Shown: positions 1-64,000 of the stretch, piece after piece
Numbering within the stretch: the stretch's first letter is position 1
Layout of the letters: the number at the start of each line of letters is the position of its first letter
Assembly (NCBI RefSeq): GCF_002931555.1
Contig: NZ_PSTZ01000007.1
Coordinates: 744,001-808,000, forward strand
Origin: Pseudoclavibacter sp. RFBB5
GTDB lineage: Bacteria > Actinomycetota > Actinomycetes > Actinomycetales > Microbacteriaceae
Length of the DNA: 64,000 nt
Direction: 5' to 3'
Made by a program: the position numbers and the translations under genes
The notes under the pieces: model-generated
Database searches by the model: none
Told to the model about the DNA's origin: nothing
What the model saw: the letters and a program-made list of their open reading frames with translations, nothing else

Positions 1-2284
1 CGACCAGGCGGAGCGTCTGGGCGGCGGAGGCGACGAGCGCGGCTGTCCCGCCCGTCACCCGACTCAGCGAGAACGCGACAGCCGGTGAGCAGGATGCGGA
101 GGCCTTGATGAGGCGCACGAGGTGCTCGGTCATGGCGGTGCGGTGCGGCTCCTCCACCCCGGCGAGGAGCGCATCGATGTCATCGACGACCAGCAAGCCC
201 GGGCTCGACGCGAGGTCTGCGGCGCACAGCTGGTCCCAGGCGGACTCAGGGTCCGACGAGAGGACGGTGATCCGCCCGACGGCAGAGTCGGACCGCTCGC
301 CGGACGCCTCGACGAGCACCGTGAGGCAGCCGGTCTTGCCGGTTCGAGGCCCGCCGATGACGGCCATCGCGCCGAGACCTGCATCAAAGCGAGCCGGTCG
401 CTGCTCGCGAGCGTCCGTGTCGTCGCTCAGCCCGAATGCGAGGCCCGGACCGTCCCCCGCGATCGCGGCAAGCGCGATCCGCGAGGGAAGGGCAGGGAGC
501 CACGGCCGCTGCGGCGGCAGATGACCGAGGTGAGCTTCACGTTCGACGGCCGCCAGGACGAGGCCCGCCACGGCCAGTCGCTCACGCTGCCGCACCTGGA
601 CTTCGACGATCCGGCTGTCGCGCACGACCAGGGCGAGCCCCGGTGAGTCGGCCGGCAGGCGCGCGGCGGACGCGGTGCCGATCAGCGCGGTGCTGTCCGC
701 TTCCGCGACCACGCGGAGACAGATGCGGATGCTGCAGTTGGCCAGCGTCGTCCCACGGACCGCGATCGCAGGCTGCTGGGAGCACAGGACGAGGTGCATC
801 CCGAGGCTCCTCCCCCTCGCTGAGATGTCCGCGAACACGGAATGCAGCGCGGCACCGGCGTCCACAAGCGCCTGGTACTCGTCGACGATGACGACCAACC
901 GTGCGAGGCCGGGCAGCTGGCCGATGTGGGTCGCACCGGCGGCTCGGAGCGCACGTTCACGCTCGCGGAGCTCGGCGCGCAGGCTGATCGCCGCCCGTTG
1001 CGCCTCGGCAGCATCCAAGTCGGTCACGATCCCCACACAGTGAGGGAGCTCGGCCAGAGGGTCGAACGTCGCGCCGCCCTTGAAGTCGAAGCACAGCACC
1101 TGTACCTCGCGACTGGACCTCGATTCTGTCAGCGCCAGCACCCAGGTCACGAGCAGCTCGCTCTTCCCCGAACCGGTCGTGCCCCCGATGACCGCGTGCG
1201 GGCCGTCGGTGACGAGGTCGATGCCGAACAGCGCGGTGCCGTGCGTGCCCAGCTGGGCGAACAGGCCGGCGCCTTCCAGCCTCGCTGGCTGGGCCCCGCC
1301 TCGGCTCGTGATCGAAGCGGCACGTCGCAGTTCTCCTGCGTCCTTGCCGTCGACGCCCGCCTGACCAGCCTCGTCGGAACGGCTCGGACCGGACGCGCGC
1401 AGCTGCTCCGCCGTCATGAACCTGGGCCGCAGCGTGACGCGACTGCCGTTCTCGAGCACGACGCTCGCGGCCGACGCGCTCTGCACATGGACGCGAACCG
1501 GCGCCGCGTTCGACGATTCGATACCTCGGCCTTCGGAGAGATCAAGGAGCAACCCGCCCTCGGCGACCTGCGCGTCGCCCCACCTCCACGGGCGGCCAAG
1601 CGTGGACAGTTCCTGAGCCAAGACTGCCCCAAGAACGCCGGCACAGATGCGGACCTCGCCCGCGCACGCCGCATGCTGGACGAGCAGCGCGCGCCCTGCC
1701 GCGAGCACCAGGCTGGTACTCCCGGTTATCTCGAACGTCGCACCGCCTCCGAAGACGGGAGCGTCGTCGAGCGTGAGGACGTGATCGAGACGTGAACGCA
1801 CGTCTTCGGGGAGGTGGCGCAGCTCACCGGACATGGGGAGGCGCACGCGCACCGAGCCGGATCCGAGGCAGAAGCGCTCTTGGGCTTCCAGGCGAGGTGC
1901 CGCCCGAGCGGTGCAGGTCTCCGCAGCGAGGGCCTCCAGCCTCCGCAGCTCGTCCGCGGCGAGCGACCGAGCCTGCTGGATGCACGCGTCGAGTTCGCGG
2001 TCGAACACGGCCTGCGCGCGCGTCTGCTGGGCGCTCGCCTGACGTCTCGACTCCGCGTAGCTGGCCACCGCCATGACGGGACCGAGCAGGGCGAACGCGA
2101 GCATCGCGGGTGACCCCAGAAGCAGCCAGAGCAGGATCGCAACGACGACCGGAGCCGAGGCCATGATGATGGGAAACGCCACCACTCTCGCATCGGCGAC
2201 GGGCGACGGCAGGCACAGGACGGGCTCGATCAGCCGGGGCCGCGCTTGTTCGTCCGGCGGCCCGTCACTCCGCTCAGTCGTCAC
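1..2284 (-). CDS. FtsK/SpoIIIE-domain ATPase, membrane-anchored (3' end cut by window edge)
   Basis: Minus-strand frame open from GTG 2284 to the left edge (761 residues visible, no stop). I read it directly from the sequence. The N-terminus has a hydrophobic hairpin at about residues 36-77. A middle domain of about 250 residues follows, then a canonical P-loop GTTGSGKS at about 368-375 and a VVIVDE-type Walker B stretch. A second P-loop-like motif, GGPRTGKT, lies near 644. Tandem ATPase modules behind an N-terminal membrane hairpin resemble EccC/YukBA-type FtsK/SpoIIIE proteins of type VII secretion more than chromosome-segregation FtsK. No ESX partner genes are visible, so the role is open. 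The GTG start overlaps the stop of the upstream DUF4192 gene by 11 nt and has an AGGA ribosome site, which indicates translational coupling. Identification as an FtsK/SpoIIIE ATPase is firm; its substrate is unknown. Confidence 0.85.
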   Translation of the reverse strand, partial: MTTERSDGPPDEQARPRLIEPVLCLPSPVADARVVAFPIIMASAPVVVAILLWLLLGSPAMLAFALLGPVMAVASYAESRRQASAQQTRAQAVFDRELDACIQQARSLAADELRRLEALAAETCTARAAPRLEAQERFCLGSGSVRVRLPMSGELRHLPEDVRSRLDHVLTLDDAPVFGGGATFEITGSTSLVLAAGRALLVQHAACAGEVRICAGVLGAVLAQELSTLGRPWRWGDAQVAEGGLLLDLSEGRGIESSNAAPVRVHVQSASAASVVLENGSRVTLRPRFMTAEQLRASGPSRSDEAGQAGVDGKDAGELRRAASITSRGGAQPARLEGAGLFAQLGTHGTALFGIDLVTDGPHAVIGGTTGSGKSELLVTWVLALTESRSSREVQVLCFDFKGGATFDPLAELPHCVGIVTDLDAAEAQRAAISLRAELRERERALRAAGATHIGQLPGLARLVVIVDEYQALVDAGAALHSVFADISARGRSLGMHLVLCSQQPAIAVRGTTLANCSIRICLRVVAEADSTALIGTASAARLPADSPGLALVVRDSRIVEVQVRQRERLAVAGLVLAAVEREAHLGHLPPQRPWLPALPSRIALAAIAGDGPGLAFGLSDDTDAREQRPARFDAGLGAMAVIGGPRTGKTGCLTVLVEASGERSDSAVGRITVLSSDPESAWDQLCAADLASSPGLLVVDDIDALLAGVEEPHRTAMTEHLVRLIKASASCSPAVAFSLSRVTGGTAALVASAAQTLRLV

Positions 2285-3359
2285 GTCCTGCAGCGGCGGC
2301 TTCCGGCTCATCCGACCACTGTTCGACAACGGCGAGCCAGGGTGGAACCACGGACCGTTCGACGAGCCAGGCGACACTCGAGGCAAGCGGATCGTCCGCG
2401 CTGACGCCGAGGGCTCTCTTCGCGAAGGCCGCCGCGGCGCTCGAACGCCCCGAGGCCCATTCGAGCCAGCTCATGCTGGCAAGGAGCACGGGTTCATCGT
2501 CGAGGTCGACGAGCTCGGCGAGACGTCGGAGGATCGCGGCGGCTTGGCGAACACGTCTGCGGGAGAACTCGGGCAAGGGTCGGTGCACGTCCTCCTCGCC
2601 CATCACCGTGCTCCAGACCGGCGCCAGCGAGAGCAGGTCGCTGTGGGCGCCGAACCCGATCGTCACGAGGAGGAGTTCCGAGGTGTGGCGGCCTCGGAGC
2701 ATGCAGAGCAGATGTGCGAGTTCCGCGTCTGCCGGAGCAGCGCGGAACGTGTCAGGCGCGAAGGCCGCAAGCCACCGCTGCCGCATCGATGGCAGGTCAT
2801 CCTCGCCGTCGTGGTGCTGCCAGTGTCGCTCATCCTCCTCCGCAAATCGAAGCCTCCTGGTCACGGACGCGGGCGTGATCAGCGACTCGTCCCCCGGCTT
2901 TGCCGTAGCCTGCACCCACTCCTCCTGCGAGCCCAGCGCGCGCGGGCCGATGTCACAGCAGTCGACGTCGTCGCATCCGTAGACACCCCAGGCGTCAGCA
3001 GCTCGGCAGATGCAGGCAGCCACCTCGATTCCCGCGCGGTCTGCCGCTGCGACGAGCTCCTCGGCAACCACGGAGAAGGGGGGCCGCGGCCCGGACCCGA
3101 AGGGCAGGTCCGGGCACAGGACGAAGACGACTCGCTCGATGCTTCTCAGGTGCGAGAGGTGACCGATCACCGCGTTCGCGTACGGGGCCGCACCCGCCGA
3201 AGATGGCTCCGGCACCTCCGGCAAGTCGAAGCGAAGGACCACGCCTCCCCGTTTCCCGCTGAGCGGTATGGCGACAAGGGAGCCGACGGGTGAGTAGCCG
3301 AGGAGACGAGGCACGGCGTCGAGGATCTGCTTCGGCGTGCTGAGGCGAATCTGTTGCAT
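2274..3359 (-). CDS. DUF4192 family protein
   Basis: 361 residues, matching the actinobacterial DUF4192 family. It starts with the typical segment containing STPKQILDAVPRLLGYSP and has a Cys-rich patch (CDDVDCCD) near residue 130. No catalytic motif is recognised and the family has no firmly known function. It is soluble, with no signal peptide or membrane span. A TAGCGT hexamer lies exactly 6 nt upstream of the ATG, so the mRNA is probably leaderless. It is co-transcribed with, and overlaps by 11 nt, the downstream FtsK/SpoIIIE-type gene. Family assignment is confident; the function is not known. Confidence 0.85.
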   Translation of the reverse strand: MQQIRLSTPKQILDAVPRLLGYSPVGSLVAIPLSGKRGGVVLRFDLPEVPEPSSAGAAPYANAVIGHLSHLRSIERVVFVLCPDLPFGSGPRPPFSVVAEELVAAADRAGIEVAACICRAADAWGVYGCDDVDCCDIGPRALGSQEEWVQATAKPGDESLITPASVTRRLRFAEEDERHWQHHDGEDDLPSMRQRWLAAFAPDTFRAAPADAELAHLLCMLRGRHTSELLLVTIGFGAHSDLLSLAPVWSTVMGEEDVHRPLPEFSRRRVRQAAAILRRLAELVDLDDEPVLLASMSWLEWASGRSSAAAAFAKRALGVSADDPLASSVAWLVERSVVPPWLAVVEQWSDEPEAAAAGRDD

Positions 3360-3365
3360 GCCCAG

Positions 3366-3371
3366 ACGCTA
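3366..3371 (-). promoter_or_regulatory. -10 element (TAGCGT) of a leaderless promoter for the DUF4192 gene
   Basis: TAGCGT on the minus strand is separated by 6 nt from the ATG at 3359. The same TAnnnT-N5-7-start arrangement precedes several other genes in this window, which supports transcription starting at or next to the start codon. No clear -35 was seen. Confidence 0.5.
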
Positions 3372-3475
3372 GGCCTCACGTCAACGGCGCGGTTCCGTGG
3401 CGGCCTCGCCTGTGGACAGCGCGAAACTCACGCGTCTGTGACGACGAAGTGAACGGAGCAGACGACGACGTGAAA

Positions 3476-3515
3476 GAAGCACGGCACGCGGAAGAATATC
3501 CGCGTGCCGTGCTTC
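3476..3515 (-). terminator. Rho-independent terminator after the DUF5684 gene
   Basis: A perfect 17-bp inverted repeat (arms 3476-3492 and 3499-3515) encloses a 6-nt loop. On the minus strand the hairpin is followed by TTTC. It lies just beyond the stop codon of the DUF5684 gene. Confidence 0.85.
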
Positions 3516-3546
3516 GGGGCTGGACGACGCCGCGTCCAGTGCGCTG

Positions 3547-4299
3547 TCAGTGCTGAGCTGGGGGCTGCTGACCGTAGGGCTGCTGGTTCTCGGGGGCCCG
3601 GCCAAGCGGCGGCTGCTGAACGGGAGGCTGCCCGTACGGCTGCTGCGTCGGTGCCTGGCCGTACGGCTGCTGCCCATACGGCTGCTGCGCCGGGGCCTGA
3701 CCATAGGGCTGCTGGCCGTTGGGCTGCGCCGGGGCCTGACCATAGGGCTGCTGGCCGTTGGGCTGGGCCGGGGCCTGACCATACGGCTGAGCGGGAGTCT
3801 GTCCGTAGCCCGACTGCACCGGTGCCTGTCCGTACGCCTGCCCCTGGGCCCCAGGCGCGTAGCCGACTGCGCCCTGCTGCTGGCCGTACTGGCCACCGAG
3901 GTTCATGAGTGCCGGGTTCCAACGCGAGCTGTCGAAGCCGATGATGGCGAGCCACACGATAGGGAGGAAGATGTAGAGCAGCACCCAGACGCCGCTCTTG
4001 CCGAAGCCAAGACCGATGCGGTAGGCGGCGATCGCCATGAGGACGACGAGCGCGATGTTGACGCCGGGGATGAAGCCGACGAGGACCCACCAACCGGGGA
4101 AGCCCGCGGCCTCGACGAATGTCCACGAGTTGTAGACCGGAACCCAGGCCTTCCAGGCCTCGATGCCCATCTTCGTGAACACCTTGGACATGATCCACGC
4201 GGTGAGCGCGTACGCGCCGAGCACGATGACGAGCCACAGGAGGATCCCGAGGGCGCCGATACCGGCAGCAGCCTGATCGCCGTAAGCGATGATTTCCAT
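3547..4299 (-). CDS. DUF5684 membrane protein with a Pro/Gln/Gly/Tyr-rich tail
   Basis: 250 residues. The N-terminal 125 residues contain about four hydrophobic spans. Between the first and second spans is the family signature: a Lys-Ala-Trp-x-Pro-x-Tyr-Asn segment ([10 protein letters not shown]) followed by [17 protein letters not shown]. That places it in the DUF5684 family, small integral membrane proteins found near or fused to signal peptidases in some genomes. The C-terminal 115 residues are low-complexity repeats of PYGQ and AQPNGQQ type and are probably cytosolic and disordered. It has its own terminator. The plus-strand frame over the same span is an antisense shadow. The biochemical role is unknown. 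Confidence 0.85.
3685..3762. repeat. 39-bp exact tandem duplication in the DUF5684 tail
   Basis: Two identical 39-bp units (3685-3723 and 3724-3762) encode two copies of the 13-residue block [14 protein letters not shown] third, partial copy follows. The unit is a multiple of three, so copy number can change without a frameshift. Confidence 0.9.
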
Positions 4300-4470
4300 T
4301 GAGGAGTCACTTTCTGATATTCAGTCGACGTCTGCGTCGAGCGCGGGGAGTGCGCATGAGCCAGAAATCGCAGACATGGTACAAAGTAGCGGCGTTTCAA
4401 CGACTTTGTCGATGGGGAGCGCTCCCCTGCGCGCCTGTGTTCGGCAACACCGATGCCCCTCGTGGAGAGA

Positions 4471-5286
4471 TCAAAGGCCTTCCGGCACGATCAGCCGCGC
4501 CGCGCCCGGTCCTGTTGGTTCGAGTTCCCAACCGGCGTCGCGGCAGAAGTCCGACAGCTCTTCCGCATCCTGCAGCGCCGCCGCCCGGTCGGGCTGCGAC
4601 GAGGCGCGCGTGATGAGACCGCGGGTGAAGAGGCCCTTGCCTCGCTTGTTGAAGTGGTTGAGTGAGCGCACGGCGCCGTCGGCGGACCTCGAGACGACGT
4701 CGATGGACACATGCTGCTGAGCGGCTTCGACGGGCCCGAGCGCGGAATACGCCTTCGATCGAAGGTCCACCACAAGACCTCTGTGCGCCGACAGCGCCTG
4801 GCTCGCCGCTGGAGCCCACCGGCGTGCGGCCGCGACACCGCCGAGCCGTGACGCCGCAGAGAGCCGGTAGGCGGGGATGCCTTCTCCCCCGCCGACGAGC
4901 CCGAACAGGGCGGAGTGAACCGCCACGTGGTGCGCCGCCCAGCTCAGCTGGGACGCCGTCAGGGTCGGGGCGTCGAGGGCGTCGTAGAGCACACCCGTAT
5001 ACCGGAGCAGCGCTGGCATGCGAGGGGCCGAGCGGAGCGTGCGGTTCCTGTTGAGCTCGATCTCCGCTTGCTTCTCGGAGATCTTGAGCACCTTGCGGGC
5101 TGTCTCGCGGTCGTGGGAGAGGCTGTGCAGCTCGCTGACGACGAGCTCACGCGTCGCCGCGAACGTCTCCGACCAGCTGAGCCCGCCTGCTTCCGGGCTC
5201 TCGACCAATTCGCCCGTGAACGCAGCGTTGCCGCCGTCCCGTTTGGTTTCGGACGGCGGCAACAGCAGCAGGAGACCTTCGGTCAC
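4471..5286 (-). CDS. yaaA: YaaA/DUF328 family peroxide-stress protein
   Basis: 271 residues beginning with LLLLLPPSETK, the diagnostic YaaA N-terminus. Later typical blocks are RYTGVLYDAL, RLSAASRLGG, DLRSKAY and HFNKRGKGLFTR. In Escherichia coli, YaaA limits free iron and oxidative DNA damage during peroxide stress. The protein is cytosolic. The GTG start at 5286 overlaps the atpC stop (GTGA), so it is the last gene of the ATP synthase transcription unit. Its length is normal for the family. The family is clear; the stress role is transferred from E. coli. Confidence 0.9.
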   Translation of the reverse strand: MTEGLLLLLPPSETKRDGGNAAFTGELVESPEAGGLSWSETFAATRELVVSELHSLSHDRETARKVLKISEKQAEIELNRNRTLRSAPRMPALLRYTGVLYDALDAPTLTASQLSWAAHHVAVHSALFGLVGGGEGIPAYRLSAASRLGGVAAARRWAPAASQALSAHRGLVVDLRSKAYSALGPVEAAQQHVSIDVVSRSADGAVRSLNHFNKRGKGLFTRGLITRASSQPDRAAALQDAEELSDFCRDAGWELEPTGPGAARLIVPEGL

Positions 5287-5561
5287 TCCCCGGAGACGAG
5301 TTCAGCCTCGCCGGCGACGACCGTGACGACGTCGCTGTTCACCGAGAGGAAGCCGCCCTCGGCGTTGGCGACGATCTTCGATCCGTCGGCAGCCGTGATG
5401 CGAACCTGTCCGGCACCCAGGGCAGCGAGCACAGGCTCGTGGCCGGCGAGGATTCCGATCTCGCCCTCGGAGGTGCGAGCGACGACCATGGTCGCGCTGC
5501 CTTCCCAGACGAGCTTGGTTGCTTCGACGACCTTGACGGTCAGTTCGCCTTTGCCTGCCAT
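5283..5561 (-). CDS. atpC: ATP synthase epsilon subunit (short form)
   Basis: 92 residues starting MAGKGELTVKVV. It contains the beta-sandwich signature GEIGILAGHEPVLAAL and the GGFLSVNSDVVTVVA strand pair. This is the central-stalk subunit that couples and regulates the F1 motor. It ends directly after the beta-sandwich, so the C-terminal two-helix inhibitory domain of longer homologues (about 130-140 residues) is absent. I chose ATG 5561, which lies 2 nt beyond the atpD stop. A longer frame reaches back to 5594 but runs into atpD. The stop overlaps the start of yaaA. Confidence 0.93.
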   Translation of the reverse strand: MAGKGELTVKVVEATKLVWEGSATMVVARTSEGEIGILAGHEPVLAALGAGQVRITAADGSKIVANAEGGFLSVNSDVVTVVAGEAELVSGE

Positions 5562-5563
5562 GA

Positions 5564-7060
<1,497 letters not shown>

Positions 7061-7957
7061 TTATGCGGTTGCGAGCGCGTCCGCGCCGCCCACGATCTCG
7101 GAAATCTGCTGCGTGATCTCTGCCTGGCGCGCGTTGTTCGCGAGCCTGGTGTAGTCGCGCACCAGGGTGTCTGCGTTGTCGGAAGCCGCGCTCATCGCGC
7201 GCTGACGGGCAGCGTGCTCGGATGCGGCGGAGTGCAGCATGGCGTTGAAGAGGCGCGCCTGGATGTAGTCGGGAAGCAGTGCGTGGAGCACCGTCTCCGC
7301 ATCCGGCTCGAACTCGTACAGCGGGAGCAGCGGGGCCTCTTCCACGACGTCGTCGCTTTCGACGACCTCGAGCGGCAGGAGCCGCACGACGGTCGGCGTC
7401 TGCGTGACCATCGACTGGAACCGGTTGTAGACGTAGTGGATCTCCTCCACGCCGCCTTCTTCGAACGGAATCGTGAACCGTTCGACCAGTGCCTCGCCGA
7501 GCTCCTTCGCGGTCTGGAAGACCGGGAGGTCCGTCGAGCCCGTCCACTGCTTCTCGCTCGCGCGCTTGCGGAAGGCGAAGTAGCCGACCGCCTTGCGCCC
7601 GATGAGGTAGTGGACGACTTCCTTGCCCTCTGATTCGAGGAGGTTCGTGAGGCCCTCGGCCTCGCGAAGCACGCTCGAGGAGAAGGCTCCGTTGAGGCCT
7701 CGGTCGCTCGTGAAGACGACGACCGCGACGCGGCGGACCTCTTCACGCTCGGTGACGAGGATGTGATCGATGTCCGTGTAGCTGGCCACTGCCGAGACTG
7801 CCTCGGTGATCGCCTGCGCGTACGGGTTCGACTCGGCCATGCGTTTCCGCGCCTTGGTGATGCGCGAAGTGGCGATCAGCTCCATGGCGCGGGTGACCTT
7901 CTTCATCGTCTGGGCAGACTTGATCTTCTGCCGGTAGACCCGAAGTTGTGCTCCCAT
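7061..7957 (-). CDS. atpG: ATP synthase gamma subunit
   Basis: 298 residues. The N-terminus [20 protein letters not shown] and the C-terminal helix ending in [18 protein letters not shown] are the conserved coiled coil of the rotating central shaft. [12 protein letters not shown] in the middle is the other family signature. It lies between atpA and atpD in the canonical order. There is nothing unusual in length or composition. Confidence 0.97.
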
Positions 7958-7995
7958 GCTTCTCCTGTGCTCGTCGTCGAAGTCGTCGAGGGCGC

Positions 7996-9621
7996 CTAGC
8001 GGCGCTTCTTGACGATCTTCTCCTGCTCGATCTCGTCAGCGGCGACCTGTTCGGCGCTTGCGACGAGCGGAGTTCCGTCGTTCTTGAGGTACGTCTTCAC
8101 GAAGGCGTCGACACCGTCGGCCATGGCCTTCAGCGTGTCGTCTTCGAGCTTCCCGCTGTCGCGGAGGAGGCTGAGGACGTCGGTGTTGCGCTCGAGGTAC
8201 TCGAGGAGCTCGCGCTCGAAGCGGAGCACCTCGTCGACCGGGACGAGGTCGAGCTTGCCGTTGGTTCCGGCCCAGATCGCGACGACCTGCTGCTCGACGG
8301 GGTACGGCGAGTACTGCGGCTGCTTGAGGAGCTCGGTGAGGCGTGCGCCACGCTCGAGCTGCTTGCGCGTCGTCGCGTCGAGGTCGGACGCGAACATCGC
8401 GAAGGCCTGCTGCGAACGGTACTGGGCGAGTTCGAGCTTGAGCGTTCCCGAGACCTTCTTGATGTGCTTCTGCTGCGCGTCGCCACCGACTCGCGAGACG
8501 GAGATTCCGACGTCGACCGCAGGACGCTGGTTGGCGTTGAAGAGGTCGGACTGGAGGAAGATCTGGCCGTCCGTGATCGAGATCACGTTGGTCGGGATGT
8601 ACGCGGAGACGTCGTTGGCCTTCGTCTCGATGATCGGAAGACCGGTCATCGAGCCTGCACCCATCGCGTCGGAGAGCTTCGCGCAACGCTCGAGCAGACG
8701 GGAGTGCAGGTAGAACACGTCACCCGGGTAGGCCTCGCGGCCCGGCGGGCGGCGCAGGAGGAGCGAGACGGCGCGGTAAGCCTCAGCCTGCTTCGACAGG
8801 TCGTCGAAGACGATGAGGACGTGCTTGCCCTCGTACATCCACTGCTGGCCGATGGCCGAGCCGGTGTACGGAGCGAGGTACTTGAAGCCTGCAGGGTCGG
8901 ATGCGGGAGACGCGACGATCGTCGTGTACTCCATTGCTCCGGCGTCTTCCAGCGCGCCCTTGACGGAGGCGATGGTCGAGCCCTTCTGGCCGACGGCGAC
9001 GTAGATGCAGCGAACCTGCTTGTTGACGTCGCCCGACTCCCAGTTGGCCTTCTGGTTGATGATGGCGTCGATCGCGATGGCCGTCTTGCCGGTCTGGCGG
9101 TCGCCGATGATCAGCTGTCGCTGGCCACGGCCGACGGGGATCATCGCGTCGATGGCCTTGATGCCGGTCTCGAGTGGCTCGTGCACCGACTTGCGGTCCA
9201 TGACGCCTGGAGCCTGGAGCTCGAGGGCGCGGCGCCCGGACGTCGCGATCTCGCCGAGTCCGTCGATCGCGTTCCCGAGCGGGTCGACGACGCGGCCGAG
9301 GTAGCCGTCGCCGACTGGGACGGAGAGGACCTCACCGGTGCGGCGGACTTCCATGCCCTCGACGATGCCCTGGAACTCGCCGAGGACGATGACGCCGATG
9401 CTGCTCTCGTCGAGGTTCTGGGCCAGGCCGAGCGTTCCGTCGGCGAAGGTGATGAGCTCGTTGGCCATGACGCCAGGGAGACCCTCGACGTGCGCGATGC
9501 CGTCCGAGGCGTCAACCACGGTGCCGACCTCGGTCGCCGTGGCGCCTTCCGGACGGTATGAGGAAGCGAACTGCTGAAGCGCGTCGCGGATCTCATCCGG
9601 ATTGATTGTGAGTTCTGACAT
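7996..9621 (-). CDS. atpA: ATP synthase alpha subunit
   Basis: 541 residues. The non-catalytic nucleotide site has the P-loop GDRQTGKT near residue 172. Other family blocks are [28 protein letters not shown] and [24 protein letters not shown]. The C-terminus ends in a Lys/Arg-rich tail ([10 protein letters not shown]). It forms the alpha3beta3 hexamer with atpD. The ATG at 9621 has an upstream AAGGGAA ribosome site. Spacing to atpH (52 nt) and atpG (38 nt) fits a single operon. Confidence 0.98.
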
Positions 9622-9673
9622 GTTCTTCCCTTGTCGTCCGGGGCCTCGCCCCGAGAGTTTCAGTGCGTGAGGC

Positions 9674-10465
9674 TCAGGCGAGCTGCAGGCGGAGGTTGTT
9701 GAGTCGAGCGGCGACGCTGTCGTCGATCACGTCATCGCCAAGCTGCACGCGCAGGCCGCCGATGATCTTCGGGTCGATGACCGTCGTGACGGAGACGCGT
9801 CGGTTGAAGCGACGCGTCAGTCCCGCCTCGAGCTTCGCAAGCTGCTCGGGGGCGAGCGGACTCGCCACCGTGACCGTTGCGACCGAGCGGCCTGCCTGGT
9901 CGGCAACCACTTCGCCAGCCCACGTGAGGAGGCGGCGCGTGCGGCGACCGAACGGGTTGCCCACGAGCTCACGGAGGATCAGCAGGCTTGGCGCGCTGAT
10001 CTTGCCCGCGAAGAGGCGTTCGATGAGCTGCGACTTGACAGCCGAGTCTCCGAGGCGCGACCCGAGCGTGAGCTCGAGCTCCGGGTTGGCGCTGATCGTG
10101 TCAGCGACCGTGGTGAGCTCGCCGGCGATCGCCGACTGCTCTCCTGCGGTCTGGGCCGTGGCACGGACTGCGAGTTCCTGCAGGCCGAGCGCGAACTCAT
10201 GGTTGCTCGACCAGGTCTGGCTGACAGCGTCCTGGAGGAGCTGCAGCGCACGCGGGCCGAGGTGCGATCCGAAGACCTTCCCTGCGAGCTCGCGCCTGGC
10301 GCTGACGTCGGCGGCGGGGTTGGACAGTGCTGCGAGGAGGTGCTGGTTGGCGCCCGCCGCGTTGACCGCCGCGAACACCTGCTCAGCATCTCCAAGCTCT
10401 GCCTGGCCCCAGCCGTCGACGCTGTTCTTGAGGGCTGCCAGTGCGTGTCTGGTCGCGCTTCCCAT
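9674..10465 (-). CDS. atpH: ATP synthase delta subunit (extended actinobacterial form)
   Basis: 263 residues, longer than the about 180 residues of E. coli delta, with the additional length in the N-terminal half as is usual in actinobacteria. The C-terminal family signature is visible as [28 protein letters not shown], split here by its Gly-Gly-Leu core. It is the peripheral stalk subunit that joins F1 to the b subunits. The start codon shares one base with the atpF stop (TGATG), so the two are translationally coupled. Confidence 0.95.
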
Positions 10466-11034
10466 CAGCTGTGCGTTCCTGCCTTCTGGTCGTTGTCGAG
10501 GTCGCTCAGGAACCGGTCGACGTAGGCCGTCGAACGGCTGTCCTCGCGCAGGCTCTCACCGACGACGCCGGAGGCGAGGTCGAGTGCGAGCGTGCCCACC
10601 TCGGCGCGGAGCGAGACGATCGCCGTCTGGCGCTCCGCCTCGATCTGCGCCTTTGCGGAAGCGGTCATCCGGTCGAGCTCAGCCTGCGTCTCGGCCTTCT
10701 TCTGGACCTTGATCTGGTCTGCGTCGACGCGAGCCTGCTCGCGGATCTCCGCGGCTTCGGTTCGCGCGGCGGCGAGAAGCTTCTCGTTCTCGTCGCGCTT
10801 GGCAGCGGCCTCGGCCTGAGCGATCTCCGCCTTGCGGATGCCGCCCTCGATCTGCGCTTCGCGCTCGTCGAGAACCTTGCGGAGTGCCGGGATGGCGAAC
10901 TTCCAGAAGAAGAATCCGAGCACAACGAAGACGACCAACGACCAGACAATGTCATACGTAGCGGGAAGGAGGACGTTGCCGCCCTCTTCCGCTGCGAGCG
11001 TCGACGTTGCCGCCGACAGTACGAAGGTGCTCAT
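10465..11034 (-). CDS. atpF: ATP synthase b subunit
   Basis: 189 residues. One hydrophobic N-terminal span (about residues 25-47, containing LVVFVVLGFFFWKFAIP) is followed by a long charged Ala/Glu/Lys/Arg coiled coil, the layout of the b subunit that forms the peripheral stalk. It lies between atpE and atpH in canonical order and overlaps atpH by one base. Confidence 0.95.
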   Translation of the reverse strand: MSTFVLSAATSTLAAEEGGNVLLPATYDIVWSLVVFVVLGFFFWKFAIPALRKVLDEREAQIEGGIRKAEIAQAEAAAKRDENEKLLAAARTEAAEIREQARVDADQIKVQKKAETQAELDRMTASAKAQIEAERQTAIVSLRAEVGTLALDLASGVVGESLREDSRSTAYVDRFLSDLDNDQKAGTHS

Positions 11035-11046
11035 GTGCGGACCCGC

Positions 11047-12244
<1,198 letters not shown>

Positions 12245-12337
12245 ACGAGAAGGACCCCTTCTCGGCGCACCTGGATCAGCCTATCAAGAAATCCCCAGGC
12301 AGGAGTGCAGTTCGGGCCTCCAGAGCCAACTTTTCTA

Positions 12338-12778
12338 CTATTTGTCGTCGCCGGGCAGGCGCACGTCGCTGACGTTGCCCATCCGCCCGCGCACGACGCA
12401 GACGACGTCCACGATGACCGTCGCGATGACAGCCACGACGAGACACAGCCAGAGGGTGAAGAGGTGGACGATCGGCAGGTCCCTGATGAGGAAGAGCGCG
12501 CCGAGGAACACGATGAACTTGAGGATCCAGGCGCCGAGGATGGTCGCCATGAAGAAGATCTGATCGAGGTGCGAAGCCAGGATGACGGAGACGACCGTGA
12601 TACCCGTGAAGAGCAGCGTGATGGCCGCGGCGAAGAGCGCGCTCCACAGGCCGTTGATCCCGACCGCGAAGAAGCCAGCGGCGCCGCCGATGACGGCGAC
12701 CGCGATGGCGACCACGACGGACCACTTCAGGATGCTCTTGAAGATGGGCACGGAGGTGGGGGTCGTAGAGGAGTTCAT
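12338..12778 (-). CDS. AtpI-like membrane protein
   Basis: 146 residues with four hydrophobic segments (for example WSVVVAIAVAVIGGAAGFFAVG and IFFMATILGAWILKFIVFLGALF). It lies directly before atpB, where AtpI-type accessory proteins are encoded in other actinobacteria. AtpI helps c-ring assembly or magnesium supply in some bacteria; that role here is inferred from position and topology. The ATG start overlaps the stop of the upstream transferase gene (ATGA). A much longer frame upstream is only read-through of the wrong frame. Confidence 0.75.
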   Translation of the reverse strand: MNSSTTPTSVPIFKSILKWSVVVAIAVAVIGGAAGFFAVGINGLWSALFAAAITLLFTGITVVSVILASHLDQIFFMATILGAWILKFIVFLGALFLIRDLPIVHLFTLWLCLVVAVIATVIVDVVCVVRGRMGNVSDVRLPGDDK

Positions 12779-13986
12779 GCGTCCATTCCGGATTCTGGTG
12801 CTGCCTTGAGCAGCGAGGCGTGTGCATCGGCGAGCTCGTCGTGGGCGTTCTCGCCCGGAGCCTTCTGCGCGTGGCGCTCCCTCGACTTGCGCCGGCTGAG
12901 CGGCGCGATCGTCACGAGCGTGCAGAGCACGAAGCCGACGACGACGAAGCCGATGACGAGGCCGATGGGGATCGAGATCAGATCGGCGGCGAACGCCATG
13001 AGCGCCCCCACCGAGACGACAGCCGTCCAGGAGTAGAAGACCACGACCGCCCAGCGCTGGGAGTGACCCATGTCGAGCAGGCGGTGGTGGAGGTGCTTCC
13101 TGTCGGCGGTGAAAGGCGATTTGCCCGCGCGCATCCGTCGGAACACTGCGAGGGAGAAGTCGAGCAGCGGCACGATCAGCACCGCGAACGGGATGATCAT
13201 GGGCAGGAAGGCGGGCCAGAGCTCCGTGCGGCTGATCGTCTGCGGGTCGACTTCGCCCGTGACCGCGACAGCGCTGGCGGCCATGAGGAGCCCTACGAGC
13301 AGCGCTCCCCCATCCCCCATGAACATCTTCGACGGGTACCAGTTGAGAACCAGGAAGCCGAGGCAGATGCCGATCACGATCGCCGAGAGCAGCGCACCCA
13401 TCGTGAAGCGCCCCGTCTGCCCCGCGAACTCGCTGAGCACGTAGCTGTAGACGAGGAACACGCCGTTCGCGATGATCGCGACTCCGGCCACGAGCCCGTC
13501 GAGCCCGTCGATGAAGTTGACGGCGTTCATCACCAGGACGACGGCGAGCACCGTGATGGCGATCGACATCCACTGGGAGCCGACCGTGATGCCCCCGATC
13601 GGGAGCGAGGTGATCGCGACGCCCTGCCAGGCGAGAAGGATGGCGGCGAGGATCTGGCCTGCGAGCTTCGTCATCCAATCGAGGTCGATGAAGTCGTCGA
13701 TGACGCCGATCAGCACGATGAGGGACGCGGCGCCGACGAGAGCCCATACCCGTCCCGGCTGTTCGAAGACGAGTGAGAAGAACGGGATCTGCGAGGCCGC
13801 GGCGAGCGCGAGCAGCATGCCGACGAACATCGCGACGCCGCCGAGTCTCGGCTTGGGTGTCGTGTGGACGTCCCTGTCGCGGACAGGCGGGTACCACTTG
13901 TAGCGCATCGCGAGTCGCCAGACCACGTAGACGAGCACAAGCGTGACGAGCGCCGTGCCGACCACGAGGGCGAGGTAGATCCGCAC
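12775..13986 (-). CDS. WecA/MraY-family undecaprenyl-phosphate sugar-1-phosphate transferase
   Basis: 403 residues with about 11 membrane spans. The family motifs appear in order: KPRLGGVAMF near residue 45, the Asp-Asp pair in GVIDDFIDLDW, NFIDGLDGLVAG with the catalytic Asp region, FMGDGGALLVG and the HLHHRLLDMGHS loop. It transfers a UDP-linked N-acetylamino sugar phosphate to undecaprenyl phosphate to start a cell-wall glycan. In Mycobacterium the gene at this position is WecA (rfe), which starts arabinogalactan synthesis; the sugar used here is not known. I chose GTG 13986, one nucleotide past the sua5 stop, because the longer frame has no family sequence. Confidence 0.92.
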   Translation of the reverse strand: MRIYLALVVGTALVTLVLVYVVWRLAMRYKWYPPVRDRDVHTTPKPRLGGVAMFVGMLLALAAASQIPFFSLVFEQPGRVWALVGAASLIVLIGVIDDFIDLDWMTKLAGQILAAILLAWQGVAITSLPIGGITVGSQWMSIAITVLAVVLVMNAVNFIDGLDGLVAGVAIIANGVFLVYSYVLSEFAGQTGRFTMGALLSAIVIGICLGFLVLNWYPSKMFMGDGGALLVGLLMAASAVAVTGEVDPQTISRTELWPAFLPMIIPFAVLIVPLLDFSLAVFRRMRAGKSPFTADRKHLHHRLLDMGHSQRWAVVVFYSWTAVVSVGALMAFAADLISIPIGLVIGFVVVGFVLCTLVTIAPLSRRKSRERHAQKAPGENAHDELADAHASLLKAAPESGMDA

Positions 13987-13987
13987 G

Positions 13988-14797
13988 CTAGGACTCGTGC
14001 CCCGTCGACGGCTTCGGCTGCGCCTCGGGTGCGCTGGCCACCTGCTCCGGGTTCGCAGCGACGACTGCCGGCTGTGTTTCTCCTGCCGGCTCCGGCACGG
14101 TTGCCGGTTCCGCTTCGACTGCCGGTTCCGCCGCCGGGGCATCGACCGGCGCGAGCTTGTCTCCGAGCACCTCTTCGATGAGCTCGCGTGAAAGCGCTCC
14201 CTGTCGGACGATGCGCGCGGGTTCACCGCGCGTCAGCGGGGTCGCATCGACAATCGTGGAGGGCTCGCCTCCTGCCGGGCCACCGTCGAGGAACACACCG
14301 ACGACCTCGCCGAGGGCATCAAGCGCCTCCTGCGCCGTCGTCGCCGCGGGCTCGCCGTGCTTGTTGGCGCTCGAGACGGCGAGCGGTCCGGTCTCCTTGA
14401 GCAGCTCGCGTGCGAGGCGGCTGTCGGGGATGCGCAGGGCGACCGTTCCGTTCGTCTCGCCGAGGTCCCACTGCAGCGAGCCCCTGGCCTGCAGGATGAC
14501 GGTGAGGGGGCCCGGCGCGAAGCGCTCGAAGAGCTGCCGCGCGAGCGCGGGGACGTTCTCGGCGAGCGCGTCGAGCGTCTCGTGGTTCGCCACGAGCACC
14601 GGCGGCGGGGTCGCGCGTGTGCGCCCCTTGGCGTCCAGCAGACGCTGGACGGCAGATGCCGAGAAGGCATCGGCCGCGATGCCGTAGACCGTGTCGGTCG
14701 GCATGACGATGACCTCGCCGCTCGCGATGGCCGTGCGTGCCGCGCGGACCGCTGCCAGGAGGTCGAGTGAGTCTGTGGTGGCGTAGATCTGTCCCAT
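13988..14797 (-). CDS. sua5: L-threonylcarbamoyladenylate synthase (Sua5/YrdC)
   Basis: 269 residues. The first about 200 match YrdC/Sua5: EVIVMPTDTVYGIAADA, the KGRTRATPPPVLV binding segment, FAPGPLTVIL, GTVALRIPDS and TGPLAVSSANKHGEPA. It makes threonylcarbamoyl-AMP for t6A37 of tRNAs. The usual KxRxxxxPL signature reads KGRTRATPPP. The last about 65 residues form an Ala/Pro/Glu-rich tail with no recognisable domain and are probably disordered. The gene is 6 nt after prmC and 1 nt before the transferase gene, all in one operon. Confidence 0.93.
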   Translation of the reverse strand: MGQIYATTDSLDLLAAVRAARTAIASGEVIVMPTDTVYGIAADAFSASAVQRLLDAKGRTRATPPPVLVANHETLDALAENVPALARQLFERFAPGPLTVILQARGSLQWDLGETNGTVALRIPDSRLARELLKETGPLAVSSANKHGEPAATTAQEALDALGEVVGVFLDGGPAGGEPSTIVDATPLTRGEPARIVRQGALSRELIEEVLGDKLAPVDAPAAEPAVEAEPATVPEPAGETQPAVVAANPEQVASAPEAQPKPSTGHES

Positions 14798-14803
14798 TCT
14801 TCG

Positions 14804-15712
14804 TCACATGATAGTCGGCTGGCCGCTTCCACCCTGGCCCGACGCGGAGAGCACGGCGGATGTGATGCGGTCCCTGCCGGTGAGGTCCTGACCGGTGGCG
14901 GCGTCGATGAAGCCGGCGTCGGCGAAGATCTGTCTGATCTCCGCCCCCTGGGAGTCCTCGTGCTCGACGATGAGCACGCCGCCCCGAGCGAGCGAAGCGG
15001 ACGACCAGGTCGCGAGCTCCCGGATGAAGTCGAGGCCGTCGGCTCCGGAGTAGAGCGCGTCCTCGGGGTCGTGTCGCCAGACCTCGCGGCTCTCCGGCCG
15101 ATTCGCGGCGGGCACGTACGGCGGGTTGGAGACGACGAGATCAAGCGATCCGGGCGGCACCGCCGAGAAGGCGCGCGCGGCATCTCCGAAGAACGCGTTC
15201 ACCTGCCCGCCGCCGAACGCCTCGACGTTCGCGCGCAGCCAGGGCCAGGCGGCACTCGAACGCTCGATCGCCGTCATGCGGATGCGACCGTGCGTCCGGG
15301 CGACGCCGAGCGCCACCGCCCCGCTCCCGGAGCCGACATCGATGCCCGCCAGGTCGGTGCCGTTCGAATCCTGGCCGAGCAGGGACACCGCGGCGGTCAC
15401 GAGCGATTCGGTCTCGGGCCGCGGGATGAAGACCCCCGGGCCGACGGCGAGCTCCATGTCGAGGAAGGGCGCCACGCCGAGCACATGCTGGAGGGGCTCG
15501 CGACGGGCTCGCCTCGCCGCCGCAGCACTCACCTCCAGTGCTTCCTGCTCCGACAGCTCTCGGCCGAGCAGCGAGCGCATCTGCACCTCGCCACGTGAGA
15601 TGCCGAGCACACCCGCGAGCAGCAGGTCCGCTTCGACGCTGCTCTCGGCGATGCGGGCCGCCTTCAGCTGTTCGCGAACCAGCTTTCTCTGCGCGTCTAC
15701 GTGCAAGATCAT
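14804..15712 (-). CDS. prmC: Release factor glutamine methyltransferase
   Basis: 302 residues from ATG 15712. It has the PrmC N-terminal helical domain, then PLQHVLGVAPFLDMELAVGP, the SAM-binding DVGSGSGAVAL loop and the catalytic NPPYVP motif. It methylates the Gln of the GGQ motif in release factors such as PrfA, encoded nearby. The frame stays open to 15823, but that part would run over the cysK promoter. ATG 15712 has a GGAGA site 8 nt upstream and gives the family's usual N-terminus. ATG 15748 is an alternative. Because cysK diverges here, prmC must have its own promoter between 15713 and 15846. Confidence 0.9.
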   Translation of the reverse strand: MILHVDAQRKLVREQLKAARIAESSVEADLLLAGVLGISRGEVQMRSLLGRELSEQEALEVSAAAARRARREPLQHVLGVAPFLDMELAVGPGVFIPRPETESLVTAAVSLLGQDSNGTDLAGIDVGSGSGAVALGVARTHGRIRMTAIERSSAAWPWLRANVEAFGGGQVNAFFGDAARAFSAVPPGSLDLVVSNPPYVPAANRPESREVWRHDPEDALYSGADGLDFIRELATWSSASLARGGVLIVEHEDSQGAEIRQIFADAGFIDAATGQDLTGRDRITSAVLSASGQGGSGQPTIM

Positions 15713-15846
15713 GGAGAGAGTCTCCCGCACATTGACTCGCAGCGTCATGCACAGCACTCGCGCGCGAGATGATTGGGACGATTGACGCGGGCGAACGCTG
15801 CCAGCGACACCCACGAAGTTCACACAGCATCCCAGAAGGGCACGAA

Positions 15847-16782
15847 GTGACTGGAAAGATCTACAACGACATCACCGAGGTCGTCGGCCGCACCCCGCTC
15901 GTCAAGCTCGGTCGCATCAACGAGACCGGCGCGAACATCTTCGCCAAGCTCGAGTTCTTCGGGCCCGGGTCGTCGGTGAAGGACCGCCTCGGCCTCGGCA
16001 TCATCCGCGCAGCTGAGCAGAGTGGCGAGCTGCAGCCGGGTGGCACCATCGTCGAGGGCACCTCGGGCAACACCGGCATCGCGCTCGCGATGCTCGGCGC
16101 GTCTCGCGGCTACCGCGTCATCCTCGCCATGCCCGAGACCATGTCGATCGAACGCCGACAGCTGCTCAAGGCGTTCGGCGCCGAGCTCGTCCTCACGCCC
16201 GGCCCCGAGGGCATGCGTGGCGCCGTCGCCCGCGCCAAGCAGATCGTCGACGAGACGCCGGGCGCGATCCTCGCTCGCCAGTTCGAGAACGAGGCGAACG
16301 TCCAGATCCACCGCGAGACCACTGCCGAGGAGATCTGGGCAGACACCGACGGCGAGATCGACATCTTCGTCGCGGGCGTCGGCACGGGCGGAACGATCTC
16401 CGGCGTCGGACAGGTGCTCAAGGAGCGCAAGCCCGAGGTCAAGATCGTCGCCGTCGAGCCGAAGGACTCGCCGCTCCTCACCGAGGGCAAGGCCGGCCCC
16501 CACAAGATCCAGGGCCTCGGCGCCAACTTCGTGCCAGACGTGCTCGACCGCGATGTCATCGACGAGGTCCTCGACGCGACGCTCGAGGACAGCATCCGCG
16601 TCTCCCGCGCCCTGACCTCGACCGAGGGCATCTTCAGCGGCATCTCGAGCGGAGCGAACCTCTGGGCGGCTCTCGAGATCGCGAAGCGTCCCGAGAATGC
16701 CGGGAAGAACATCGTGGTGATCATCTGCGACACCGGCGAGCGCTACCTCTCGACGGTGCTCTTCGACGACCTCCGCGACTAG
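15847..16782 (+). CDS. cysK: Cysteine synthase A (O-acetylserine sulfhydrylase)
   Basis: 311 residues. The PLP-lysine motif SSVKDRLG is near residue 45, the phosphate-binding loop GTSGNTGIAL follows, and TEGIFSGISSGAN lies near the C-terminus. It converts O-acetylserine and sulfide to cysteine. The GTG start at 15847 gives the canonical N-terminus VTGKIYNDITEVVGRTPLV and has an AGAAGGG site; the longer frame back to 15769 is not family-like. It forms an operon with epsC, three nucleotides downstream. Confidence 0.97.
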   Translation: MTGKIYNDITEVVGRTPLVKLGRINETGANIFAKLEFFGPGSSVKDRLGLGIIRAAEQSGELQPGGTIVEGTSGNTGIALAMLGASRGYRVILAMPETMSIERRQLLKAFGAELVLTPGPEGMRGAVARAKQIVDETPGAILARQFENEANVQIHRETTAEEIWADTDGEIDIFVAGVGTGGTISGVGQVLKERKPEVKIVAVEPKDSPLLTEGKAGPHKIQGLGANFVPDVLDRDVIDEVLDATLEDSIRVSRALTSTEGIFSGISSGANLWAALEIAKRPENAGKNIVVIICDTGERYLSTVLFDDLRD

Positions 16783-16785
16783 CGA

Positions 16786-17388
16786 GTGGCACTGGCAACA
16801 CCACGTCGAACGCCGGCACCCCAAGGTGTCGGCGTTTGGCGTCGCGTCAGGGAGGACATCGCGGCGACCCGGAAGAACGATCCGGCGGCCCGTTCCAAGG
16901 CCGAGATCGTGATCAACTACTCGGGCATGCACGCGCTCTGGCTGCACCGGATCGCCCACCGACTGTGGATGCGCGCTGACACGAAGCTGCTCGCACGCAC
17001 GCTCTCGCAGTTCAATCGCTTCGCGACGGGCGTCGAGATCCACCCGGGCGCACAGATCGGTCGCCGGGTCGTCATCGACCACGGCATGGGCATCGTCATC
17101 GGCGAGACCGCGGTCGTCGGAGACGACGTGCTCATCTACCACGGGGTCACCCTGGGCGGCACCTCCGGCCACCGCGTGAAGCGGCACCCCACCGTCGGCA
17201 GCCGGGTGCTCATCGGCGCCGGGGCGAAGCTGCTCGGCAACATCACGATCGGCGACGACTCGCGGATCGGCGCGAACGCCGTGGTCACGCGGGACGCACC
17301 CGCGAACTCGGTGCTCACGGGTGTGCCAGCTCGCGTCCGTCAGCGCACTCCCGCCGAGCAGGACCTCGTCGGGTACTACGAGATCTAA
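16786..17388 (+). CDS. epsC: Serine O-acetyltransferase, short EpsC form
   Basis: 200 residues. The N-terminal helical part has [27 protein letters not shown]. It is followed by a left-handed hexapeptide-repeat domain with [40 protein letters not shown] and the catalytic histidines in those loops. It acetylates serine to feed the adjacent CysK. It lacks the long N-terminal helical bundle of E. coli CysE, as is usual for EpsC/SrpH-type enzymes. Start GTG 16786 lies 3 nt after cysK; a GTG about 14 codons later is possible. Confidence 0.95.
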
Positions 17389-17418
17389 AAGATCTCAAGG
17401 GTCCCAGCCCCGGGACAG

Positions 17419-17453
17419 CGAAACGGCGGCCAGCAGTGCTGGCCGCCGTTTCG
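17419..17453. terminator. Bidirectional terminator between epsC and prfA
   Basis: Inverted repeat with 17-nt arms (17419-17435 and 17437-17453). Realistically it folds as a stem of about 14 bp with a 7-nt loop. It sits between two convergent genes, with AAA on one side and TTT on the other inside the stem ends, so it can serve both directions. Confidence 0.8.
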
Positions 17454-17473
17454 GTGCGATGTGAGCGTCGACC

Positions 17474-18571
17474 TCAGTCGTCGCTGCCGGAGAGGGCCGC
17501 GAGACGTGCCTCCTCGTCGGCGGCGATCGCCGACTGGATGACGGGCCCGAGGGCTCCGTTCATGACGTGGTCGAGGTTGTACGCCTTGTACCCGGTGCGG
17601 TGGTCCGCGATGCGGTTCTCCGGAAAGTTGTACGTGCGGATGCGCTCCGAACGGTCCATCGTGCGGATCTGCCCGGATCGCGCCTCCGACTCCGCTGCCG
17701 CGATCTGCTCCTGCTGGTGGGCGAGGAGCCTCGCGAGCAGCACGCGCATGCCGGCTGCGCGGTTCTGGATCTGGCTCTTCTCGTTCTGCATCGACACCAC
17801 GATTCCCGTGGGGATGTGCGTGATGCGCACGGCAGAGTCGGTCGTGTTGACCGACTGGCCGCCGGGGCCGGACGAGCGGAAGACGTCGATCTTGAGGTCG
17901 TTGGGGCTGACCTCGATCTCCTCCGGCTCGTCGACCTCAGGGAACACGAGGACGCCAGTGGTCGACGTGTGGATGCGTCCCTGCGACTCGGTCGCGGGGA
18001 CCCGCTGCACGCGATGCACGCCACCCTCGTACTTGAGGCTCGCCCAGACGCCGAGCGCCGGGTCGTTGGCATTGCCCTTGATCGCGACCTGCACGTCCTT
18101 GAAGCCGCCGAGGTCGCTCTCCGTCGAGGAGATCATCTCGGTCTTCCAGCCGCGCTGCTCCGCGTAGTGCGAGTACATGCGGAGGAGGTCGGCTGCGAAG
18201 AGCGCCGATTCCTCGCCGCCTTCACCGCCCTTGATCTCCATGATGACGTCACGTCCGTCGTCGGGGTCGCGCGGGATGAGGAGTCGCCGCAGCTTCTCCT
18301 GCGCGACACGCAGGTTCTCCTCCAGCACGGGGACTTCCTCGGCGAACGACTGGTCCTCTTTGGCGAGTTCCCTGGCGGCCTCGAGGTCGTCCTCGAGCTC
18401 GGCCCGGGAGGCGTCCGCCGCGAGGATCTGCGCGAGCTGGGCATACCGGCGGTTGACCTTCTTCGCGCGCGCCGGGTTGGCGTGCAGCTCAGGGTCGGCC
18501 AGCTGCTCTTGCAGGTCCTCGTGCTCGGCTCGAAGCTGCCGAACGGAGTCGGCCATCTCGTGTCTGGCCAT
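17474..18571 (-). CDS. prfA: Peptide chain release factor 1
   Basis: 365 residues. The GGQ catalytic motif is present in [17 protein letters not shown], together with [16 protein letters not shown] and [18 protein letters not shown]. It recognises UAA and UAG stops and releases peptides. ATG 18571 lies 2 nt after the rho stop (TAG-TC-ATG), so it is coupled to rho. The frame continues far upstream only as a shadow inside rho. An ATG five codons later is an alternative start. Confidence 0.97.
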
Positions 18572-18573
18572 GA

Positions 18574-20520
18574 CTATGCCTTGGCGGCGCGGATGGGCTG
18601 CTTCGCGACAGAGGCGAGGAACTCCGCGTTGGTGCTCGTGCCTGCAACGCGGGCGAGCACGGCCTCGAGCAGCAGGAGCGGGTCGCCGCCTGTGAGGGCT
18701 CGGCGGATGCTCCAGGTCGCCTCGACCTCCTGCTGCGTGAGCAGCTGCTCCTCGCGGAGCGTCTGGGAGTGCGAGATGTCGATGGCGGGGAAGACGCGCT
18801 TGTCGGCGATGTCGCGGGACAGGCGCAGCTCCATGTTGCCCGTGCCGGCGAACGACTCGAGGATCGTGTCTTCCGTCTTGGAGCCGGTGCCGATCATGGC
18901 CGTGGCGAGGATCGTGAGCGAGCCGCCGTTCTCGACGTTCTTGGCTGAGCCGAAGAAGCGGCGAACCGGGGTCAGCGCGGAGGCGTCCACGCCACCAGGC
19001 AGGATGCGACCGGATGCGGGAGCCGCGAGGTTGTAGGCGCGGCACAGCTGGGTCACGCCGTCGAGCAGCACGACCACGTCGTGGCCGAGCTCGACGAGGC
19101 GCTTCGCCCGCTCGATGGCGAGCTCCGCGACGGTGGTCTGGTCGTCGGCGGGGAGGTCGAACGTGGCCGCGACGACCTCGCCCTGGATGGTGCGCTGCAT
19201 GTGCGTCACCTCTTCGGGACGCTCGTCGATGAGGACGACCATGAGGTGCACGTCAGGGCTGTTCTTCGCAACTGCGGCGGCGACCTGCTCGAGCACGATG
19301 GACTTGCCCGATTTCGGCGGTGCGACGATGAGGCCGCGGGTCCCCTTGCCGATGGGGGCGAAGAGGTCCATGAGGCGAGTGGCGACGCGGTCCTCGCTCG
19401 TCTCGAGGCGCAGTCGCTCCTGGGGGTACAGGGCGGTCAGCGAGTCGAAGTCGGGGCGCTGGCGCGGCTCTTCCGGCGACTGGCCGTTGATGGCGTCGAA
19501 GCGCACGATGGCGTTGAACTTCTGACGGCCGTGCTGGTTCTCGCCCTCGCGCGGCTGGCGGATGGCGCCGACGACGGCGTCGCCCTTGCGCAGCTGGTAC
19601 TTCTTGACCTGCGCGAGCGACACGTAGACGTCGTTCGGGCCTGGCAGGTAGCCGCTCGTGCGCACGAAGGCATAGTTGTCGAGCACGTCGAGGATGCCCG
19701 CGATGGGGAGGAGCACGTCGTCCGCTGCGATCTCGGGCTCGGTGTCCTCCGCTCCCCCGCGTCCGCGCTTGCGGTCGCGGTAGCGACCGCCGCGGCCACG
19801 ACGCTGCTCGTCCGTCTCGTCGTCAGCGGGCGTGTCCTGTGCCTGCTGGCCTTCTGCGCGCCCCTGCGCCTGGTCTCCGCCGCGTCCGCGCGAGCGTCCG
19901 CGCTGACGGCGCCCGCCCTGCTGCTCGTCATCCTGCGCGTCGCCGTTGGACTCCGTGGCCGGCTCGTCCTGCTTGGCGGCGGGTTCTGCGTTGTCGGTGG
20001 TGCTCTGCTCGGTGTCGTTGGTGCGACCACGACGGCCGCGGCCGCGGCCACGCTTCCGCTGGCCTGCGCGTCCCTGGTCCTCGTCGCGTGCGTCATCCTG
20101 CTCCGAGGCCTCGCCGCGTGCGGGAGGGAGGACGAGGTCGTCGAGCGACAGCTCCGGAGCCGCGGGCGCGGCCGGTGCGGTCGCTTCCTGAGCTGCGGAG
20201 TCATCGATGACGACGGGCGCTTCCTCATCGGTGAGAGGCGCCGACTCGGCCTGGGTTTCCGCCTCGGGCGCCGTAGCGGCCTCGACCGGTGCGGTATCCG
20301 TCTCGACGACGTCAGCTTCGAGCGGTGCCACGTCGGCTTCGACGGCCGGCGCCTCGGGAGCGGCGCTTGCGCGTGCGGCCTCGATGGCGTCGATGAGCGC
20401 GCCCTTGCGCAAGCTCCGAGCGCCACGGATCTGCAGACCGGCGGCAAGCGCCTGGAGGTCCGCGACCTTCATGGAAGTGAGCGGAGCTTCCTGCTCCGCA
20501 GTGGGTGTCGTGTCAGTCAT
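18574..20520 (-). CDS. rho: Transcription termination factor Rho with long acidic/RG-rich insertion
   Basis: 648 residues. The N-terminal Rho_N/SAP-like domain ([19 protein letters not shown]) is at about 17-50. A long low-complexity region of about 200 residues, rich in Asp, Glu, Arg, Gly and Gln, follows, typical of actinobacterial Rho. The cold-shock RNA-binding domain comes next ([20 protein letters not shown]). The RecA-like ATPase has the P-loop APPKSGKS near residue 400 and [15 protein letters not shown] after it. I chose ATG 20520 because it has an AAGGA site and gives the normal N-terminus; the frame runs on to 20601. It is the translocase that ends untranslated transcripts. Confidence 0.96.
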
Positions 20521-20663
20521 CTGCTGTGAGTCCTTACCTCTACCGCGTTCTGCGGTGTTCAGATCGAGCGAGCGGGACTTCTCACGCACTCTGAACCACA
20601 TCGACAGAAATCGAGGGGGGTGCGTACTCCGCTGCTCGGAGAGTTGAAGCTGTCGCGCTGTGC

Positions 20664-21614
20664 CTACACCGAGAGTGTGGCCGCGTCGCCCGACAGCACC
20701 TCCACTGTAGCACCGAGGAAATCAACGGCAGGCATGATGGCGTTCCACTCGGTCTGCGTGTTGGCCTCCGCGACCGCCGCGGCGCGGAGCCGCTGCTCGG
20801 GGCTCTCGCACAGCACGAGCACGCTCGGGCCCGCGCCGGAGACGACTGCCGGCAATCCTGCGGCCCGCAGCTCGGCGACGAGGCCGCTCGTGAAGGGCAT
20901 GGCGGATGCGCGGTAGCTCTGGTGGAGGCGGTCTTCCGTCGCCTCGAAGAGCAGCTCCGGGCTCTGGACGAGTGCGGCGACGAGCAGGGCGGAGCGGGAG
21001 AGGTTGAAGATCGCGTCGGCGTGCGGGACGCTCTCGGGCTGGAGGCTGCGGGCGAGCTTGGTGGACATCGTCTCGGTCGGGATCAGGACGATCGGCGAGA
21101 CGCCGCGATGCACGAGCAGCTGCTTCGAGCGGGGCCCGTTCTCTCCGACCCAGGCGATCGTCAGACCACCGAAGAGGCACGGCGCGACGTTGTCCGGGTG
21201 ACCTTCGAGCTCGGTCGCGAATCGCAGGAGCGTGTCCGCGTCGAGCTCCACCTCGTTGGAGACGAGCGCGGCTGCTGCCATGACGCCGGAGACGATCGCG
21301 GCGCCAGAGGACCCCATGCCGCGCCCGTGCGGGATCGTGTTGACGGCGTGGATGCGCAGCCCGGGCAGCTCGTAGCCGAGGCCGGTGAGCGTGTGCTCGA
21401 TCGACTGGACGACGAGGTGCGAGGCGTCGCGTGGCACGCTCTCGGAGCCGACGCCTTCCACGTCGATCTCGAGGACGCCAGCCGGCGCGCTCTCGACGAC
21501 GAGCGTGTCGTAGACGGCAAGCGCGAGACCGAGCGTGTCGAAGCCCGGTCCGAGGTTGGCGCTCGTCGCGGGGACCTTGACTTCGACGCGACGCGCCTGT
21601 TCGACCTGCTTCAT
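20664..21614 (-). CDS. thrB: Homoserine kinase
   Basis: 316 residues of the GHMP kinase family. The N-terminal motif is VKVPATSANLGPGFDTLGLAL and the ATP-binding loop is PHGRGMGSSGAAIV near residue 95. LPAVVSGAGPSVL is the third GHMP motif. It phosphorylates homoserine in threonine synthesis. It lies 96 nt downstream of hom. thrC, which sits between hom and thrB in Mycobacterium and many relatives, is not here. Confidence 0.96.
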   Translation of the reverse strand: MKQVEQARRVEVKVPATSANLGPGFDTLGLALAVYDTLVVESAPAGVLEIDVEGVGSESVPRDASHLVVQSIEHTLTGLGYELPGLRIHAVNTIPHGRGMGSSGAAIVSGVMAAAALVSNEVELDADTLLRFATELEGHPDNVAPCLFGGLTIAWVGENGPRSKQLLVHRGVSPIVLIPTETMSTKLARSLQPESVPHADAIFNLSRSALLVAALVQSPELLFEATEDRLHQSYRASAMPFTSGLVAELRAAGLPAVVSGAGPSVLVLCESPEQRLRAAAVAEANTQTEWNAIMPAVDFLGATVEVLSGDAATLSV

Positions 21615-21710
21615 GCTGCGACTCCTAGGCAGAGGACTGTTGCGATGTGAGTGAATTCGACGGACACCACGGGCGGTGCGTCGTGGTCGGTGGCGCCGGT
21701 GGGCCGTGCG

Positions 21711-23057
21711 CTAGAGCGCGCCCTCGACACGGAGAACCCCCGTGACGCGACGCGATGCCTCGTGAGCGGCCAGGGCCTCGGCAAGGGCCGAGAGGGCTCG
21801 TTCGGTTGCGGCGTGCGTGCCGATGACGAGGGTCGCCCCGCCCTCGGCTGAGTCTGCGGAGTGGCCCGCGGGCGAGCCATCCTGACCACCGGCGCTGCGC
21901 TGCTCGAGCGTCGAGACCGAGACGCCGAAGTCGCTGAAGACCTTCGCGATCTCCGCGAGCACACCGGGACGGTCGTGCACTTCGAGGATGATCTGGTAGC
22001 GGGTCGTGATCTCGCCGACCTCGAGTACCGGCAGGTCCGCGTGCGTCGACTCACCCAGGCCTGGTCCGCCGTTGACGCGGCGCCTGGCGGAGGAGACGAG
22101 GTCACCGAGGACCGCCGAGGCGGTCTCCACTCCCCCGGCGCCAGCACCGTAGAACATGAGGTCGCCGGCGGCCTGCGCCTGCACGAAGACGGCGTTGTTC
22201 CCGCCGTGCACCGAGGCGAGCGGGTGCTGTTCGTCGACGAGCGCCGGGTAGACGCGCGCCGAGATGCCCTCGACGCCGTCGGAGCCCGTCACGCGCTCGC
22301 AGATCGCGAGCAGCTTGACCACGAAGCCAGCCGCCTTCGCTCGCTCGATCTGCTCGATGGTGATCTCCGTGATGCCCTCACGGTGCACGAGCTCGACGGG
22401 CACCTCGGTGTGGAAGGCGATGGACGCCAGGATGGCCGCCTTCTGCTGCGCGTCGTAGCCGCCGATGTCGGCCGTCGGGTCTGCTTCGGCGTAGCCGAGT
22501 TCCGTCGCGATGCGCAGGGCCTCCTCCAGGGAGTCGCCCCTGGTGTGCATCCGGTCGAGGATGAAGTTGGTCGTGCCGTTCACGATGCCCAGGATGCGCT
22601 CGACCCTGTCGCCGGCGAGGCTGTCGCGCAGCGGGCGGATGATCGGGATGGCGCCCGCCACGGCGGCCTCGTACGTGAGCTGCGCGCCGACCCGGCGCGC
22701 CTGGTCGAACAGCTCGGGCCCATGCGCCGCGACGAGCGCCTTGTTCGCGGTGACGACGTCGGCGCCCGTGGACAGCGCCAGGGAGATGAGGTGCTTCGCC
22801 GGGTCGATGCCGCCCATGAGCTCGATGACGATGTCCGAGCCCAGGATGAGGCGTTCGGCGTCGTCGGTGAACAGCTCCTTGGGCAGGTCGACGTCGCGCT
22901 TCGCGTCGACGTTGCGCACCGCGATGCCGGTGAGCAGCAGCGGGGCCCCCACCCTGGCAGCGAGTTCCTCGGCGTTCTCGAGCAGGATGCGGGCGACCTG
23001 CGAGCCGACGGATCCCGCGCCAAGCAGGGCGACACGGATGGGTCGGTTCTGGTTCAT
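21711..23057 (-). CDS. hom: Homoserine dehydrogenase
   Basis: 448 residues. The NAD(P)-binding loop is VALLGAGSVGSQVA at the N-terminus. The catalytic core follows, with NGTTNFIL and YAEADPTADIGGYDAQQKAAILAS. A C-terminal ACT domain (RYQIILEVHDRPGVLAEIAKV) probably mediates threonine feedback inhibition. ATG 23057 has an AGGAGA site; a longer frame to 23084 would overlap lysA. The product feeds thrB here and metX at 42.9 kb. Confidence 0.96.
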   Translation of the reverse strand: MNQNRPIRVALLGAGSVGSQVARILLENAEELAARVGAPLLLTGIAVRNVDAKRDVDLPKELFTDDAERLILGSDIVIELMGGIDPAKHLISLALSTGADVVTANKALVAAHGPELFDQARRVGAQLTYEAAVAGAIPIIRPLRDSLAGDRVERILGIVNGTTNFILDRMHTRGDSLEEALRIATELGYAEADPTADIGGYDAQQKAAILASIAFHTEVPVELVHREGITEITIEQIERAKAAGFVVKLLAICERVTGSDGVEGISARVYPALVDEQHPLASVHGGNNAVFVQAQAAGDLMFYGAGAGGVETASAVLGDLVSSARRRVNGGPGLGESTHADLPVLEVGEITTRYQIILEVHDRPGVLAEIAKVFSDFGVSVSTLEQRSAGGQDGSPAGHSADSAEGGATLVIGTHAATERALSALAEALAAHEASRRVTGVLRVEGAL

Positions 23058-23070
23058 CGGTTCTCCTCGG

Positions 23071-24531
23071 TTACGGGCGCTCATCGGTCACGGCAGCTGC
23101 GAGTCCCGCGTCTCTGGCAAGCAGATCGGTCACGGTCTCAGCACGGATCAGCGTGCGCGTCTCGCCGTCGCGAACCGCGACGACGGCCGGTCGGCCGATC
23201 ATGTTGTAGTTGCTCGAGAGCGACCAGCAGTACGCGCCGGTCGCTGGCACGGCGACGAGGTCGCCGGGGGCGACATCGCTCGGGAGATAGTCTGCCAGAA
23301 CGACGATGTCGCCGGATTCGCAGTGTTTTCCAACGACACGAACGAGCGCTGGCCCGGCAGCGGACGCCCGCGACGCGAGGCGGACGCTGTATTCGGCCTC
23401 GTAGAGCGCGGCCCTGACGTTGTCGCTCATGCCGCCGTCCACGGAGACGTAGAGGCGGTCGGCGCTGCCCCCGGCGTCGAGTGGGACGCGGACGTTCTTC
23501 GTCGTGCCCACCTCGTAGAGCGCCGTGCCGGCCGGCCCGATGATGGTGCGGCCCGGCTCGAACGCCATGTTCGGGACGGCGATGCCTAGCCGCGAGCAGG
23601 CGTCCGCCACGTGGGAGGCGATGTGGGCGGCCATCGTGCGGATGTCGGTCGGCGTCTCGCGCGGCAGGTAGGCGATGCCGTAGCCGCCGCCGAGGTTCAG
23701 CTCGGGCACCGGCCCTCCGGCGAGCAGGCGCGCGTGCACGGCGACGAGGCGGTCCGCCGCCTCGCCGAACCCGTCCGCGTCGAAGATCTGCGAACCGATG
23801 TGCGAGTGCAACCCGAGGAACTCGAGCGAGTGGTGCTCCCGGATACGGGCGACGAACGCCTCCACCTCATCGAGCGGGATGCCGAACTTCTGGTCTTCGC
23901 GACTCGTGGCGAGGAACTCGTGCGTGGAGGCGTGCACCCCGGAGTTGACGCGGACGCGCACGGGCTGCCTGACCCCCGCGGCGGCGGCGGCCGCGGCGAC
24001 GCGATCGAGCTCCTGGGTGCTGTCCAGCACGATCCCACCGATCCCGGCGGCGACGGCGAGGCCGATCTCTCGGTTCGACTTGTTGTTCCCGTGGAAGCCG
24101 ATCAGCGCGGGCGGCGCGCCGGCCGCCAGCGCCAGCGCCAGCTCCCCCTCGCTGCACACGTCGATCGCGCAGCCAGCCTCGAGCATCCACCTCACGACCT
24201 CGGCGCTCAGAAACGCCTTGCCCGCGTAGTAGACCTTGGCCGAGACCCCGAGTGGCGCGAATGCGTCGGTGAAGGCCGCGACGGTCTCGCTTGCCCTCGC
24301 TCGCGCATCCGACTCGTCGACGATGTAGAGCGGGGTGCCGAACTGCTCTGCGAGCGCGCGGACATCCGCACCCGCAATCGAGACCGCGCCGTCTTCGGCG
24401 CGATTCGCATTCCTCGACCAGACGTGGGCGTCGAGCTCGTTCAGGTCACTCGGCACCTCGAGGGCAGCAGGGGCGAGCGGGTTCGCTCCGGTCAGGTGGA
24501 CAGCTTGTGGTTCGCGGAGAGCTTCAGGCAC
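23071..24531 (-). CDS. lysA: Diaminopimelate decarboxylase
   Basis: 486 residues, fold type III PLP enzyme. The PLP lysine is in VYYAGKAFLS near residue 100. The HSHIGSQIF histidine, the glycine-rich LNLGGGYGIAY, the AFEPGRTIIGPAG phosphate site and the VVGKHCESGDI catalytic cysteine are all present. It makes lysine from meso-diaminopimelate. It lies between the DUF2993 genes and hom in the conserved actinobacterial argS-lysA-hom order. Confidence 0.96.
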   Translation of the reverse strand: MPEALREPQAVHLTGANPLAPAALEVPSDLNELDAHVWSRNANRAEDGAVSIAGADVRALAEQFGTPLYIVDESDARARASETVAAFTDAFAPLGVSAKVYYAGKAFLSAEVVRWMLEAGCAIDVCSEGELALALAAGAPPALIGFHGNNKSNREIGLAVAAGIGGIVLDSTQELDRVAAAAAAAGVRQPVRVRVNSGVHASTHEFLATSREDQKFGIPLDEVEAFVARIREHHSLEFLGLHSHIGSQIFDADGFGEAADRLVAVHARLLAGGPVPELNLGGGYGIAYLPRETPTDIRTMAAHIASHVADACSRLGIAVPNMAFEPGRTIIGPAGTALYEVGTTKNVRVPLDAGGSADRLYVSVDGGMSDNVRAALYEAEYSVRLASRASAAGPALVRVVGKHCESGDIVVLADYLPSDVAPGDLVAVPATGAYCWSLSSNYNMIGRPAVVAVRDGETRTLIRAETVTDLLARDAGLAAAVTDERP

Positions 24532-24591
24532 CAGAGCATGCTATCGGCTGGCCTCTCGGCGGAACAGGCCGCCGGCGCCGACACGCAGGGG

Positions 24592-25707
24592 CTACAGGCA
24601 GTCGGCCACCGCGGGGAGCTCGTCGAGCCTCGCACCATCGACCTGCCAGGAGAACGTGATCGCCTCGCTGGAGACACCCGCGTCGGTGACCGTCGCCTCG
24701 AGCCCCGAGTCCGCGCACGTCGGCACCTCGACCTTCTCGTCGGACCCGAAGGGAATGCTCGTCCCGAACAGCGTCATGCTGCTGTCGTTCGTCACGAAGA
24801 GCTTCCCGTCGGCGGTCTCGTACCCGAGCTCAGACTCGACCTTGACCTGGAACTCACCAGTTCCGCTCACGGCCTCGATGTTGATGACATCGTCGCCGTA
24901 GCTGATCGTCGTCTCGTAGGACTCGGTGTCGATCTCGCTCTCCTCGCCCTGGAGAGCGGTCGGAACGCCATCGAGAACGTCGGTCGCCACCGAGAGATCG
25001 ACGGTCGTGGCGTCCACCTGACCCTCCAGCGATGCGTCGATGCCCCTGAGGTCGATGCCGACCGTGATCCCTTCATCGCCCACCGAGGTCAGGGTCGCGT
25101 GCTCGATCTTGCCGGTGAGCACCTGCGCGAGCACGCTGAAGCCGTCCACGGCGACGGTGTACTCCGTCGGAGCTGAAGCCTCCCCGTAGTTGTCGATGAC
25201 GATCTTGCTCGCTTGCTCCTCGAGCGCGCTGGTCACGTTTGCCCGAGCCGCGAACTCGCCGATGACCAGGCCACCCGCGACCACCACGACCCCGACGGCG
25301 GTCCACAGCCACCACTGCGCGTACCAGGGCCGCGGCCTCTTGCCCTGCGGGGGCTGACCGCCTTGCCACGGGCCCGGCTGCTGACCGTTCGGGGGCGGAC
25401 CGCCCGCGACCTGCTGGCCGTAGCCGCTCCCCTGCGGCTGGCCGAACGGACGCTGCTGAGGCTGGCCGTAGGCGGGACCATGGGGTTGCTGACCGTAGCC
25501 AGGCTGCGGCTGCGGCTGCTGCTGGCCGTACCCTGGGCGCTGACCGAAGCCAGGCTGCTGAGGCTGCTGCCCGTATCCCTGCTGCTGGCCCTGGCCCGGC
25601 TGCGGTTGACCGAAGCCGGGCTGCTGGGGTTGCTGACCGTACCCCGGCTGCTGCTGACCCTGACGTGGCTGATGCCCGAAGCCCTGTCCGTTCGGCGGGA
25701 TGCTCAT
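24592..25707 (-). CDS. DUF2993 (LmeA-like) protein with Gln/Pro/Gly-rich N-terminus
   Basis: 371 residues from ATG 25707 (GGAGAACT site). Residues 1-125 are repeats of PGYGQQ and PGFGQ type and are probably cytosolic. A single membrane span follows (WLWTAVGVVVVAGGLVIGEF). The rest is an outward-facing DUF2993 domain with FSVLAQVLTGKIEHATLTS. The family includes LmeA of mycobacteria, a lipid-binding envelope protein involved in mannan elongation; a lipid-binding envelope role is inferred. A paralogue lies directly upstream. Confidence 0.85.
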   Translation of the reverse strand: MSIPPNGQGFGHQPRQGQQQPGYGQQPQQPGFGQPQPGQGQQQGYGQQPQQPGFGQRPGYGQQQPQPQPGYGQQPHGPAYGQPQQRPFGQPQGSGYGQQVAGGPPPNGQQPGPWQGGQPPQGKRPRPWYAQWWLWTAVGVVVVAGGLVIGEFAARANVTSALEEQASKIVIDNYGEASAPTEYTVAVDGFSVLAQVLTGKIEHATLTSVGDEGITVGIDLRGIDASLEGQVDATTVDLSVATDVLDGVPTALQGEESEIDTESYETTISYGDDVINIEAVSGTGEFQVKVESELGYETADGKLFVTNDSSMTLFGTSIPFGSDEKVEVPTCADSGLEATVTDAGVSSEAITFSWQVDGARLDELPAVADCL

Positions 25708-25812
25708 CTCAGTTCTCCAGTTCCTCAGCGGCTGAGTCGGCGACGCGCTGAGGGCGAGCCGTCGAGCCCAGGGTGGCCTCGTCGGCACGGACCCCATCGT
25801 CTCAGCTCGAAA

Positions 25813-26616
25813 CTAGTCGCGACAGGTGGAGAACTCCCCGGAATCCGGGATCTCGGCCGTGAGCGCGATGTTCCTCGCTTCGACACCGACCGTCAGCATC
25901 CCCTCGCCGATGCGCAACTCCGAAACGTGCAGACCCGCGGGCAGGTAGTCGGCGGTGCAGATGGGCACCGCGAACTCGTCGATGTCGGGAAGGGCCTGCG
26001 TGAGCGCCTGCCCGAACGCGCTGCCGGAGACCTCGACGTTCGTGGGGTCGATGACCACCTCGCCGTCAACGAGCCGCAGCTGCGCATCCACGGTGAGCAC
26101 ACCGGTGATGCCGAGGAAGGAGACCGTGGATGCGTACGACAGCTCATCTTCACCGAGCGTCAGCGATGCATCCGTCCCCGGCAGGGCCGCGACCCCTTCG
26201 AGCGTCGCCTCGGGAACGTCGAGGGTGCCCGTGAGCATCTCCGTCCGCATGCCGTCGAAGATGTGCACGCCGTAGGCGTCGACGCTCGCCGCCAGGTTCA
26301 GTCCGAACGCCGTCAGCTCATCCGCCGACACCGTGACGTGACTCGCCCGACCGGATGCGAGCTGCCAGAGCGTCGAGAAGCCGTGCACGCGGGCTTCGAC
26401 ATCACCCTCGACCCCGGGCGGGAGCGAGTCCTGCACGTGCTGCGCGATCCGGTCCTGCGCGACGAGGCGCACGCCGACATCGAGTCCGACGAGGAGCAGC
26501 AGGGCGCCGAGCGCCCAAAGCGCGGCCTTCACCCAGCGGCGCATCCTCCGCCTCCGCTGCGGCCTCGGGACCTGTCCGGGGCCGAGCGGCGGCTCGGCGG
26601 AGATGACCGGCGTCAC
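25813..26616 (-). CDS. DUF2993 (LmeA-like) membrane-anchored protein
   Basis: 267 residues. A short basic N-terminus (RRRRMRRWVK) precedes one span (ALWALGALLLLVGLDVGVRLV) and an outward-facing DUF2993 domain with HGFSTLWQLASGRASHVTVSADEL. It lacks the Gln/Pro-rich N-terminus of its neighbour. The two appear to be diverged tandem paralogues. GTG 26616 is 7 nt from the argS stop. The exact start is uncertain because in-frame alternatives exist within the first 25 codons. Confidence 0.82.
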   Translation of the reverse strand: MTPVISAEPPLGPGQVPRPQRRRRMRRWVKAALWALGALLLLVGLDVGVRLVAQDRIAQHVQDSLPPGVEGDVEARVHGFSTLWQLASGRASHVTVSADELTAFGLNLAASVDAYGVHIFDGMRTEMLTGTLDVPEATLEGVAALPGTDASLTLGEDELSYASTVSFLGITGVLTVDAQLRLVDGEVVIDPTNVEVSGSAFGQALTQALPDIDEFAVPICTADYLPAGLHVSELRIGEGMLTVGVEARNIALTAEIPDSGEFSTCRD

Positions 26617-26623
26617 GCGGAGC

Positions 26624-28288
26624 TCACATCCGCTCTGGCGCGGAGACCCCGAGCATCGTGAGCGCAGAGCGCAGGACCGTGCTCGTGGCGTCGTTCAGCC
26701 AGAGGCGCGTGCGGTGCAGGTCGGTGATCTCGTCGTCCCCCCGCGGAATGACGCGGCAGCTGTCGTACCACCGGTGGTAGAGCCCTGCGAGCTCCTCCGC
26801 GAAGCGCGCGACGCGGTGCGGCTCGCGCAGCTCGGCGGCCGCCGCCACGACGCGCGGGAAGTCCTGGAGAGCGCCGAGCAGCGCGGACTCGGACTCGTGG
26901 TCGAGGAGGGACGGCTCGAAGGCCGAGCGGTCGACGCCGGACTCAGCCGCGTTTCGCCCCACGGCGCACGTGCGAGCGTGCGCGTACTGCACGTAGTAGA
27001 CGGGGTTGTCGTTCGTGCGCTGCGCGAGGACATCGAGGTCGATGTCGAGGGTCGAGTTGGCGGACGAGCGCACAAGCGCGTACCGACCCGCGTCCACGCC
27101 CACTGCGTCGACGAGGTCGTCGAGCGTGACGATCGTGCCAGCGCGCTTCGACATGCGAACCGGCTCGCCGTCCTTCACGAGGTTCACCATCTGGCCGATG
27201 AGGATCTGCAGGTTCACGCCGGGCTGGTCGCCGAAGGCCGCGACCATGGCCATCATGCGTGCGACGTACCCGTGGTGGTCGGCGCCGAGCATGATGATGC
27301 ACTGGTCGAAGCCCCGCTCGCGCTTGTCGAGGTAGTAGCCGATGTCGCCGGCCATGTAGGTCGGGCTGCCGTTCGAGCGCACGACGACACGATCTTTGTC
27401 GTCGCCGTACTCCGTCGTGCGCAGCCACTGCGCGCCGTCCTGCTCGAAGATCTGACCCTGCTCGCGCAGACGCTCGATGGCGCGTCCCACGGCGCCGGAC
27501 TCGTGCACCGAATCCTCATGGAAGAAGACGTCGAAGTCGACACCGAAGTCGTGGAGCTTCTGCTTGATCTCGCCGAACATCTGCTCGACGCCCTTCGAGC
27601 GGAAGACTTCCTGCTGCGCCTCCCGATCGAGCTCGGCGAGCCCGTCGCCGTAGGCCGCAGCCACCTGCCCCGCGATGTCGGAGATGTACGCGCCGCCGTA
27701 GCCGTCCTCCGGCGTGCCCTCGCCGAGGTAGGCGGCGAGCAGCGAGCGGGCGAAGCGGTCGATCTGCGCGCCGTGGTCGTTGAAGTAGTACTCGCGTGTC
27801 ACGTCAGCGCCGGCAGCGATGAGCACGCGTGCCAGCGAGTCGCCGACCGCGGCCCAGCGGACGCCGCCCATGTGGATGGGGCCCGTCGGGTTGGCCGACA
27901 CGAACTCCAGGTTGATCTTGACGTCGGCAAGCGAGTCGCCATTGCCGTAGGCCGCACCGGCGTCGACGATGACCTTCGCGAGCGAGCCAGCCGTGGCCGT
28001 GTCGAGCGTGATGTTGATGAAGCCGGGGCCGGCGACCTCGGCGCTCGCCACCTGCGCGTCGAGCACCAGCTGCTCGACGATGCTCGCGGCCAGCTCACGC
28101 GGGTTCGTGCCGACACGCTTCGCGAGCCGCATCGCGACGTTCGAGGCCCAGTCGCCGTGGTCGCGGTTCCGCGGACGCTCGAGCACGATGTCCGCTTCGG
28201 GGACCGTGATGCCTGCCGCGCCCTCGAGGGGTGCGAGCGCGGCGTTGACAGCGGTGGTGAGAGCCGTGACGAGAGCTGGAGAAGTCAT
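26624..28288 (-). CDS. argS: Arginyl-tRNA synthetase
   Basis: 554 residues, class Ia. The HIGH-type motif is [17 protein letters not shown] near residue 130, and the KMSKS-like element is [18 protein letters not shown] near 385. The N-terminal Add-1 domain and the C-terminal DALR anticodon-binding domain ([19 protein letters not shown]) are both complete. ATG 28288 is preceded by a TAGGAT element 9 nt upstream, so the leader is very short. A 782-aa open frame on the other strand is antisense. Confidence 0.97.
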
Positions 28289-28345
28289 AGACCACCCATC
28301 CTAGAGCCGAGACGGGCGCTCCGGCGGCGCGAAGGAGCGCCGGGG

Positions 28346-29137
28346 TCAGCCCAGCTGGACCCGCTCGGTCCAGTCCTCGAGGATGACCTCGCTCGACGTC
28401 GCGTTCACGTGGAGTTTCGAGAGGCGGAGATTCGCAATGGTGTTGCTGAGGAAGGCGGTGTCGGCGGCATCCCGACCGCTCGCGATGCGCTGCATGAGGC
28501 GGCGCGGCGCCAGGTGGGTGGCATCCACGACATACCAGGCCCCGTCGACGAGCACCTCGACCACGGCGTGGAAGTCCATCGGCACCAGGCCGGGAGCGTA
28601 GACGGACACGAGCCGTGCCGGCAGGTCGTTGGCGCGCAGGAACGCGATGGTCAGGTGCGCGAAGTCACGGCAGACTCCCTGGCGCTTCAGGAACGTGTCT
28701 CGCGCGCCGTCGGTCGGCGCGCTGGAGCCCGGCACGTAGCTGATGTTCCTCGAGACCCAGTCGACGACCGCATCGACGAGCTCGAAACCCTGCTTGCCGC
28801 GGAACATCGAGCGGGCCGTGGGCCCGAGCAGGTCGGACTCCGCGTAGCGAGAGGGGCGGCGGAACTGGATGAGATCGAGTTCCTCCGGCTCGTTCGCCTG
28901 CGCGCGTCCGAGAACCGTCGCGCTGTAGCGCATCTCGATGTGCCTAGCTGAGGTCGTCACGCGGTGCAGCCGGCACTCGGAGCGGTCGATCGACTCGATG
29001 ACCTCGAGCGGCTGTCCGTCGCCCGTGATCGTGAACGTCTCGCTCTCGAGGCTCGCCAGCGTGTGGGCGGCTATCGAGAACACGAGGTCGGCTTCCCCGT
29101 CGAGTTCGAGGTCAATGGCAGATTCGATCTTTCGCAT
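28346..29137 (-). CDS. Transglutaminase-like cysteine peptidase family protein
   Basis: 263 residues. The transglutaminase core has the Cys-His-Asp triad in order: RQGVCRDFAHLTIAFLRAN, MDFHAVVEVLVDG and WYVVDATHLAPR. An N-terminal all-beta domain precedes it. There is no signal peptide. The substrate is unknown; bacterial members are often peptidases rather than cross-linking enzymes. ATG 29137 is preceded immediately by an in-frame GTG (29140), so the start is ambiguous by one codon. It is monocistronic and divergent from the tRNA-Arg gene. Confidence 0.85.
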   Translation of the reverse strand: MRKIESAIDLELDGEADLVFSIAAHTLASLESETFTITGDGQPLEVIESIDRSECRLHRVTTSARHIEMRYSATVLGRAQANEPEELDLIQFRRPSRYAESDLLGPTARSMFRGKQGFELVDAVVDWVSRNISYVPGSSAPTDGARDTFLKRQGVCRDFAHLTIAFLRANDLPARLVSVYAPGLVPMDFHAVVEVLVDGAWYVVDATHLAPRRLMQRIASGRDAADTAFLSNTIANLRLSKLHVNATSSEVILEDWTERVQLG

Positions 29138-29267
29138 CACCAGCGGATTGTGTCACGCCGTCATGGCGTTCCAGCACAAGTGTGTGCGGCCTCGCAGGGT
29201 GGCGTCGGGATGCCCTCTGGCCCTGTTAGTATTGGCCCCGCGCTGCTGAATGCTCAGCTCCGCGCCC

Positions 29268-29340
29268 GCCTCCGTAGCTCAGTGGATAGAGCACCGGTTT
29301 CCGGTACCGAAGGTCGCAGGTTCGACTCCTGTCGGGGGCA
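29268..29340 (+). tRNA. tRNA-Arg (anticodon CCG)
   Basis: A 73-nt cloverleaf fits: acceptor GCCTCCG pairs with CGGGGGC, D-arm GCTC/GAGC, anticodon loop TTCCGGT with CCG at positions 34-36, and T-arm GCAGG-TTCGACT-CCTGT. Position 27-43 is a C-A mismatch at the base of the anticodon stem. The 3' CCA is not encoded. It reads CGG arginine codons. Confidence 0.93.
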
Positions 29341-29366
29341 CATCTCGATGTCGCGAGGCATCACGC

Positions 29367-29399
29367 ACGGCCCGGTTCTGCAGCGCAGAGCCGGGCCGT
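29367..29399 (+). terminator. Hairpin terminator after tRNA-Arg
   Basis: ACGGCCCGG (29367-29375) pairs with CCGGGCCGT (29391-29399). An inner TTCTG/CAGAG continuation has one wobble. There is no long T tract. It lies 27 nt beyond the tRNA. Confidence 0.6.
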
Positions 29400-29500
29400 C
29401 TGCGCGTGGGCCGGGACCCATCGACCGTCGACATGGCACCGTTGACAGCCGTCGCGACGCGGGGCTACGGTCAGCAGTACCTCGACGAGGGGAGGCAAGG

Positions 29501-29788
29501 ATGCCCACCTACACGTACCGATGCGACAGCTCGCATCGCTTCGACGAGGTTCACACGATGAGTTCCATACCGGATGCATCCACCTGCCCGGAGTGCGGAG
29601 GCGAGGCGCTGCGGCGTCCCGGCGCGCCGCATCTGTCCGCCGCGGGCTCTTCCGCGTACGGCCTCATCGATGCCTCCGCCAGGTCTGCGCACGAGCCCGG
29701 CGTCGTGAGCTCGCTCCCCGGCACTCCGCGCCGGGCCGGATCCGGCGTCACCCGCAATCCGCTCCACGCGAAGCTGCCACGACACTGA
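29501..29788 (+). CDS. fmdB: FmdB-family zinc-ribbon regulatory protein
   Basis: 95 residues, starting MPTYTYRC as FmdB proteins do, with CPECGGEAL at 29-37 as the second knuckle. The first knuckle normally reads CxxC; here it is C8-D-S-S, so one zinc ligand is replaced by Ser with a His next to it. The remaining about 55 residues are low complexity. It has a GGAGG site 5 nt before ATG 29501. It precedes the formamidase gene by 35 nt, the same pairing for which FmdB was named, where it was proposed as a regulator. DNA binding has not been shown for this family in general. Confidence 0.8.
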   Translation: MPTYTYRCDSSHRFDEVHTMSSIPDASTCPECGGEALRRPGAPHLSAAGSSAYGLIDASARSAHEPGVVSSLPGTPRRAGSGVTRNPLHAKLPRH

Positions 29789-29823
29789 CGTCGTGGGGCT
29801 CGCACCAACGAAAGGACCGCCCC

Positions 29824-31077
29824 ATGCCAGACGTGCTGTTTCCCCTCGATTCCTCGAAGAAGTTCGAGGACCAGGAGAAGATCGGCCACAACCGGTGGCA
29901 CCCGGAGATCCCACCGGTGGCCACCGTGAAACCAGGCGACGAGTTCCGAGTCGACTGCCGCGAGTGGTTCGACGGCGCGATCGTCAACGACGACTCGGCC
30001 GAAGACATCCTCAACGCACCGCTGCTCACGGTGCACAAGCTCAGCGGCCCGTTCCGCATCGAGGGGGCGAAGCCCGGCGACCTGCTCATCGTCGACATCC
30101 TCGACGTCGGTCCTATCCCGCAGGAGAAGGGCCCACTCGCGGGCCAGGGCTGGGGGTACACCGGGATCTTCGCGAAGCAGAACGGCGGCGGCTTCCTCAC
30201 CGATCAGTTCCCGGACGCGTACAAGGCGATCTGGGATTTCAGCGGACAGACCGCAACTTCTCGCCACGTGCCTGGGGTGTCCTTCACCGGGCTCATCCAC
30301 CCAGGGCTGATGGGCACGGCTCCGTCGGCGGAGCTGCTCGCGACCTGGAACGCCCGGGAAGGGACGCTCATCGCGACCGACCCGAACCGTGTGCCGCCGC
30401 TCGCACTGCCGCCCGAGCCGCAGTTCGCGGTGCTCGGCTCGCTCCCCGACTCGGAGTTCGACCGCGTCGCGGGTGAGGCCGCCAGGACCGCGCCCCCGCG
30501 GGAGAACGGCGGCAACCAGGACATCAAGAACCTCTCGAAGGGCACCCGCATCTTCTACCCCGTCTTCGTGGACGGAGCGAACCTCTCGATGGGCGACCTG
30601 CACTTCTCCCAGGGCGACGGCGAGATCACCTTCTGCGGCGCCATCGAGATGGGCGGGTTCATGGATGTGCGGGTCGACGTCATCAAGGGCGGCATGGACA
30701 CGTACGGGGTCTCGGAGAACGCGATCTTCATGCCAGGGAACGTGGAGCCGAACTACAGCGAGTGGATCGCGTTCAGCGGCACCTCCGTGACGCTCGACGG
30801 GGAGCAGCGCTACCTCGACTCCCATCTCTCCTACCAGCGAGCATGCCTGCACGCCATCGACTACCTCACGAAGTTCGGCTACGCCCCCGAGCAGGCCTAC
30901 CTGCTGCTCGGATCGGCGCCGATCGAGGGCCGTCTGTCTGGCGTCGTGGACATCCCCAACTCCTGTTCCACGGTGTACCTGCCGACGGCGATCTTCGACT
31001 TCGACGTTCGGCCCTCCGCACGCGGGCCGCATCAGATCGACCCGGGCATGGGGGCGCCGAGGGCCGTCGCCTCCTGA
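29824..31077 (+). CDS. fmdA: Formamidase (acetamidase/formamidase family)
   Basis: 417 residues. Family blocks are HNRWHPEIPPVATVKPGDEF, the Asp/Glu-rich LNAPLLTVHKLSGPF, LLIVDILDVGP, FYPVFVDGANLSMGDLHFSQGDGE and CGAIEMGGFMDVRVDV. It hydrolyses formamide to formate and ammonia, in the cytosol. The ATG at 29824 has a GAAAGGA site. The length is normal for the family. It is probably transcribed with fmdB. Substrate range (formamide versus short amides) cannot be read from the sequence. Confidence 0.93.
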   Translation: MPDVLFPLDSSKKFEDQEKIGHNRWHPEIPPVATVKPGDEFRVDCREWFDGAIVNDDSAEDILNAPLLTVHKLSGPFRIEGAKPGDLLIVDILDVGPIPQEKGPLAGQGWGYTGIFAKQNGGGFLTDQFPDAYKAIWDFSGQTATSRHVPGVSFTGLIHPGLMGTAPSAELLATWNAREGTLIATDPNRVPPLALPPEPQFAVLGSLPDSEFDRVAGEAARTAPPRENGGNQDIKNLSKGTRIFYPVFVDGANLSMGDLHFSQGDGEITFCGAIEMGGFMDVRVDVIKGGMDTYGVSENAIFMPGNVEPNYSEWIAFSGTSVTLDGEQRYLDSHLSYQRACLHAIDYLTKFGYAPEQAYLLLGSAPIEGRLSGVVDIPNSCSTVYLPTAIFDFDVRPSARGPHQIDPGMGAPRAVAS

Positions 31078-31139
31078 GAGGACCCGCCCTCATCTGGGGC
31101 CGCGGGTGGGCGCACGTGGCGCGCCTGCCCGCTGGCCTC

Positions 31140-31145
31140 TACAAT
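31140..31145 (+). promoter_or_regulatory. -10 element (TACAAT) of a leaderless promoter
   Basis: TACAAT ends 5 nt before the GTG at 31151, placing the transcription start at or within the start codon. The -35 region (around 31117-31122) is weak. Confidence 0.5.
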
Positions 31146-31150
31146 CTCGT

Positions 31151-32668
31151 GTGCCTTCAGAGACCCCAGACGAGACGCCCACGGCGGCGCCCGACGATGC
31201 GACCATCGCGAGCAGCGCTCCGGAGCGCATCGGCGAAGCCGACCTCGCGACGACCCTGCGGGTGCTCGAGCAGCTGTCCGCGTACGACCGCGAGGACCCG
31301 GACTTCATCGCCGTGCGACGCGCGACGGCCCAGTTCTTCAAGGACGTGAAGCGGGTGGGACGCGCCGCGAAGCGGCAGCGCATCGCGGACGCCGACAAGG
31401 CGGTCGTCGCGGCGACCGCGACCGGCGCGCCCGATCGCATCGACGACGAGACCCGCGGCATCCCGATCTCCACCTCCACGACGACCCCGAGCGCGGGCGA
31501 GCTCCTCAAGCCGCGCGCCTGCTACATCTGCAAGCAGCCCTACACGGTCGTCGATGCGTTCTACCACCAGCTCTGCCCCGACTGCGCGGCGTTCAGCCAC
31601 TCGAAGCGGGATGCACGAGCCGACCTCACGGGGAAGCGCGCGCTGCTCACGGGCGGTCGCGCGAAGATCGGCATGTACATCGCGCTGCGTCTCCTGCGCG
31701 ATGGTGCCCACACGACGATCACGACGCGCTTCCCGCGCGACGCCGTGCGCCGCTTCTCGGCGCTGCCGGACTCCGCCGAATGGATCGACCGGCTGAAGAT
31801 CGTCGGCATCGATCTCCGCGACCCGGCTCAGGTCATGGGCCTCGCAGATTCGGTCACGGCTGCCGGGCCGCTCGACATCCTCATCAACAACGCGGCGCAG
31901 ACCGTGCGTCGCTCCCCCGGCGCCTACGCGCCGCTCGTGGAGGCTGAGCTGGCGCCGCTGCCGGACGGCCCGCTCCCGGAGCTCGTGACGTTCGGGCACA
32001 CCAACGACGCGCATCCGCTCGCCCTCGCGGAGTCGGTTGCGGCGCACCCGATTCTCTCGTCGGCTGCCGGTCGAACCGCGGAGGAGCTCAGCGCCGACGC
32101 GATGGCCGCGGGCTCTTCGTCGCTCGAACGCCTCGCCGCTGGCACCGCGATCGACGCCGGCGGACTCGTGCCGGACGAGCTGCACATCAACTCCTGGACC
32201 CAGCACGTCGACCAGGTCGAGCCCATCGAGATGCTCGAAGTGCAGCTCGCCAACATGACCGCCCCGTTCCTGCTGGTCAGCAAGCTGCGTGGCGCGCTCA
32301 AGGCATCGTCGGCTCGACGCACCTACATCGTCAACGTCTCCGCGATGGAGGGCGTGTTCGGTCGTGGCTACAAGGGCCCAGGTCACCCCCACACGAACAT
32401 GGCGAAAGCCGCACTGAACATGCTCACGCGCACAAGCGCGAGGGAGATGTTCGAGAGCGATCGCATCCTCATGACCGCCGTCGACACCGGCTGGATCACC
32501 GACGAGCGACCGCACTTCACCAAGGTCCGGCTCGCCGAGGAGGGCTTCCACGCTCCGCTCGATCTCGTCGACGGAGCCGCACGCGTCTACGACCCGATCG
32601 TTCGAGGCGAGACCGGCGAGGACCTCTTCGGCGTCTTCCTGAAGGACTACAAGCCGGGCTCCTGGTAG
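31151..32668 (+). CDS. SDR-fold oxidoreductase-like protein with N-terminal zinc ribbon
   Basis: 505 residues from GTG 31151; a GTG at 31106 is possible, but TACAAT sits just before 31151. Residues 1-110 are helical and charged. A CxxC...CxxC zinc ribbon follows at C124, C127, C142 and C145. The SDR domain begins with TGGRAKIG (cofactor loop) and has ILINNAAQT and IVNVSAMEG with the usual Ser. The YxxxK motif reads TNMAK, with Thr415 where the catalytic Tyr should be and Lys419 kept. The protein may therefore bind NAD(P) without classical SDR catalysis, or use another residue. No pathway context is visible. Confidence 0.8.
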   Translation: MPSETPDETPTAAPDDATIASSAPERIGEADLATTLRVLEQLSAYDREDPDFIAVRRATAQFFKDVKRVGRAAKRQRIADADKAVVAATATGAPDRIDDETRGIPISTSTTTPSAGELLKPRACYICKQPYTVVDAFYHQLCPDCAAFSHSKRDARADLTGKRALLTGGRAKIGMYIALRLLRDGAHTTITTRFPRDAVRRFSALPDSAEWIDRLKIVGIDLRDPAQVMGLADSVTAAGPLDILINNAAQTVRRSPGAYAPLVEAELAPLPDGPLPELVTFGHTNDAHPLALAESVAAHPILSSAAGRTAEELSADAMAAGSSSLERLAAGTAIDAGGLVPDELHINSWTQHVDQVEPIEMLEVQLANMTAPFLLVSKLRGALKASSARRTYIVNVSAMEGVFGRGYKGPGHPHTNMAKAALNMLTRTSAREMFESDRILMTAVDTGWITDERPHFTKVRLAEEGFHAPLDLVDGAARVYDPIVRGETGEDLFGVFLKDYKPGSW

Positions 32669-32670
32669 CC

Positions 32671-32697
32671 GGCGGGGCTGGCGTCCACCCCGCCAGC
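32671..32697 (+). terminator. Possible weak terminator after the zinc-ribbon SDR gene
   Basis: GCTGGCG (32677-32683) and CGCCAGC (32691-32697) form a 7-bp stem with a 7-nt loop. An overlapping GGCGGGG/CCCCGCC pairing is an alternative. There is no T tract. Confidence 0.35.
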
Positions 32698-32744
32698 ACG
32701 GCCGACCACCGGAACTGCCCGCCGAGCCAGACGGACGGTGTCTG

Positions 32745-32783
32745 GACTAGAAGATCTGGCCACCCGACTAGAAGATCTGGCCA
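32745..32783. repeat. 21-bp-period tandem duplication across the SIP gene stop codon
   Basis: The 18-bp string GACTAGAAGATCTGGCCA occurs at 32745-32762 and again at 32766-32783. On the minus strand each copy encodes GQIF-stop, so the 3' end of the gene including its stop codon was duplicated just downstream. Confidence 0.9.
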
Positions 32784-33598
32784 ACCGGCTCGCGCTTCTC
32801 GCTCTGGAAGGCGTCCTCGGTCCGGCCAGCCGCCCAGTAGCCGGACAGGGAGAGCTGCGATCGATCGATGCCTCGCGCGGAGAAGTTCTTCCGCAGCCGC
32901 TTCATCTGCTCGCGCTCGCCGTGTGCGAACACCTGGACCCTCCCGTCCGGGAGTTCGAGTTCTTCGACCGCGGCTGCGAGCAGCTGACGGTCGAAACCGC
33001 CGTGCTCGCCCCGGTGGATCCAGGTGACGGTGACCCCCGTCGGCGCTTCGAGCTGGATGTGGTCCTCGTCCCCGCCAACCTCGACGAGCACTGCGCCCTT
33101 GGCGTCGTCCGGCATCGCCTCGAGCGTGCGGGCGATGGCCGGGAGGGCGGATTCGTCACCGCAGATGAGGTGCCAGTCGCTCTCGGGCAGCGGGGAGTAG
33201 GCCCCGTGCGGGGTACTTGCGACGATGACGTCGCCCGGATTGGCGTCTCGGGCCCAGGGTCCGGCCACCCCAGCGTCGCCGTGCACGACGAAGTCGACCG
33301 AGACGGTTCCGCTCGCACGGTCGATGCCGCGGACCGTGTAGGTGCGACGGACCGGCACCTGGTCGATCGGGAGCGTGGCCCGGAGCTCCTGCAGGTCGAA
33401 GGGGAGCTCGAGCTCGCCGATGCCTGCCCCGAAGTGCAGCTTCAGGTAGGTGTCGGCGTGCTCGAGATCGAAGTCGTCGAGGTCTGCGCCGGAGAAATGG
33501 ACGCGGACGAGCGAACGGCTGAGGCGCTCGGTCCGCACCACCGTCAGACGGACGGTGGGTCCGCGCTTGCGTGGCTTCTGGACGACGGCTTCGGTCAC
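32768..33598 (-). CDS. Siderophore-interacting protein (FAD-dependent ferric-siderophore reductase)
   Basis: 276 residues of the ViuB/SIP family. The FAD-binding barrel has the RTYTVRGIDRASGTVSVDFV motif (RxYTxR) near residue 85 and HGDAGVAGPWARDANPGD near 108. The NAD(P)H-binding half has LICGDESALPAIARTLE and ends with LSGYWAAGRTEDA. It reduces ferric siderophores in the cytosol to release iron. GTG 33598 has an AGGAG site. A DtxR/IdeR-like box lies 30 nt upstream, so iron repression is likely. The 3' end carries a 21-bp duplication after the stop. Confidence 0.93.
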   Translation of the reverse strand: MTEAVVQKPRKRGPTVRLTVVRTERLSRSLVRVHFSGADLDDFDLEHADTYLKLHFGAGIGELELPFDLQELRATLPIDQVPVRRTYTVRGIDRASGTVSVDFVVHGDAGVAGPWARDANPGDVIVASTPHGAYSPLPESDWHLICGDESALPAIARTLEAMPDDAKGAVLVEVGGDEDHIQLEAPTGVTVTWIHRGEHGGFDRQLLAAAVEELELPDGRVQVFAHGEREQMKRLRKNFSARGIDRSQLSLSGYWAAGRTEDAFQSEKREPVGQIF

Positions 33599-33627
33599 GT
33601 GGGGGCTCCTGACGATGGGGGCATGAG

Positions 33628-33646
33628 TTAGGACAGCCTAACAACC
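33628..33646 (-). promoter_or_regulatory. DtxR/IdeR-type iron box in front of the SIP gene
   Basis: The plus-strand sequence TTAGGACAGCCTAAC begins at 33628 and contains the palindrome TTAGG-N4-CCTAA. It matches the core of the actinobacterial iron box TTAGGTTAGSCTAACCTAA at most positions of the first 15. Its location, 30 bp upstream of an iron-siderophore reductase gene, fits repression by a DtxR/IdeR-type regulator. Confidence 0.65.
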
Positions 33647-33675
33647 CTCGCCGGGAACAGGTGATGGAACCGGGT

Positions 33676-33978
33676 TCACGACCCCTTGGCGTCGGTGGCG
33701 TCCTCCGAGCGCTTGTAGCGCGCGATCGCATCGGCGAGCTCCTCCAGGAATACGTCGACCTCCTGCGCCGAGTATCCGCGCTCATAGACGCGCGAGGTGA
33801 ACTTCACCGCCTCGACTTCATGGGCTCCCGCGATCTGGGCTTCCTCCGGGTGGCCGCTCTCGAACGCCTCCAGCGTCGCCGCTGCCTGGTCGAGAAACTG
33901 GTCGACCTCCTGCACGTCGTAGCAGCCGTCGAACTTCAGCGCGTTGAACCGCTTGGTGCGTACGTCTTCACTTCGCAC
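33676..33978 (-). CDS. Small DivIVA-domain protein
   Basis: 100 residues with two DivIVA-like half-motifs: RTKRFNALKFDGCYDVQEVDQFLD near the start and KFTSRVYERGYSAQEVDVFLEEL near residue 60. The repeats are of the type that begins DivIVA/Wag31 N-domains. It lacks the long coiled coil of full DivIVA, so it may bind partners or membranes at poles or septa without forming filaments. I chose GTG 33978, which has a strong AGGAGG site 7 nt upstream, over the frame start at 34014. A terminator-like hairpin lies just upstream. Confidence 0.85.
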   Translation of the reverse strand: MRSEDVRTKRFNALKFDGCYDVQEVDQFLDQAAATLEAFESGHPEEAQIAGAHEVEAVKFTSRVYERGYSAQEVDVFLEELADAIARYKRSEDATDAKGS

Positions 33979-34006
33979 GTTGGACCTCCTGTGTCTCATG
34001 TGAAAA

Positions 34007-34029
34007 CCGGACAAGGTGCGCTTGTCCGG
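34007..34029 (-). terminator. Terminator-like hairpin in the leader of the DivIVA-domain gene
   Basis: CCGGACAAG (34007-34015) and CTTGTCCGG (34021-34029) form a perfect 9-bp stem with a 5-nt loop. On the minus strand it is followed by TTTTCA. It lies 28 nt upstream of GTG 33978, and no minus-strand gene ends there. It could attenuate the divIVA transcript or stop antisense transcription. Confidence 0.6.
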
Positions 34030-34191
34030 TGCACGACAATTCTACGGAACTCCATGCGGAATCACACATCGACGCCCGATCGTCACCAAGTGCTCACGTT
34101 GGCCACCACCACGATGCCCGACGTTCCCCACGTGTTCACCGGCACGGCGACGACGCGCACAACAATCACGTTCTTCACGGCTTGGTCCCGC

Positions 34192-34197
34192 TAGCGT
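34192..34197 (+). promoter_or_regulatory. Possible -10 element (TAGCGT) for the TPM-domain gene
   Basis: TAGCGT lies 38 nt upstream of GTG 34236, which leaves a short leader with an AGAAAGGGG ribosome site. Support is only the hexamer and its position. Confidence 0.3.
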
Positions 34198-34235
34198 TAC
34201 GAGCGAGGCCGCTGACCGGCCAGAAAGGGGTCTCC

Positions 34236-36326
34236 GTGCGTCGTGCGCTCTCTCTGCTCGGCATCGCTGCCGTTGCACTCCTCGGGACGAGTGCACCAGC
34301 ATCCGCCGAGGTCTCTCCGATCACTTCCGCTGCCATCGCGCCAGCGACAAGCCCAGGGGCCCCCGACGGGCACATCTTCGACCCCGACGGGGTCGTCACG
34401 GGTGAGACCGCCGACATCGAGCAGGCGATCTCCGCGCTCGAGGCAGACACCGACTTCACCATGTACTTCGCGATCGTCGATCGATTCTCGAACCCGAGTG
34501 AGGGGTTCGACTGGGCGAGCGAGTTCGCGTCCGTCAACGACCTCGGCTCTGAGGCGGTCATCCTCTATGTCGGCGTCGATCAGCTCGACTTCGGGCTCAA
34601 CACCGACAGCACCTTCCCTCTCGGAGACGGGGCGCTCCGCGACATCGAGACGCAGTCCATCGCACCCAACCTCGATGCTGGCGACTACGGCCAAGCCGCC
34701 GTCTCTGCCGCCGACTCCCTCCGCCAGGAGCTGACAGGGGCAGGAAGTGGGTCGGCCGGAGCCGCCCCGAGCATCGATGCGGGGCCGATCTTCCTCTTCG
34801 CGGGCGGATTCATCGTCGTCGTGGCCCTCATCATCCTGGTCGTCGTCCTGATGGCCCGGCGCAAGAAGAAGCAGGGACAGCGGGCAACCCAGGCTCAGCG
34901 CACGGCGCAGCTCGAGCAGCTGGCGCAGCGCGCAGCAGGCGAGCTCGTCAGGGTCGACAACCTCGTGACCGCCGCCGACCAGGAAGTGAGCTTCGCCGAG
35001 GCGCAGTTCGGTCAGGAGCCGGTCGCCGAGTACCGGGCGGCCGTGGCGGATGCGCGCGAGCAGCTGCGACGAGCGTTCGACGTTCAGGGGCAGTACCTCG
35101 ACGCGACCCCGGAGCCGGAGCCCGCCAAGATCCAGATGAACGAGGCCATCCTGGGTTTCGCGAACCAGGCCGAGCAGCGCGTCGCCGAGCAGGCCGCGCG
35201 CTTCGAGAAGCTGCGGGACATGGAACGCAACGCGCCGGAACTGCTCAGGCAGGTGCGCGGCGAGCTCGACCGGCTGGAAGGCCAGATGCAGGGTGCCGAG
35301 TCGCAGCTGACAGCCTTGCGTGCCCGGTATAGCGCACAGGCGCTCTCGACCGTCGACGATTCCACGCAGCACGCGAGGGAGCTGCTCGCGTTGGCCCGCA
35401 CGGAGACGGAGAACGCGGACGGCGGTCTTCGTGAGGGCCGGACCGGGCCCGCGGCCGTCGACATCAGTGACGCGCAGCTCGCGCTCGCACGGGTGAGCTC
35501 GGTGCTCGGCTCGATCGGCGCCGCAGCGAGCGACCTGGAGAACGCGGAGCAGCTCATCCGCCAGGAGATCGGGGAGCTGGAGTCCGGGCTCGCGCGCAGC
35601 TCCCAGCTCGTCCAGCAGGCGTCGCTGCAGCCCGACGTCGCCGCTGCGGCGGCGGCGGCTCAGACTGCGGCCCACGAGGCCATCGGCCGTGCCCGCTCCG
35701 GCGGGACGGCAGCGGCCGATCCCCTCCGGACCCTCGGCGCTCTCCGCGAGGCCGACGAGGCGCTCGACACCGCCATCGCATCGCTGCTGCAGGAGCATGA
35801 GCGCCTCGCCGGTCTGCGTCGCCAGCTCGACGTCGCGCTGGCACAAGCCCGCTCCGCGGTCACGGGCGGGCTCCAGTTCATCGACGGACGACGAGGGGCC
35901 GTCGAGAGCGAACCCCGCGCGCGCATCCAGCAGGCCGAGACCGAGCTCCGAACGGCGGAGCAGCTCGCCGCGACGCAGCCCGAAGAGGCGATGCAGCGGG
36001 CTAAGAGCGCGATCAGCCTCGCAGAACGGGCGACCGAGCAGGCCAGGAGCCAGGTGCAGATGCAGCGCAGCGGCTACGAGCAGAGCTGGGGCATGTCGTC
36101 TGGCGTCAACTCGAACAGCAACTTCAACTCGGGGCTCCTGGGCGGAATCCTCGGCGGCCTCATCAGCAACAGCGGCTCCTCGAGTCGCAGCTCCTGGGGA
36201 GGCGGAAGCTCCTGGGGAGGCGGCTCGAGCCGCCGCTCAGGCGGCTCCTCCGGGTTCAGGTCGTCCGGGGGCTTCCGCTCCTCAGGCGGCGGCTTCCGCT
36301 CCTCGGGCGGCGGCCGACGGCGCTGA
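34236..36326 (+). CDS. TPM-domain membrane protein with long coiled coil and Gly/Ser-rich tail
   Basis: 696 residues from GTG 34236 (AGAAAGGGG site). A signal peptide ends near APASAEVSP. A TPM domain follows (about 40-165; HIFDPDGVVTGETADIEQAIS, then EAVILYVGVDQLDFGLNTDS). A membrane span lies near 185-205 (LFAGGFIVVVALIILVVVLMA). About 400 residues of Ala/Gln/Glu-rich coiled coil come after it, and the tail is Ser/Gly/Arg/Phe-rich with repeats of RSSGGGF. The layout matches actinobacterial YgcG/TPM proteins. It lies 88 nt upstream of pspA and is probably co-transcribed, suggesting an envelope-stress role. The TPM domain is extracytoplasmic and the coiled coil cytoplasmic. Confidence 0.87.
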   Translation: MRRALSLLGIAAVALLGTSAPASAEVSPITSAAIAPATSPGAPDGHIFDPDGVVTGETADIEQAISALEADTDFTMYFAIVDRFSNPSEGFDWASEFASVNDLGSEAVILYVGVDQLDFGLNTDSTFPLGDGALRDIETQSIAPNLDAGDYGQAAVSAADSLRQELTGAGSGSAGAAPSIDAGPIFLFAGGFIVVVALIILVVVLMARRKKKQGQRATQAQRTAQLEQLAQRAAGELVRVDNLVTAADQEVSFAEAQFGQEPVAEYRAAVADAREQLRRAFDVQGQYLDATPEPEPAKIQMNEAILGFANQAEQRVAEQAARFEKLRDMERNAPELLRQVRGELDRLEGQMQGAESQLTALRARYSAQALSTVDDSTQHARELLALARTETENADGGLREGRTGPAAVDISDAQLALARVSSVLGSIGAAASDLENAEQLIRQEIGELESGLARSSQLVQQASLQPDVAAAAAAAQTAAHEAIGRARSGGTAAADPLRTLGALREADEALDTAIASLLQEHERLAGLRRQLDVALAQARSAVTGGLQFIDGRRGAVESEPRARIQQAETELRTAEQLAATQPEEAMQRAKSAISLAERATEQARSQVQMQRSGYEQSWGMSSGVNSNSNFNSGLLGGILGGLISNSGSSSRSSWGGGSSWGGGSSRRSGGSSGFRSSGGFRSSGGGFRSSGGGRRR

Positions 36327-36414
36327 CGCCGCTCCCGGGAGCACACAGCCTGCAACACACCACTTCACAGCACTGCCATCCACCAGGAACCGACCAGCAA
36401 GAAGGAAGCACTCG

Positions 36415-37170
36415 ATGTCCAACAAGCAGTCCATCTTCGGACGAATCAGCCAGCTCGTCCGCGCGAACATCAACTCGCTCATCGACAATGCGGAAGACCC
36501 GCAGCTCATGATCGACCAGCTCATCCGCGACTTCACCGCGAACATCAAGGAAGCCGAGTCGGCCATCGCGCAGACCATCGGCCAGCTGCGCATGCTGGAG
36601 GATGACTACCGCGAGGACGTGCAGGCTGCGTCGGAGTGGGGCAACAAGGCGCTCGCCGCGAGCCGAAAGGCCGACGAGCTCCGAGCCGCGAACGATGAGG
36701 TCGACGCGCAGAAGTTCGACAACCTCGCCAAGGTCGCGCTCTCGCGCCAGATCGAGTCCGAGACCGAGGCGCGCACTGCCGAACCGCAGATCCGCGCCCA
36801 GACGCAGGTCGTCGACCAGCTGAAGGGCGGCCTCGAGGGGATGCGCGAGAAGCTGCGTCAGCTCGGCGCCAAGCGCGATCAGCTCGCCGCTCGCGCCAAG
36901 ACGGCCGAGGCGCAGCAGAAGGTCAACGAAGCCCTCGGCAGCATCAACGTCATGGACCCGACCAGCGACCTCGGCCGCTTCGAGGAGAAGGTGCGCCGCC
37001 AGGAGGCGCTCGTCCGCGGCCAGCAGGAGCTGCAGACCTCCAGCCTCGACTCGCAGTTCAACCAGCTCGAGGACCTCGGCAAGCTGACCGAGGTCGAGGC
37101 TCGCCTCGCCGCGCTCAAGCAGGGGCAGCGCTCCCCCGCCGCCATCGACGCCCCGGAGCAGAGCTTCTAG
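36415..37170 (+). CDS. pspA: PspA/IM30 family protein
   Basis: 251 residues, nearly all alpha-helical. The N-terminal FGRISQLVRANINSLIDNAEDPQLMIDQLI is the membrane-binding amphipathic helix plus the start of the coiled coil, diagnostic for PspA/Vipp1. Such ESCRT-III-like proteins protect the membrane under envelope stress. It has a GAAGGAA site and its own terminator. It sits behind the TPM-domain gene, without the pspB/pspC or clgR/rv2743c partners seen in E. coli and Mycobacterium. Confidence 0.93.
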   Translation: MSNKQSIFGRISQLVRANINSLIDNAEDPQLMIDQLIRDFTANIKEAESAIAQTIGQLRMLEDDYREDVQAASEWGNKALAASRKADELRAANDEVDAQKFDNLAKVALSRQIESETEARTAEPQIRAQTQVVDQLKGGLEGMREKLRQLGAKRDQLAARAKTAEAQQKVNEALGSINVMDPTSDLGRFEEKVRRQEALVRGQQELQTSSLDSQFNQLEDLGKLTEVEARLAALKQGQRSPAAIDAPEQSF

Positions 37171-37190
37171 ACCTCGAAACCGGCAGTGTT

Positions 37191-37231
37191 CGCCGCTGAG
37201 ACCCGTCGCACACGGTCGGGTCTCAGCGGCG
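37191..37231 (+). terminator. Rho-independent terminator after pspA
   Basis: A perfect 15-bp inverted repeat (37191-37205 and 37217-37231) with an 11-nt loop, followed by TCCTTCTCC. It lies 20 nt after the stop codon. Confidence 0.85.
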
Positions 37232-37286
37232 TCCTTCTCCCCCAGCCTTTCCGCGGCACCACAATCAGCGTACGAAGGTCGTCACC

Positions 37287-37682
37287 ATGAACCCCCTCAA
37301 GAGCCTGTTCCTCGACTCGCCGATCTCGCGACTCGGCTACCACGCAGCGACCGCCGTCGGTCTCGTCGTCGGAGTCCCGCTCTCGACGGGCCGCGTGGAA
37401 GTGCACGACGGGCTCATCGTCTGTCGCGGCCTCCCGAAGTGGGCCTTCCGCCGAGGAGGGACCTGTGTCGGCCGTGTCTATCTGACGCGCGACGTCGTCG
37501 GCGAGCGGGTGTTCCGTCACGAACGCGTGCACGTCGAGCAGTGGAAGCGCTACGGCTTCCTGTTCCCGCCCCTCTACTGGCTCGCGGGTTTCGACCCGCT
37601 CAAGAACCGCTTCGAGATCGAAGCCGGCCTGGAAGACGGCAACTACCTGCCGCCACGCCGGCGTCCAGCCCCGCGCGGCTGA
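37287..37682 (+). CDS. Small conserved actinobacterial protein with HExxH motif
   Basis: 131 residues. A hydrophobic patch lies near 17-35. The centre has RHERVHVEQWKRYGFLFPPLY, which includes HERVH (an HExxH zinc-binding pattern near residue 78), and the C-terminus has FDPLKNRFEIEAGLEDG with a downstream Glu that could be a third ligand. Similar proteins occur across Microbacteriaceae with unreliable names such as Fe-S oxidoreductase; no iron-sulfur motif is visible here. It might be a minimal zincin-like hydrolase, but that is unproved. It lies downstream of the pspA terminator. Confidence 0.7.
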   Translation: MNPLKSLFLDSPISRLGYHAATAVGLVVGVPLSTGRVEVHDGLIVCRGLPKWAFRRGGTCVGRVYLTRDVVGERVFRHERVHVEQWKRYGFLFPPLYWLAGFDPLKNRFEIEAGLEDGNYLPPRRRPAPRG

Positions 37683-37704
37683 CCGGACGCGAGCACGTCG
37701 CCGC

Positions 37705-39156
37705 TCACCACGTAGGCGGGTGCCGCCTCGGCCAGTCCAGCTCCCGCTCGAGCTCGTTCGAGAGTCGAAGCAGCGTCACGTCGTCCCCGGGGCGCCCGAT
37801 GGCCTGCACGCCGACCGGTAGACCGCGCGCTGACCCCGTCGGCATCGTGATCGCCGGCAGCCCGGTCACGTTCACGTACGAGGTGTACGGGGTGAACTGG
37901 CACTGCTGCTCGAAGTTCCGCTCGCCGTCCTCCGCATCGAACCATCCCGGCGGCCTCGGGGTCATCGCCAGGGTCGGGGTCAGCACGACGTCGAACTCCG
38001 AGTACTGGGCGATCATGCTGCGCTCGAACGCACCGAGGGACGCGAGCGAGGCGGCCAGGTCCGCCGCCGACTTCGTCCTCCCGACGCCGACCAGCCAGCG
38101 TGTCAACGGCTCAAGCGCAGCAAGCGCTTCCCCCTCGAGCGGGATGGTGGATGCTCCCGCTTGCCAGACCGTGCGGAACGCCTCGAAGTACTCGGGCGCA
38201 TCCACCGGGGTCGCCGGCACGAGCTGGTGCCCGAGCCGGACGAGGTGCTCCTTGGTCGCCTCGAAGACCTCGGCGACGCCATCGTCGAGGTCGATGGCGT
38301 AGGTGGTCGACCACGGCGACCACGTGGTGAAGCCGATGCGGAGTCTCCGGACGGGCGCCTCCAGCGCGTCGACGTAGGACCGCTCTCCCGCCGGGGCCGT
38401 CAGCGCGCTCCGGTCAGCCTGGCCCCCGTCGGCGCGGCGGGCGATCATGCCGTCGAGCAGCAGCGCTGCATCCGCTGTTGTCCTCGCGAGCGGCCCGGCG
38501 ACGGGCAGTCCGGCCAGCGATCCGACGCCGGACCCGTCTGGCACACGACCCCGACTCGGCTTGAGGCCGACGAGACCGCAGGCCGCGGCGGGGATGCGGA
38601 TGGAGCCGCCACCGTCGGAGCCCGGCGCGAAGGGCAGCAGCCCCGCCGCGACCGCCGCGGCGGCTCCACCCGAGGAGCCGCCGGCACCGAGCCCGGACCC
38701 CCATGGGGTGACGGCCGGGGCGGCGACCGCATTCTCGGTGTACGCGGGAAGCCCGAACTCTGGAGTGTTCGTCTTGCCCAGACTGATGCCGCCCGCCGCA
38801 TCCATCGTCTCGACCAGTGCCGAGCTCGCCTCAGGCACGTGGCCGGCGAAGGCTCGAGAGCCGAACGTCGTCGGCACGCCAGCACGTGCCTCGAGGTCCT
38901 TGTCCGCGAACGGCATGCCCCAGAGCGGGGCTGAGCGCCTGTCGGCGCGCTGCGAGCGAGCCTCGGGATCCTGCTCGAGCTGACGCGCCCGGTCGAGTGC
39001 GCGTTCGCGCGTCACGGTGATGAACGCGCCCGACCTGCCAGCATCGGCGTCGATCCTCGCGAGGTAGGCGCTCACGAGGTCGACGGGCGAGAGGTCGCCA
39101 GCGGCGATCAGCTCGCGTTGCCGCATGGCACCGAGTTCGTGCAGCGGTTCGCTCAT
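37705..39156 (-). CDS. Amidase (amidase-signature family)
   Basis: 483 residues from ATG 39156 (GAAAGGCG site). The amidase-signature Ser/Lys catalytic set is present: PLWGMPFADKDLEARAG (Lys), the glycine/serine-rich GSGLGAGGSSGGAAAAVAAG, and APGSDGGGSIRIPAAACGLVGLKPS (Ser nucleophile region). It resembles GatA-like and short-chain amide hydrolases, but no gatB/gatC is nearby, so it is probably a catabolic amidase. It is convergent with the HExxH gene. The substrate is unknown. Confidence 0.9.
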   Translation of the reverse strand: MSEPLHELGAMRQRELIAAGDLSPVDLVSAYLARIDADAGRSGAFITVTRERALDRARQLEQDPEARSQRADRRSAPLWGMPFADKDLEARAGVPTTFGSRAFAGHVPEASSALVETMDAAGGISLGKTNTPEFGLPAYTENAVAAPAVTPWGSGLGAGGSSGGAAAAVAAGLLPFAPGSDGGGSIRIPAAACGLVGLKPSRGRVPDGSGVGSLAGLPVAGPLARTTADAALLLDGMIARRADGGQADRSALTAPAGERSYVDALEAPVRRLRIGFTTWSPWSTTYAIDLDDGVAEVFEATKEHLVRLGHQLVPATPVDAPEYFEAFRTVWQAGASTIPLEGEALAALEPLTRWLVGVGRTKSAADLAASLASLGAFERSMIAQYSEFDVVLTPTLAMTPRPPGWFDAEDGERNFEQQCQFTPYTSYVNVTGLPAITMPTGSARGLPVGVQAIGRPGDDVTLLRLSNELERELDWPRRHPPTW

Positions 39157-39202
39157 GGTGCGCCTTTCGAGGAACGGGCACGTCGCGCCCTGGCGGGAAG
39201 AG

Positions 39203-39925
39203 TCAGAAGAGAGAGGGCTGCGAGACGACGCTGTCCGTCGTCTCGACACGCCAGTCGACGGGAGCCGCTCCCTGGTCACGGAGGAGCTCGTTGGCCCTGG
39301 AGAATGGCCGCGAGCCGAAGAACCCCCTGGATGCGGACAGCGGGCTCGGGTGCGGGCTCTCGATGCGTGGAGTATCGCCCAGCATCGGGCCGAGGGCCTG
39401 TGCGTCCTTGCCCCACAGGATCGCGACGAGCGGCGACTGCCTGGCGACGAGCGCCGTGATCGCGGCGTCGGTGACCGCCTGCCAGCCGAGGCTGCGATGC
39501 GACCCCGCTGCCCCTGGGGAGACCGTGAGCACCCGGTTCAGCAGGAGGACACCCTGCTCGCTCCAGCGGGAGAGGTCGCCGCTCGCGGCCGGCTCGATGC
39601 CGAGGTCGTCGTGCAGCTCCCGGTAGATGTTGGCGAGGCTGCGCGGGAGCGGCCGCACGTGCGAGTCGGTGGCGAACGAGAGGCCGATGGGGTGTCCGGG
39701 CGTCGGGTACGGATCCTGACCGACGATCAGCACCCGCACCTGATCCAAGGGCTGGGTAAAGGCTCGCAGGACGTGCTCTGCGGCGGGAAGGAATCCGCGG
39801 CCGGCCTCGACCTCCGCCTCGAGGCATCGCTCGATCCGGGCAAGTGCGCCCGCCTCCGGTTCGAGAGCGCTGGCCCAGCCCTGCTCGAGTCGCCCCAGGT
39901 CAGCGAGGCCCGCTGGCACGGTCAT
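39203..39925 (-). CDS. ung: Uracil-DNA glycosylase
   Basis: 240 residues, family 1. Motif A is [19 protein letters not shown] with the catalytic Asp, and motif B is [20 protein letters not shown] with the catalytic His. [11 protein letters not shown] is the central strand. It removes uracil from DNA to start base-excision repair. The ATG at 39925 overlaps the stop of the S51-like gene by 4 nt (ATGA), so it is translationally coupled. Confidence 0.97.
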
Positions 39926-40653
39926 CCGGACGCGCGACTGGACGAGACCGTGACGCCGCCCTCTGCTGCAGTGAGCTGCCAGACGCTGCCCGAACCGAGG
40001 ATCTCGAGTGCGCCCTCCCCCACCTTCAGAACCGTGTCCTCGTCGATGGCGAGGATGCGCTCAGCCAGCCCCGCCTCGATGCTCGCTGCGCACAGCGCGA
40101 CGAGACCCCACTGCGCTGCGTGCGCCCCGATGGTCAGGTCGACCAACCCGAGTCCCGCCTCGAGCGTCACCTCGTCGAGCCCCTCACCGGACTCCTCGGG
40201 AGCCACGGGCACGCCACCGATGCGCCAACCCCCGATGATGGCCTCATCGGCCGCGATCGCCGCCCCGGCGGAGTAGCCGAGGTACGACACGCCCTCGCTG
40301 ACGAGGCGACGCACGTCCGTCGCGAGCGGAGCCAACGCGGCCAGATAGGCGGGCGTGTGCCCACCGGCGACGAGGATAGCGTGCGCCGTCGAGAAGCTCG
40401 CGAGGTCGATCTCGTCGAGCGGTTCGCCGGCCTCGGTGCTGCGCGCGAGCACCGGCGTGGCGAGGACGCCGGGGTCGAGCGAGCGCAGACGATCGGCGAA
40501 CCAGTCCGCGATGGGGCGGGGTGCCTCCCCGACCGCGATGATCGCGATGACGGGAGTCTCGCCGCCAGCCCGCAGCCGTGCGTCGCTCGCGAGCTGGGAG
40601 AGCGCGAGCTCCACCCCCGGTCCGTCGCCGCCGCCAACCAGGAAGATGCTCAT
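39922..40653 (-). CDS. Peptidase S51-like protein (type 1 glutamine-amidotransferase fold)
   Basis: 243 residues. The nucleophile elbow is [21 protein letters not shown], with Ser in the GxSAGA motif of dipeptidase E and cyanophycinase-type S51 peptidases. [13 protein letters not shown] is the preceding conserved strand-loop. A His in the [10 protein letters not shown] region could complete the triad. It lacks a signal peptide. Its specificity is unknown. It is coupled by 4-nt overlaps both to ung and to the SDR gene. Confidence 0.85.
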
Positions 40654-41471
40654 TCGCTCGACTCCTTCGCCGTGTCCTTCATCTCGAGACGCCCACGATG
40701 CAACTGGAACTGCTCTCGCTGGGCCACCGGCCGCACGATGAGCTCGTCGACGTTGACGTGCCCGGGCAGCTGCAGTGCAAGCTGGATGGTCGCAGAGATG
40801 TCGTCCGCTGTGAGCGGATGGTCGACACCCTCGTAGAGCTTCGCGGCCGACTCCTCGTCACCGCGCATCCGCTTGAGCGTGAACTCATCGGTGTGCACCA
40901 TGCCGGGCGCGATGTCGATGACGCGGATGGGCTCGCCGCCGAGCTCGAGTCGGAGCACGCCGATCATCGCCGCCTCCGCCGCCTTGACCGCGACGTACCC
41001 TCCGCCACCCTGGTAGATGACTCGCCCTGCCGTCGACGTGACGGTGACGATGTCGGCGTGCGGGAACTCGTCCTGGCTGCTCGCGGCGGAGGCGCGCAGG
41101 AGCGGCAGCAACGCCGTGATGACGCGCTTGGTGCCGAGAACGTTCAGGTCGAACATCCGCTGCCAGTCATCGATGCGGCTCTCCTCGACGCTCTCGGTGC
41201 CGAACGCCCCGCCCGCGACGTTCACCAGCGCCTCGACCACGCCGAGCTGGGCCGCGCGATCCCGCAGCTCGGCGACGAACGCATCGCTCGTGATGTCGCC
41301 CGCGAGCACCTCTGCCCCGGTCTCGGCGGCGAGCTCGTCGAGCCGATCCGCACGACGAGCCGTCGCGAGCACCGTCCGCCCTGCGGCGCGCAGGGATCTG
41401 ACCGTCGAACGGCCGATGCCGCTGCTCGCTCCCGTGACCACGACCACACGCGTTCTCTGTTGTTCAGGCAT
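40650..41471 (-). CDS. Short-chain dehydrogenase/reductase
   Basis: 273 residues from ATG 41471. It is a classical SDR: VVVTGASSGIGRSTV cofactor loop, ALVNVAGGAFG, the catalytic Ser in VTVTSTAGRV and the YxxxK motif in GGGYVAVKAAEAAM. It resembles YdfG-type NADP-dependent oxidoreductases. The substrate is unknown. The frame runs back to 41564, but the N-terminus from 41471 is the family one. GGAGG lies very close to the ATG, so the start is slightly uncertain. It forms a tightly overlapping operon with the S51-like gene and ung. Confidence 0.9.
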   Translation of the reverse strand: MPEQQRTRVVVVTGASSGIGRSTVRSLRAAGRTVLATARRADRLDELAAETGAEVLAGDITSDAFVAELRDRAAQLGVVEALVNVAGGAFGTESVEESRIDDWQRMFDLNVLGTKRVITALLPLLRASAASSQDEFPHADIVTVTSTAGRVIYQGGGGYVAVKAAEAAMIGVLRLELGGEPIRVIDIAPGMVHTDEFTLKRMRGDEESAAKLYEGVDHPLTADDISATIQLALQLPGHVNVDELIVRPVAQREQFQLHRGRLEMKDTAKESSE

Positions 41472-41573
41472 GCCTCCATCGTGGCATGCGCGCATGTCGC
41501 GAACGCTCAACGCGTGACGATTTGTGTCCCGTTCCGTTGCCCCCCAGTGCTCCCACTGCCACACTCGGTGCCA

Positions 41574-41604
41574 CCCGACAGTCCAGTCGGGTCGCAGCCG
41601 ACCC
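41574..41604 (+). promoter_or_regulatory. Leader with two mutually exclusive hairpins before metY
   Basis: Hairpin 1 pairs CCCGAC (41574-41579) with GTCGGG (41586-41591). Hairpin 2 pairs GGGTCG (41589-41594) with CGACCC (41599-41604). They share the GGG at 41589-41591, so only one can form at a time. Hairpin 2 ends exactly where the GGAGG ribosome site (41605-41609) begins, 6 nt before ATG 41616. It does not match the SAM-I or SAM-IV riboswitch core as I know it. A control role is inference. Confidence 0.4.
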
Positions 41605-41615
41605 GGAGGCTACCT

Positions 41616-42905
41616 ATGACCCAGAGCTTCGAGACCAGGCAGATCCATGCCGGTTCCGCCCCAGACCCGACGACCAACGCGGTGGTCACCCCCATCTATC
41701 AGACGACCTCGTACGTGTTCGACGACGCACAGCACGCGGCCGACCTGTTCTCCCTCTCCCGCGCGGGCAACATCTACACGCGCATCACCAACCCGACAAC
41801 GGCCGTGCTCGAGGCCCGGATCGCCGACCTCGAGGGCGGCAGCGGCGCCCTCGCCCTCGCCTCCGGCCAGGCCGCCGAGGCCTTCGCGATCCTGAACATC
41901 GCCGGAGCCGGCGACCACATCGTGTCCTCCACCTCCATCTACGGGGGCACGTTCAACCTCTTCAAGTACACGTTCGCCAAGCTCGGCATCGACGTCACGT
42001 TCGTCGAGGACCAGAACAACCCGGACGCCTGGCGGGCCGCCGCCAAGGAGAACACGAAGCTCTTCTTCGGCGAGACGATCGGCAACCCCGCCGTGAACAT
42101 CCTCGACATCGAGACCGTCGCAAACGTCGCACACGAGGTCGGCGTGCCCCTCATCGTCGACAACACCATCGCGACGCCCTACCTCATCCGCCCCTTCGAG
42201 CACGGGGCCGACATCGTCGTCCACTCCGCCACGAAGTTCCTCGGCGGCCACGGCGCCGTCATCGGCGGCATCATCGTCGACGGTGGCAGCTTCCCGTGGG
42301 ATGAGCACAAGGCCCGCTTCCCCGGCCTCTCCGAACCAGACCCGAGCTACGACGGACTGAGCTACACGGGCGCCCTGGGCAACGCGAACGCCTTCCACAC
42401 GAAGGCCCGCGTGCAGCTCCTGCGCGACATCGGCGCATCCATCGCCCCCGCGTCCTCCTGGCAGATCCTCCAGGGCGTGGAGACGCTCAGCCTCCGCATG
42501 GAACGCCACGTGTCCAACGCGACCGCCATCGCGAGCTGGCTGCAGGGCAACGCGGAAGTGCAGAACGTGAACTACGCGGGACTCGAGTCCAGCCCGTGGA
42601 ACGCGCTCGCGAAGCGCTACGCCCCCAACGGCGCAGGCGCGATCCTCTCGTTCGAGCTCCGCGGAGGCGTCGAAGCCGGCCGCAAGCTCGTCGAGCGCGT
42701 CCAGCTCTTCAGCCACCTGGCGAACATCGGCGACGTGCGCAGCCTCATCGTGCACCCGCCGTCGACGACGCACTCGCAGCTGACGCCAGAGCAGCTGCTC
42801 GCCTCGGGCATCAACCCTGGACTCGTGCGCCTGTCGGTCGGTCTCGAGAACGTCGACGACCTCATCGCGGACCTCGCGCAGGCACTCGACTCCCTCCGCG
42901 CGTAG
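41616..42905 (+). CDS. metY: O-acetylhomoserine aminocarboxypropyltransferase (O-acetylhomoserine sulfhydrylase)
   Basis: 429 residues of the Cys/Met PLP family. It begins FETRQIHAGSAPDPTTNAVVTPIYQTTSYVF, split here by its conserved Tyr. The internal PLP-lysine is in VVHSATKFLGGHG near residue 207, and NPTTAVLEARIADLEGG is the phosphate-site region. Its length and the HTKARVQLLRDIGA segment match MetY rather than MetB. It makes homocysteine from O-acetylhomoserine and sulfide. It has a GGAGG site and a structured leader. metX follows 28 nt downstream and makes its substrate. Confidence 0.95.
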   Translation: MTQSFETRQIHAGSAPDPTTNAVVTPIYQTTSYVFDDAQHAADLFSLSRAGNIYTRITNPTTAVLEARIADLEGGSGALALASGQAAEAFAILNIAGAGDHIVSSTSIYGGTFNLFKYTFAKLGIDVTFVEDQNNPDAWRAAAKENTKLFFGETIGNPAVNILDIETVANVAHEVGVPLIVDNTIATPYLIRPFEHGADIVVHSATKFLGGHGAVIGGIIVDGGSFPWDEHKARFPGLSEPDPSYDGLSYTGALGNANAFHTKARVQLLRDIGASIAPASSWQILQGVETLSLRMERHVSNATAIASWLQGNAEVQNVNYAGLESSPWNALAKRYAPNGAGAILSFELRGGVEAGRKLVERVQLFSHLANIGDVRSLIVHPPSTTHSQLTPEQLLASGINPGLVRLSVGLENVDDLIADLAQALDSLRA

Positions 42906-42920
42906 GCGCGGAATTGCCCG

Positions 42921-42926
42921 TAGCCT
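42921..42926 (+). promoter_or_regulatory. -10 element (TAGCCT) of a leaderless promoter for metX
   Basis: TAGCCT is 7 nt upstream of ATG 42934. metX could therefore be expressed from its own leaderless transcript in addition to read-through from metY. Confidence 0.5.
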
Positions 42927-42933
42927 GGCGCTG

Positions 42934-44142
42934 ATGGACTGGACAGATCACGGAATCTCGCCGCCGAGCGGCAGAATCCCGAACGACGAACTGCGGGCGG
43001 CCTCGTTGAGGCCGCCCGCCTCCGGCGCGTGGCGCGACGGCGACGATGTCGGCGACCGCCAATTCGCGTGGCTCGGGGCCTTCAGCCCCGAGCACGGAGG
43101 CGAGCTGCCGCTCATCAGACTCGCCTACGAGACCTGGGGCACGCTGAACGCCGACAGGTCGAACGCGATCCTCGTCCTCCACGCGCTCACCGGCGACTCC
43201 CACGTCGAAGGGCAGCTCGGCCCAGGGCACCCCACCGCCGGCTGGTGGCCCGGCATCATCGGCCCGGGGGCGCCCCTCGACACGGACCGCTACTTCGTCA
43301 TCGCTCCCAACATGCTCGGGGGCTGCCAGGGCTCGACGGGTCCAGCCAGCCTCGACGCACGCGGCAATGCGTACGGTGCCTCGTTCCCCGTCCTGACAAT
43401 CCGCGACCAGGTGCGCGCTCAGGCCCTGCTCGCCGACCAGCTCGGCATCTCGACGTTCGCGGCCGTCATCGGCGGCTCCATGGGCGGCATGCACGCGCTC
43501 GAATGGGGCATCATGCACCCCGACCGCACGCAGCGGCTCATCGTGATGAGCGCGCCAGCCGCGTCGGACGCGCAGACCATCGCGCAGAACACGCTGCAGA
43601 TCGATGCCATCAGGCTCGACCCGAACTTCAACGACGGCGACTACGCGGACGAGCCCGCCGGCTTCGGGCCGCACCGGGGACTCGCCCTGGCGCGGCGGCT
43701 CGCCATGCTCAACTACCGCTCGGGCACTGAGCTCGACGACCGTTTCGGCCGCAGCTGGCAGTCGAACCTCAGCCCTGAGCAGGACGAGGGCCGCTACGCC
43801 GTCGAGTCCTACCTCGACTTCCACGGCAATCGGTTCACGCGTCGATTCGACGCCAACAGCTACATCACGCTGCTCACGGCGATGAGCTCGCACAACGTCG
43901 GCCGTGACCGTGGCGGGGTGGATGCGGCCCTCGGGCGCGTCACGGCATCAACCATGGTCATCGGCATCTCCACCGATGTGCTGTTCCCGCCGGAGACGCA
44001 GCACCGCATCGCGGCCGGCGTGCCGAACAGCTACTCAGGTGACCGGGCCGTCGCGATTCGATCGAACTTCGGCCACGACGGGTTCCTGCTGGAGATCCAT
44101 CACGTCGGCGACGCGATCCGCTCGATGCTCGCCAACGGCTGA
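42934..44142 (+). CDS. metX: Homoserine O-acetyltransferase
   Basis: 402 residues of the alpha/beta-hydrolase fold. The nucleophile elbow is AVIGGSMGGMHALEWG (Ser near residue 187). The Asp is in GISTDVLFPPETQ and the His in FGHDGFLLEI. ILVLHALTGDSH forms the oxyanion region. It acetylates homoserine for MetY. The 3' end overlaps the convergent GT87-type gene by 108 nt. Confidence 0.95.
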   Translation: MDWTDHGISPPSGRIPNDELRAASLRPPASGAWRDGDDVGDRQFAWLGAFSPEHGGELPLIRLAYETWGTLNADRSNAILVLHALTGDSHVEGQLGPGHPTAGWWPGIIGPGAPLDTDRYFVIAPNMLGGCQGSTGPASLDARGNAYGASFPVLTIRDQVRAQALLADQLGISTFAAVIGGSMGGMHALEWGIMHPDRTQRLIVMSAPAASDAQTIAQNTLQIDAIRLDPNFNDGDYADEPAGFGPHRGLALARRLAMLNYRSGTELDDRFGRSWQSNLSPEQDEGRYAVESYLDFHGNRFTRRFDANSYITLLTAMSSHNVGRDRGGVDAALGRVTASTMVIGISTDVLFPPETQHRIAAGVPNSYSGDRAVAIRSNFGHDGFLLEIHHVGDAIRSMLANG

Positions 44143-45390
44143 CCTCGCCGCCGTGGGCGCGGCACGCCTGCTGCGCGGCCACATGGCCCACAGCGCCCAG
44201 ACGAGCAGCACCACCAGGAGGCCGTTTCGCCCGGCGAGGAGGGCCACGCCCGCGGCGTGGGCGTCGGTCACGAAGTTGTAGTTGCCGGGGTAGATGACCT
44301 GCGTCAGCCAGGCGATGCACAGCGCGATCCCCGCAGGCAGCGCGAACCGCCTGACATCCACGATGAGGCCGAACACGATGACCGGCGCCAGCCAGGTGAT
44401 GAACTGCGGTGACCCGACCTTGTTGAAGACGATGAACGAGAGCACAAGCGCGAGCGAGAGCGCCGGGAACAACCGGGTGAACGGCATCCCCCGGCGCTTG
44501 GAGACGAGCGCGAGCAGGACCACGCCGAGCACGGCCACGGCCAGCACCGGAGTGAGCAGTGCGCTGACGAACTCGGTGCCGGGCCCGTAGACCTGGAAGG
44601 TCAGGATCTCCATGGAGTAGGAAGCGCTGTAGCCGGGCACCTGCATCGAGGCCAGCCACATGGGCACGGTCGCCGCGACCGCCTCGACCTGGAGCCCACG
44701 GCCGGTCTGCTCGGTCACGAAGGAGAGCACGTTCGATCCCCCACCGAGAGCGAACGCCGGAATGAGCACGGCGGCGCAGACGACGAGAGCGCCCGCCACG
44801 AGCCAGAGGCGGTGCCGCAGCACGATGAAGGCGGCCGCGAACACGGCGGCCGGCCAGATCTTGAGCCAGGCCCCGAAGGTGAGGAGCGCACCCGCGATCT
44901 CCGGCCTCCGTCGGAGCGACAGGAGCGCGAGGAGCGCGATGGGGACGCTGATGGCGTCGATCCGCCCGAGGGCGACGGGACCGAGCAGCGCCATCAGGAT
45001 GAGCCACCACCAGGCAGCCACCTGCCGGAGGCGAGCGTCGCGCGACGACGACCGCCAGAGCGTCAGGGCCGCGAACGCCACCGCATTGCCCGCCGTGACC
45101 ACGAGCAGCCAGCCGAGACCGTAGTTCGCCTGCCCGCCCACCACGTCGGCGAGCAGCATCGGGAGCAGCGACGGCAGCGGATACACGAACGTCGCGTCGA
45201 TGCCGGGCACCTGCCCCTGCTGCGCCTGATCCACCCACCCGCGGTACACCTGGAAGACGTCGCCCATCGGGTTCGAGAGCGAGTACAGGTTCACGAGGAT
45301 CAGCACGTAGTGCACGCCGGCGAAGGCCAGCCAGAGCGTCACGATCGAGAGAGGGCCTCGCCAGTGACGGGCGATCCACGACGTAGTCAT
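44035..45390 (-). CDS. GT87-type polyprenol-phosphate sugar-dependent membrane glycosyltransferase
   Basis: 451 residues from ATG 45390; a TTG three codons earlier is less likely. About ten hydrophobic spans are visible. The first loop after span 1 has SLSNPMGDVFQVYRGWVDQ, where an acidic residue in that loop is the usual catalytic position in GT-C enzymes. It resembles the DUF2029/GT87 mannosyltransferases that build mycobacterial envelope glycolipids; the sugar and acceptor here are unknown. The last about 35 codons are antisense to metX. A TAGCTT element lies 7 nt upstream of the ATG. Confidence 0.8.
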   Translation of the reverse strand: MTTSWIARHWRGPLSIVTLWLAFAGVHYVLILVNLYSLSNPMGDVFQVYRGWVDQAQQGQVPGIDATFVYPLPSLLPMLLADVVGGQANYGLGWLLVVTAGNAVAFAALTLWRSSSRDARLRQVAAWWWLILMALLGPVALGRIDAISVPIALLALLSLRRRPEIAGALLTFGAWLKIWPAAVFAAAFIVLRHRLWLVAGALVVCAAVLIPAFALGGGSNVLSFVTEQTGRGLQVEAVAATVPMWLASMQVPGYSASYSMEILTFQVYGPGTEFVSALLTPVLAVAVLGVVLLALVSKRRGMPFTRLFPALSLALVLSFIVFNKVGSPQFITWLAPVIVFGLIVDVRRFALPAGIALCIAWLTQVIYPGNYNFVTDAHAAGVALLAGRNGLLVVLLVWALWAMWPRSRRAAPTAARSAVGEHRADRVADVMDLQQEPVVAEVRSNRDGPVT

Positions 45391-45397
45391 GCGGGAC

Positions 45398-45403
45398 AAG
45401 CTA
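45398..45403 (-). promoter_or_regulatory. -10 element (TAGCTT) of a leaderless promoter for the GT87-type gene
   Basis: TAGCTT on the minus strand is 7 nt from the ATG at 45390, the same spacing as for metX. Confidence 0.45.
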
Positions 45404-45410
45404 CCCCAGC

Positions 45411-46376
45411 TCAGGCGTGGATCTTGGACGCCACGAGTGCGCCGACCAGCCGAGGCAGGACTGCGGTCGCGTCGCTCGCCCTGATGGGAGAGCCGGGCCC
45501 GTGCCGCTGGAGCTGGTCGATGGGCGCAAGGAGGTCGGCCGCGGCGGCCGAGTTGCCCGCGTTGATCTGCGAGGCGAACCAGCCGGCGCGCGCGTGCAGC
45601 CAGACGGCGGCGGCGGCGAGCTGCTGGGGCTCTGGCTGCTCGCTGACCTCGCGCTTGGAGGCGACGGCGCTCAGCGCCCCCATGGCGCCCGCGAGCACGT
45701 CTCCGGTGCCTGCGGTCGCGAGCCAGGCGCCGGGCGCATCCACGATGATCGTGGGGCCGTCACCTGCGATGTGGGTGCGGTGCCCTTTGAGCACAAGCGT
45801 GCATCCGAGGCGGTCGGTGACGAGGCGGACGGCCTGCTCCGGCTCCTTGATGACGTCGCTCGCATGCACCTCGGTGTTCTCGAGCTTCGTGATGAGCGCT
45901 GCGAGCTCAGCCGCGTGCGGTGTGAGGATGCACCGGCGCACATGGTGCCCGCCGAGGACGCGCTTGGCGATCTGCCCGAGGGCCCCCGAGTCGGCGATGA
46001 CCGTCGCGTCGAGCTCACGCGCACGGTCAAGGGCCTCGCGTGCCTCGCTGGTGCGTCGCACGTCCTTCGGGTCCACGCCGGAGCCCACGATGAGCGCGTC
46101 GAACGACGCGAGGTCGGCCACGACCTCAGGACTCTGCCACAGCACGGCCTTCGTCTCGGCCTCGCCGCCCGAGTACCGCACCATGCCAATGCCGGTCGCG
46201 AGGGCGGCTCTCGTGCCGAGCACGGCGGCGCCGGGGTAGTGCGTCGAGCCCGTGACGAACGCGGCGACGCCCCTTCGGTACTTGTGGTCGTCCTCGCGCG
46301 GCGCGAACACGCTGGCCGCGGCGTCCTGAGCTTCGAATTCCCTCACCCGGCCATCCTGGTCGCTCTTCGGCGACAC
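45411..46376 (-). CDS. nnrD: ADP-dependent NAD(P)H-hydrate dehydratase
   Basis: 321 residues of the ribokinase-like YjeF C-terminal family. YPGAAVLGTRAALATGIGMVRY, ILTPHAAELAAL and the anion-hole motif ATAGTGDVLAG are present in order. It repairs hydrated NADH and NADPH. The epimerase (YjeF N-domain, NnrE) is not fused and not nearby. GTG 46376 is used; a GTG about 11 codons later is possible. It lies upstream of the membrane glycosyltransferase with only 20 nt between. Confidence 0.92.
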   Translation of the reverse strand: MSPKSDQDGRVREFEAQDAAASVFAPREDDHKYRRGVAAFVTGSTHYPGAAVLGTRAALATGIGMVRYSGGEAETKAVLWQSPEVVADLASFDALIVGSGVDPKDVRRTSEAREALDRARELDATVIADSGALGQIAKRVLGGHHVRRCILTPHAAELAALITKLENTEVHASDVIKEPEQAVRLVTDRLGCTLVLKGHRTHIAGDGPTIIVDAPGAWLATAGTGDVLAGAMGALSAVASKREVSEQPEPQQLAAAAVWLHARAGWFASQINAGNSAAAADLLAPIDQLQRHGPGSPIRASDATAVLPRLVGALVASKIHA

Positions 46377-46412
46377 GCCAAGTCGATGGAGAGGGCTCAG
46401 GGGGTCCGGACC

Positions 46413-47456
46413 TCAGTGTCGGGCGGTCGCATCCCGGATCTCGCCGACAAGCTCCTCGATGATGTCCTCGAGGAACAGCACGCCGCGCGTGCTGCCTTCT
46501 CGGTCGAGCACCCGCGCCAGGTGGTTGCCTGTGCGGCGCATCATCGCGAGGGCGTCCTCGAGGTCGGCCTCGTCATGGACCCCGTCGAGCGAGCGGATGC
46601 GCTTGGCCGGGATCGGCTGGTCGAACTCGCCCGGCTCGTCGAGGTCGAGCACGTCCTTCAGGTGCACGTAGCCCGCGTACCCGCCCTCGCTGTCGAGGAT
46701 GATGTAGCGCGAGTAGCCGTGCTCGGAGACGGCGCGCTGCAGCATCTCCGGCGTCGCGTCCGGCGGGAGCACGACGAGCTGGTCTCCGGCGATCGCGACG
46801 GAGGCGACCTTCTTGGCCGTGAACTCGAAGGTGTTCGACAGGGTGCCCGCGCGGTCCATGAGCACCCCCTCTCGCTTCGACTGCTCGACGATCCCGGCGA
46901 CCTCGTCGAAGGTGAAGGCACTGGTCGTCTCGGCCTTCGGCTCGACGCCGAAGAGGCGCAGGGTCGTGTTCGCGATGCCGTTCAGCGCCCAGATGACCGG
47001 CGCGAACAGGCGCGAGAAGAACACGAGCGGCGGCGCGAGCAGCAGGGCCGCGCGGTCGGGAACCGAGAACGAGATGTTCTTCGGCACCATCTCGCCGAGG
47101 ACGACGTGCAGGTAGGAGACGACGACGAGCGCGATGACGAACGCGATGGTCGAGATCATCTCCTCGCTGAGACCCGTGGCCGACAGCGGGATCTCGAGGA
47201 GGTGGTGGAGCGCGGGCTCGGACACGTTGAGGATGAGGAGCGAGCAGACCGTGATGCCGAGCTGGCTCGTCGCGAGCATGCCGGTCGCGTGCTCCATCGC
47301 GTAGAGCGTCTGCTGGGCTGCTTTGCTGCCCCGCTCCGCTCTGGGTTCGATCTGCGAGCGCTTCGCGGAGATGACGGCGAACTCCGCCCCGACGAAGAAG
47401 GCGTTCGCCGCGAGGAGGACGACAAGCCAGGCGAGTCCAGACCAGTACTCAGCCAC
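46413..47456 (-). CDS. CNNM/CBS-domain membrane protein (hemolysin family), short form
   Basis: 347 residues from GTG 47456. The N-terminal CNNM (DUF21) domain has three or four spans and SAKRSQIEPRAERGSKAA. The conserved HVVLGEMVPKNISFSVPDRA loop follows. A CBS pair comes after it (about 200-340; EGVLMDRAGTLSNTFEF, YSRYIILDSEGGYAGYVHLKD). It ends after the CBS pair and lacks the C-terminal CorC_HlyC domain of its neighbour. The family is linked to magnesium efflux and regulation; the old name hemolysin C is misleading. Its start overlaps the neighbouring stop by 8 nt. Confidence 0.9.
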   Translation of the reverse strand: MAEYWSGLAWLVVLLAANAFFVGAEFAVISAKRSQIEPRAERGSKAAQQTLYAMEHATGMLATSQLGITVCSLLILNVSEPALHHLLEIPLSATGLSEEMISTIAFVIALVVVSYLHVVLGEMVPKNISFSVPDRAALLLAPPLVFFSRLFAPVIWALNGIANTTLRLFGVEPKAETTSAFTFDEVAGIVEQSKREGVLMDRAGTLSNTFEFTAKKVASVAIAGDQLVVLPPDATPEMLQRAVSEHGYSRYIILDSEGGYAGYVHLKDVLDLDEPGEFDQPIPAKRIRSLDGVHDEADLEDALAMMRRTGNHLARVLDREGSTRGVLFLEDIIEELVGEIRDATARH

Positions 47457-48810
47457 GGTTCTCCTTCTCGGCGTGCTGGTCGGCGAGGCGCTGCATGAGC
47501 GCCTCCCTCGACTCGTAGGACTCGTTGGGGGTGAACGCGACGCGGTCGACGCGGCGGCCCTCCATCCGCTCGACCCGGAACGTGCCGACGGGGACCTGGA
47601 CCTCGTCACCCACGGCCGGGATGCGCTCGAGGGCGTTCATGATGAAGCCTGCGACCGTCTCGTACGGTCCGTCGTCGTCGAGCTCGATGTTGAGCCGGTC
47701 ACGCACCTCGTCTGGTCGGAGCATGCCGTCGAACGTGGTCCGTCCCTTGGCGCGGACCACATCGAGATGTGCGCGGTCGTGCTCGTCGACGAGCTCGCCG
47801 ACGATCTCCTCGACGAGGTCCTCGAGCGTCACGACGCCATTCGTGCCGCCGTACTCGTCGAGCACAACCGCCAGCTGGAAGCCGCCGGATCGCAGCTCGG
47901 CGAGCAGCGCGTCCAAGCCGAGCGTCTCGGGGACGAGCAGCGCGTCGGTCTTGATCGCCCCGACCGGCACGGAGCGCCTCCGGTCGAGCGGAAGCGAGAC
48001 GGCGTTCTTGAGGTGCGCCACGCCCACGATCTCGTCGATGTCCTCACCGGTCACCGGGAAGCGCGAATGCCCCGTCGACTTCGCGAGATCGATGAGGTCC
48101 TGCACCGGCGCGTCGACGGCGATGGACTGCACTCGAGGCCTCGGCGTCATCACATCCGCTGCGATGTGGTCGGCGAAGCGCAGCGTGCGACTCAGCAGCA
48201 CGGCCCGCTCACCTTCGAGGATGCCGACGAGCGCTGAGCGCCGCACGAGGCTCGACAGCTCCTCCGCGGTGCGCGCGCCGGAGAGCTCTTCCTTCGGCTC
48301 GATGCCGACGGAGCGGATGAGTCCGTTCGCGCTGCCGTTCAGCACCGCGACCGCCGGCCTGAACACCGTCGTGAAGGCGACCTGCAGCGGGATGAGGAAC
48401 TTCGCCGTCGTCCGTGGCACGGCGAGCGCGAAGTTCTTCGGGATGAGCTCGCCGACGACCATCGACAGGGCCGTCGCGATGACGATGGCCAGCACGGCTC
48501 CGACGGGGCGCACGGCGTCCTCCGGCAGTCCGACCGCGCCGAGCGGCGTCGCGAGCAGCGACGAGATCGCCGGCTCCATCGTGTAGCCGGTGAGGAGCGT
48601 GGTGAGCGTGATGCCGAGCTGCGCGCTCGAGAGGTGCGTGGACGTGTGCTTGAGCGCGTTGATCGTCGGGGTGAGGCGCTTCTCTCCTCGTTCCCGCCGC
48701 TTCTCGAGATCGTTGCGGTCGAGGTTGACGAGCGAGAACTCCGAGCCGACGAAGACGCCGGTTCCCAGGGTGAGGAGGACGCCGACCCCGAGCATAAGCC
48801 ACTCGTTCAC
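47449..48810 (-). CDS. CNNM/CBS/CorC-domain membrane protein (hemolysin family), full form
   Basis: 453 residues from GTG 48810. The order is a CNNM transmembrane domain (GTGVFVGSEFSLVNLDRND, MVVGELIPKNFALAVPR), a CBS pair (ADVMTPRPRVQSIAVDAP, HSRFPVTGEDIDEIVGVAH) and a CorC_HlyC domain (FDGMLRPDEVRDRLNIEL, GDEVQVPVGTFRVERMEG). It is paralogous to the downstream gene and coupled to it by an 8-nt overlap, so the two may act as a heteromeric pair. A role in magnesium or cobalt handling is inferred from the family. Confidence 0.92.
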   Translation of the reverse strand: MNEWLMLGVGVLLTLGTGVFVGSEFSLVNLDRNDLEKRRERGEKRLTPTINALKHTSTHLSSAQLGITLTTLLTGYTMEPAISSLLATPLGAVGLPEDAVRPVGAVLAIVIATALSMVVGELIPKNFALAVPRTTAKFLIPLQVAFTTVFRPAVAVLNGSANGLIRSVGIEPKEELSGARTAEELSSLVRRSALVGILEGERAVLLSRTLRFADHIAADVMTPRPRVQSIAVDAPVQDLIDLAKSTGHSRFPVTGEDIDEIVGVAHLKNAVSLPLDRRRSVPVGAIKTDALLVPETLGLDALLAELRSGGFQLAVVLDEYGGTNGVVTLEDLVEEIVGELVDEHDRAHLDVVRAKGRTTFDGMLRPDEVRDRLNIELDDDGPYETVAGFIMNALERIPAVGDEVQVPVGTFRVERMEGRRVDRVAFTPNESYESREALMQRLADQHAEKENRG

Positions 48811-48867
48811 GCCACGTCACCACCCTGTCGAGCACACATATCCGAGACCCCCGTCAGCCGGCCGCGT

Positions 48868-50307
48868 CTACCAGGACACCGGGAGGGCCTTGCCCTCTTC
48901 GTAGCCGGCCGCCGACTGGATGCCGACCTTGGCCCGCTGGCGGAATTCGGGGAGTGAGTCAGCCCCCGCGTAGGTGAACGATGAGCGGACGCCGGTCGTG
49001 ATCATGTCGATCAGGTCGTCGAGCCCAGGTCGCTTGGGGTCGAGCATGATCTTCGACGACGAGATGCCCTCCGCGAAGAGGAGCTTTCGCGCGCGCTCGT
49101 AGGGCTCGAGGTCCCCGAAACGCGCTTCGACCGCCTTCGTGGATGCCATGCCGAACGACTCCTTGAACCAGTTGCCAGCATCGTCGGTCCGCACCGTTCC
49201 CGGCGCCTCGACCGTGCCGGCGAACCATGAGCCGATCATGACGGCGGACCCACCGGCGGCGAGCGCGAGGGCGACGTCACGCGGATAGCGCACTCCCCCG
49301 TCCGCCCATACCCGCGCGCCGAGCGCGTGCGCGGTCTCCGATGTCTCCAGCACCGCGGAGAACTGCGGACGACCGACCGCGGTCATCATGCGCGTGGTGC
49401 ACATGGCGCCGGGGCCGACGCCGACCTTGATGATGCTCGCCCCCGCCGAGACGAGGTCGTGGACGCCGCTTCCGGAGACGACGTTGCCCGCGACGATCGG
49501 AACGCCGAGCTCCGCCCCACGCACCGCCTCGATCGCTCGCAGCATGCTGCCCTGATGTCCGTGCGCGGTATCCAGGACCAGCACATCGGCGCCGGCCTCG
49601 ACAAGCGCGCGTGCACGCTCGAGCGCGTTGCGCGACACGCCGACGGCGACCGCGACACGAAGGCGCCCCTGAGCATCCAGCGCCGGCTGATAGATCGTGC
49701 TGCGCAGCGCGCCGCTTGCCGTGACCGTCGCGATCTCACCACGCTCGGTCCGCACGGGCGCGAAGCTCTCGCCAGCCCCGGCGAAGGAGTTGAAGACCGC
49801 GCGGGAGTCGCGGGCGAGGGCCAGCGGCACCTCGTCGACGAAGTGGTGGCTCAGATCGGCCAGCACGGCGTCGCTCGGGACACGCGCCAGCGTCGACGCC
49901 TGCAGCACACCGAGCACCTCCCCATCGGGAGCCAGCACGGAGACCCCGAACCCGGCGACGGGCGGGACGATTTCGAGCACCGCGCCCACCGTCGCGTCGC
50001 CCGACGCGGTGAAGGGCGTGTCGAGGACCGGGTCCTGCGATTTAACCCAGGCGATCGCGGTCTGCAGAGCCTCGAGGGACATGTCCTGCGGCAGCACGCC
50101 GAGACCGCCTCGCCGTGCGATGGCCGCCGCCATGCGGGGACCGGTCACCGCGTTCATGTTCGAGGCGACCAGCGGGATCGTCATGCCGGTGCCGTCATCC
50201 GGGGCGAGCGAGACATTCAGCCTCGATCCCACATCCGACCTGCTCGGAATCAGGAAGACGTCCGAGTACGTGAGCTCGTGGTGTGGGGCGGGACCAGAGA
50301 AGTGCAT
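48868..50307 (-). CDS. guaB1: GuaB1-type IMP dehydrogenase/GMP reductase family protein
   Basis: 479 residues from ATG 50307 (GGAGG site). The IMPDH/GMPR barrel begins with LTYSDVFLIPSRSDVGSR. The active-site loop is KVGVGPGAMCTTRMMTAVGRPQ with the catalytic Cys, and the flap-side segment is GMASTKAVEARFG. A CBS module is inserted at about 95-200. In mycobacteria the GuaB1 paralogue works as a GMP reductase in purine salvage; that activity is likely here but not proved by sequence. A TATTCT hexamer lies 7 nt before the ATG. Confidence 0.9.
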   Translation of the reverse strand: MHFSGPAPHHELTYSDVFLIPSRSDVGSRLNVSLAPDDGTGMTIPLVASNMNAVTGPRMAAAIARRGGLGVLPQDMSLEALQTAIAWVKSQDPVLDTPFTASGDATVGAVLEIVPPVAGFGVSVLAPDGEVLGVLQASTLARVPSDAVLADLSHHFVDEVPLALARDSRAVFNSFAGAGESFAPVRTERGEIATVTASGALRSTIYQPALDAQGRLRVAVAVGVSRNALERARALVEAGADVLVLDTAHGHQGSMLRAIEAVRGAELGVPIVAGNVVSGSGVHDLVSAGASIIKVGVGPGAMCTTRMMTAVGRPQFSAVLETSETAHALGARVWADGGVRYPRDVALALAAGGSAVMIGSWFAGTVEAPGTVRTDDAGNWFKESFGMASTKAVEARFGDLEPYERARKLLFAEGISSSKIMLDPKRPGLDDLIDMITTGVRSSFTYAGADSLPEFRQRAKVGIQSAAGYEEGKALPVSW

Positions 50308-50374
50308 GGCCTCCAGAATACGTTGCCCAGACGCCGAACCGGCCACTTTCGCGCAGAGCGCTCGCCAAGGGCGT

Positions 50375-50380
50375 TAGGCT
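50375..50380 (+). promoter_or_regulatory. Possible -10 element (TAGGCT) upstream of kgd
   Basis: TAGGCT lies 9 nt upstream of an ATG at 50390 that opens a 25-codon frame, and 71 nt upstream of the kgd start. It would give a transcript starting near 50387. Confidence 0.4.
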
Positions 50381-50389
50381 GGTCACTCG

Positions 50390-50467
50390 ATGGGGCCGCC
50401 GCCCAGATTCGGCGTGTCCCGCATCAACAGACGAACGCGAGACAAACTCAGGTGGCGAGTCATTTGA
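50390..50467 (+). CDS. Possible leader peptide (uORF) overlapping the kgd start
   Basis: ATG 50390 to TGA 50467 encodes 25 residues beginning MGPPPRFG, with six Arg and one Lys in the remainder. It ends 15 nt inside kgd in another frame. There is no ribosome site, but a TAGGCT element 9 nt upstream would make the transcript nearly leaderless. It might couple or restrain kgd translation. Chance occurrence is also plausible. Confidence 0.25.
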   Translation: MGPPPRFGVSRINRRTRDKLRWRVI

Positions 50468-53400
50468 CCAGTGCGGGTACAGACGAAGCAAAGTCCGATT
50501 TCGGAGCCAACGATTGGCTCGTCGAAGAGATGTACGAGAAGTACGTCAAGGACCCGAAGAGTGTCGACGAGGCCTGGTGGCCGACACTCGAGCAGTACGC
50601 CAAGCAGCAGACCGCTGCCCCGGCGAAGACGGCACCGGCAGCCCAGCCCGCGAAGGCGCAGGCAGCTCCAGCCGCTGAGGCAGAGGCGAAGAAGCCGGCC
50701 GCCGACGGCGAAGCGCGAAAGCAGGCGAAGACCACTGCCGCGGCCCCGCAGGAGAAGCTCATCCCCGCGGATGCGCCGGCAGCTGACAAGGAGAAGGCGC
50801 CGTCACGCGAGAACATCGTGTCGCCGCTGAAGGGCATGGCGAAGGCCATCGCCAAGAACATGGACATCTCGCTGCAGGTGCCGACCGCGACGAGCTACCG
50901 CGAGATCCCCGCGAAGCTCATGATCGACAACCGCATCGTCATCAACAACCACCTTCGCCGCACCCGCGGCGGCAAGGTCTCGTTCACGCACCTCATCGGC
51001 TGGGCCCTCGTGAAGGCGCTCATCAAGTTCCCGAGCATGAACGTCTACTACGACGAGGTCGACGGCAAGCCATCCGCCATCGAACCCGCCCACGTCAACC
51101 TCGGCATCGCGATCGACGTGCCGAAGCCCGACGGAACCCGCGCCCTCGTGGTCCCGAGCATCAAGCAGGCCGAGACGCTCAACTTCCGCGAGTTCCTCGG
51201 CGCGTACGAGGAGCTCATCAAGCGCGGTCGCCAGAACAAGCTCAGCGGCGACGACTACGCGGGCACGACGATCTCGCTCACGAACCCGGGCGGAATGGGC
51301 ACCCTGCAGTCCGTCCCGAGGCTCATGAAGGGCCAGGGAGCGATCATCGGCGCCGGCGCCCTCGACTACCCGGCCCCCTACCAGGGAATGGCGCAGCACG
51401 TCCTCGACGATCTCGCCATCTCCAAGCGCCTCACGATCTCGAGCACGTACGACCACCGCGTCATCCAGGGCGCTGGCTCCGGCGAGTTCCTGAAGATCGT
51501 GCACGAGCACCTCACGGGCCAGCACAACTTCTACGAAGAGATCTTCGCGTCGCTGCGCATCCCGTACAAGCCCGTCGTGTGGTCGCAGGACGTCCACGTC
51601 GACCTCGCCGCCGCCATCAACAAGACGGCTCGCGTGCAGCAGCTCATCAACATGTACCGCGTGCGCGGCCACATGATGGCTGACATCGACCCGCTGCAGT
51701 ACGTGCAGCGCACGCACCCGGACCTCGAGATCGAGAACCACGGGCTCACGTTCTGGGACCTCGAGCGCGAGTTCGTCGCGGACGGGTTCGGCGGAAGCCA
51801 GCGGATGCTCAAGCTCCGCGACATCCTCGGCATCCTCCGCGACTCCTACTGCCGCACCATCGGCATCGAGTACATGCACATCCAGGACCCGGAGCAGCGC
51901 GCCTGGTTCCAGGACGAGCTGGAGCACCCGTACACGAAGCCCACGCACGAAGAGCAGATGCGCATCCTCAACAAGCTCAACGAGGCTGAGGCGTTCGAGA
52001 CGTTCCTGCAGACGAAGTACGTCGGCCAGAAGCGCTTCTCGCTCGAGGGTTCCGAGTCGGTCATCTCCCTGCTCGACACGATCATCCAGGGTGCCGCCGA
52101 GGAAGACCTCGACGAGGTCGCGATCGGCATGGCCCACCGCGGCCGCCTCAACGTGCTCACCAACATCGCCGGCAAGACGTACGGCCAGATCTTCCGCGAG
52201 TTCGAGGGTGTGCAGTCCAGCTCGGGCCGCGGCAACTCGGGCGATGTGAAGTACCACCTCGGCATCGAGGGAACGTTCACGGCCGCCTCCGGCGCGACGA
52301 TCCCGGTCTACCTCGCCGCCAACCCTTCGCACCTCGAGGCTGTCAACGGCGTGCTCGAGGGCATCGTGCGCGGCAAGCTCGACCGCAAGGCCGACGGCCG
52401 GGATGCGGTCCTGCCGATCCTCATCCACGGTGACGCCGCCATGGCGGGTCAGGGCGTCGTCTACGAGACGATGCAGATGTCGCAGCTCCGCGCCTACCGC
52501 ACGGGCGGCACGATCCACGTGAACATCAACAACCAGGTCGGCTTCACGACGACGCCTCGCGACGCCCGTTCGTCGATGTACTCGACCGATGTGGCCAAGG
52601 CCATCTCGGCTCCCGTGTTCCACGTGAACGGCGACGACCCCGAGTCCGTGGCGCGCGTCGCCGAGCTCGCGTTCGCCTACCGCCAGCGCTTCAAGCGCGA
52701 TGTGGTCATCGACCTCATCTCCTACCGCCGCCGCGGCCACAACGAGGGCGACGACCCCTCGATGACGCAGCCCCTCATGTACAACCTCATCGAGGCGAAG
52801 CGCTCCGTGCGCAAGCTGTACGCCGAGGCGCTCGTCGGACGTGGCGACATCACACAGGACGAGTTCGACGCGGCGCAGAAGGACTTCCACGACCGCCTCG
52901 AGCGCGCCTTCGCGGAGACGCACCAGGCCCAGACGCAGTCGACCCCGATCTCGGCCGCCGAGCTCTCAGCAGTGGGCTCCCGCGAGGAGAACCACCGCTC
53001 CGAGCCGGAGTCGACGGCTGTCGCCCGCGAGGTCATCGAGACCATCGGCGACGCGCACGGGAACCCGCCAGAGGGCTTCTCGGTGCACACGAAGCTCAAG
53101 GCCGTGCTGTCGAAGCGCGAGCAGATGAGCCGCGAAGGCGGCATCGACTGGGCCTTCGGCGAGCTCCTCGCCCTCGGCTCGCTGCTCATGGAGGGCACGC
53201 CCGTGCGCATGTCCGGCCAGGACTCGCGCCGCGGGACGTTCGTGCAGCGTCACGCGCTCTTCCACGATCGCCTCAACGGCCAGAACTGGCTGCCGCTCTC
53301 CAACCTGAGCGACAACCAGGCACCCATCTCGATCTACGACTCGTTCCTGAGCGAGTACGCGGTGCTCGGCTTCGAGTACGGCTACTCGGTGGAGCGTCCC

Positions 53401-54165
53401 GACGCGCTTGTCCTCTGGGAGGCGCAGTTCGGTGACTTCGTGAACGGCGCACAGACGATCATCGACGAGTTCATCTCGGCGTCCGAGCAGAAGTGGAACC
53501 AGCGCTCGAGCGTCGTGCTGCTGCTCCCCCACGGCTACGAGGGTCAGGGTCCCGACCACTCCTCGGCGCGCATCGAGCGCTTCCTCACGCTCGCGGCAGA
53601 GGAGAACATGACGGTCGCGATGCCATCGACGCCCGCGTCGCACTTCCACCTGCTGCGCCGTCAGGCCTACGCGCGTCCGCGCAAGCCGCTCGTGATCTTC
53701 ACGCCGAAGTCGATGCTGCGCCTGCGCAGCGCCGTCTCGCCGGTCGAGGACTTCACGAACGGCGCGTTCCGGCCCGTCCTGGACGACGAGCGCATCACCG
53801 ACAAGGCCGCGGTTCGGCGCGTCGTGCTGCACGCCGGCAAGCTGCACTACGACCTCCGTGCGGAGCTCGACAAGCGCGAGGACTCGACGGTCGCCCTGGT
53901 GCGGCTCGAGCAGTTCTACCCGATGCCGGGCGAGGAGATCAACCGCATCCTCGCCGAGTACCCGAACGCGGAGATCATCTACGCGCAGGACGAGCCGGAG
54001 AACCAGGGTGCTTGGCCCTTCATCCGCACGCACCTCGCGCCGATGCTCGAAGGACGCACGATCCGCGCGGTCACCCGCCCGGAGTCGTCGGCACCTTCGG
54101 TCGGCACGATGAAGGCGCACCAGCGTCAGCAGGCCGAGCTCATCGAGGGAGTGCTGGCCGACTAG
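50452..54165 (+). CDS. kgd: Multifunctional 2-oxoglutarate dehydrogenase E1/E2-type (Kgd/OdhA)
   Basis: 1237 residues from GTG 50452. The N-terminus is SDFGANDWLVEEMYEKYVKDP, the E1o anchor. An Ala/Pro/Lys linker (about 45-120) precedes an E2-type succinyltransferase domain (about 125-350) whose active site reads DHRVIQGAGSGEF near residue 333. The ThDP-dependent E1 domain follows (AIGMAHRGRLNVLTN near 556, GDAAMAGQG near 659, NINNQVGFTT), then the transketolase-like domain (MSGQDSRRGTFVQRH near 916). This E2o-E1o fusion without a lipoyl domain is found only in actinobacteria and feeds the TCA cycle. In relatives it is controlled by GarA/OdhI, not seen here. It has its own terminator. Confidence 0.96.
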   Translation: MASHLTSAGTDEAKSDFGANDWLVEEMYEKYVKDPKSVDEAWWPTLEQYAKQQTAAPAKTAPAAQPAKAQAAPAAEAEAKKPAADGEARKQAKTTAAAPQEKLIPADAPAADKEKAPSRENIVSPLKGMAKAIAKNMDISLQVPTATSYREIPAKLMIDNRIVINNHLRRTRGGKVSFTHLIGWALVKALIKFPSMNVYYDEVDGKPSAIEPAHVNLGIAIDVPKPDGTRALVVPSIKQAETLNFREFLGAYEELIKRGRQNKLSGDDYAGTTISLTNPGGMGTLQSVPRLMKGQGAIIGAGALDYPAPYQGMAQHVLDDLAISKRLTISSTYDHRVIQGAGSGEFLKIVHEHLTGQHNFYEEIFASLRIPYKPVVWSQDVHVDLAAAINKTARVQQLINMYRVRGHMMADIDPLQYVQRTHPDLEIENHGLTFWDLEREFVADGFGGSQRMLKLRDILGILRDSYCRTIGIEYMHIQDPEQRAWFQDELEHPYTKPTHEEQMRILNKLNEAEAFETFLQTKYVGQKRFSLEGSESVISLLDTIIQGAAEEDLDEVAIGMAHRGRLNVLTNIAGKTYGQIFREFEGVQSSSGRGNSGDVKYHLGIEGTFTAASGATIPVYLAANPSHLEAVNGVLEGIVRGKLDRKADGRDAVLPILIHGDAAMAGQGVVYETMQMSQLRAYRTGGTIHVNINNQVGFTTTPRDARSSMYSTDVAKAISAPVFHVNGDDPESVARVAELAFAYRQRFKRDVVIDLISYRRRGHNEGDDPSMTQPLMYNLIEAKRSVRKLYAEALVGRGDITQDEFDAAQKDFHDRLERAFAETHQAQTQSTPISAAELSAVGSREENHRSEPESTAVAREVIETIGDAHGNPPEGFSVHTKLKAVLSKREQMSREGGIDWAFGELLALGSLLMEGTPVRMSGQDSRRGTFVQRHALFHDRLNGQNWLPLSNLSDNQAPISIYDSFLSEYAVLGFEYGYSVERPDALVLWEAQFGDFVNGAQTIIDEFISASEQKWNQRSSVVLLLPHGYEGQGPDHSSARIERFLTLAAEENMTVAMPSTPASHFHLLRRQAYARPRKPLVIFTPKSMLRLRSAVSPVEDFTNGAFRPVLDDERITDKAAVRRVVLHAGKLHYDLRAELDKREDSTVALVRLEQFYPMPGEEINRILAEYPNAEIIYAQDEPENQGAWPFIRTHLAPMLEGRTIRAVTRPESSAPSVGTMKAHQRQQAELIEGVLAD

Positions 54166-54185
54166 GCAGGTCCTCCGCGAACGCA

Positions 54186-54223
54186 GAAGGCGCCCGTCCC
54201 GAGCAATCGGGGCGGGCGCCTTC
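54186..54223. terminator. Bidirectional terminator after kgd
   Basis: A 17-bp inverted repeat (54186-54202 and 54207-54223) with one G-T wobble and a 4-nt loop (GCAA). It separates the convergent kgd and the unknown minus-strand gene. TTC and GAA close the stem ends. Confidence 0.85.
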
Positions 54224-54244
54224 GTGTGCTGTCTGAACGGCCTG

Positions 54245-54787
54245 CTAGCGCCCGGTCAGGAGAGCGACGGCGTCGTCGAGGTACGCGGCGAGTGGCGTCG
54301 AGCTGCTTGCGCCGAGACCGGCCTGCGCGCCAGGGACAGCTCCCCAGTGCAGGACCACCTCGCCGCCCACCACCTCGAGGCCGGGATGCGCGTCGGCACC
54401 CCCGCTGTCGGAGAGCTGGATACGCGCCGCGCCGTAGTTGACGACCTCGCCAAGGGCGAACCCGGACTTCAGCGCGGCCAGCTGCACGCGACGTCGCTCG
54501 GCCGCAAGCGCCGACTGCTCGCTGTAGTGGTCTGGCTGCTTCGCGACCCGGATGACGGAGCCGACGCGGAACAGCCCGCCGCTCTCGTCGAGCAGCAGCT
54601 CACGCAACCGCCACACGTTCGAGACGCGCCGCAGGACGGGGCCCCGACGGACGCCGAGGACGGGGCGACGCTCGACCAGCTCGGCGAGCGTCTCCCGCCT
54701 GGCATCCCGTTCCCGCAGCTCGGAGATGGCCTCGTCGACGCGGGCAGAGAGCAGGCGCCAGGCGTCCTCCTCGGGATCCGGAGTCAT
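54245..54787 (-). CDS. Hypothetical protein, not recognised
   Basis: 180 residues with high GC3. The N-terminal half is charged and helical (ARVDEAISELRERDARRETLAEL). The second half has beta-like segments (GGLFRVGSVIRVAKQPDHYSE, LGEVVNYGAARIQLSDSGG) and ends in a short Ala/Leu helix. There are no spans, signal peptide or metal motif. It lies 31 nt downstream of the anti-sigma gene and may belong to that operon. Coding is supported by codon bias; I do not recognise the family. Confidence 0.7.
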   Translation of the reverse strand: MTPDPEEDAWRLLSARVDEAISELRERDARRETLAELVERRPVLGVRRGPVLRRVSNVWRLRELLLDESGGLFRVGSVIRVAKQPDHYSEQSALAAERRRVQLAALKSGFALGEVVNYGAARIQLSDSGGADAHPGLEVVGGEVVLHWGAVPGAQAGLGASSSTPLAAYLDDAVALLTGR

Positions 54788-54818
54788 GGGCAGGACACGA
54801 GTTCGCGGGCGCCCCGTG

Positions 54819-55079
54819 TCAGTTCGCGACCGGCGTGCCGTGCGAACGCTGGATGTTGCGCAGCTGGTCGAGGACGTGCAGGCGCAGCTCTTCGGGGGCG
54901 CGCTCCTTGCAAGCGCGCTGGACGACTTCCATGAGCGAGCGGTTCACGTGCAGCTCGCTCTCGCAGTCCTTGCAGTGCTCGAGGTGCTCGCGAATATCGC
55001 TCGCGTCCGTACTGGCGAGTTCGTTGCGCAGGTACTCCTCGAGGGCGTCCTTGGCTTTCTCGCAGCCGCAATCGGTCAT
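54819..55079 (-). CDS. rsrA: RsrA-type zinc anti-sigma factor
   Basis: 86 residues. The ZAS signature HxxxCxxC is in [14 protein letters not shown] near residues 36-43, and an upstream Cys pair lies in [10 protein letters not shown]. This matches RsrA/RshA redox-sensing anti-sigma factors, which release the sigma factor when zinc-bound thiols are oxidised. ATG 55079 overlaps the sigma gene stop (ATGA), the usual arrangement. The C-terminal [14 protein letters not shown] is unremarkable. Confidence 0.9.
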
Positions 55080-55711
55080 TTCTTGCTCCCTGTTTCCTGC
55101 TCGTCCCCGTCCAGGGCCGGAATGATGCCGTTCTCTCGCGCGTAGCCGGTGAGGCGCTCGCGAAGCAGTCGCCTGCCGCGGTGAAGCCGCGACATGACGG
55201 TGCCGACGGGGGTCTTCATGATGTCTGCGATCTCCTTGTAGGAGAATCCCTCCACGTCTGCGAGGAACACCGCCAGGCGGAAGTCCTCCGGGATCGCCTG
55301 GAGGGCGTCCTTCACCGTCGAGTCGGGGAGGTGGTCGATGGCCTCGGCCTCGGCCGAGCGCGACGAGGTCTGGGCCGTCGCCGACTCGGCGCCGCCGAGC
55401 TGCCAGTCCTCGAGGTCCTCGAGCGCGTTCGCGTACGGCTCCCGCTGCTTCTTGCGGTACGAGTTGATGAAGAGGTTCGTGAGGATGCGGTACAGCCACG
55501 CTTTGAGGTTCGTGCCCTGCTCGAAGCGCGCGAAGGCGACGAAGGCCTTCACGAAGGTCTCCTGTACGAGGTCCTGCGCGTCTGCGGGGTTTCGAGTCAT
55601 GCGCATAGCTGCCGCGTACAACTGGTCGATGTACTGCAGCGCCTGCTCCTCGAACAGCTGCCGGAGTTCGTCCTGATCTGGGGTCGCCTGAGGCGACTTC
55701 TGCTCACTCAT
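55076..55711 (-). CDS. sigR: SigR/SigH-type ECF RNA polymerase sigma factor
   Basis: 211 residues from ATG 55711. Region 2 has [27 protein letters not shown] and [25 protein letters not shown]. Region 4 has [26 protein letters not shown] and [15 protein letters not shown]. With the ZAS anti-sigma gene overlapping its end, it is a thiol-oxidative-stress sigma factor. The same frame stays open for 59 codons upstream to 55888, so a longer isoform, as known for Streptomyces SigR, cannot be excluded. Confidence 0.93.
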
Positions 55712-55845
55712 TACGCGTGAGTGTACTGCCGTGCGCCTCTCGGCGGCTTGACGCCTCGGCGGCGCGAGGGTTGTCTGCAAGGGTTGCCCTCCCCTTCGTT
55801 GTCTGGCGGAATCGTCTTTCCGGGTGATACGAGCGCCACTGGCGG

Positions 55846-55851
55846 TATCGT
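55846..55851 (+). promoter_or_regulatory. Possible -10 element (TATCGT) for aroA
   Basis: TATCGT lies 9 nt upstream of ATG 55861, giving a leader of only a few nucleotides. There is no clear ribosome site before the ATG. On the opposite strand a TTGACA lies nearby, possibly part of a sigR promoter. Confidence 0.4.
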
Positions 55852-55860
55852 TGTCAACCA

Positions 55861-57306
55861 ATGGAGATCTTTGGCTATTCCGGACCACGCTTCGACTTGT
55901 ACCGAGACGACGAGGGCAGCGAGCCCCTGACCCTCGGCGACGGCCCGTGGGAGGCCCCGACGGCGAGTGCGCCGATCGACGCGCGCCTGCAGATCCCTGG
56001 GTCGAAGAGCCTCACCAACCGTGAACTGGTGCTCTCCGCACTGGCCGGCGCACCATCACTGCTTCGGCACCCCCTGTGGGCCCGAGACACCGAGCTCATG
56101 ATCGAGGCGCTCAGGCAGCTCGGCACGAGGATCGTCGAGGTCCCCGGCGACGGTCGGTTCGGGAACGATCTCGAGATCACGCCGGGCGAGCTCGAAGGCG
56201 GCGTCTCCATCGACTGCGGCCTCGCGGGCACCGTCATGCGCTTCGTCCCGCCCCTCGCATCCCTCGCCCTCGGCCCCGTCGCCTTCGACGGCGACGAGGC
56301 GGCTCGCCGACGCCCGATGAAGGGCACGGTGGATGCGCTCAAGGCGCTCGGTGTCGAGGTCCGCGACGACGGGAGGGGCGGGCTGCCCTTCTCGCTCTAC
56401 GGGACCGGCGAGGTGACGGGAGGCGAGGTCACGATCGACGCTGGAGCCTCCAGCCAGTTCGTCTCTGGGCTCCTCATGGCCGGCGCGCGCTTCGAGGACG
56501 GGCTCACGCTCATCCACTCGGGCGATCGGGTCCCGAGCCAACCGCATATCGACATGACGCTCGCCGCCCTGCGGGAGCGTGGGGTCGAGATCGACGACTC
56601 GGAGGCGGGCACGTGGCGTGTGTCGCCTGGCAGCATCGACGGGCGCGAGCTCACGATCGAGCCCGACCTCTCCAATGCGGAGCCCTTCCTCATCGCGGCG
56701 ATCGTCGCGGGCGGCAGCGTCTCCATTGAAGACTGGCCGGCGACGACCACGCAGGTCGGATCTCACCTCGAGCACCTGCTCCCGCTCTTCGGCGCGCAGA
56801 TCTCGGTCGCGGACGGCGTGCTCACGTGCACGGTTGAACGAGGCATCGCCGAGGGAGCCGAGCTGCCGGGAGTCGACCTCGATCTCTCCGAGGCGGGAGA
56901 GCTCGCCCCCAACCTCGCGGCGCTCTGCGGGCTCTGCACCACCACGAGCCGCATCACGGGCATCGCCCACCTCCGGGGCCACGAGACCGACCGCGTGGCG
57001 GCCATCGCCGCAGAGCTGCGCGGCATCGGCTGCGAGGTCACCGAGCTCGACGACGGGCTCGAGATCGTTCCCGGACCGCGCACCGCCCACGAATGGCGCA
57101 GCTACGAGGACCACCGCATGGCCACCTCAGGTGCCATCGTCGGCCTCGCGATCGAGGGCGTGACCGTCGACGACATCCACGCCACGAGCAAGACGCTCCC
57201 CCAGTTCACCCAGCTCTGGCAGGACATGCTGGACCAGGGCACGGTCGGCGACCCGGACGAGGGCGAGGACGACGGCAGCGTCGACCTCACCGCCTTCAGC
57301 ATCTGA
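55861..57306 (+). CDS. aroA: 3-phosphoshikimate 1-carboxyvinyltransferase (EPSP synthase)
   Basis: 481 residues. The substrate-binding motif is [36 protein letters not shown], the [14 protein letters not shown] segment, [16 protein letters not shown] and [15 protein letters not shown] complete the family set. It makes EPSP in the shikimate pathway. The first about 40 residues ([11 protein letters not shown] and following) are an actinobacterial extension. The C-terminus has an acidic tail ([12 protein letters not shown]). rsgA starts 3 nt downstream. Confidence 0.95.
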
Positions 57307-57308
57307 CC

Positions 57309-58370
57309 GTGGCTCGCTCACTCGGCGACGCGTTCGACGCCTACGGCGACTGGGACGAGGACGACTTCCGGGGGCGCCCGAACCCCAAGGCGAACAGGCC
57401 CCGATCGAAGCAGCGTCCGAAGCACTCCGACGCCGTGACCGGACGCGTCGTGACCGTCGACCGCGGACGCTACACGGTGCTGCTCGACGAGGGCACGCCG
57501 GAGGAGCGAACCGTCACCGCCGCCAAGGCGCGAGAGATCGGCCGGACGGCGATCGTCACGGGAGACCTCGTCGACATCGTCGGCGACACGACCGGCGACG
57601 CCGGCAGCCTCTCCCGCATCGTGCGCATCGTCGAACGCAAGACGCTCCTCCGCCGCAGCGCGGACGACACCGACCAGGTCGAGCGCGTCATCGTCGCAAA
57701 CGCCGACCAGATGCTCGTCGTCGCGGCGACAGCGCAGCCGGAGCCGCGACCACGACTCATCGACCGCTACCTCGTGGCGGCCCTCGACGCGGGCATCCAG
57801 CCCCTCCTCGTGCTCACCAAGACGGACGTGGCGCCCGCTGACGAGCTGCGCGCGCTCGTCGAGCCCCTCGGCGTGAAGGTCTTCGAGTCTCGCCCGGGAG
57901 GCGAGCCCATCGACGAGCTCCGAGCGGCGCTCACCGGGCACACGACCGTCGCCGTCGGCCATTCCGGCGTCGGGAAGTCGACGCTCGTGAACGCGCTCGT
58001 ACCCGGCACGCTCCGCGAGACGGGAGTCGTCAACGCCGTCACCGGTCGCGGCAGGCACACCTCCTCATCCACCCTCGCCGTTCGGATCGAGGACGCCGAG
58101 GGCCGCACCGGCTGGATCATCGACACACCCGGAGTCCGGTCATTCGGACTCGGGCACGTCGATCGCGACAACGTGCTGCGCGGCTTCACCGAACTCGCCG
58201 ACATCGCCGAGGACTGCCCGCGCGGATGCACGCACCGGGCCGACGCCCCGGACTGCGCGCTCGACGACGCTGCGCGTGACGGCGAGCTCGACGAGGCTGG
58301 CATCGCCAGGCTCGACTCGCTGCGACGCCTGTTCATGTCGCTCGACCAGGCGGCCGACGCGAGCTACTAG
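57309..58370 (+). CDS. rsgA: Ribosome small-subunit GTPase RsgA (YjeQ)
   Basis: 353 residues from GTG 57309, two nucleotides after the aroA stop. It has an OB-fold N-domain (DAVTGRVVTVDRGRYTVLL), then the circularly permuted GTPase with G4 (VLTKTD) first, G1 (GHSGVGKST) near residue 216 and the G3-like IIDTPGVRSFGL. A C-terminal zinc knuckle has CPRGCTHRADAPDC. It matures the 30S subunit. It is translationally coupled to aroA. Confidence 0.95.
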   Translation: MARSLGDAFDAYGDWDEDDFRGRPNPKANRPRSKQRPKHSDAVTGRVVTVDRGRYTVLLDEGTPEERTVTAAKAREIGRTAIVTGDLVDIVGDTTGDAGSLSRIVRIVERKTLLRRSADDTDQVERVIVANADQMLVVAATAQPEPRPRLIDRYLVAALDAGIQPLLVLTKTDVAPADELRALVEPLGVKVFESRPGGEPIDELRAALTGHTTVAVGHSGVGKSTLVNALVPGTLRETGVVNAVTGRGRHTSSSTLAVRIEDAEGRTGWIIDTPGVRSFGLGHVDRDNVLRGFTELADIAEDCPRGCTHRADAPDCALDDAARDGELDEAGIARLDSLRRLFMSLDQAADASY

Positions 58371-58383
58371 CTGGCCCCTGGCC

Positions 58384-58389
58384 TAGGCT
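58384..58389 (+). promoter_or_regulatory. -10 element (TAGGCT) of a leaderless promoter for hisN
   Basis: TAGGCT is 6 nt upstream of GTG 58396, matching the spacing seen before other leaderless starts in this window. No ribosome site is seen before the GTG. Confidence 0.5.
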
Positions 58390-58395
58390 GACCGT

Positions 58396-59211
58396 GTGGC
58401 CACCGAACTCCTGCACCCGCTCTCCTCCGACCTCCGCCTCGCACGAGAGCTCGCCGACATCGCCGATGCGGTCTCGATGCAGCACTTCAACTCGCGCTCG
58501 CTCGGGGTGTACGAGAAAGAGGACCGGACGCCGGTGACCGACGCGGACCGGGCCGTCGAGCAGGCCCTGCGCGCGCGCCTCGCGGAGACCCGCCCGAGCG
58601 ACTCCATCCTCGGCGAGGAGTACGGCTCGCAGGGCACCTCCCGCCGGCAGTGGATCATCGACCCGATCGACGGCACCGCCAACTTCATGCGCGGCATCCC
58701 GATCTGGGCGACCCTGATCTCGCTGGTCATCGACGGCGTTCCCGAGGTGGGTGTCGTGTCGGCACCCGGCCTCAACAGGCGCTGGTGGGGCGCGACCGGC
58801 CAGGGTGCGTACCTCGACGACGACCTCAGCGACCGCGATGTCGCCACCGACCGGCGCATTCAGGTGAGCGCCGTCGACGAGCTCGAACGGGCATCCCTCA
58901 GCTACAACAGCCTCAAGGGCTGGGATGACGCGGGCCGCTCAGCGCAGCTGCTCGAGTTCAGCCGAGCCATCTGGCGCACGCGCGCCGTCGGCGAGGTCTG
59001 GTCCTACATGCTCGTCGCGGAGGGCGCGCTCGAGATCGCGGGAGAGTTCGATCTGCAGCCGTACGACATGGCCGCGATCGTGCCGATCGTCGTGGAGGCA
59101 GGCGGCACGTTCACCAGCATGGACGGGGAAGAAGGACCGTGGCACGGCAGTGCGCTCGCCACGAATGGCCTTCTGCACGATCAGGCGCTCAAGGCCCTCG
59201 CAGCCCGCTGA
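58396..59211 (+). CDS. hisN: Histidinol-phosphatase, inositol-monophosphatase family
   Basis: 271 residues. The IMPase metal-binding motifs are ILGEEYGSQG (Glu), WIIDPIDGTANFMRG (Asp-x-Ile-Asp-Gly) and LQPYDMAAIVPIVVEAGG (Asp). It is probably the HisN-type phosphatase of histidine synthesis, which lies next to aroA-rsgA in related genomes; other sugar phosphates are possible substrates. GTG 58396 follows a TAGGCT element by 6 nt. Confidence 0.9.
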   Translation: MATELLHPLSSDLRLARELADIADAVSMQHFNSRSLGVYEKEDRTPVTDADRAVEQALRARLAETRPSDSILGEEYGSQGTSRRQWIIDPIDGTANFMRGIPIWATLISLVIDGVPEVGVVSAPGLNRRWWGATGQGAYLDDDLSDRDVATDRRIQVSAVDELERASLSYNSLKGWDDAGRSAQLLEFSRAIWRTRAVGEVWSYMLVAEGALEIAGEFDLQPYDMAAIVPIVVEAGGTFTSMDGEEGPWHGSALATNGLLHDQALKALAAR

Positions 59212-59242
59212 TCCGGTTCGCGACTCGGCCGGAGATCAGACG

Positions 59243-60787
59243 TCACTCCCCCACTGGCTGCTCGCGCTGGCGTCGCCGATGCCCGACAAGGTCCACGACG
59301 GCGACCACGAGCGTGAGACAGGCCAGGCAGATGACCACGAGCAGGCCGCCGGCGACGGACGTCTTGTAGGCCTCCTGCACGACAGGCGAACTCGTGTCCT
59401 GCACGGCTCCCGTGACCTGCAGGGCGGCGACCCCCGCGAAGAAGACGGAGCTGCCGATCGCCAAGCCCATGGCGTTGCCGAGGCGCTGCCCGACCTGCGC
59501 GAACGAGCCCGCGATGCCCGCCTGCTCGACGGGGACGTGCAGGAGCATCCGCATCTGGTTCGCCCCCATCACCAGCCCCGCGCCCGCACCCGAGATGACC
59601 AGCGACGCGCTGACCAGGTAGGGCGACAGCGCCGGCTCAGCCAGCTGGGTCACGACGAGCACCACGCTGTAGCCCACAACGAACAGCGCGACGCCGACGG
59701 CGACGAGCGTGGCCCCGTGCTGGAACGTCCACTTGCCCGACACGGCTGCCACGACCGCCGAGGTGAGCGCGTACGGGACCGAGACGGCACCGACCAGCAC
59801 GGCCGGGTGTCCGAGCCCCTGCTGCAGAAACAGCGTCACGAGCAGGAAGCCGACGGGCATCGCGGCGAAGAACAGCGTCGTGATGAGCACCCCGTAGCGA
59901 TACGAGGGCGTGCGGAAGAGCGCGAAGTCGACGACGGGCGTCTTCCCGATCCGGAGGTAGCGCCGTTCCCAGAGGATGAACGCGACGAAGAAGCCGAGCG
60001 CTGGGGCGAGCAGCCACCACCGGGCCGGGTCGTCAGTGTCCCGCCCCGACGTCAGCACGAATGGGAGCATCGTCGTCAGCACGGCCAGCCCGAGGAGGGC
60101 GACGCCGAAGAGGTCGAGCGTCTGCCCCTTCGCCACTTCCTGCCTCGATGGGAGTAGCCGCCAGGCGAACGGCAGCACGACAAGGGCGAGGGGCACGTTC
60201 ATCGCGAAAGTCCAGCGCCAGCCGGCCTCCTCCCCCAGCAGGCCGATGAGCAAGCCGCCGATCGTCGGACCGAACGCCGTGCCGAGCCCGACGATGGCGC
60301 CGAAGATCCCGAAGGCCCGCCCACGCTCCTGGCCCGTGAAGAGCTGCTGGATGAGGCCGAGCACCTGCGGCATCAGGATGCCGGCGGCGAAACCCTGCAG
60401 GATTCGACCGCCGATCAGCATCTCGGTGCTCACACTCAGCGCGCACACGAGCGACGCGAGCCCGAAGGCGACGAGACCAATCAGGAACAGGCGCTTGCGA
60501 TTCCACAGGTCGCCGAGTCGCCCCGAGGGAACCAGCAGGATTCCGAATGCCAGCACGTAGCCGGCGACGATGAGCTGCACGTCGGAGGAGGCCGCGCCGA
60601 GCGTGTGCTCGATCGGGCCGAGCGTGACGTTGACCTTGGCCAGATCGAGGATCGTGAGCACGGCGACCGCCGCGCACACCGCAAAGGCGGGCCAGCGGGA
60701 GGCCTCCTGGGGTGCTGTGGCGGAGGAGGAGGGTCCACCCTGCCGGACGGTCGACTGCTGGGTGGGGGAACTCGCGTCTGCAGACAT
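59243..60787 (-). CDS. MFS transporter, DHA2 (EmrB/QacA-type) family
   Basis: 514 residues with about 14 hydrophobic spans. FAVCAAVAVLTILDLAKVNVTLGPIEHTL is the start of span 1 with the acidic motif D1 pattern, RLGDLWNRKRLFLIG is motif A, and GLGTAFGPTIGGLLIGLLG is motif C of drug-proton antiporters. The substrate is unknown. A TAGCAT element lies 9 nt before the ATG. It is convergent with hisN and divergent from the lipoprotein gene. Confidence 0.9.
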   Translation of the reverse strand: MSADASSPTQQSTVRQGGPSSSATAPQEASRWPAFAVCAAVAVLTILDLAKVNVTLGPIEHTLGAASSDVQLIVAGYVLAFGILLVPSGRLGDLWNRKRLFLIGLVAFGLASLVCALSVSTEMLIGGRILQGFAAGILMPQVLGLIQQLFTGQERGRAFGIFGAIVGLGTAFGPTIGGLLIGLLGEEAGWRWTFAMNVPLALVVLPFAWRLLPSRQEVAKGQTLDLFGVALLGLAVLTTMLPFVLTSGRDTDDPARWWLLAPALGFFVAFILWERRYLRIGKTPVVDFALFRTPSYRYGVLITTLFFAAMPVGFLLVTLFLQQGLGHPAVLVGAVSVPYALTSAVVAAVSGKWTFQHGATLVAVGVALFVVGYSVVLVVTQLAEPALSPYLVSASLVISGAGAGLVMGANQMRMLLHVPVEQAGIAGSFAQVGQRLGNAMGLAIGSSVFFAGVAALQVTGAVQDTSSPVVQEAYKTSVAGGLLVVICLACLTLVVAVVDLVGHRRRQREQPVGE

Positions 60788-60874
60788 AGGGAGCCAATGC
60801 TACGCCCGCGGGACGACACGCCAGGGTGGCAGCAACTGCGATCGCCTCAGTGGTGATCTTCGGGAACACGGCAA

Positions 60875-60880
60875 TACACT
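60875..60880 (+). promoter_or_regulatory. Possible -10 element (TACACT) for the lipoprotein gene
   Basis: TACACT lies 69 nt before the ATG of the first lipoprotein gene. Support is only the hexamer and its position in the divergent intergenic region. Confidence 0.25.
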
Positions 60881-60949
60881 GGTCGCGTCGCGTCTGCAGG
60901 AGCGGCAACAGGACCTCTGAACCGATGTTCACCCCCAAGAGGAGCAACG

Positions 60950-61525
60950 ATGCGAACCGCCGCCGTACGAAGCGCCGCTGGCGCGTCCCTGGGGCTCGCC
61001 GCCCTCCTGCTCCTCAGTGGATGCACCCTCGTGACGACACTGGCCAGTGGGGGCTCCGACCCCGTGGTGACGACGACGTCGACGTCCACTGCCGAGGAGA
61101 CCGAGTCGGCCACGCCCACCGCATCCGAGACGGCAACACCAACACCAACCGCGGTGGCTGGCACGATGACCGGCATCGAGGACCTCGCGGTCGGCGACTG
61201 CTTCGACCTCGAATCGGATTCCGACGACGCTGAGCTCTTCCCGAACTGCGACTCGCTGCACACGTACGAGGCGTATCACTCCGAGAACATGTCGGGCGGT
61301 GACACCTTCCCCGGCGACTCGGCGATCGACACTGCCCTCGAGTACATCTGCTCCGCAGCGTTCACGGGCTTCATCGGGGCGGAGCCGTTCCTGACCGAAT
61401 GGAACTACACGGGCATCGTGCCGAGCGCCGAGTCATGGGCCAGCGGCGACCGAGAAGTGCTGTGCATCGTGACGCCCCTCGACGGTCAGGCCACTGCGGG
61501 GACGGCTGCGGGTTCCGCCAGCTAG
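60950..61525 (+). CDS. Septum-formation-family lipoprotein
   Basis: 191 residues. A signal peptide ends in the lipobox LLSGC with Cys25. A Thr/Ser/Pro/Glu-rich linker (about 40-70) follows, then the septum-formation-type domain with VGDCFDLESDSDD, HTYEAYHSENM, a Phe-Pro-Gly turn (TFPGDS), FTGFIG, and WASGDREVLCIV near the end. It is anchored to the outer face of the membrane. The family is actinobacterial and its molecular role is not established. A GAGGAG site precedes ATG 60950. A paralogue starts 10 nt downstream. Confidence 0.85.
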   Translation: MRTAAVRSAAGASLGLAALLLLSGCTLVTTLASGGSDPVVTTTSTSTAEETESATPTASETATPTPTAVAGTMTGIEDLAVGDCFDLESDSDDAELFPNCDSLHTYEAYHSENMSGGDTFPGDSAIDTALEYICSAAFTGFIGAEPFLTEWNYTGIVPSAESWASGDREVLCIVTPLDGQATAGTAAGSAS

Positions 61526-61528
61526 CCT
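61523..61528 (+). promoter_or_regulatory. -10 element (TAGCCT) of a leaderless promoter
   Basis: TAGCCT overlaps the stop codon of the first lipoprotein gene and is 6 nt upstream of GTG 61535, so the second lipoprotein gene can be transcribed on its own. Confidence 0.5.
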
Positions 61529-61534
61529 GGTGGG

Positions 61535-61978
61535 GTGTCCTCCCGAATCCCCGCAACGCTCTTGGCCGTGCTCGTCGTCAGCGGAGCGCTGACGGCCTGT
61601 GCGAGCTCCCCGGAGACGCCCCGCGTGGTTCCGATCACGGATGTGAGAGCTGGCGATTGCTTCTCGTCGGACGCGGACCTCACCGTTGCGACGCTTGCGG
61701 CGTCGTGCGCGGACCCACACCTCTACGAGGTGCTCTCGGTGGCACCGAGCGAACTCGGTGAGGCGTTCCCGGGCGATGACGCTCTGGCCTCCGAAGCGGA
61801 TGCACGGTGCTCAGCTCAGTTCGCCGAGCTCGGGCGAGACGCGGTCGCGGGCCTCACTGCGCTGCATCTTGTTCCGAGCGAACGGAGCTGGAGCGAGGGC
61901 GACCGCAACCTGGTCTGCCTCATTGCAAGCAGCAAGGGTGACGAGCTGAGCGGCTCACGCCTGCCGACCAACGGCTAG
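61535..61978 (+). CDS. Septum-formation-family lipoprotein (paralogue)
   Basis: 147 residues from GTG 61535. The signal peptide ends ALTAC with Cys22. It keeps the family landmarks: RAGDCFSSDADL, CADPHLYEVLSV, EAFPGDDAL, a central Cys (ADARCSAQF) and WSEGDRNLVCLIAS. It lacks the long Thr/Ser linker of its neighbour. The pair probably arose by duplication. Its function is unknown beyond envelope localisation. Confidence 0.82.
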   Translation: MSSRIPATLLAVLVVSGALTACASSPETPRVVPITDVRAGDCFSSDADLTVATLAASCADPHLYEVLSVAPSELGEAFPGDDALASEADARCSAQFAELGRDAVAGLTALHLVPSERSWSEGDRNLVCLIASSKGDELSGSRLPTNG

Positions 61979-62040
61979 GTTCCGTTTCCTGGCGGGCCTG
62001 CCGCCTGTGGACAGCGGCGGCGCGTGTCGGAGGTGCCGGG

Positions 62041-62046
62041 TAGCGT
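62041..62046 (+). promoter_or_regulatory. Possible -10 element (TAGCGT) for the TagA-like gene
   Basis: TAGCGT lies 89 nt upstream of TTG 62136, which would give a leader of about 80 nt. Weak support. Confidence 0.25.
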
Positions 62047-62135
62047 TCTGCGCACAGCAGGTTCTCGATCAGCGCCGTCCGTGTCCCTTCCGGTTCGCGG
62101 AGATTGCAGGATTCCGCATCCGGAGAGGAAAGCCC

Positions 62136-62750
62136 TTGCCAGCTACCAGCATCACCCCTGACCTCGTCGTCGGCGAGGATGGCCTCGCCCGGCCGCTGTG
62201 GGCGAGCCGCGACGAGCTGCTCATGCAGTACTACGACACGGAATGGGGCATGCCCGTCACCGACGAGCGTGGCGTCTTCGAGCGGTTGTGCCTCGAGATC
62301 TTCCAGTCCGGGCTCTCTTGGCGCCTCATCCTGCAGCGGAGGCCGTTGCTGCGCGAGGCGTTCGCAGGTTTCGACGTCGACGCGGTGGCCGGGTTCGGCG
62401 ATGACGACTTCGAGCGACTGATGAGCGACCCCGGAGTGATCCGGAACCGACTGAAGATCTCGTCGGTCATGAGGAACGCTCGCGCGACGGTCGCGCTGCG
62501 CGAGAGCGAGCCACTCAACGAACTGGTCTGGGGCGCCAAGCCGACGACAACGCCGAGACCCGCGTCAGCGGCAGACGTGCCCAGCTCCAGCGACGAGTCG
62601 CGACAGCTCACGAAGAGTCTCAAGGCGCGCGGCTTCAGCTTCGTCGGCCCAACCAACCTTTTCGCCCTCATGGAGGCCATCGGCATCGTCGACACGCACC
62701 TCGTCGGCAGCCATCGTCGCGGTACATCCGGCGTGTGGCCGGCGGACTGA
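62136..62750 (+). CDS. DNA-3-methyladenine glycosylase I-like protein with degenerate zinc site
   Basis: 204 residues from TTG 62136, chosen because GGAGAGGAA lies just upstream and the frame before it is not family-like. It aligns along its length with E. coli Tag: YYDTEWGMPV, FERLCLEIFQSGLSW (catalytic Glu and Trp kept), PGVIRNRLKISSVMRNARA and KSLKARGFSFVGPT. Of the four zinc ligands in E. coli Tag, three are replaced (Cys4, His17 to Tyr, Cys179 to Ser) and only His175 remains (VDTHLVGSHRR). It may be a structural variant without zinc, or a glycosylase with altered specificity. Confidence 0.85.
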   Translation: MPATSITPDLVVGEDGLARPLWASRDELLMQYYDTEWGMPVTDERGVFERLCLEIFQSGLSWRLILQRRPLLREAFAGFDVDAVAGFGDDDFERLMSDPGVIRNRLKISSVMRNARATVALRESEPLNELVWGAKPTTTPRPASAADVPSSSDESRQLTKSLKARGFSFVGPTNLFALMEAIGIVDTHLVGSHRRGTSGVWPAD

Positions 62751-62780
62751 GCCAGGCACCGCACACTGCAGACAACAAAA

Positions 62781-62815
62781 CCCCGACTCCCCAGTGTTCA
62801 ACTGGGCAGTCGGGG
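62781..62815 (-). terminator. Rho-independent terminator read on the minus strand, possibly of a lost ssrA
   Basis: Arms 62781-62794 and 62802-62815 form a 14-bp stem with one mismatch. On the minus strand it is followed by TTTTGTT, a proper T tract. No minus-strand gene ends here except the ssrA-like 3' end at 62840. It can also act after the TagA-like gene in the other direction. Confidence 0.75.
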
Positions 62816-62839
62816 CCTTCGCTCATGACGTGGGTTTCG

Positions 62840-62870
62840 TGGAGATGGGGGGAATCGAACTCGCGCCGGA
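62840..62870 (-). other. tmRNA (ssrA) 3'-end remnant, probable attachment-site scar
   Basis: Read on the minus strand, this segment is nearly identical to the 3' end of bacterial tmRNA: a GTTCGATTCC T-loop followed by the acceptor strand CATCTCCA. The T-stem is damaged by mismatches. The 5' two-thirds of tmRNA is absent on the right, where protein-coding frames lie instead. The 3' end of ssrA is a common integration site, so I read this as a duplicated att half. It is followed on the minus strand by a T-rich terminator. Confidence 0.6.
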
Positions 62871-62983
62871 CCCCCGGAACGACGCGAGCAGTCTCTCGCA
62901 CCCCGTCGTTCCAGGGGTTGGCAAGAGTGACGGGGGGTGCGAGGGAGGGCCAAGTTTCGCGAAGTGTGGGCAGAATGTGGGCA
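62871..62983. repeat. Nested inverted repeats and short direct repeats beside the ssrA scar
   Basis: CCCCCGGAACGACG (62871-62884) pairs with CGTCGTTCCAGGGG (62905-62918), one mismatch. CTCGCACCCCGTC pairs imperfectly with GACGGGGGGTGCGAG further right. TGTGGGCA occurs at 62965-62972 and again at 62976-62983, an 11-bp period typical of integrase arm sites. The arrangement fits an attachment region; no integrase gene is inside the window. Confidence 0.5.
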
Positions 62984-63025
62984 CGGTAAGGCCCGCTGTC
63001 GGTGGCCTGTGCGAACATCCCCGGG

Positions 63026-63538
63026 ATGAACGAACCAGCTGTGCAGGTCACCGCCGACGTCGCCCTCGAGTCGCTCGCGCTGCGGTGCGAGACCGTCGCC
63101 GAGCGGGTTGACTCGAAGTGGACGAAGCGCATCGTCTGCTGGCGTCCCGTCGCGACCCGCCCCGTGGACGACATGTCATGGCTCATCTGGGGCGAGACGC
63201 CCCCGCTACGAGAGGTCGACGGCGTGCTCGTGCCGGTGCCCGTGACTGTCGACGGCGACTCCTACGAGCCGATCATCCTCGAACCGCTCGAGGTGTTCGA
63301 CGCATGGCTCGAGCTGCTGCAATGGGTGACCGAAGGCGACGTGCGCGCCGAGGTGCGCCACGCGCTCGATGCCGGGACCATGAGCCAGAAGGAGTGGGCG
63401 ATCTCCCACGGCAACGCGCAGATCCGCGGCACCGTCACGCTCGAAGGCGACGCCCTGGCCGCCGAGCGCCTCGCGTCCGAGCTTTCGATCGCGCTGCTCT
63501 ACATGGCGCAGCGGGCTACGAGGAAGAAAGGCTGGTGA
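63026..63538 (+). CDS. Hypothetical protein, not recognised
   Basis: 170 residues from ATG 63026. It is acidic and soluble, with Trp-rich segments (RIVCWRPVATRP, DDMSWLIWGETPP) and a C-terminal helix (AAERLASELSIALLYMAQRATRK). There is no signal peptide or known motif. The residues AGTMSQKEWAISHGNAQIRG suggest a short helix-turn element, but I would not call DNA binding. It is the first gene beyond the ssrA scar and may be cargo of an integrated element. The ribosome site is weak. Confidence 0.6.
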   Translation: MNEPAVQVTADVALESLALRCETVAERVDSKWTKRIVCWRPVATRPVDDMSWLIWGETPPLREVDGVLVPVPVTVDGDSYEPIILEPLEVFDAWLELLQWVTEGDVRAEVRHALDAGTMSQKEWAISHGNAQIRGTVTLEGDALAAERLASELSIALLYMAQRATRKKGW

Positions 63539-63648
63539 GCCTCCTCGCGGTCGTTGGGCGGCTATGTCGCCCGGGATGCTGGCTCTTCGAGGTCATCTGA
63601 AGCCGTCAGAGATGTAGCGCACCCGTAGGCAACCGAGAACGCCGCGGT

Positions 63649-63654
63649 TACTGT
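63649..63654 (+). promoter_or_regulatory. -10 element (TACTGT) of a leaderless promoter
   Basis: TACTGT is 6 nt upstream of ATG 63661, the same spacing as at hisN and the second lipoprotein gene. Confidence 0.45.
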
Positions 63655-63660
63655 AGGGGT

Positions 63661-63867
63661 ATGACCACGATCACTGTTCCCGATGAGCAGCTCCTCGAGC
63701 TCGTCGCATGTGCCGTGGTTGCAGACGAGGTTGAATCGCCCTACGATCTGGAAGTCCTCCGGTCTTGGCCTTCACCCGTCCCCGAGATGGTCTCTTTCGT
63801 GCTCACGTTCTGGCGAGACGAGTACCGGGCACCCACGTTCGCGGAATTCGCTACAGCGACGTCCTGA
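63661..63867 (+). CDS. Small hypothetical protein, not recognised
   Basis: 68 residues from ATG 63661, acidic, with TVPDEQLLELVACAVVADEVE at the start and VSFVLTFWRDEYRAPTFAEF near the end. There is no membrane span or metal motif. GC3 is somewhat lower than in the core genes, which fits acquired DNA. The leaderless-type promoter element supports it being real. Its function is unknown. Its last 17 nt overlap an open frame on the other strand. Confidence 0.5.
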   Translation: MTTITVPDEQLLELVACAVVADEVESPYDLEVLRSWPSPVPEMVSFVLTFWRDEYRAPTFAEFATATS

Positions 63868-64000
63868 CCGTCGCTTGGAAGCGCATCAACGTGCACGCTT
63901 CCACTGTGTTCGCCCCGATCTGCCGAAGCGCCGACGAGACCTGTGACATGGGCAGGTGTCGAGCATCGACCCACTGCTCCCATTGCTTCTCCAACAGGCG
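63851..64000 (-). CDS. 3' end of a gene entering from the right edge (partial, not recognised)
   Basis: The minus-strand frame is open from the right edge to TAG at 63851-63853, 49 codons, with about 80 percent GC at third positions. It encodes a plausible C-terminus (LEKQWEQWVDARHLPMSQV, ending QATVRTSL). I found no family match. It is too short to be sure, and it conflicts by 17 nt with the small plus-strand gene. Confidence 0.35.
   Translation of the reverse strand, partial: RLLEKQWEQWVDARHLPMSQVSSALRQIGANTVEACTLMRFQATVRTSL

Follow-up and report, generated by a model that had tools for sequence, protein, structure and literature searches.

The window, by which we mean the whole 64,000-nucleotide stretch of Pseudoclavibacter sp. 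RFBB5 DNA analyzed here, carries near its right end a Tag glycosylase gene, the 3′ end of an ssrA (tmRNA) gene with its terminator on the minus strand, an inverted repeat, a pair of short direct repeats, and an open reading frame (Table 1). The ssrA piece comprises the T-loop, the 3′ half of the T stem, and the acceptor end (bounds from ARAGORN), and window position 62839 corresponds to the ssrA 3′ end at C1:853294. A first-pass annotation, made from the sequence alone, had read minus-strand positions 62870 to 62840 as the T-loop and acceptor end of tmRNA; the ssrA end stands, but the start does not, since positions 62861 to 62870 are not ssrA and the true span is 62860 to 62839. The terminator that it had placed next to this piece was borne out as a strong hairpin. 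Over the whole window ARAGORN called no tmRNA, and the Rfam tmRNA covariance model scored 12.6 bits at the scar against a gathering score of 47; the scar is therefore a fragment of ssrA, and a functional tmRNA at 62839 to 63300 was rejected on the same two results.

Nested inverted repeats had also been noted beside the scar. These are present between the putative attachment core and the direct repeats, although they fold only moderately better than shuffled sequences on either strand. They may serve as a terminator of the phage or as a site for a protein.

Table 1. Features surrounding the ssrA scar, in window coordinates
Feature	Position	Strand	Evidence
Tag / 3-methyladenine DNA glycosylase gene; host gene after the ssrA terminator in empty-site congeners and left flank of the prophage	62007..62750	+	Pfam Adenine_glyco, E 4.1e-59; adjoins ssrA in L089, L090, L091
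Distal att copy, exact 80-bp repeat	62781..62860	-	Twin at G000:C1:853236-853315; single copy in empty-site congener L090
Orphan intrinsic ssrA terminator	62781..62815	-	-32.2 kcal/mol, z -7.08
Final 22 nt of ssrA, displaced (T-loop, 3′ half of the T stem, acceptor end)	62839..62860	-	Mapping of the ssrA 3′ end
Prophage left end, continuing past the window to C1:853235	62861..64000		Integrase at C1:852118-853212
Inverted repeat between core and distal arm pair	62892..62946		z -2.70 (+), -2.47 (-)
Distal putative arm-type pair TGTGGGCA-N3-TGTGGGCA	62965..62983	+	Matching pair at C1:853179-853197, within the 3′ end of the integrase gene
First prophage ORF at the distal end	63002..63538	+	Without family match

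A prophage between two copies of the ssrA 3′ end

An intact ssrA gene lies on the minus strand at C1:853294 to 853660, 46.5 kb to the right of the scar (ARAGORN; Rfam, 170 bits). Its tmRNA encodes the tag peptide ANAKRTDFALAA (ARAGORN), and smpB is located ~2.4 kb upstream (Pfam; E = 3e-59). The 80 bp that form the ssrA 3′ end and terminator are repeated exactly and in direct orientation at the scar. Delimited by these repeats is a prophage of 46,455 bp (G000:C1:806781 to 853235, one 80-bp att copy counted), whose tyrosine integrase gene abuts ssrA and runs towards it; at the far end, the displaced repeat is adjoined by the host methyladenine glycosylase gene. The first-pass annotation had supposed an element integrated at the ssrA 3′ end and occupying the sequence to the right of about 62.87 kb. 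The prophage does extend from there to C1:853235, and the intact minus-strand ssrA, the tyrosine integrase beside it, and the second att copy are all found at its other end.

PHROGs families matched 19 of the 20 prophage proteins given. The matches were to an integrase, a repressor, a metallo-protease (IrrE-like by Pfam), RusA, an exonuclease, RecT, and a DnaB-like helicase, with a large helicase having methyltransferase matches, an RtcB-type ligase, and a ParB-methyltransferase protein in addition. The prophage is of siphovirus type with a complete complement of structural genes: there were matches to the large terminase, portal, head protease, capsid, major tail protein, tape measure, minor tail, and tail fiber, and one protein had a weak virion-protein match. 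The tRNA-splicing-ligase/RtcB-type protein (L007:13468-14646, minus strand; PHROG E = 7.4e-132) is a neighbor of the helicase with methyltransferase matches. Pfam searches of five small prophage ORFs returned no excisionase; one of the five matched Cro/C1-type HTH families above cut-off. The best integrase relative among the INPHARED matches listed was 41.8% identical.

Congeners show the site without the insert. In G008 (locus L090), sequences 89.5% and 92.1% identical to the two flanks directly adjoin each other and have one copy of the 80 bp in common, and ssrA, terminator, and tag glycosylase gene stand together without an insert in G004, G006, and G008. The tag gene adjoins ssrA in three of eight congener ssrA loci; the remaining five gave no tag match in the locus DNA examined, one of them (L095) having a weak integrase match. 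In congener G005, a 136-bp block 95.6% identical to the attR described here (L092:1846-1981) begins at the ssrA T-loop and stops at the edge of a TGTGGGCA-type pair, and neither an integrase nor a tag match follows it in that locus; the block looks like a relic of a decayed element or a different element at the ssrA site. Two results had been named beforehand as contrary to insertion, a complete tmRNA at the scar and the same insert-free segment in relatives lacking a second ssrA end, and neither was found. The first observation of the scar is thus confirmed, and its reading as an integrated element is supported.

The 46-kb span could instead be a defective element or several elements rather than one mobile unit. 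The core and arm-pair block that stands alone beside ssrA in G005, with no integrase match, speaks for this, as it implies that decay or exchange at the ssrA site happens. Against it, matches to an integrase and a repressor, to the replication and recombination proteins exonuclease, RecT, and helicase, and to terminase, portal, protease, capsid, tail, and tape-measure proteins all fall within one span, bounded by an exact repeat and by one arm pair per end, and a 44.7-kb IMG/VR contig (2848438205_000001) carries an identical integrase, an identity known for the integrase alone. We regard a defective or composite element as very improbable.

We conclude that a siphovirus-type temperate prophage in the ssrA 3′ end has its distal att site at the scar, with putative TGTGGGCA arms and a proposed code at integrase residues 18 and 28 (below), and give this reading a probability of about 0.92. 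The phage's own lambda-type tyrosine integrase would integrate the 46,455-bp element into the ssrA 3′ end. Because the phage carries an ssrA 3′ end and terminator, ssrA would be made whole again next to the integrase gene, its former 3′ end being displaced to window positions 62781 to 62860. A prophage in the tmRNA gene is in itself ordinary and textbook: another temperate phage using and repairing ssrA.

TGTGGGCA pairs at prophage ends

The TGTGGGCA direct repeats beside the scar, 11 bp apart at 62965 and 62976, had been reported by the first-pass annotation and likened to integrase arm sites, a guess that the sequence evidence below strongly supports, with the integrase as the presumed binder. 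Searching the 3.77-Mb genome for TGTGGGCA-N3-TGTGGGCA (≤1 mismatch) yielded two occurrences, C1:806965 (window 62965) and C1:853179, each in plus-strand orientation; there were none of the reversed control pattern. The two pairs are at the prophage ends, the copy beside ssrA lying within the last codons of the integrase gene, and their presence there is not due to chance. In the predicted excised attP, the core lies between the two pairs, which point the same way at a distance of 241 bp from each other, so that repeated arm-like sites stand on both sides of the core, as in a lambda-type system. At this locus the arm pair is 115 bp from the ssrA end, a departure from the ~91 bp of tRNA sites that counts against the reading.

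Across genomes of the family, 99 exact hits were distributed over 44 of 199 genomes (reversed control, 0), and neighboring hits separated by 1 to 120 kb were on the same strand in 27 of 29 cases. Against this stands a phylum-wide sample, in which only 5 of 396 genomes had the exact motif. The motif was also found in 24 of 25 IMG/VR records, with two copies in 5 of the 25; since these records (of 80 loci) were hand-picked, mostly for already showing the motif, 24/25 is not a rate. Contigs with two close pairs under a looser pattern had spacings of 183 to 286 bp (15 rows, 12 distinct segments). By pattern, a tRNA T-arm lay between the two pairs in four rows, and the end of a protein gene did so in four segments. 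In one of the contigs, the last 26 residues of ribonucleotide reductase NrdF are encoded between arm pairs (L136:4202-4279, minus strand; best E = 7e-11), which makes nrdF a likely attachment site of those related phages. Segments similar to this one were seen in L144, L146, L237, and L357/L358. A core was sought in five IMG/VR records and found in two; in one of them, G216, 125 bp are common to both ends, which could be an assembly overlap.

DNA sites within integrase codons

We assembled integrases from 160 loci (80 genome, 80 viral), which formed 128 clusters at 90% identity; because these and the test integrases below were picked by similarity to this integrase and four others, they are not a random sample. 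Between −200 and +250 of the stop codon, 66 of the 128 had a TGTGGGCA pair (≤2 mismatches), and there was none in either control, the reversed motif in the same windows or the motif 1400 bp upstream. Consecutive exact copies of TGTGGGCA were spaced by 11 bp in 47 of 48 cases.

In 54 of the 66 occurrences the pair is read in the frame that encodes VGxxWA, as would be expected if the repeats were a protein-level motif of the integrase C-terminus and not DNA sites. The other 12 argue against this, being in other coding frames (5), overlapping the stop (1), or after the stop (6). When integrases were chosen by the protein motif alone (50 of the 128), the V, G, and A codons were GTG, GGC, and GCA in 50/50 each, against backgrounds of 0.416, 0.525, and 0.133, respectively; even the infrequent GCA was invariant. 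Further, the second copy at the present locus is not part of the integrase gene but stands across the core from it. Position points the same way: a tRNA was present within 1.2 kb of the integrase stop in 47 of 80 genome loci, and in 26 non-redundant loci (5 others with a tRNA and a tandem not fitting TGT-NNN-CA were left out) the arm tandem was a constant distance from the tRNA 3′ end (median, 91 bp; sd 3.0) but not from the stop (sd 50.8). A peptide motif as the source of the repeats was rejected on frames, codon fixity, and distance to the tRNA end, and we consider it barely credible.

Variant arms and a proposed two-residue rule

Among the 62 integrases without the motif, 20 had another exact 8-bp tandem with an 11-bp period between −120 and +60 of the stop. 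Tandems of this period were absent from the control region (0), and the other periods of 9, 10, 12, and 13 bp gave 0, 0, 2, and 1, respectively. Many variant tandems fit the form TGT-b1b2b3-CA, which was present in 81 of the 128 integrases (control, 0/128). The TGTGGGCA pairs thus belong to a conserved class, TGT-b1b2b3-CA every 11 bp, mostly from Actinobacteria, and these are likely integrase sites.

The central triplet was tabulated against the integrase sequence in 80 unambiguous rows, the query integrase included. Over all 364 alignment columns, the highest covariation was that of residue 18 with b1 and of residue 28 with b3; the next-ranking columns include the tail, 356 to 360, which encodes the site itself. 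GGG occurred with R18 and D28 in 60/60 rows and AGT with Q18 and G28 in 3/3 (for the Q18/G28 class, TGTAGTCA would be the matching site). TGT was accompanied by A/S/T at residue 18 and T/C at residue 28 (6/6), TGC by L/V/I and Q/S (4/4), and GGT by R/R/N and T (3/3), and single or few rows paired GGC with R and Q (1), GTC with R and S (1), and GCC with R and K (2). As inferred from these rows, R at residue 18 would specify G at b1, Q would specify A, and small or aliphatic residues T, while at residue 28, D would specify G at b3, T/G/C would specify T, and Q/S/K would specify C.

Both residues fall in the predicted arm-binding domain. The integrase N-terminus matched Pfam Arm-DNA-bind_4 (23.4 bits; cut-off, 22.3), and an AlphaFold2 model (mean pLDDT, 85.7) has strands at residues 3 to 9, 12 to 20, and 26 to 32, followed by a helix at 35 to 51; in this domain of three strands and a helix, residues 18 and 28 belong to strands 2 and 3, respectively. 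In lambda and Tn916 integrases, the three-strand sheet enters the major groove of arm DNA. Foldseek matches to the model include DNA-bound lambda integrase (PDB 1z1g and 5j0n), with 14 to 16% sequence identity in the fold matches. The TGTGGGCA pairs flanking the core would accordingly serve as arm-type sites for the integrase's N-terminal beta-sheet domain, with one pair of the excised attP inside the integrase's last codons and with residue 18 reading b1 and residue 28 reading b3, as the covariation suggests.

The rule was written down before new integrases were fetched. From a test set of 228 loci, 117 that were ≥90% identical to training integrases were dropped, leaving 95 non-redundant integrases; viral scans with other integrases contributed few new sequences. 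A tandem was recognizable in only 28 of the 95 (control, 0/95). With a fit of one of the two units sufficing for a correct prediction, the rule gave b1 correctly in 25 of 26 scorable cases and b3 in 20 of 23. The incomplete fits came from four loci (L472, L473, L487, and L545). Of 24 integrases with R18 and D28 and no tandem near the stop, 17 carried a TGTGGGCA pair at another place in the locus or in inverted orientation, compared to 3 of 23 others; in the remaining 7, the pair was absent from the locus DNA examined. Two R18/D28 integrases, those of L020 and L068, have the pair inverted relative to the gene.

The pairs might also be sites for another protein, such as a repressor or an excisionase, their covariation with the integrase reflecting only phage kinship. 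Excisionase sites, too, flank cores in lambda-type systems. We counted independent pairs on a tree built by a quick method without the N-terminal domain and the tail (105 rows kept, after removal of test rows with unequal units or an unaligned N-terminus and of the two training rows whose units differed). On supported branches, b1 agreed in 5/5 pairs, which are few (5 pairs only; P = 0.0625) and leave kinship some room. For b3, however, 8 or 9 of 10 pairs agreed and 0 were opposite (median P = 0.004). That the top-covarying columns are residues of the integrase's own arm-binding domain, and that the rule predicts unseen integrases, likewise runs counter to another binder, which we judge very unlikely.

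We therefore favor recognition by the integrase and think it probable that a large, mostly actinobacterial integrase clade uses one arm grammar: TGT-b1b2b3-CA every 11 bp, placed in codons (any frame) or just after them, with residues 18 and 28 largely setting the sequence, independently of attB (tmRNA, various tRNAs, or nrdF).

Relation to known integration systems

Lambda attP has arm sites on both sides of the core, and lambda integrase has arm-binding, core-binding, and catalytic domains, as does the integrase here. The present system differs from lambda in its tmRNA target, in its 11-bp tandem arm pairs, one of them within int codons, and in an integrase identity of 14 to 16%.

According to PMC3203893, cluster K1 mycobacteriophages (CrimD, Adephagia, Anaya, and Angelica) target tmRNA and have pairs of 11-bp arm-type repeats. 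The prophage described here shares with them its position at the tmRNA 3′ end, a tyrosine integrase, 11-bp arm pairs around the core, and a terminator between the core and one pair. In K1, however, a 24-bp core is found on the 5′ side of int and the two arm pairs face in opposite directions, whereas here the core is 3′ of int within an 80-bp repeat and the arms are direct and partly coding; the arrangement is thus not that of the K1 cassette. From four phages, the same source proposed N-terminal integrase residues 17 and 19 as candidates for arm specificity, while terming the arm specificities of some related integrases ill-defined. By hand alignment, CrimD residues 17 and 19 are residues 16 and 18 here. 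At the equivalents of residue 18 and b1, CrimD has L and T, which fits the rule, although its repeat does not end in CA; since candidate residues had been proposed and CrimD fits, the two-residue idea has a precedent (PMC3203893). Within 8 kb of CrimD searched, there was no TGTGGGCA pair within 3 mismatches; CrimD carries a GTTGATG-type 11-bp tandem instead, and TGTGGGCA arms in this phage were rejected.

In cluster J (Omega and BAKA), as given in parts of PMC3706429, attP also lies 3′ of int, with the core ~100 bp from the int end and direct arm pairs on both sides of it; cluster J differs in its tRNA-Leu target and its 10-bp repeats, the consensus of which begins TGCATAC, and arms and N-terminal differences showed no systematic relation there. 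Bifidobacterium prophages Bb447phi1 and Bb1192phi1 (~41 kb), like the present one, are actinobacterial prophages at the tmRNA 3′ end, but with a 26-bp att repeat in place of 80 bp and without arm sites in the part of PMC6109161 that describes them. Corynebacterium phage IME1320_01 has an exact 11-bp tandem, CTCCGTCAAAA, in the codons of its integrase tail, a short way ahead of the annotated attP-L (L353:2642-2667), alike in placement to the TGTGGGCA pair and different in sequence. Literature searches built on TGTGGGCA, TGTGGGC, and GTGGGCAAA returned nothing relevant among the matches listed. The motif, its coding overlap, and the rule had no report in the text searched, which included parts of PMC3203893, PMC3706429, PMC6109161, and PMC8138268; as evidence of absence this is weak.

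Implications

In this prophage, a DNA site is maintained within the codons of the gene whose product presumably binds that site. The 19-bp signature marks both ends of the prophage and, judging by same-strand pairing, probably those of many others. Natural variation yields a testable two-residue rule with out-of-sample support and, if the rule is true, the sequence of an integrase alone would predict its arm sites and the ends of its prophage.
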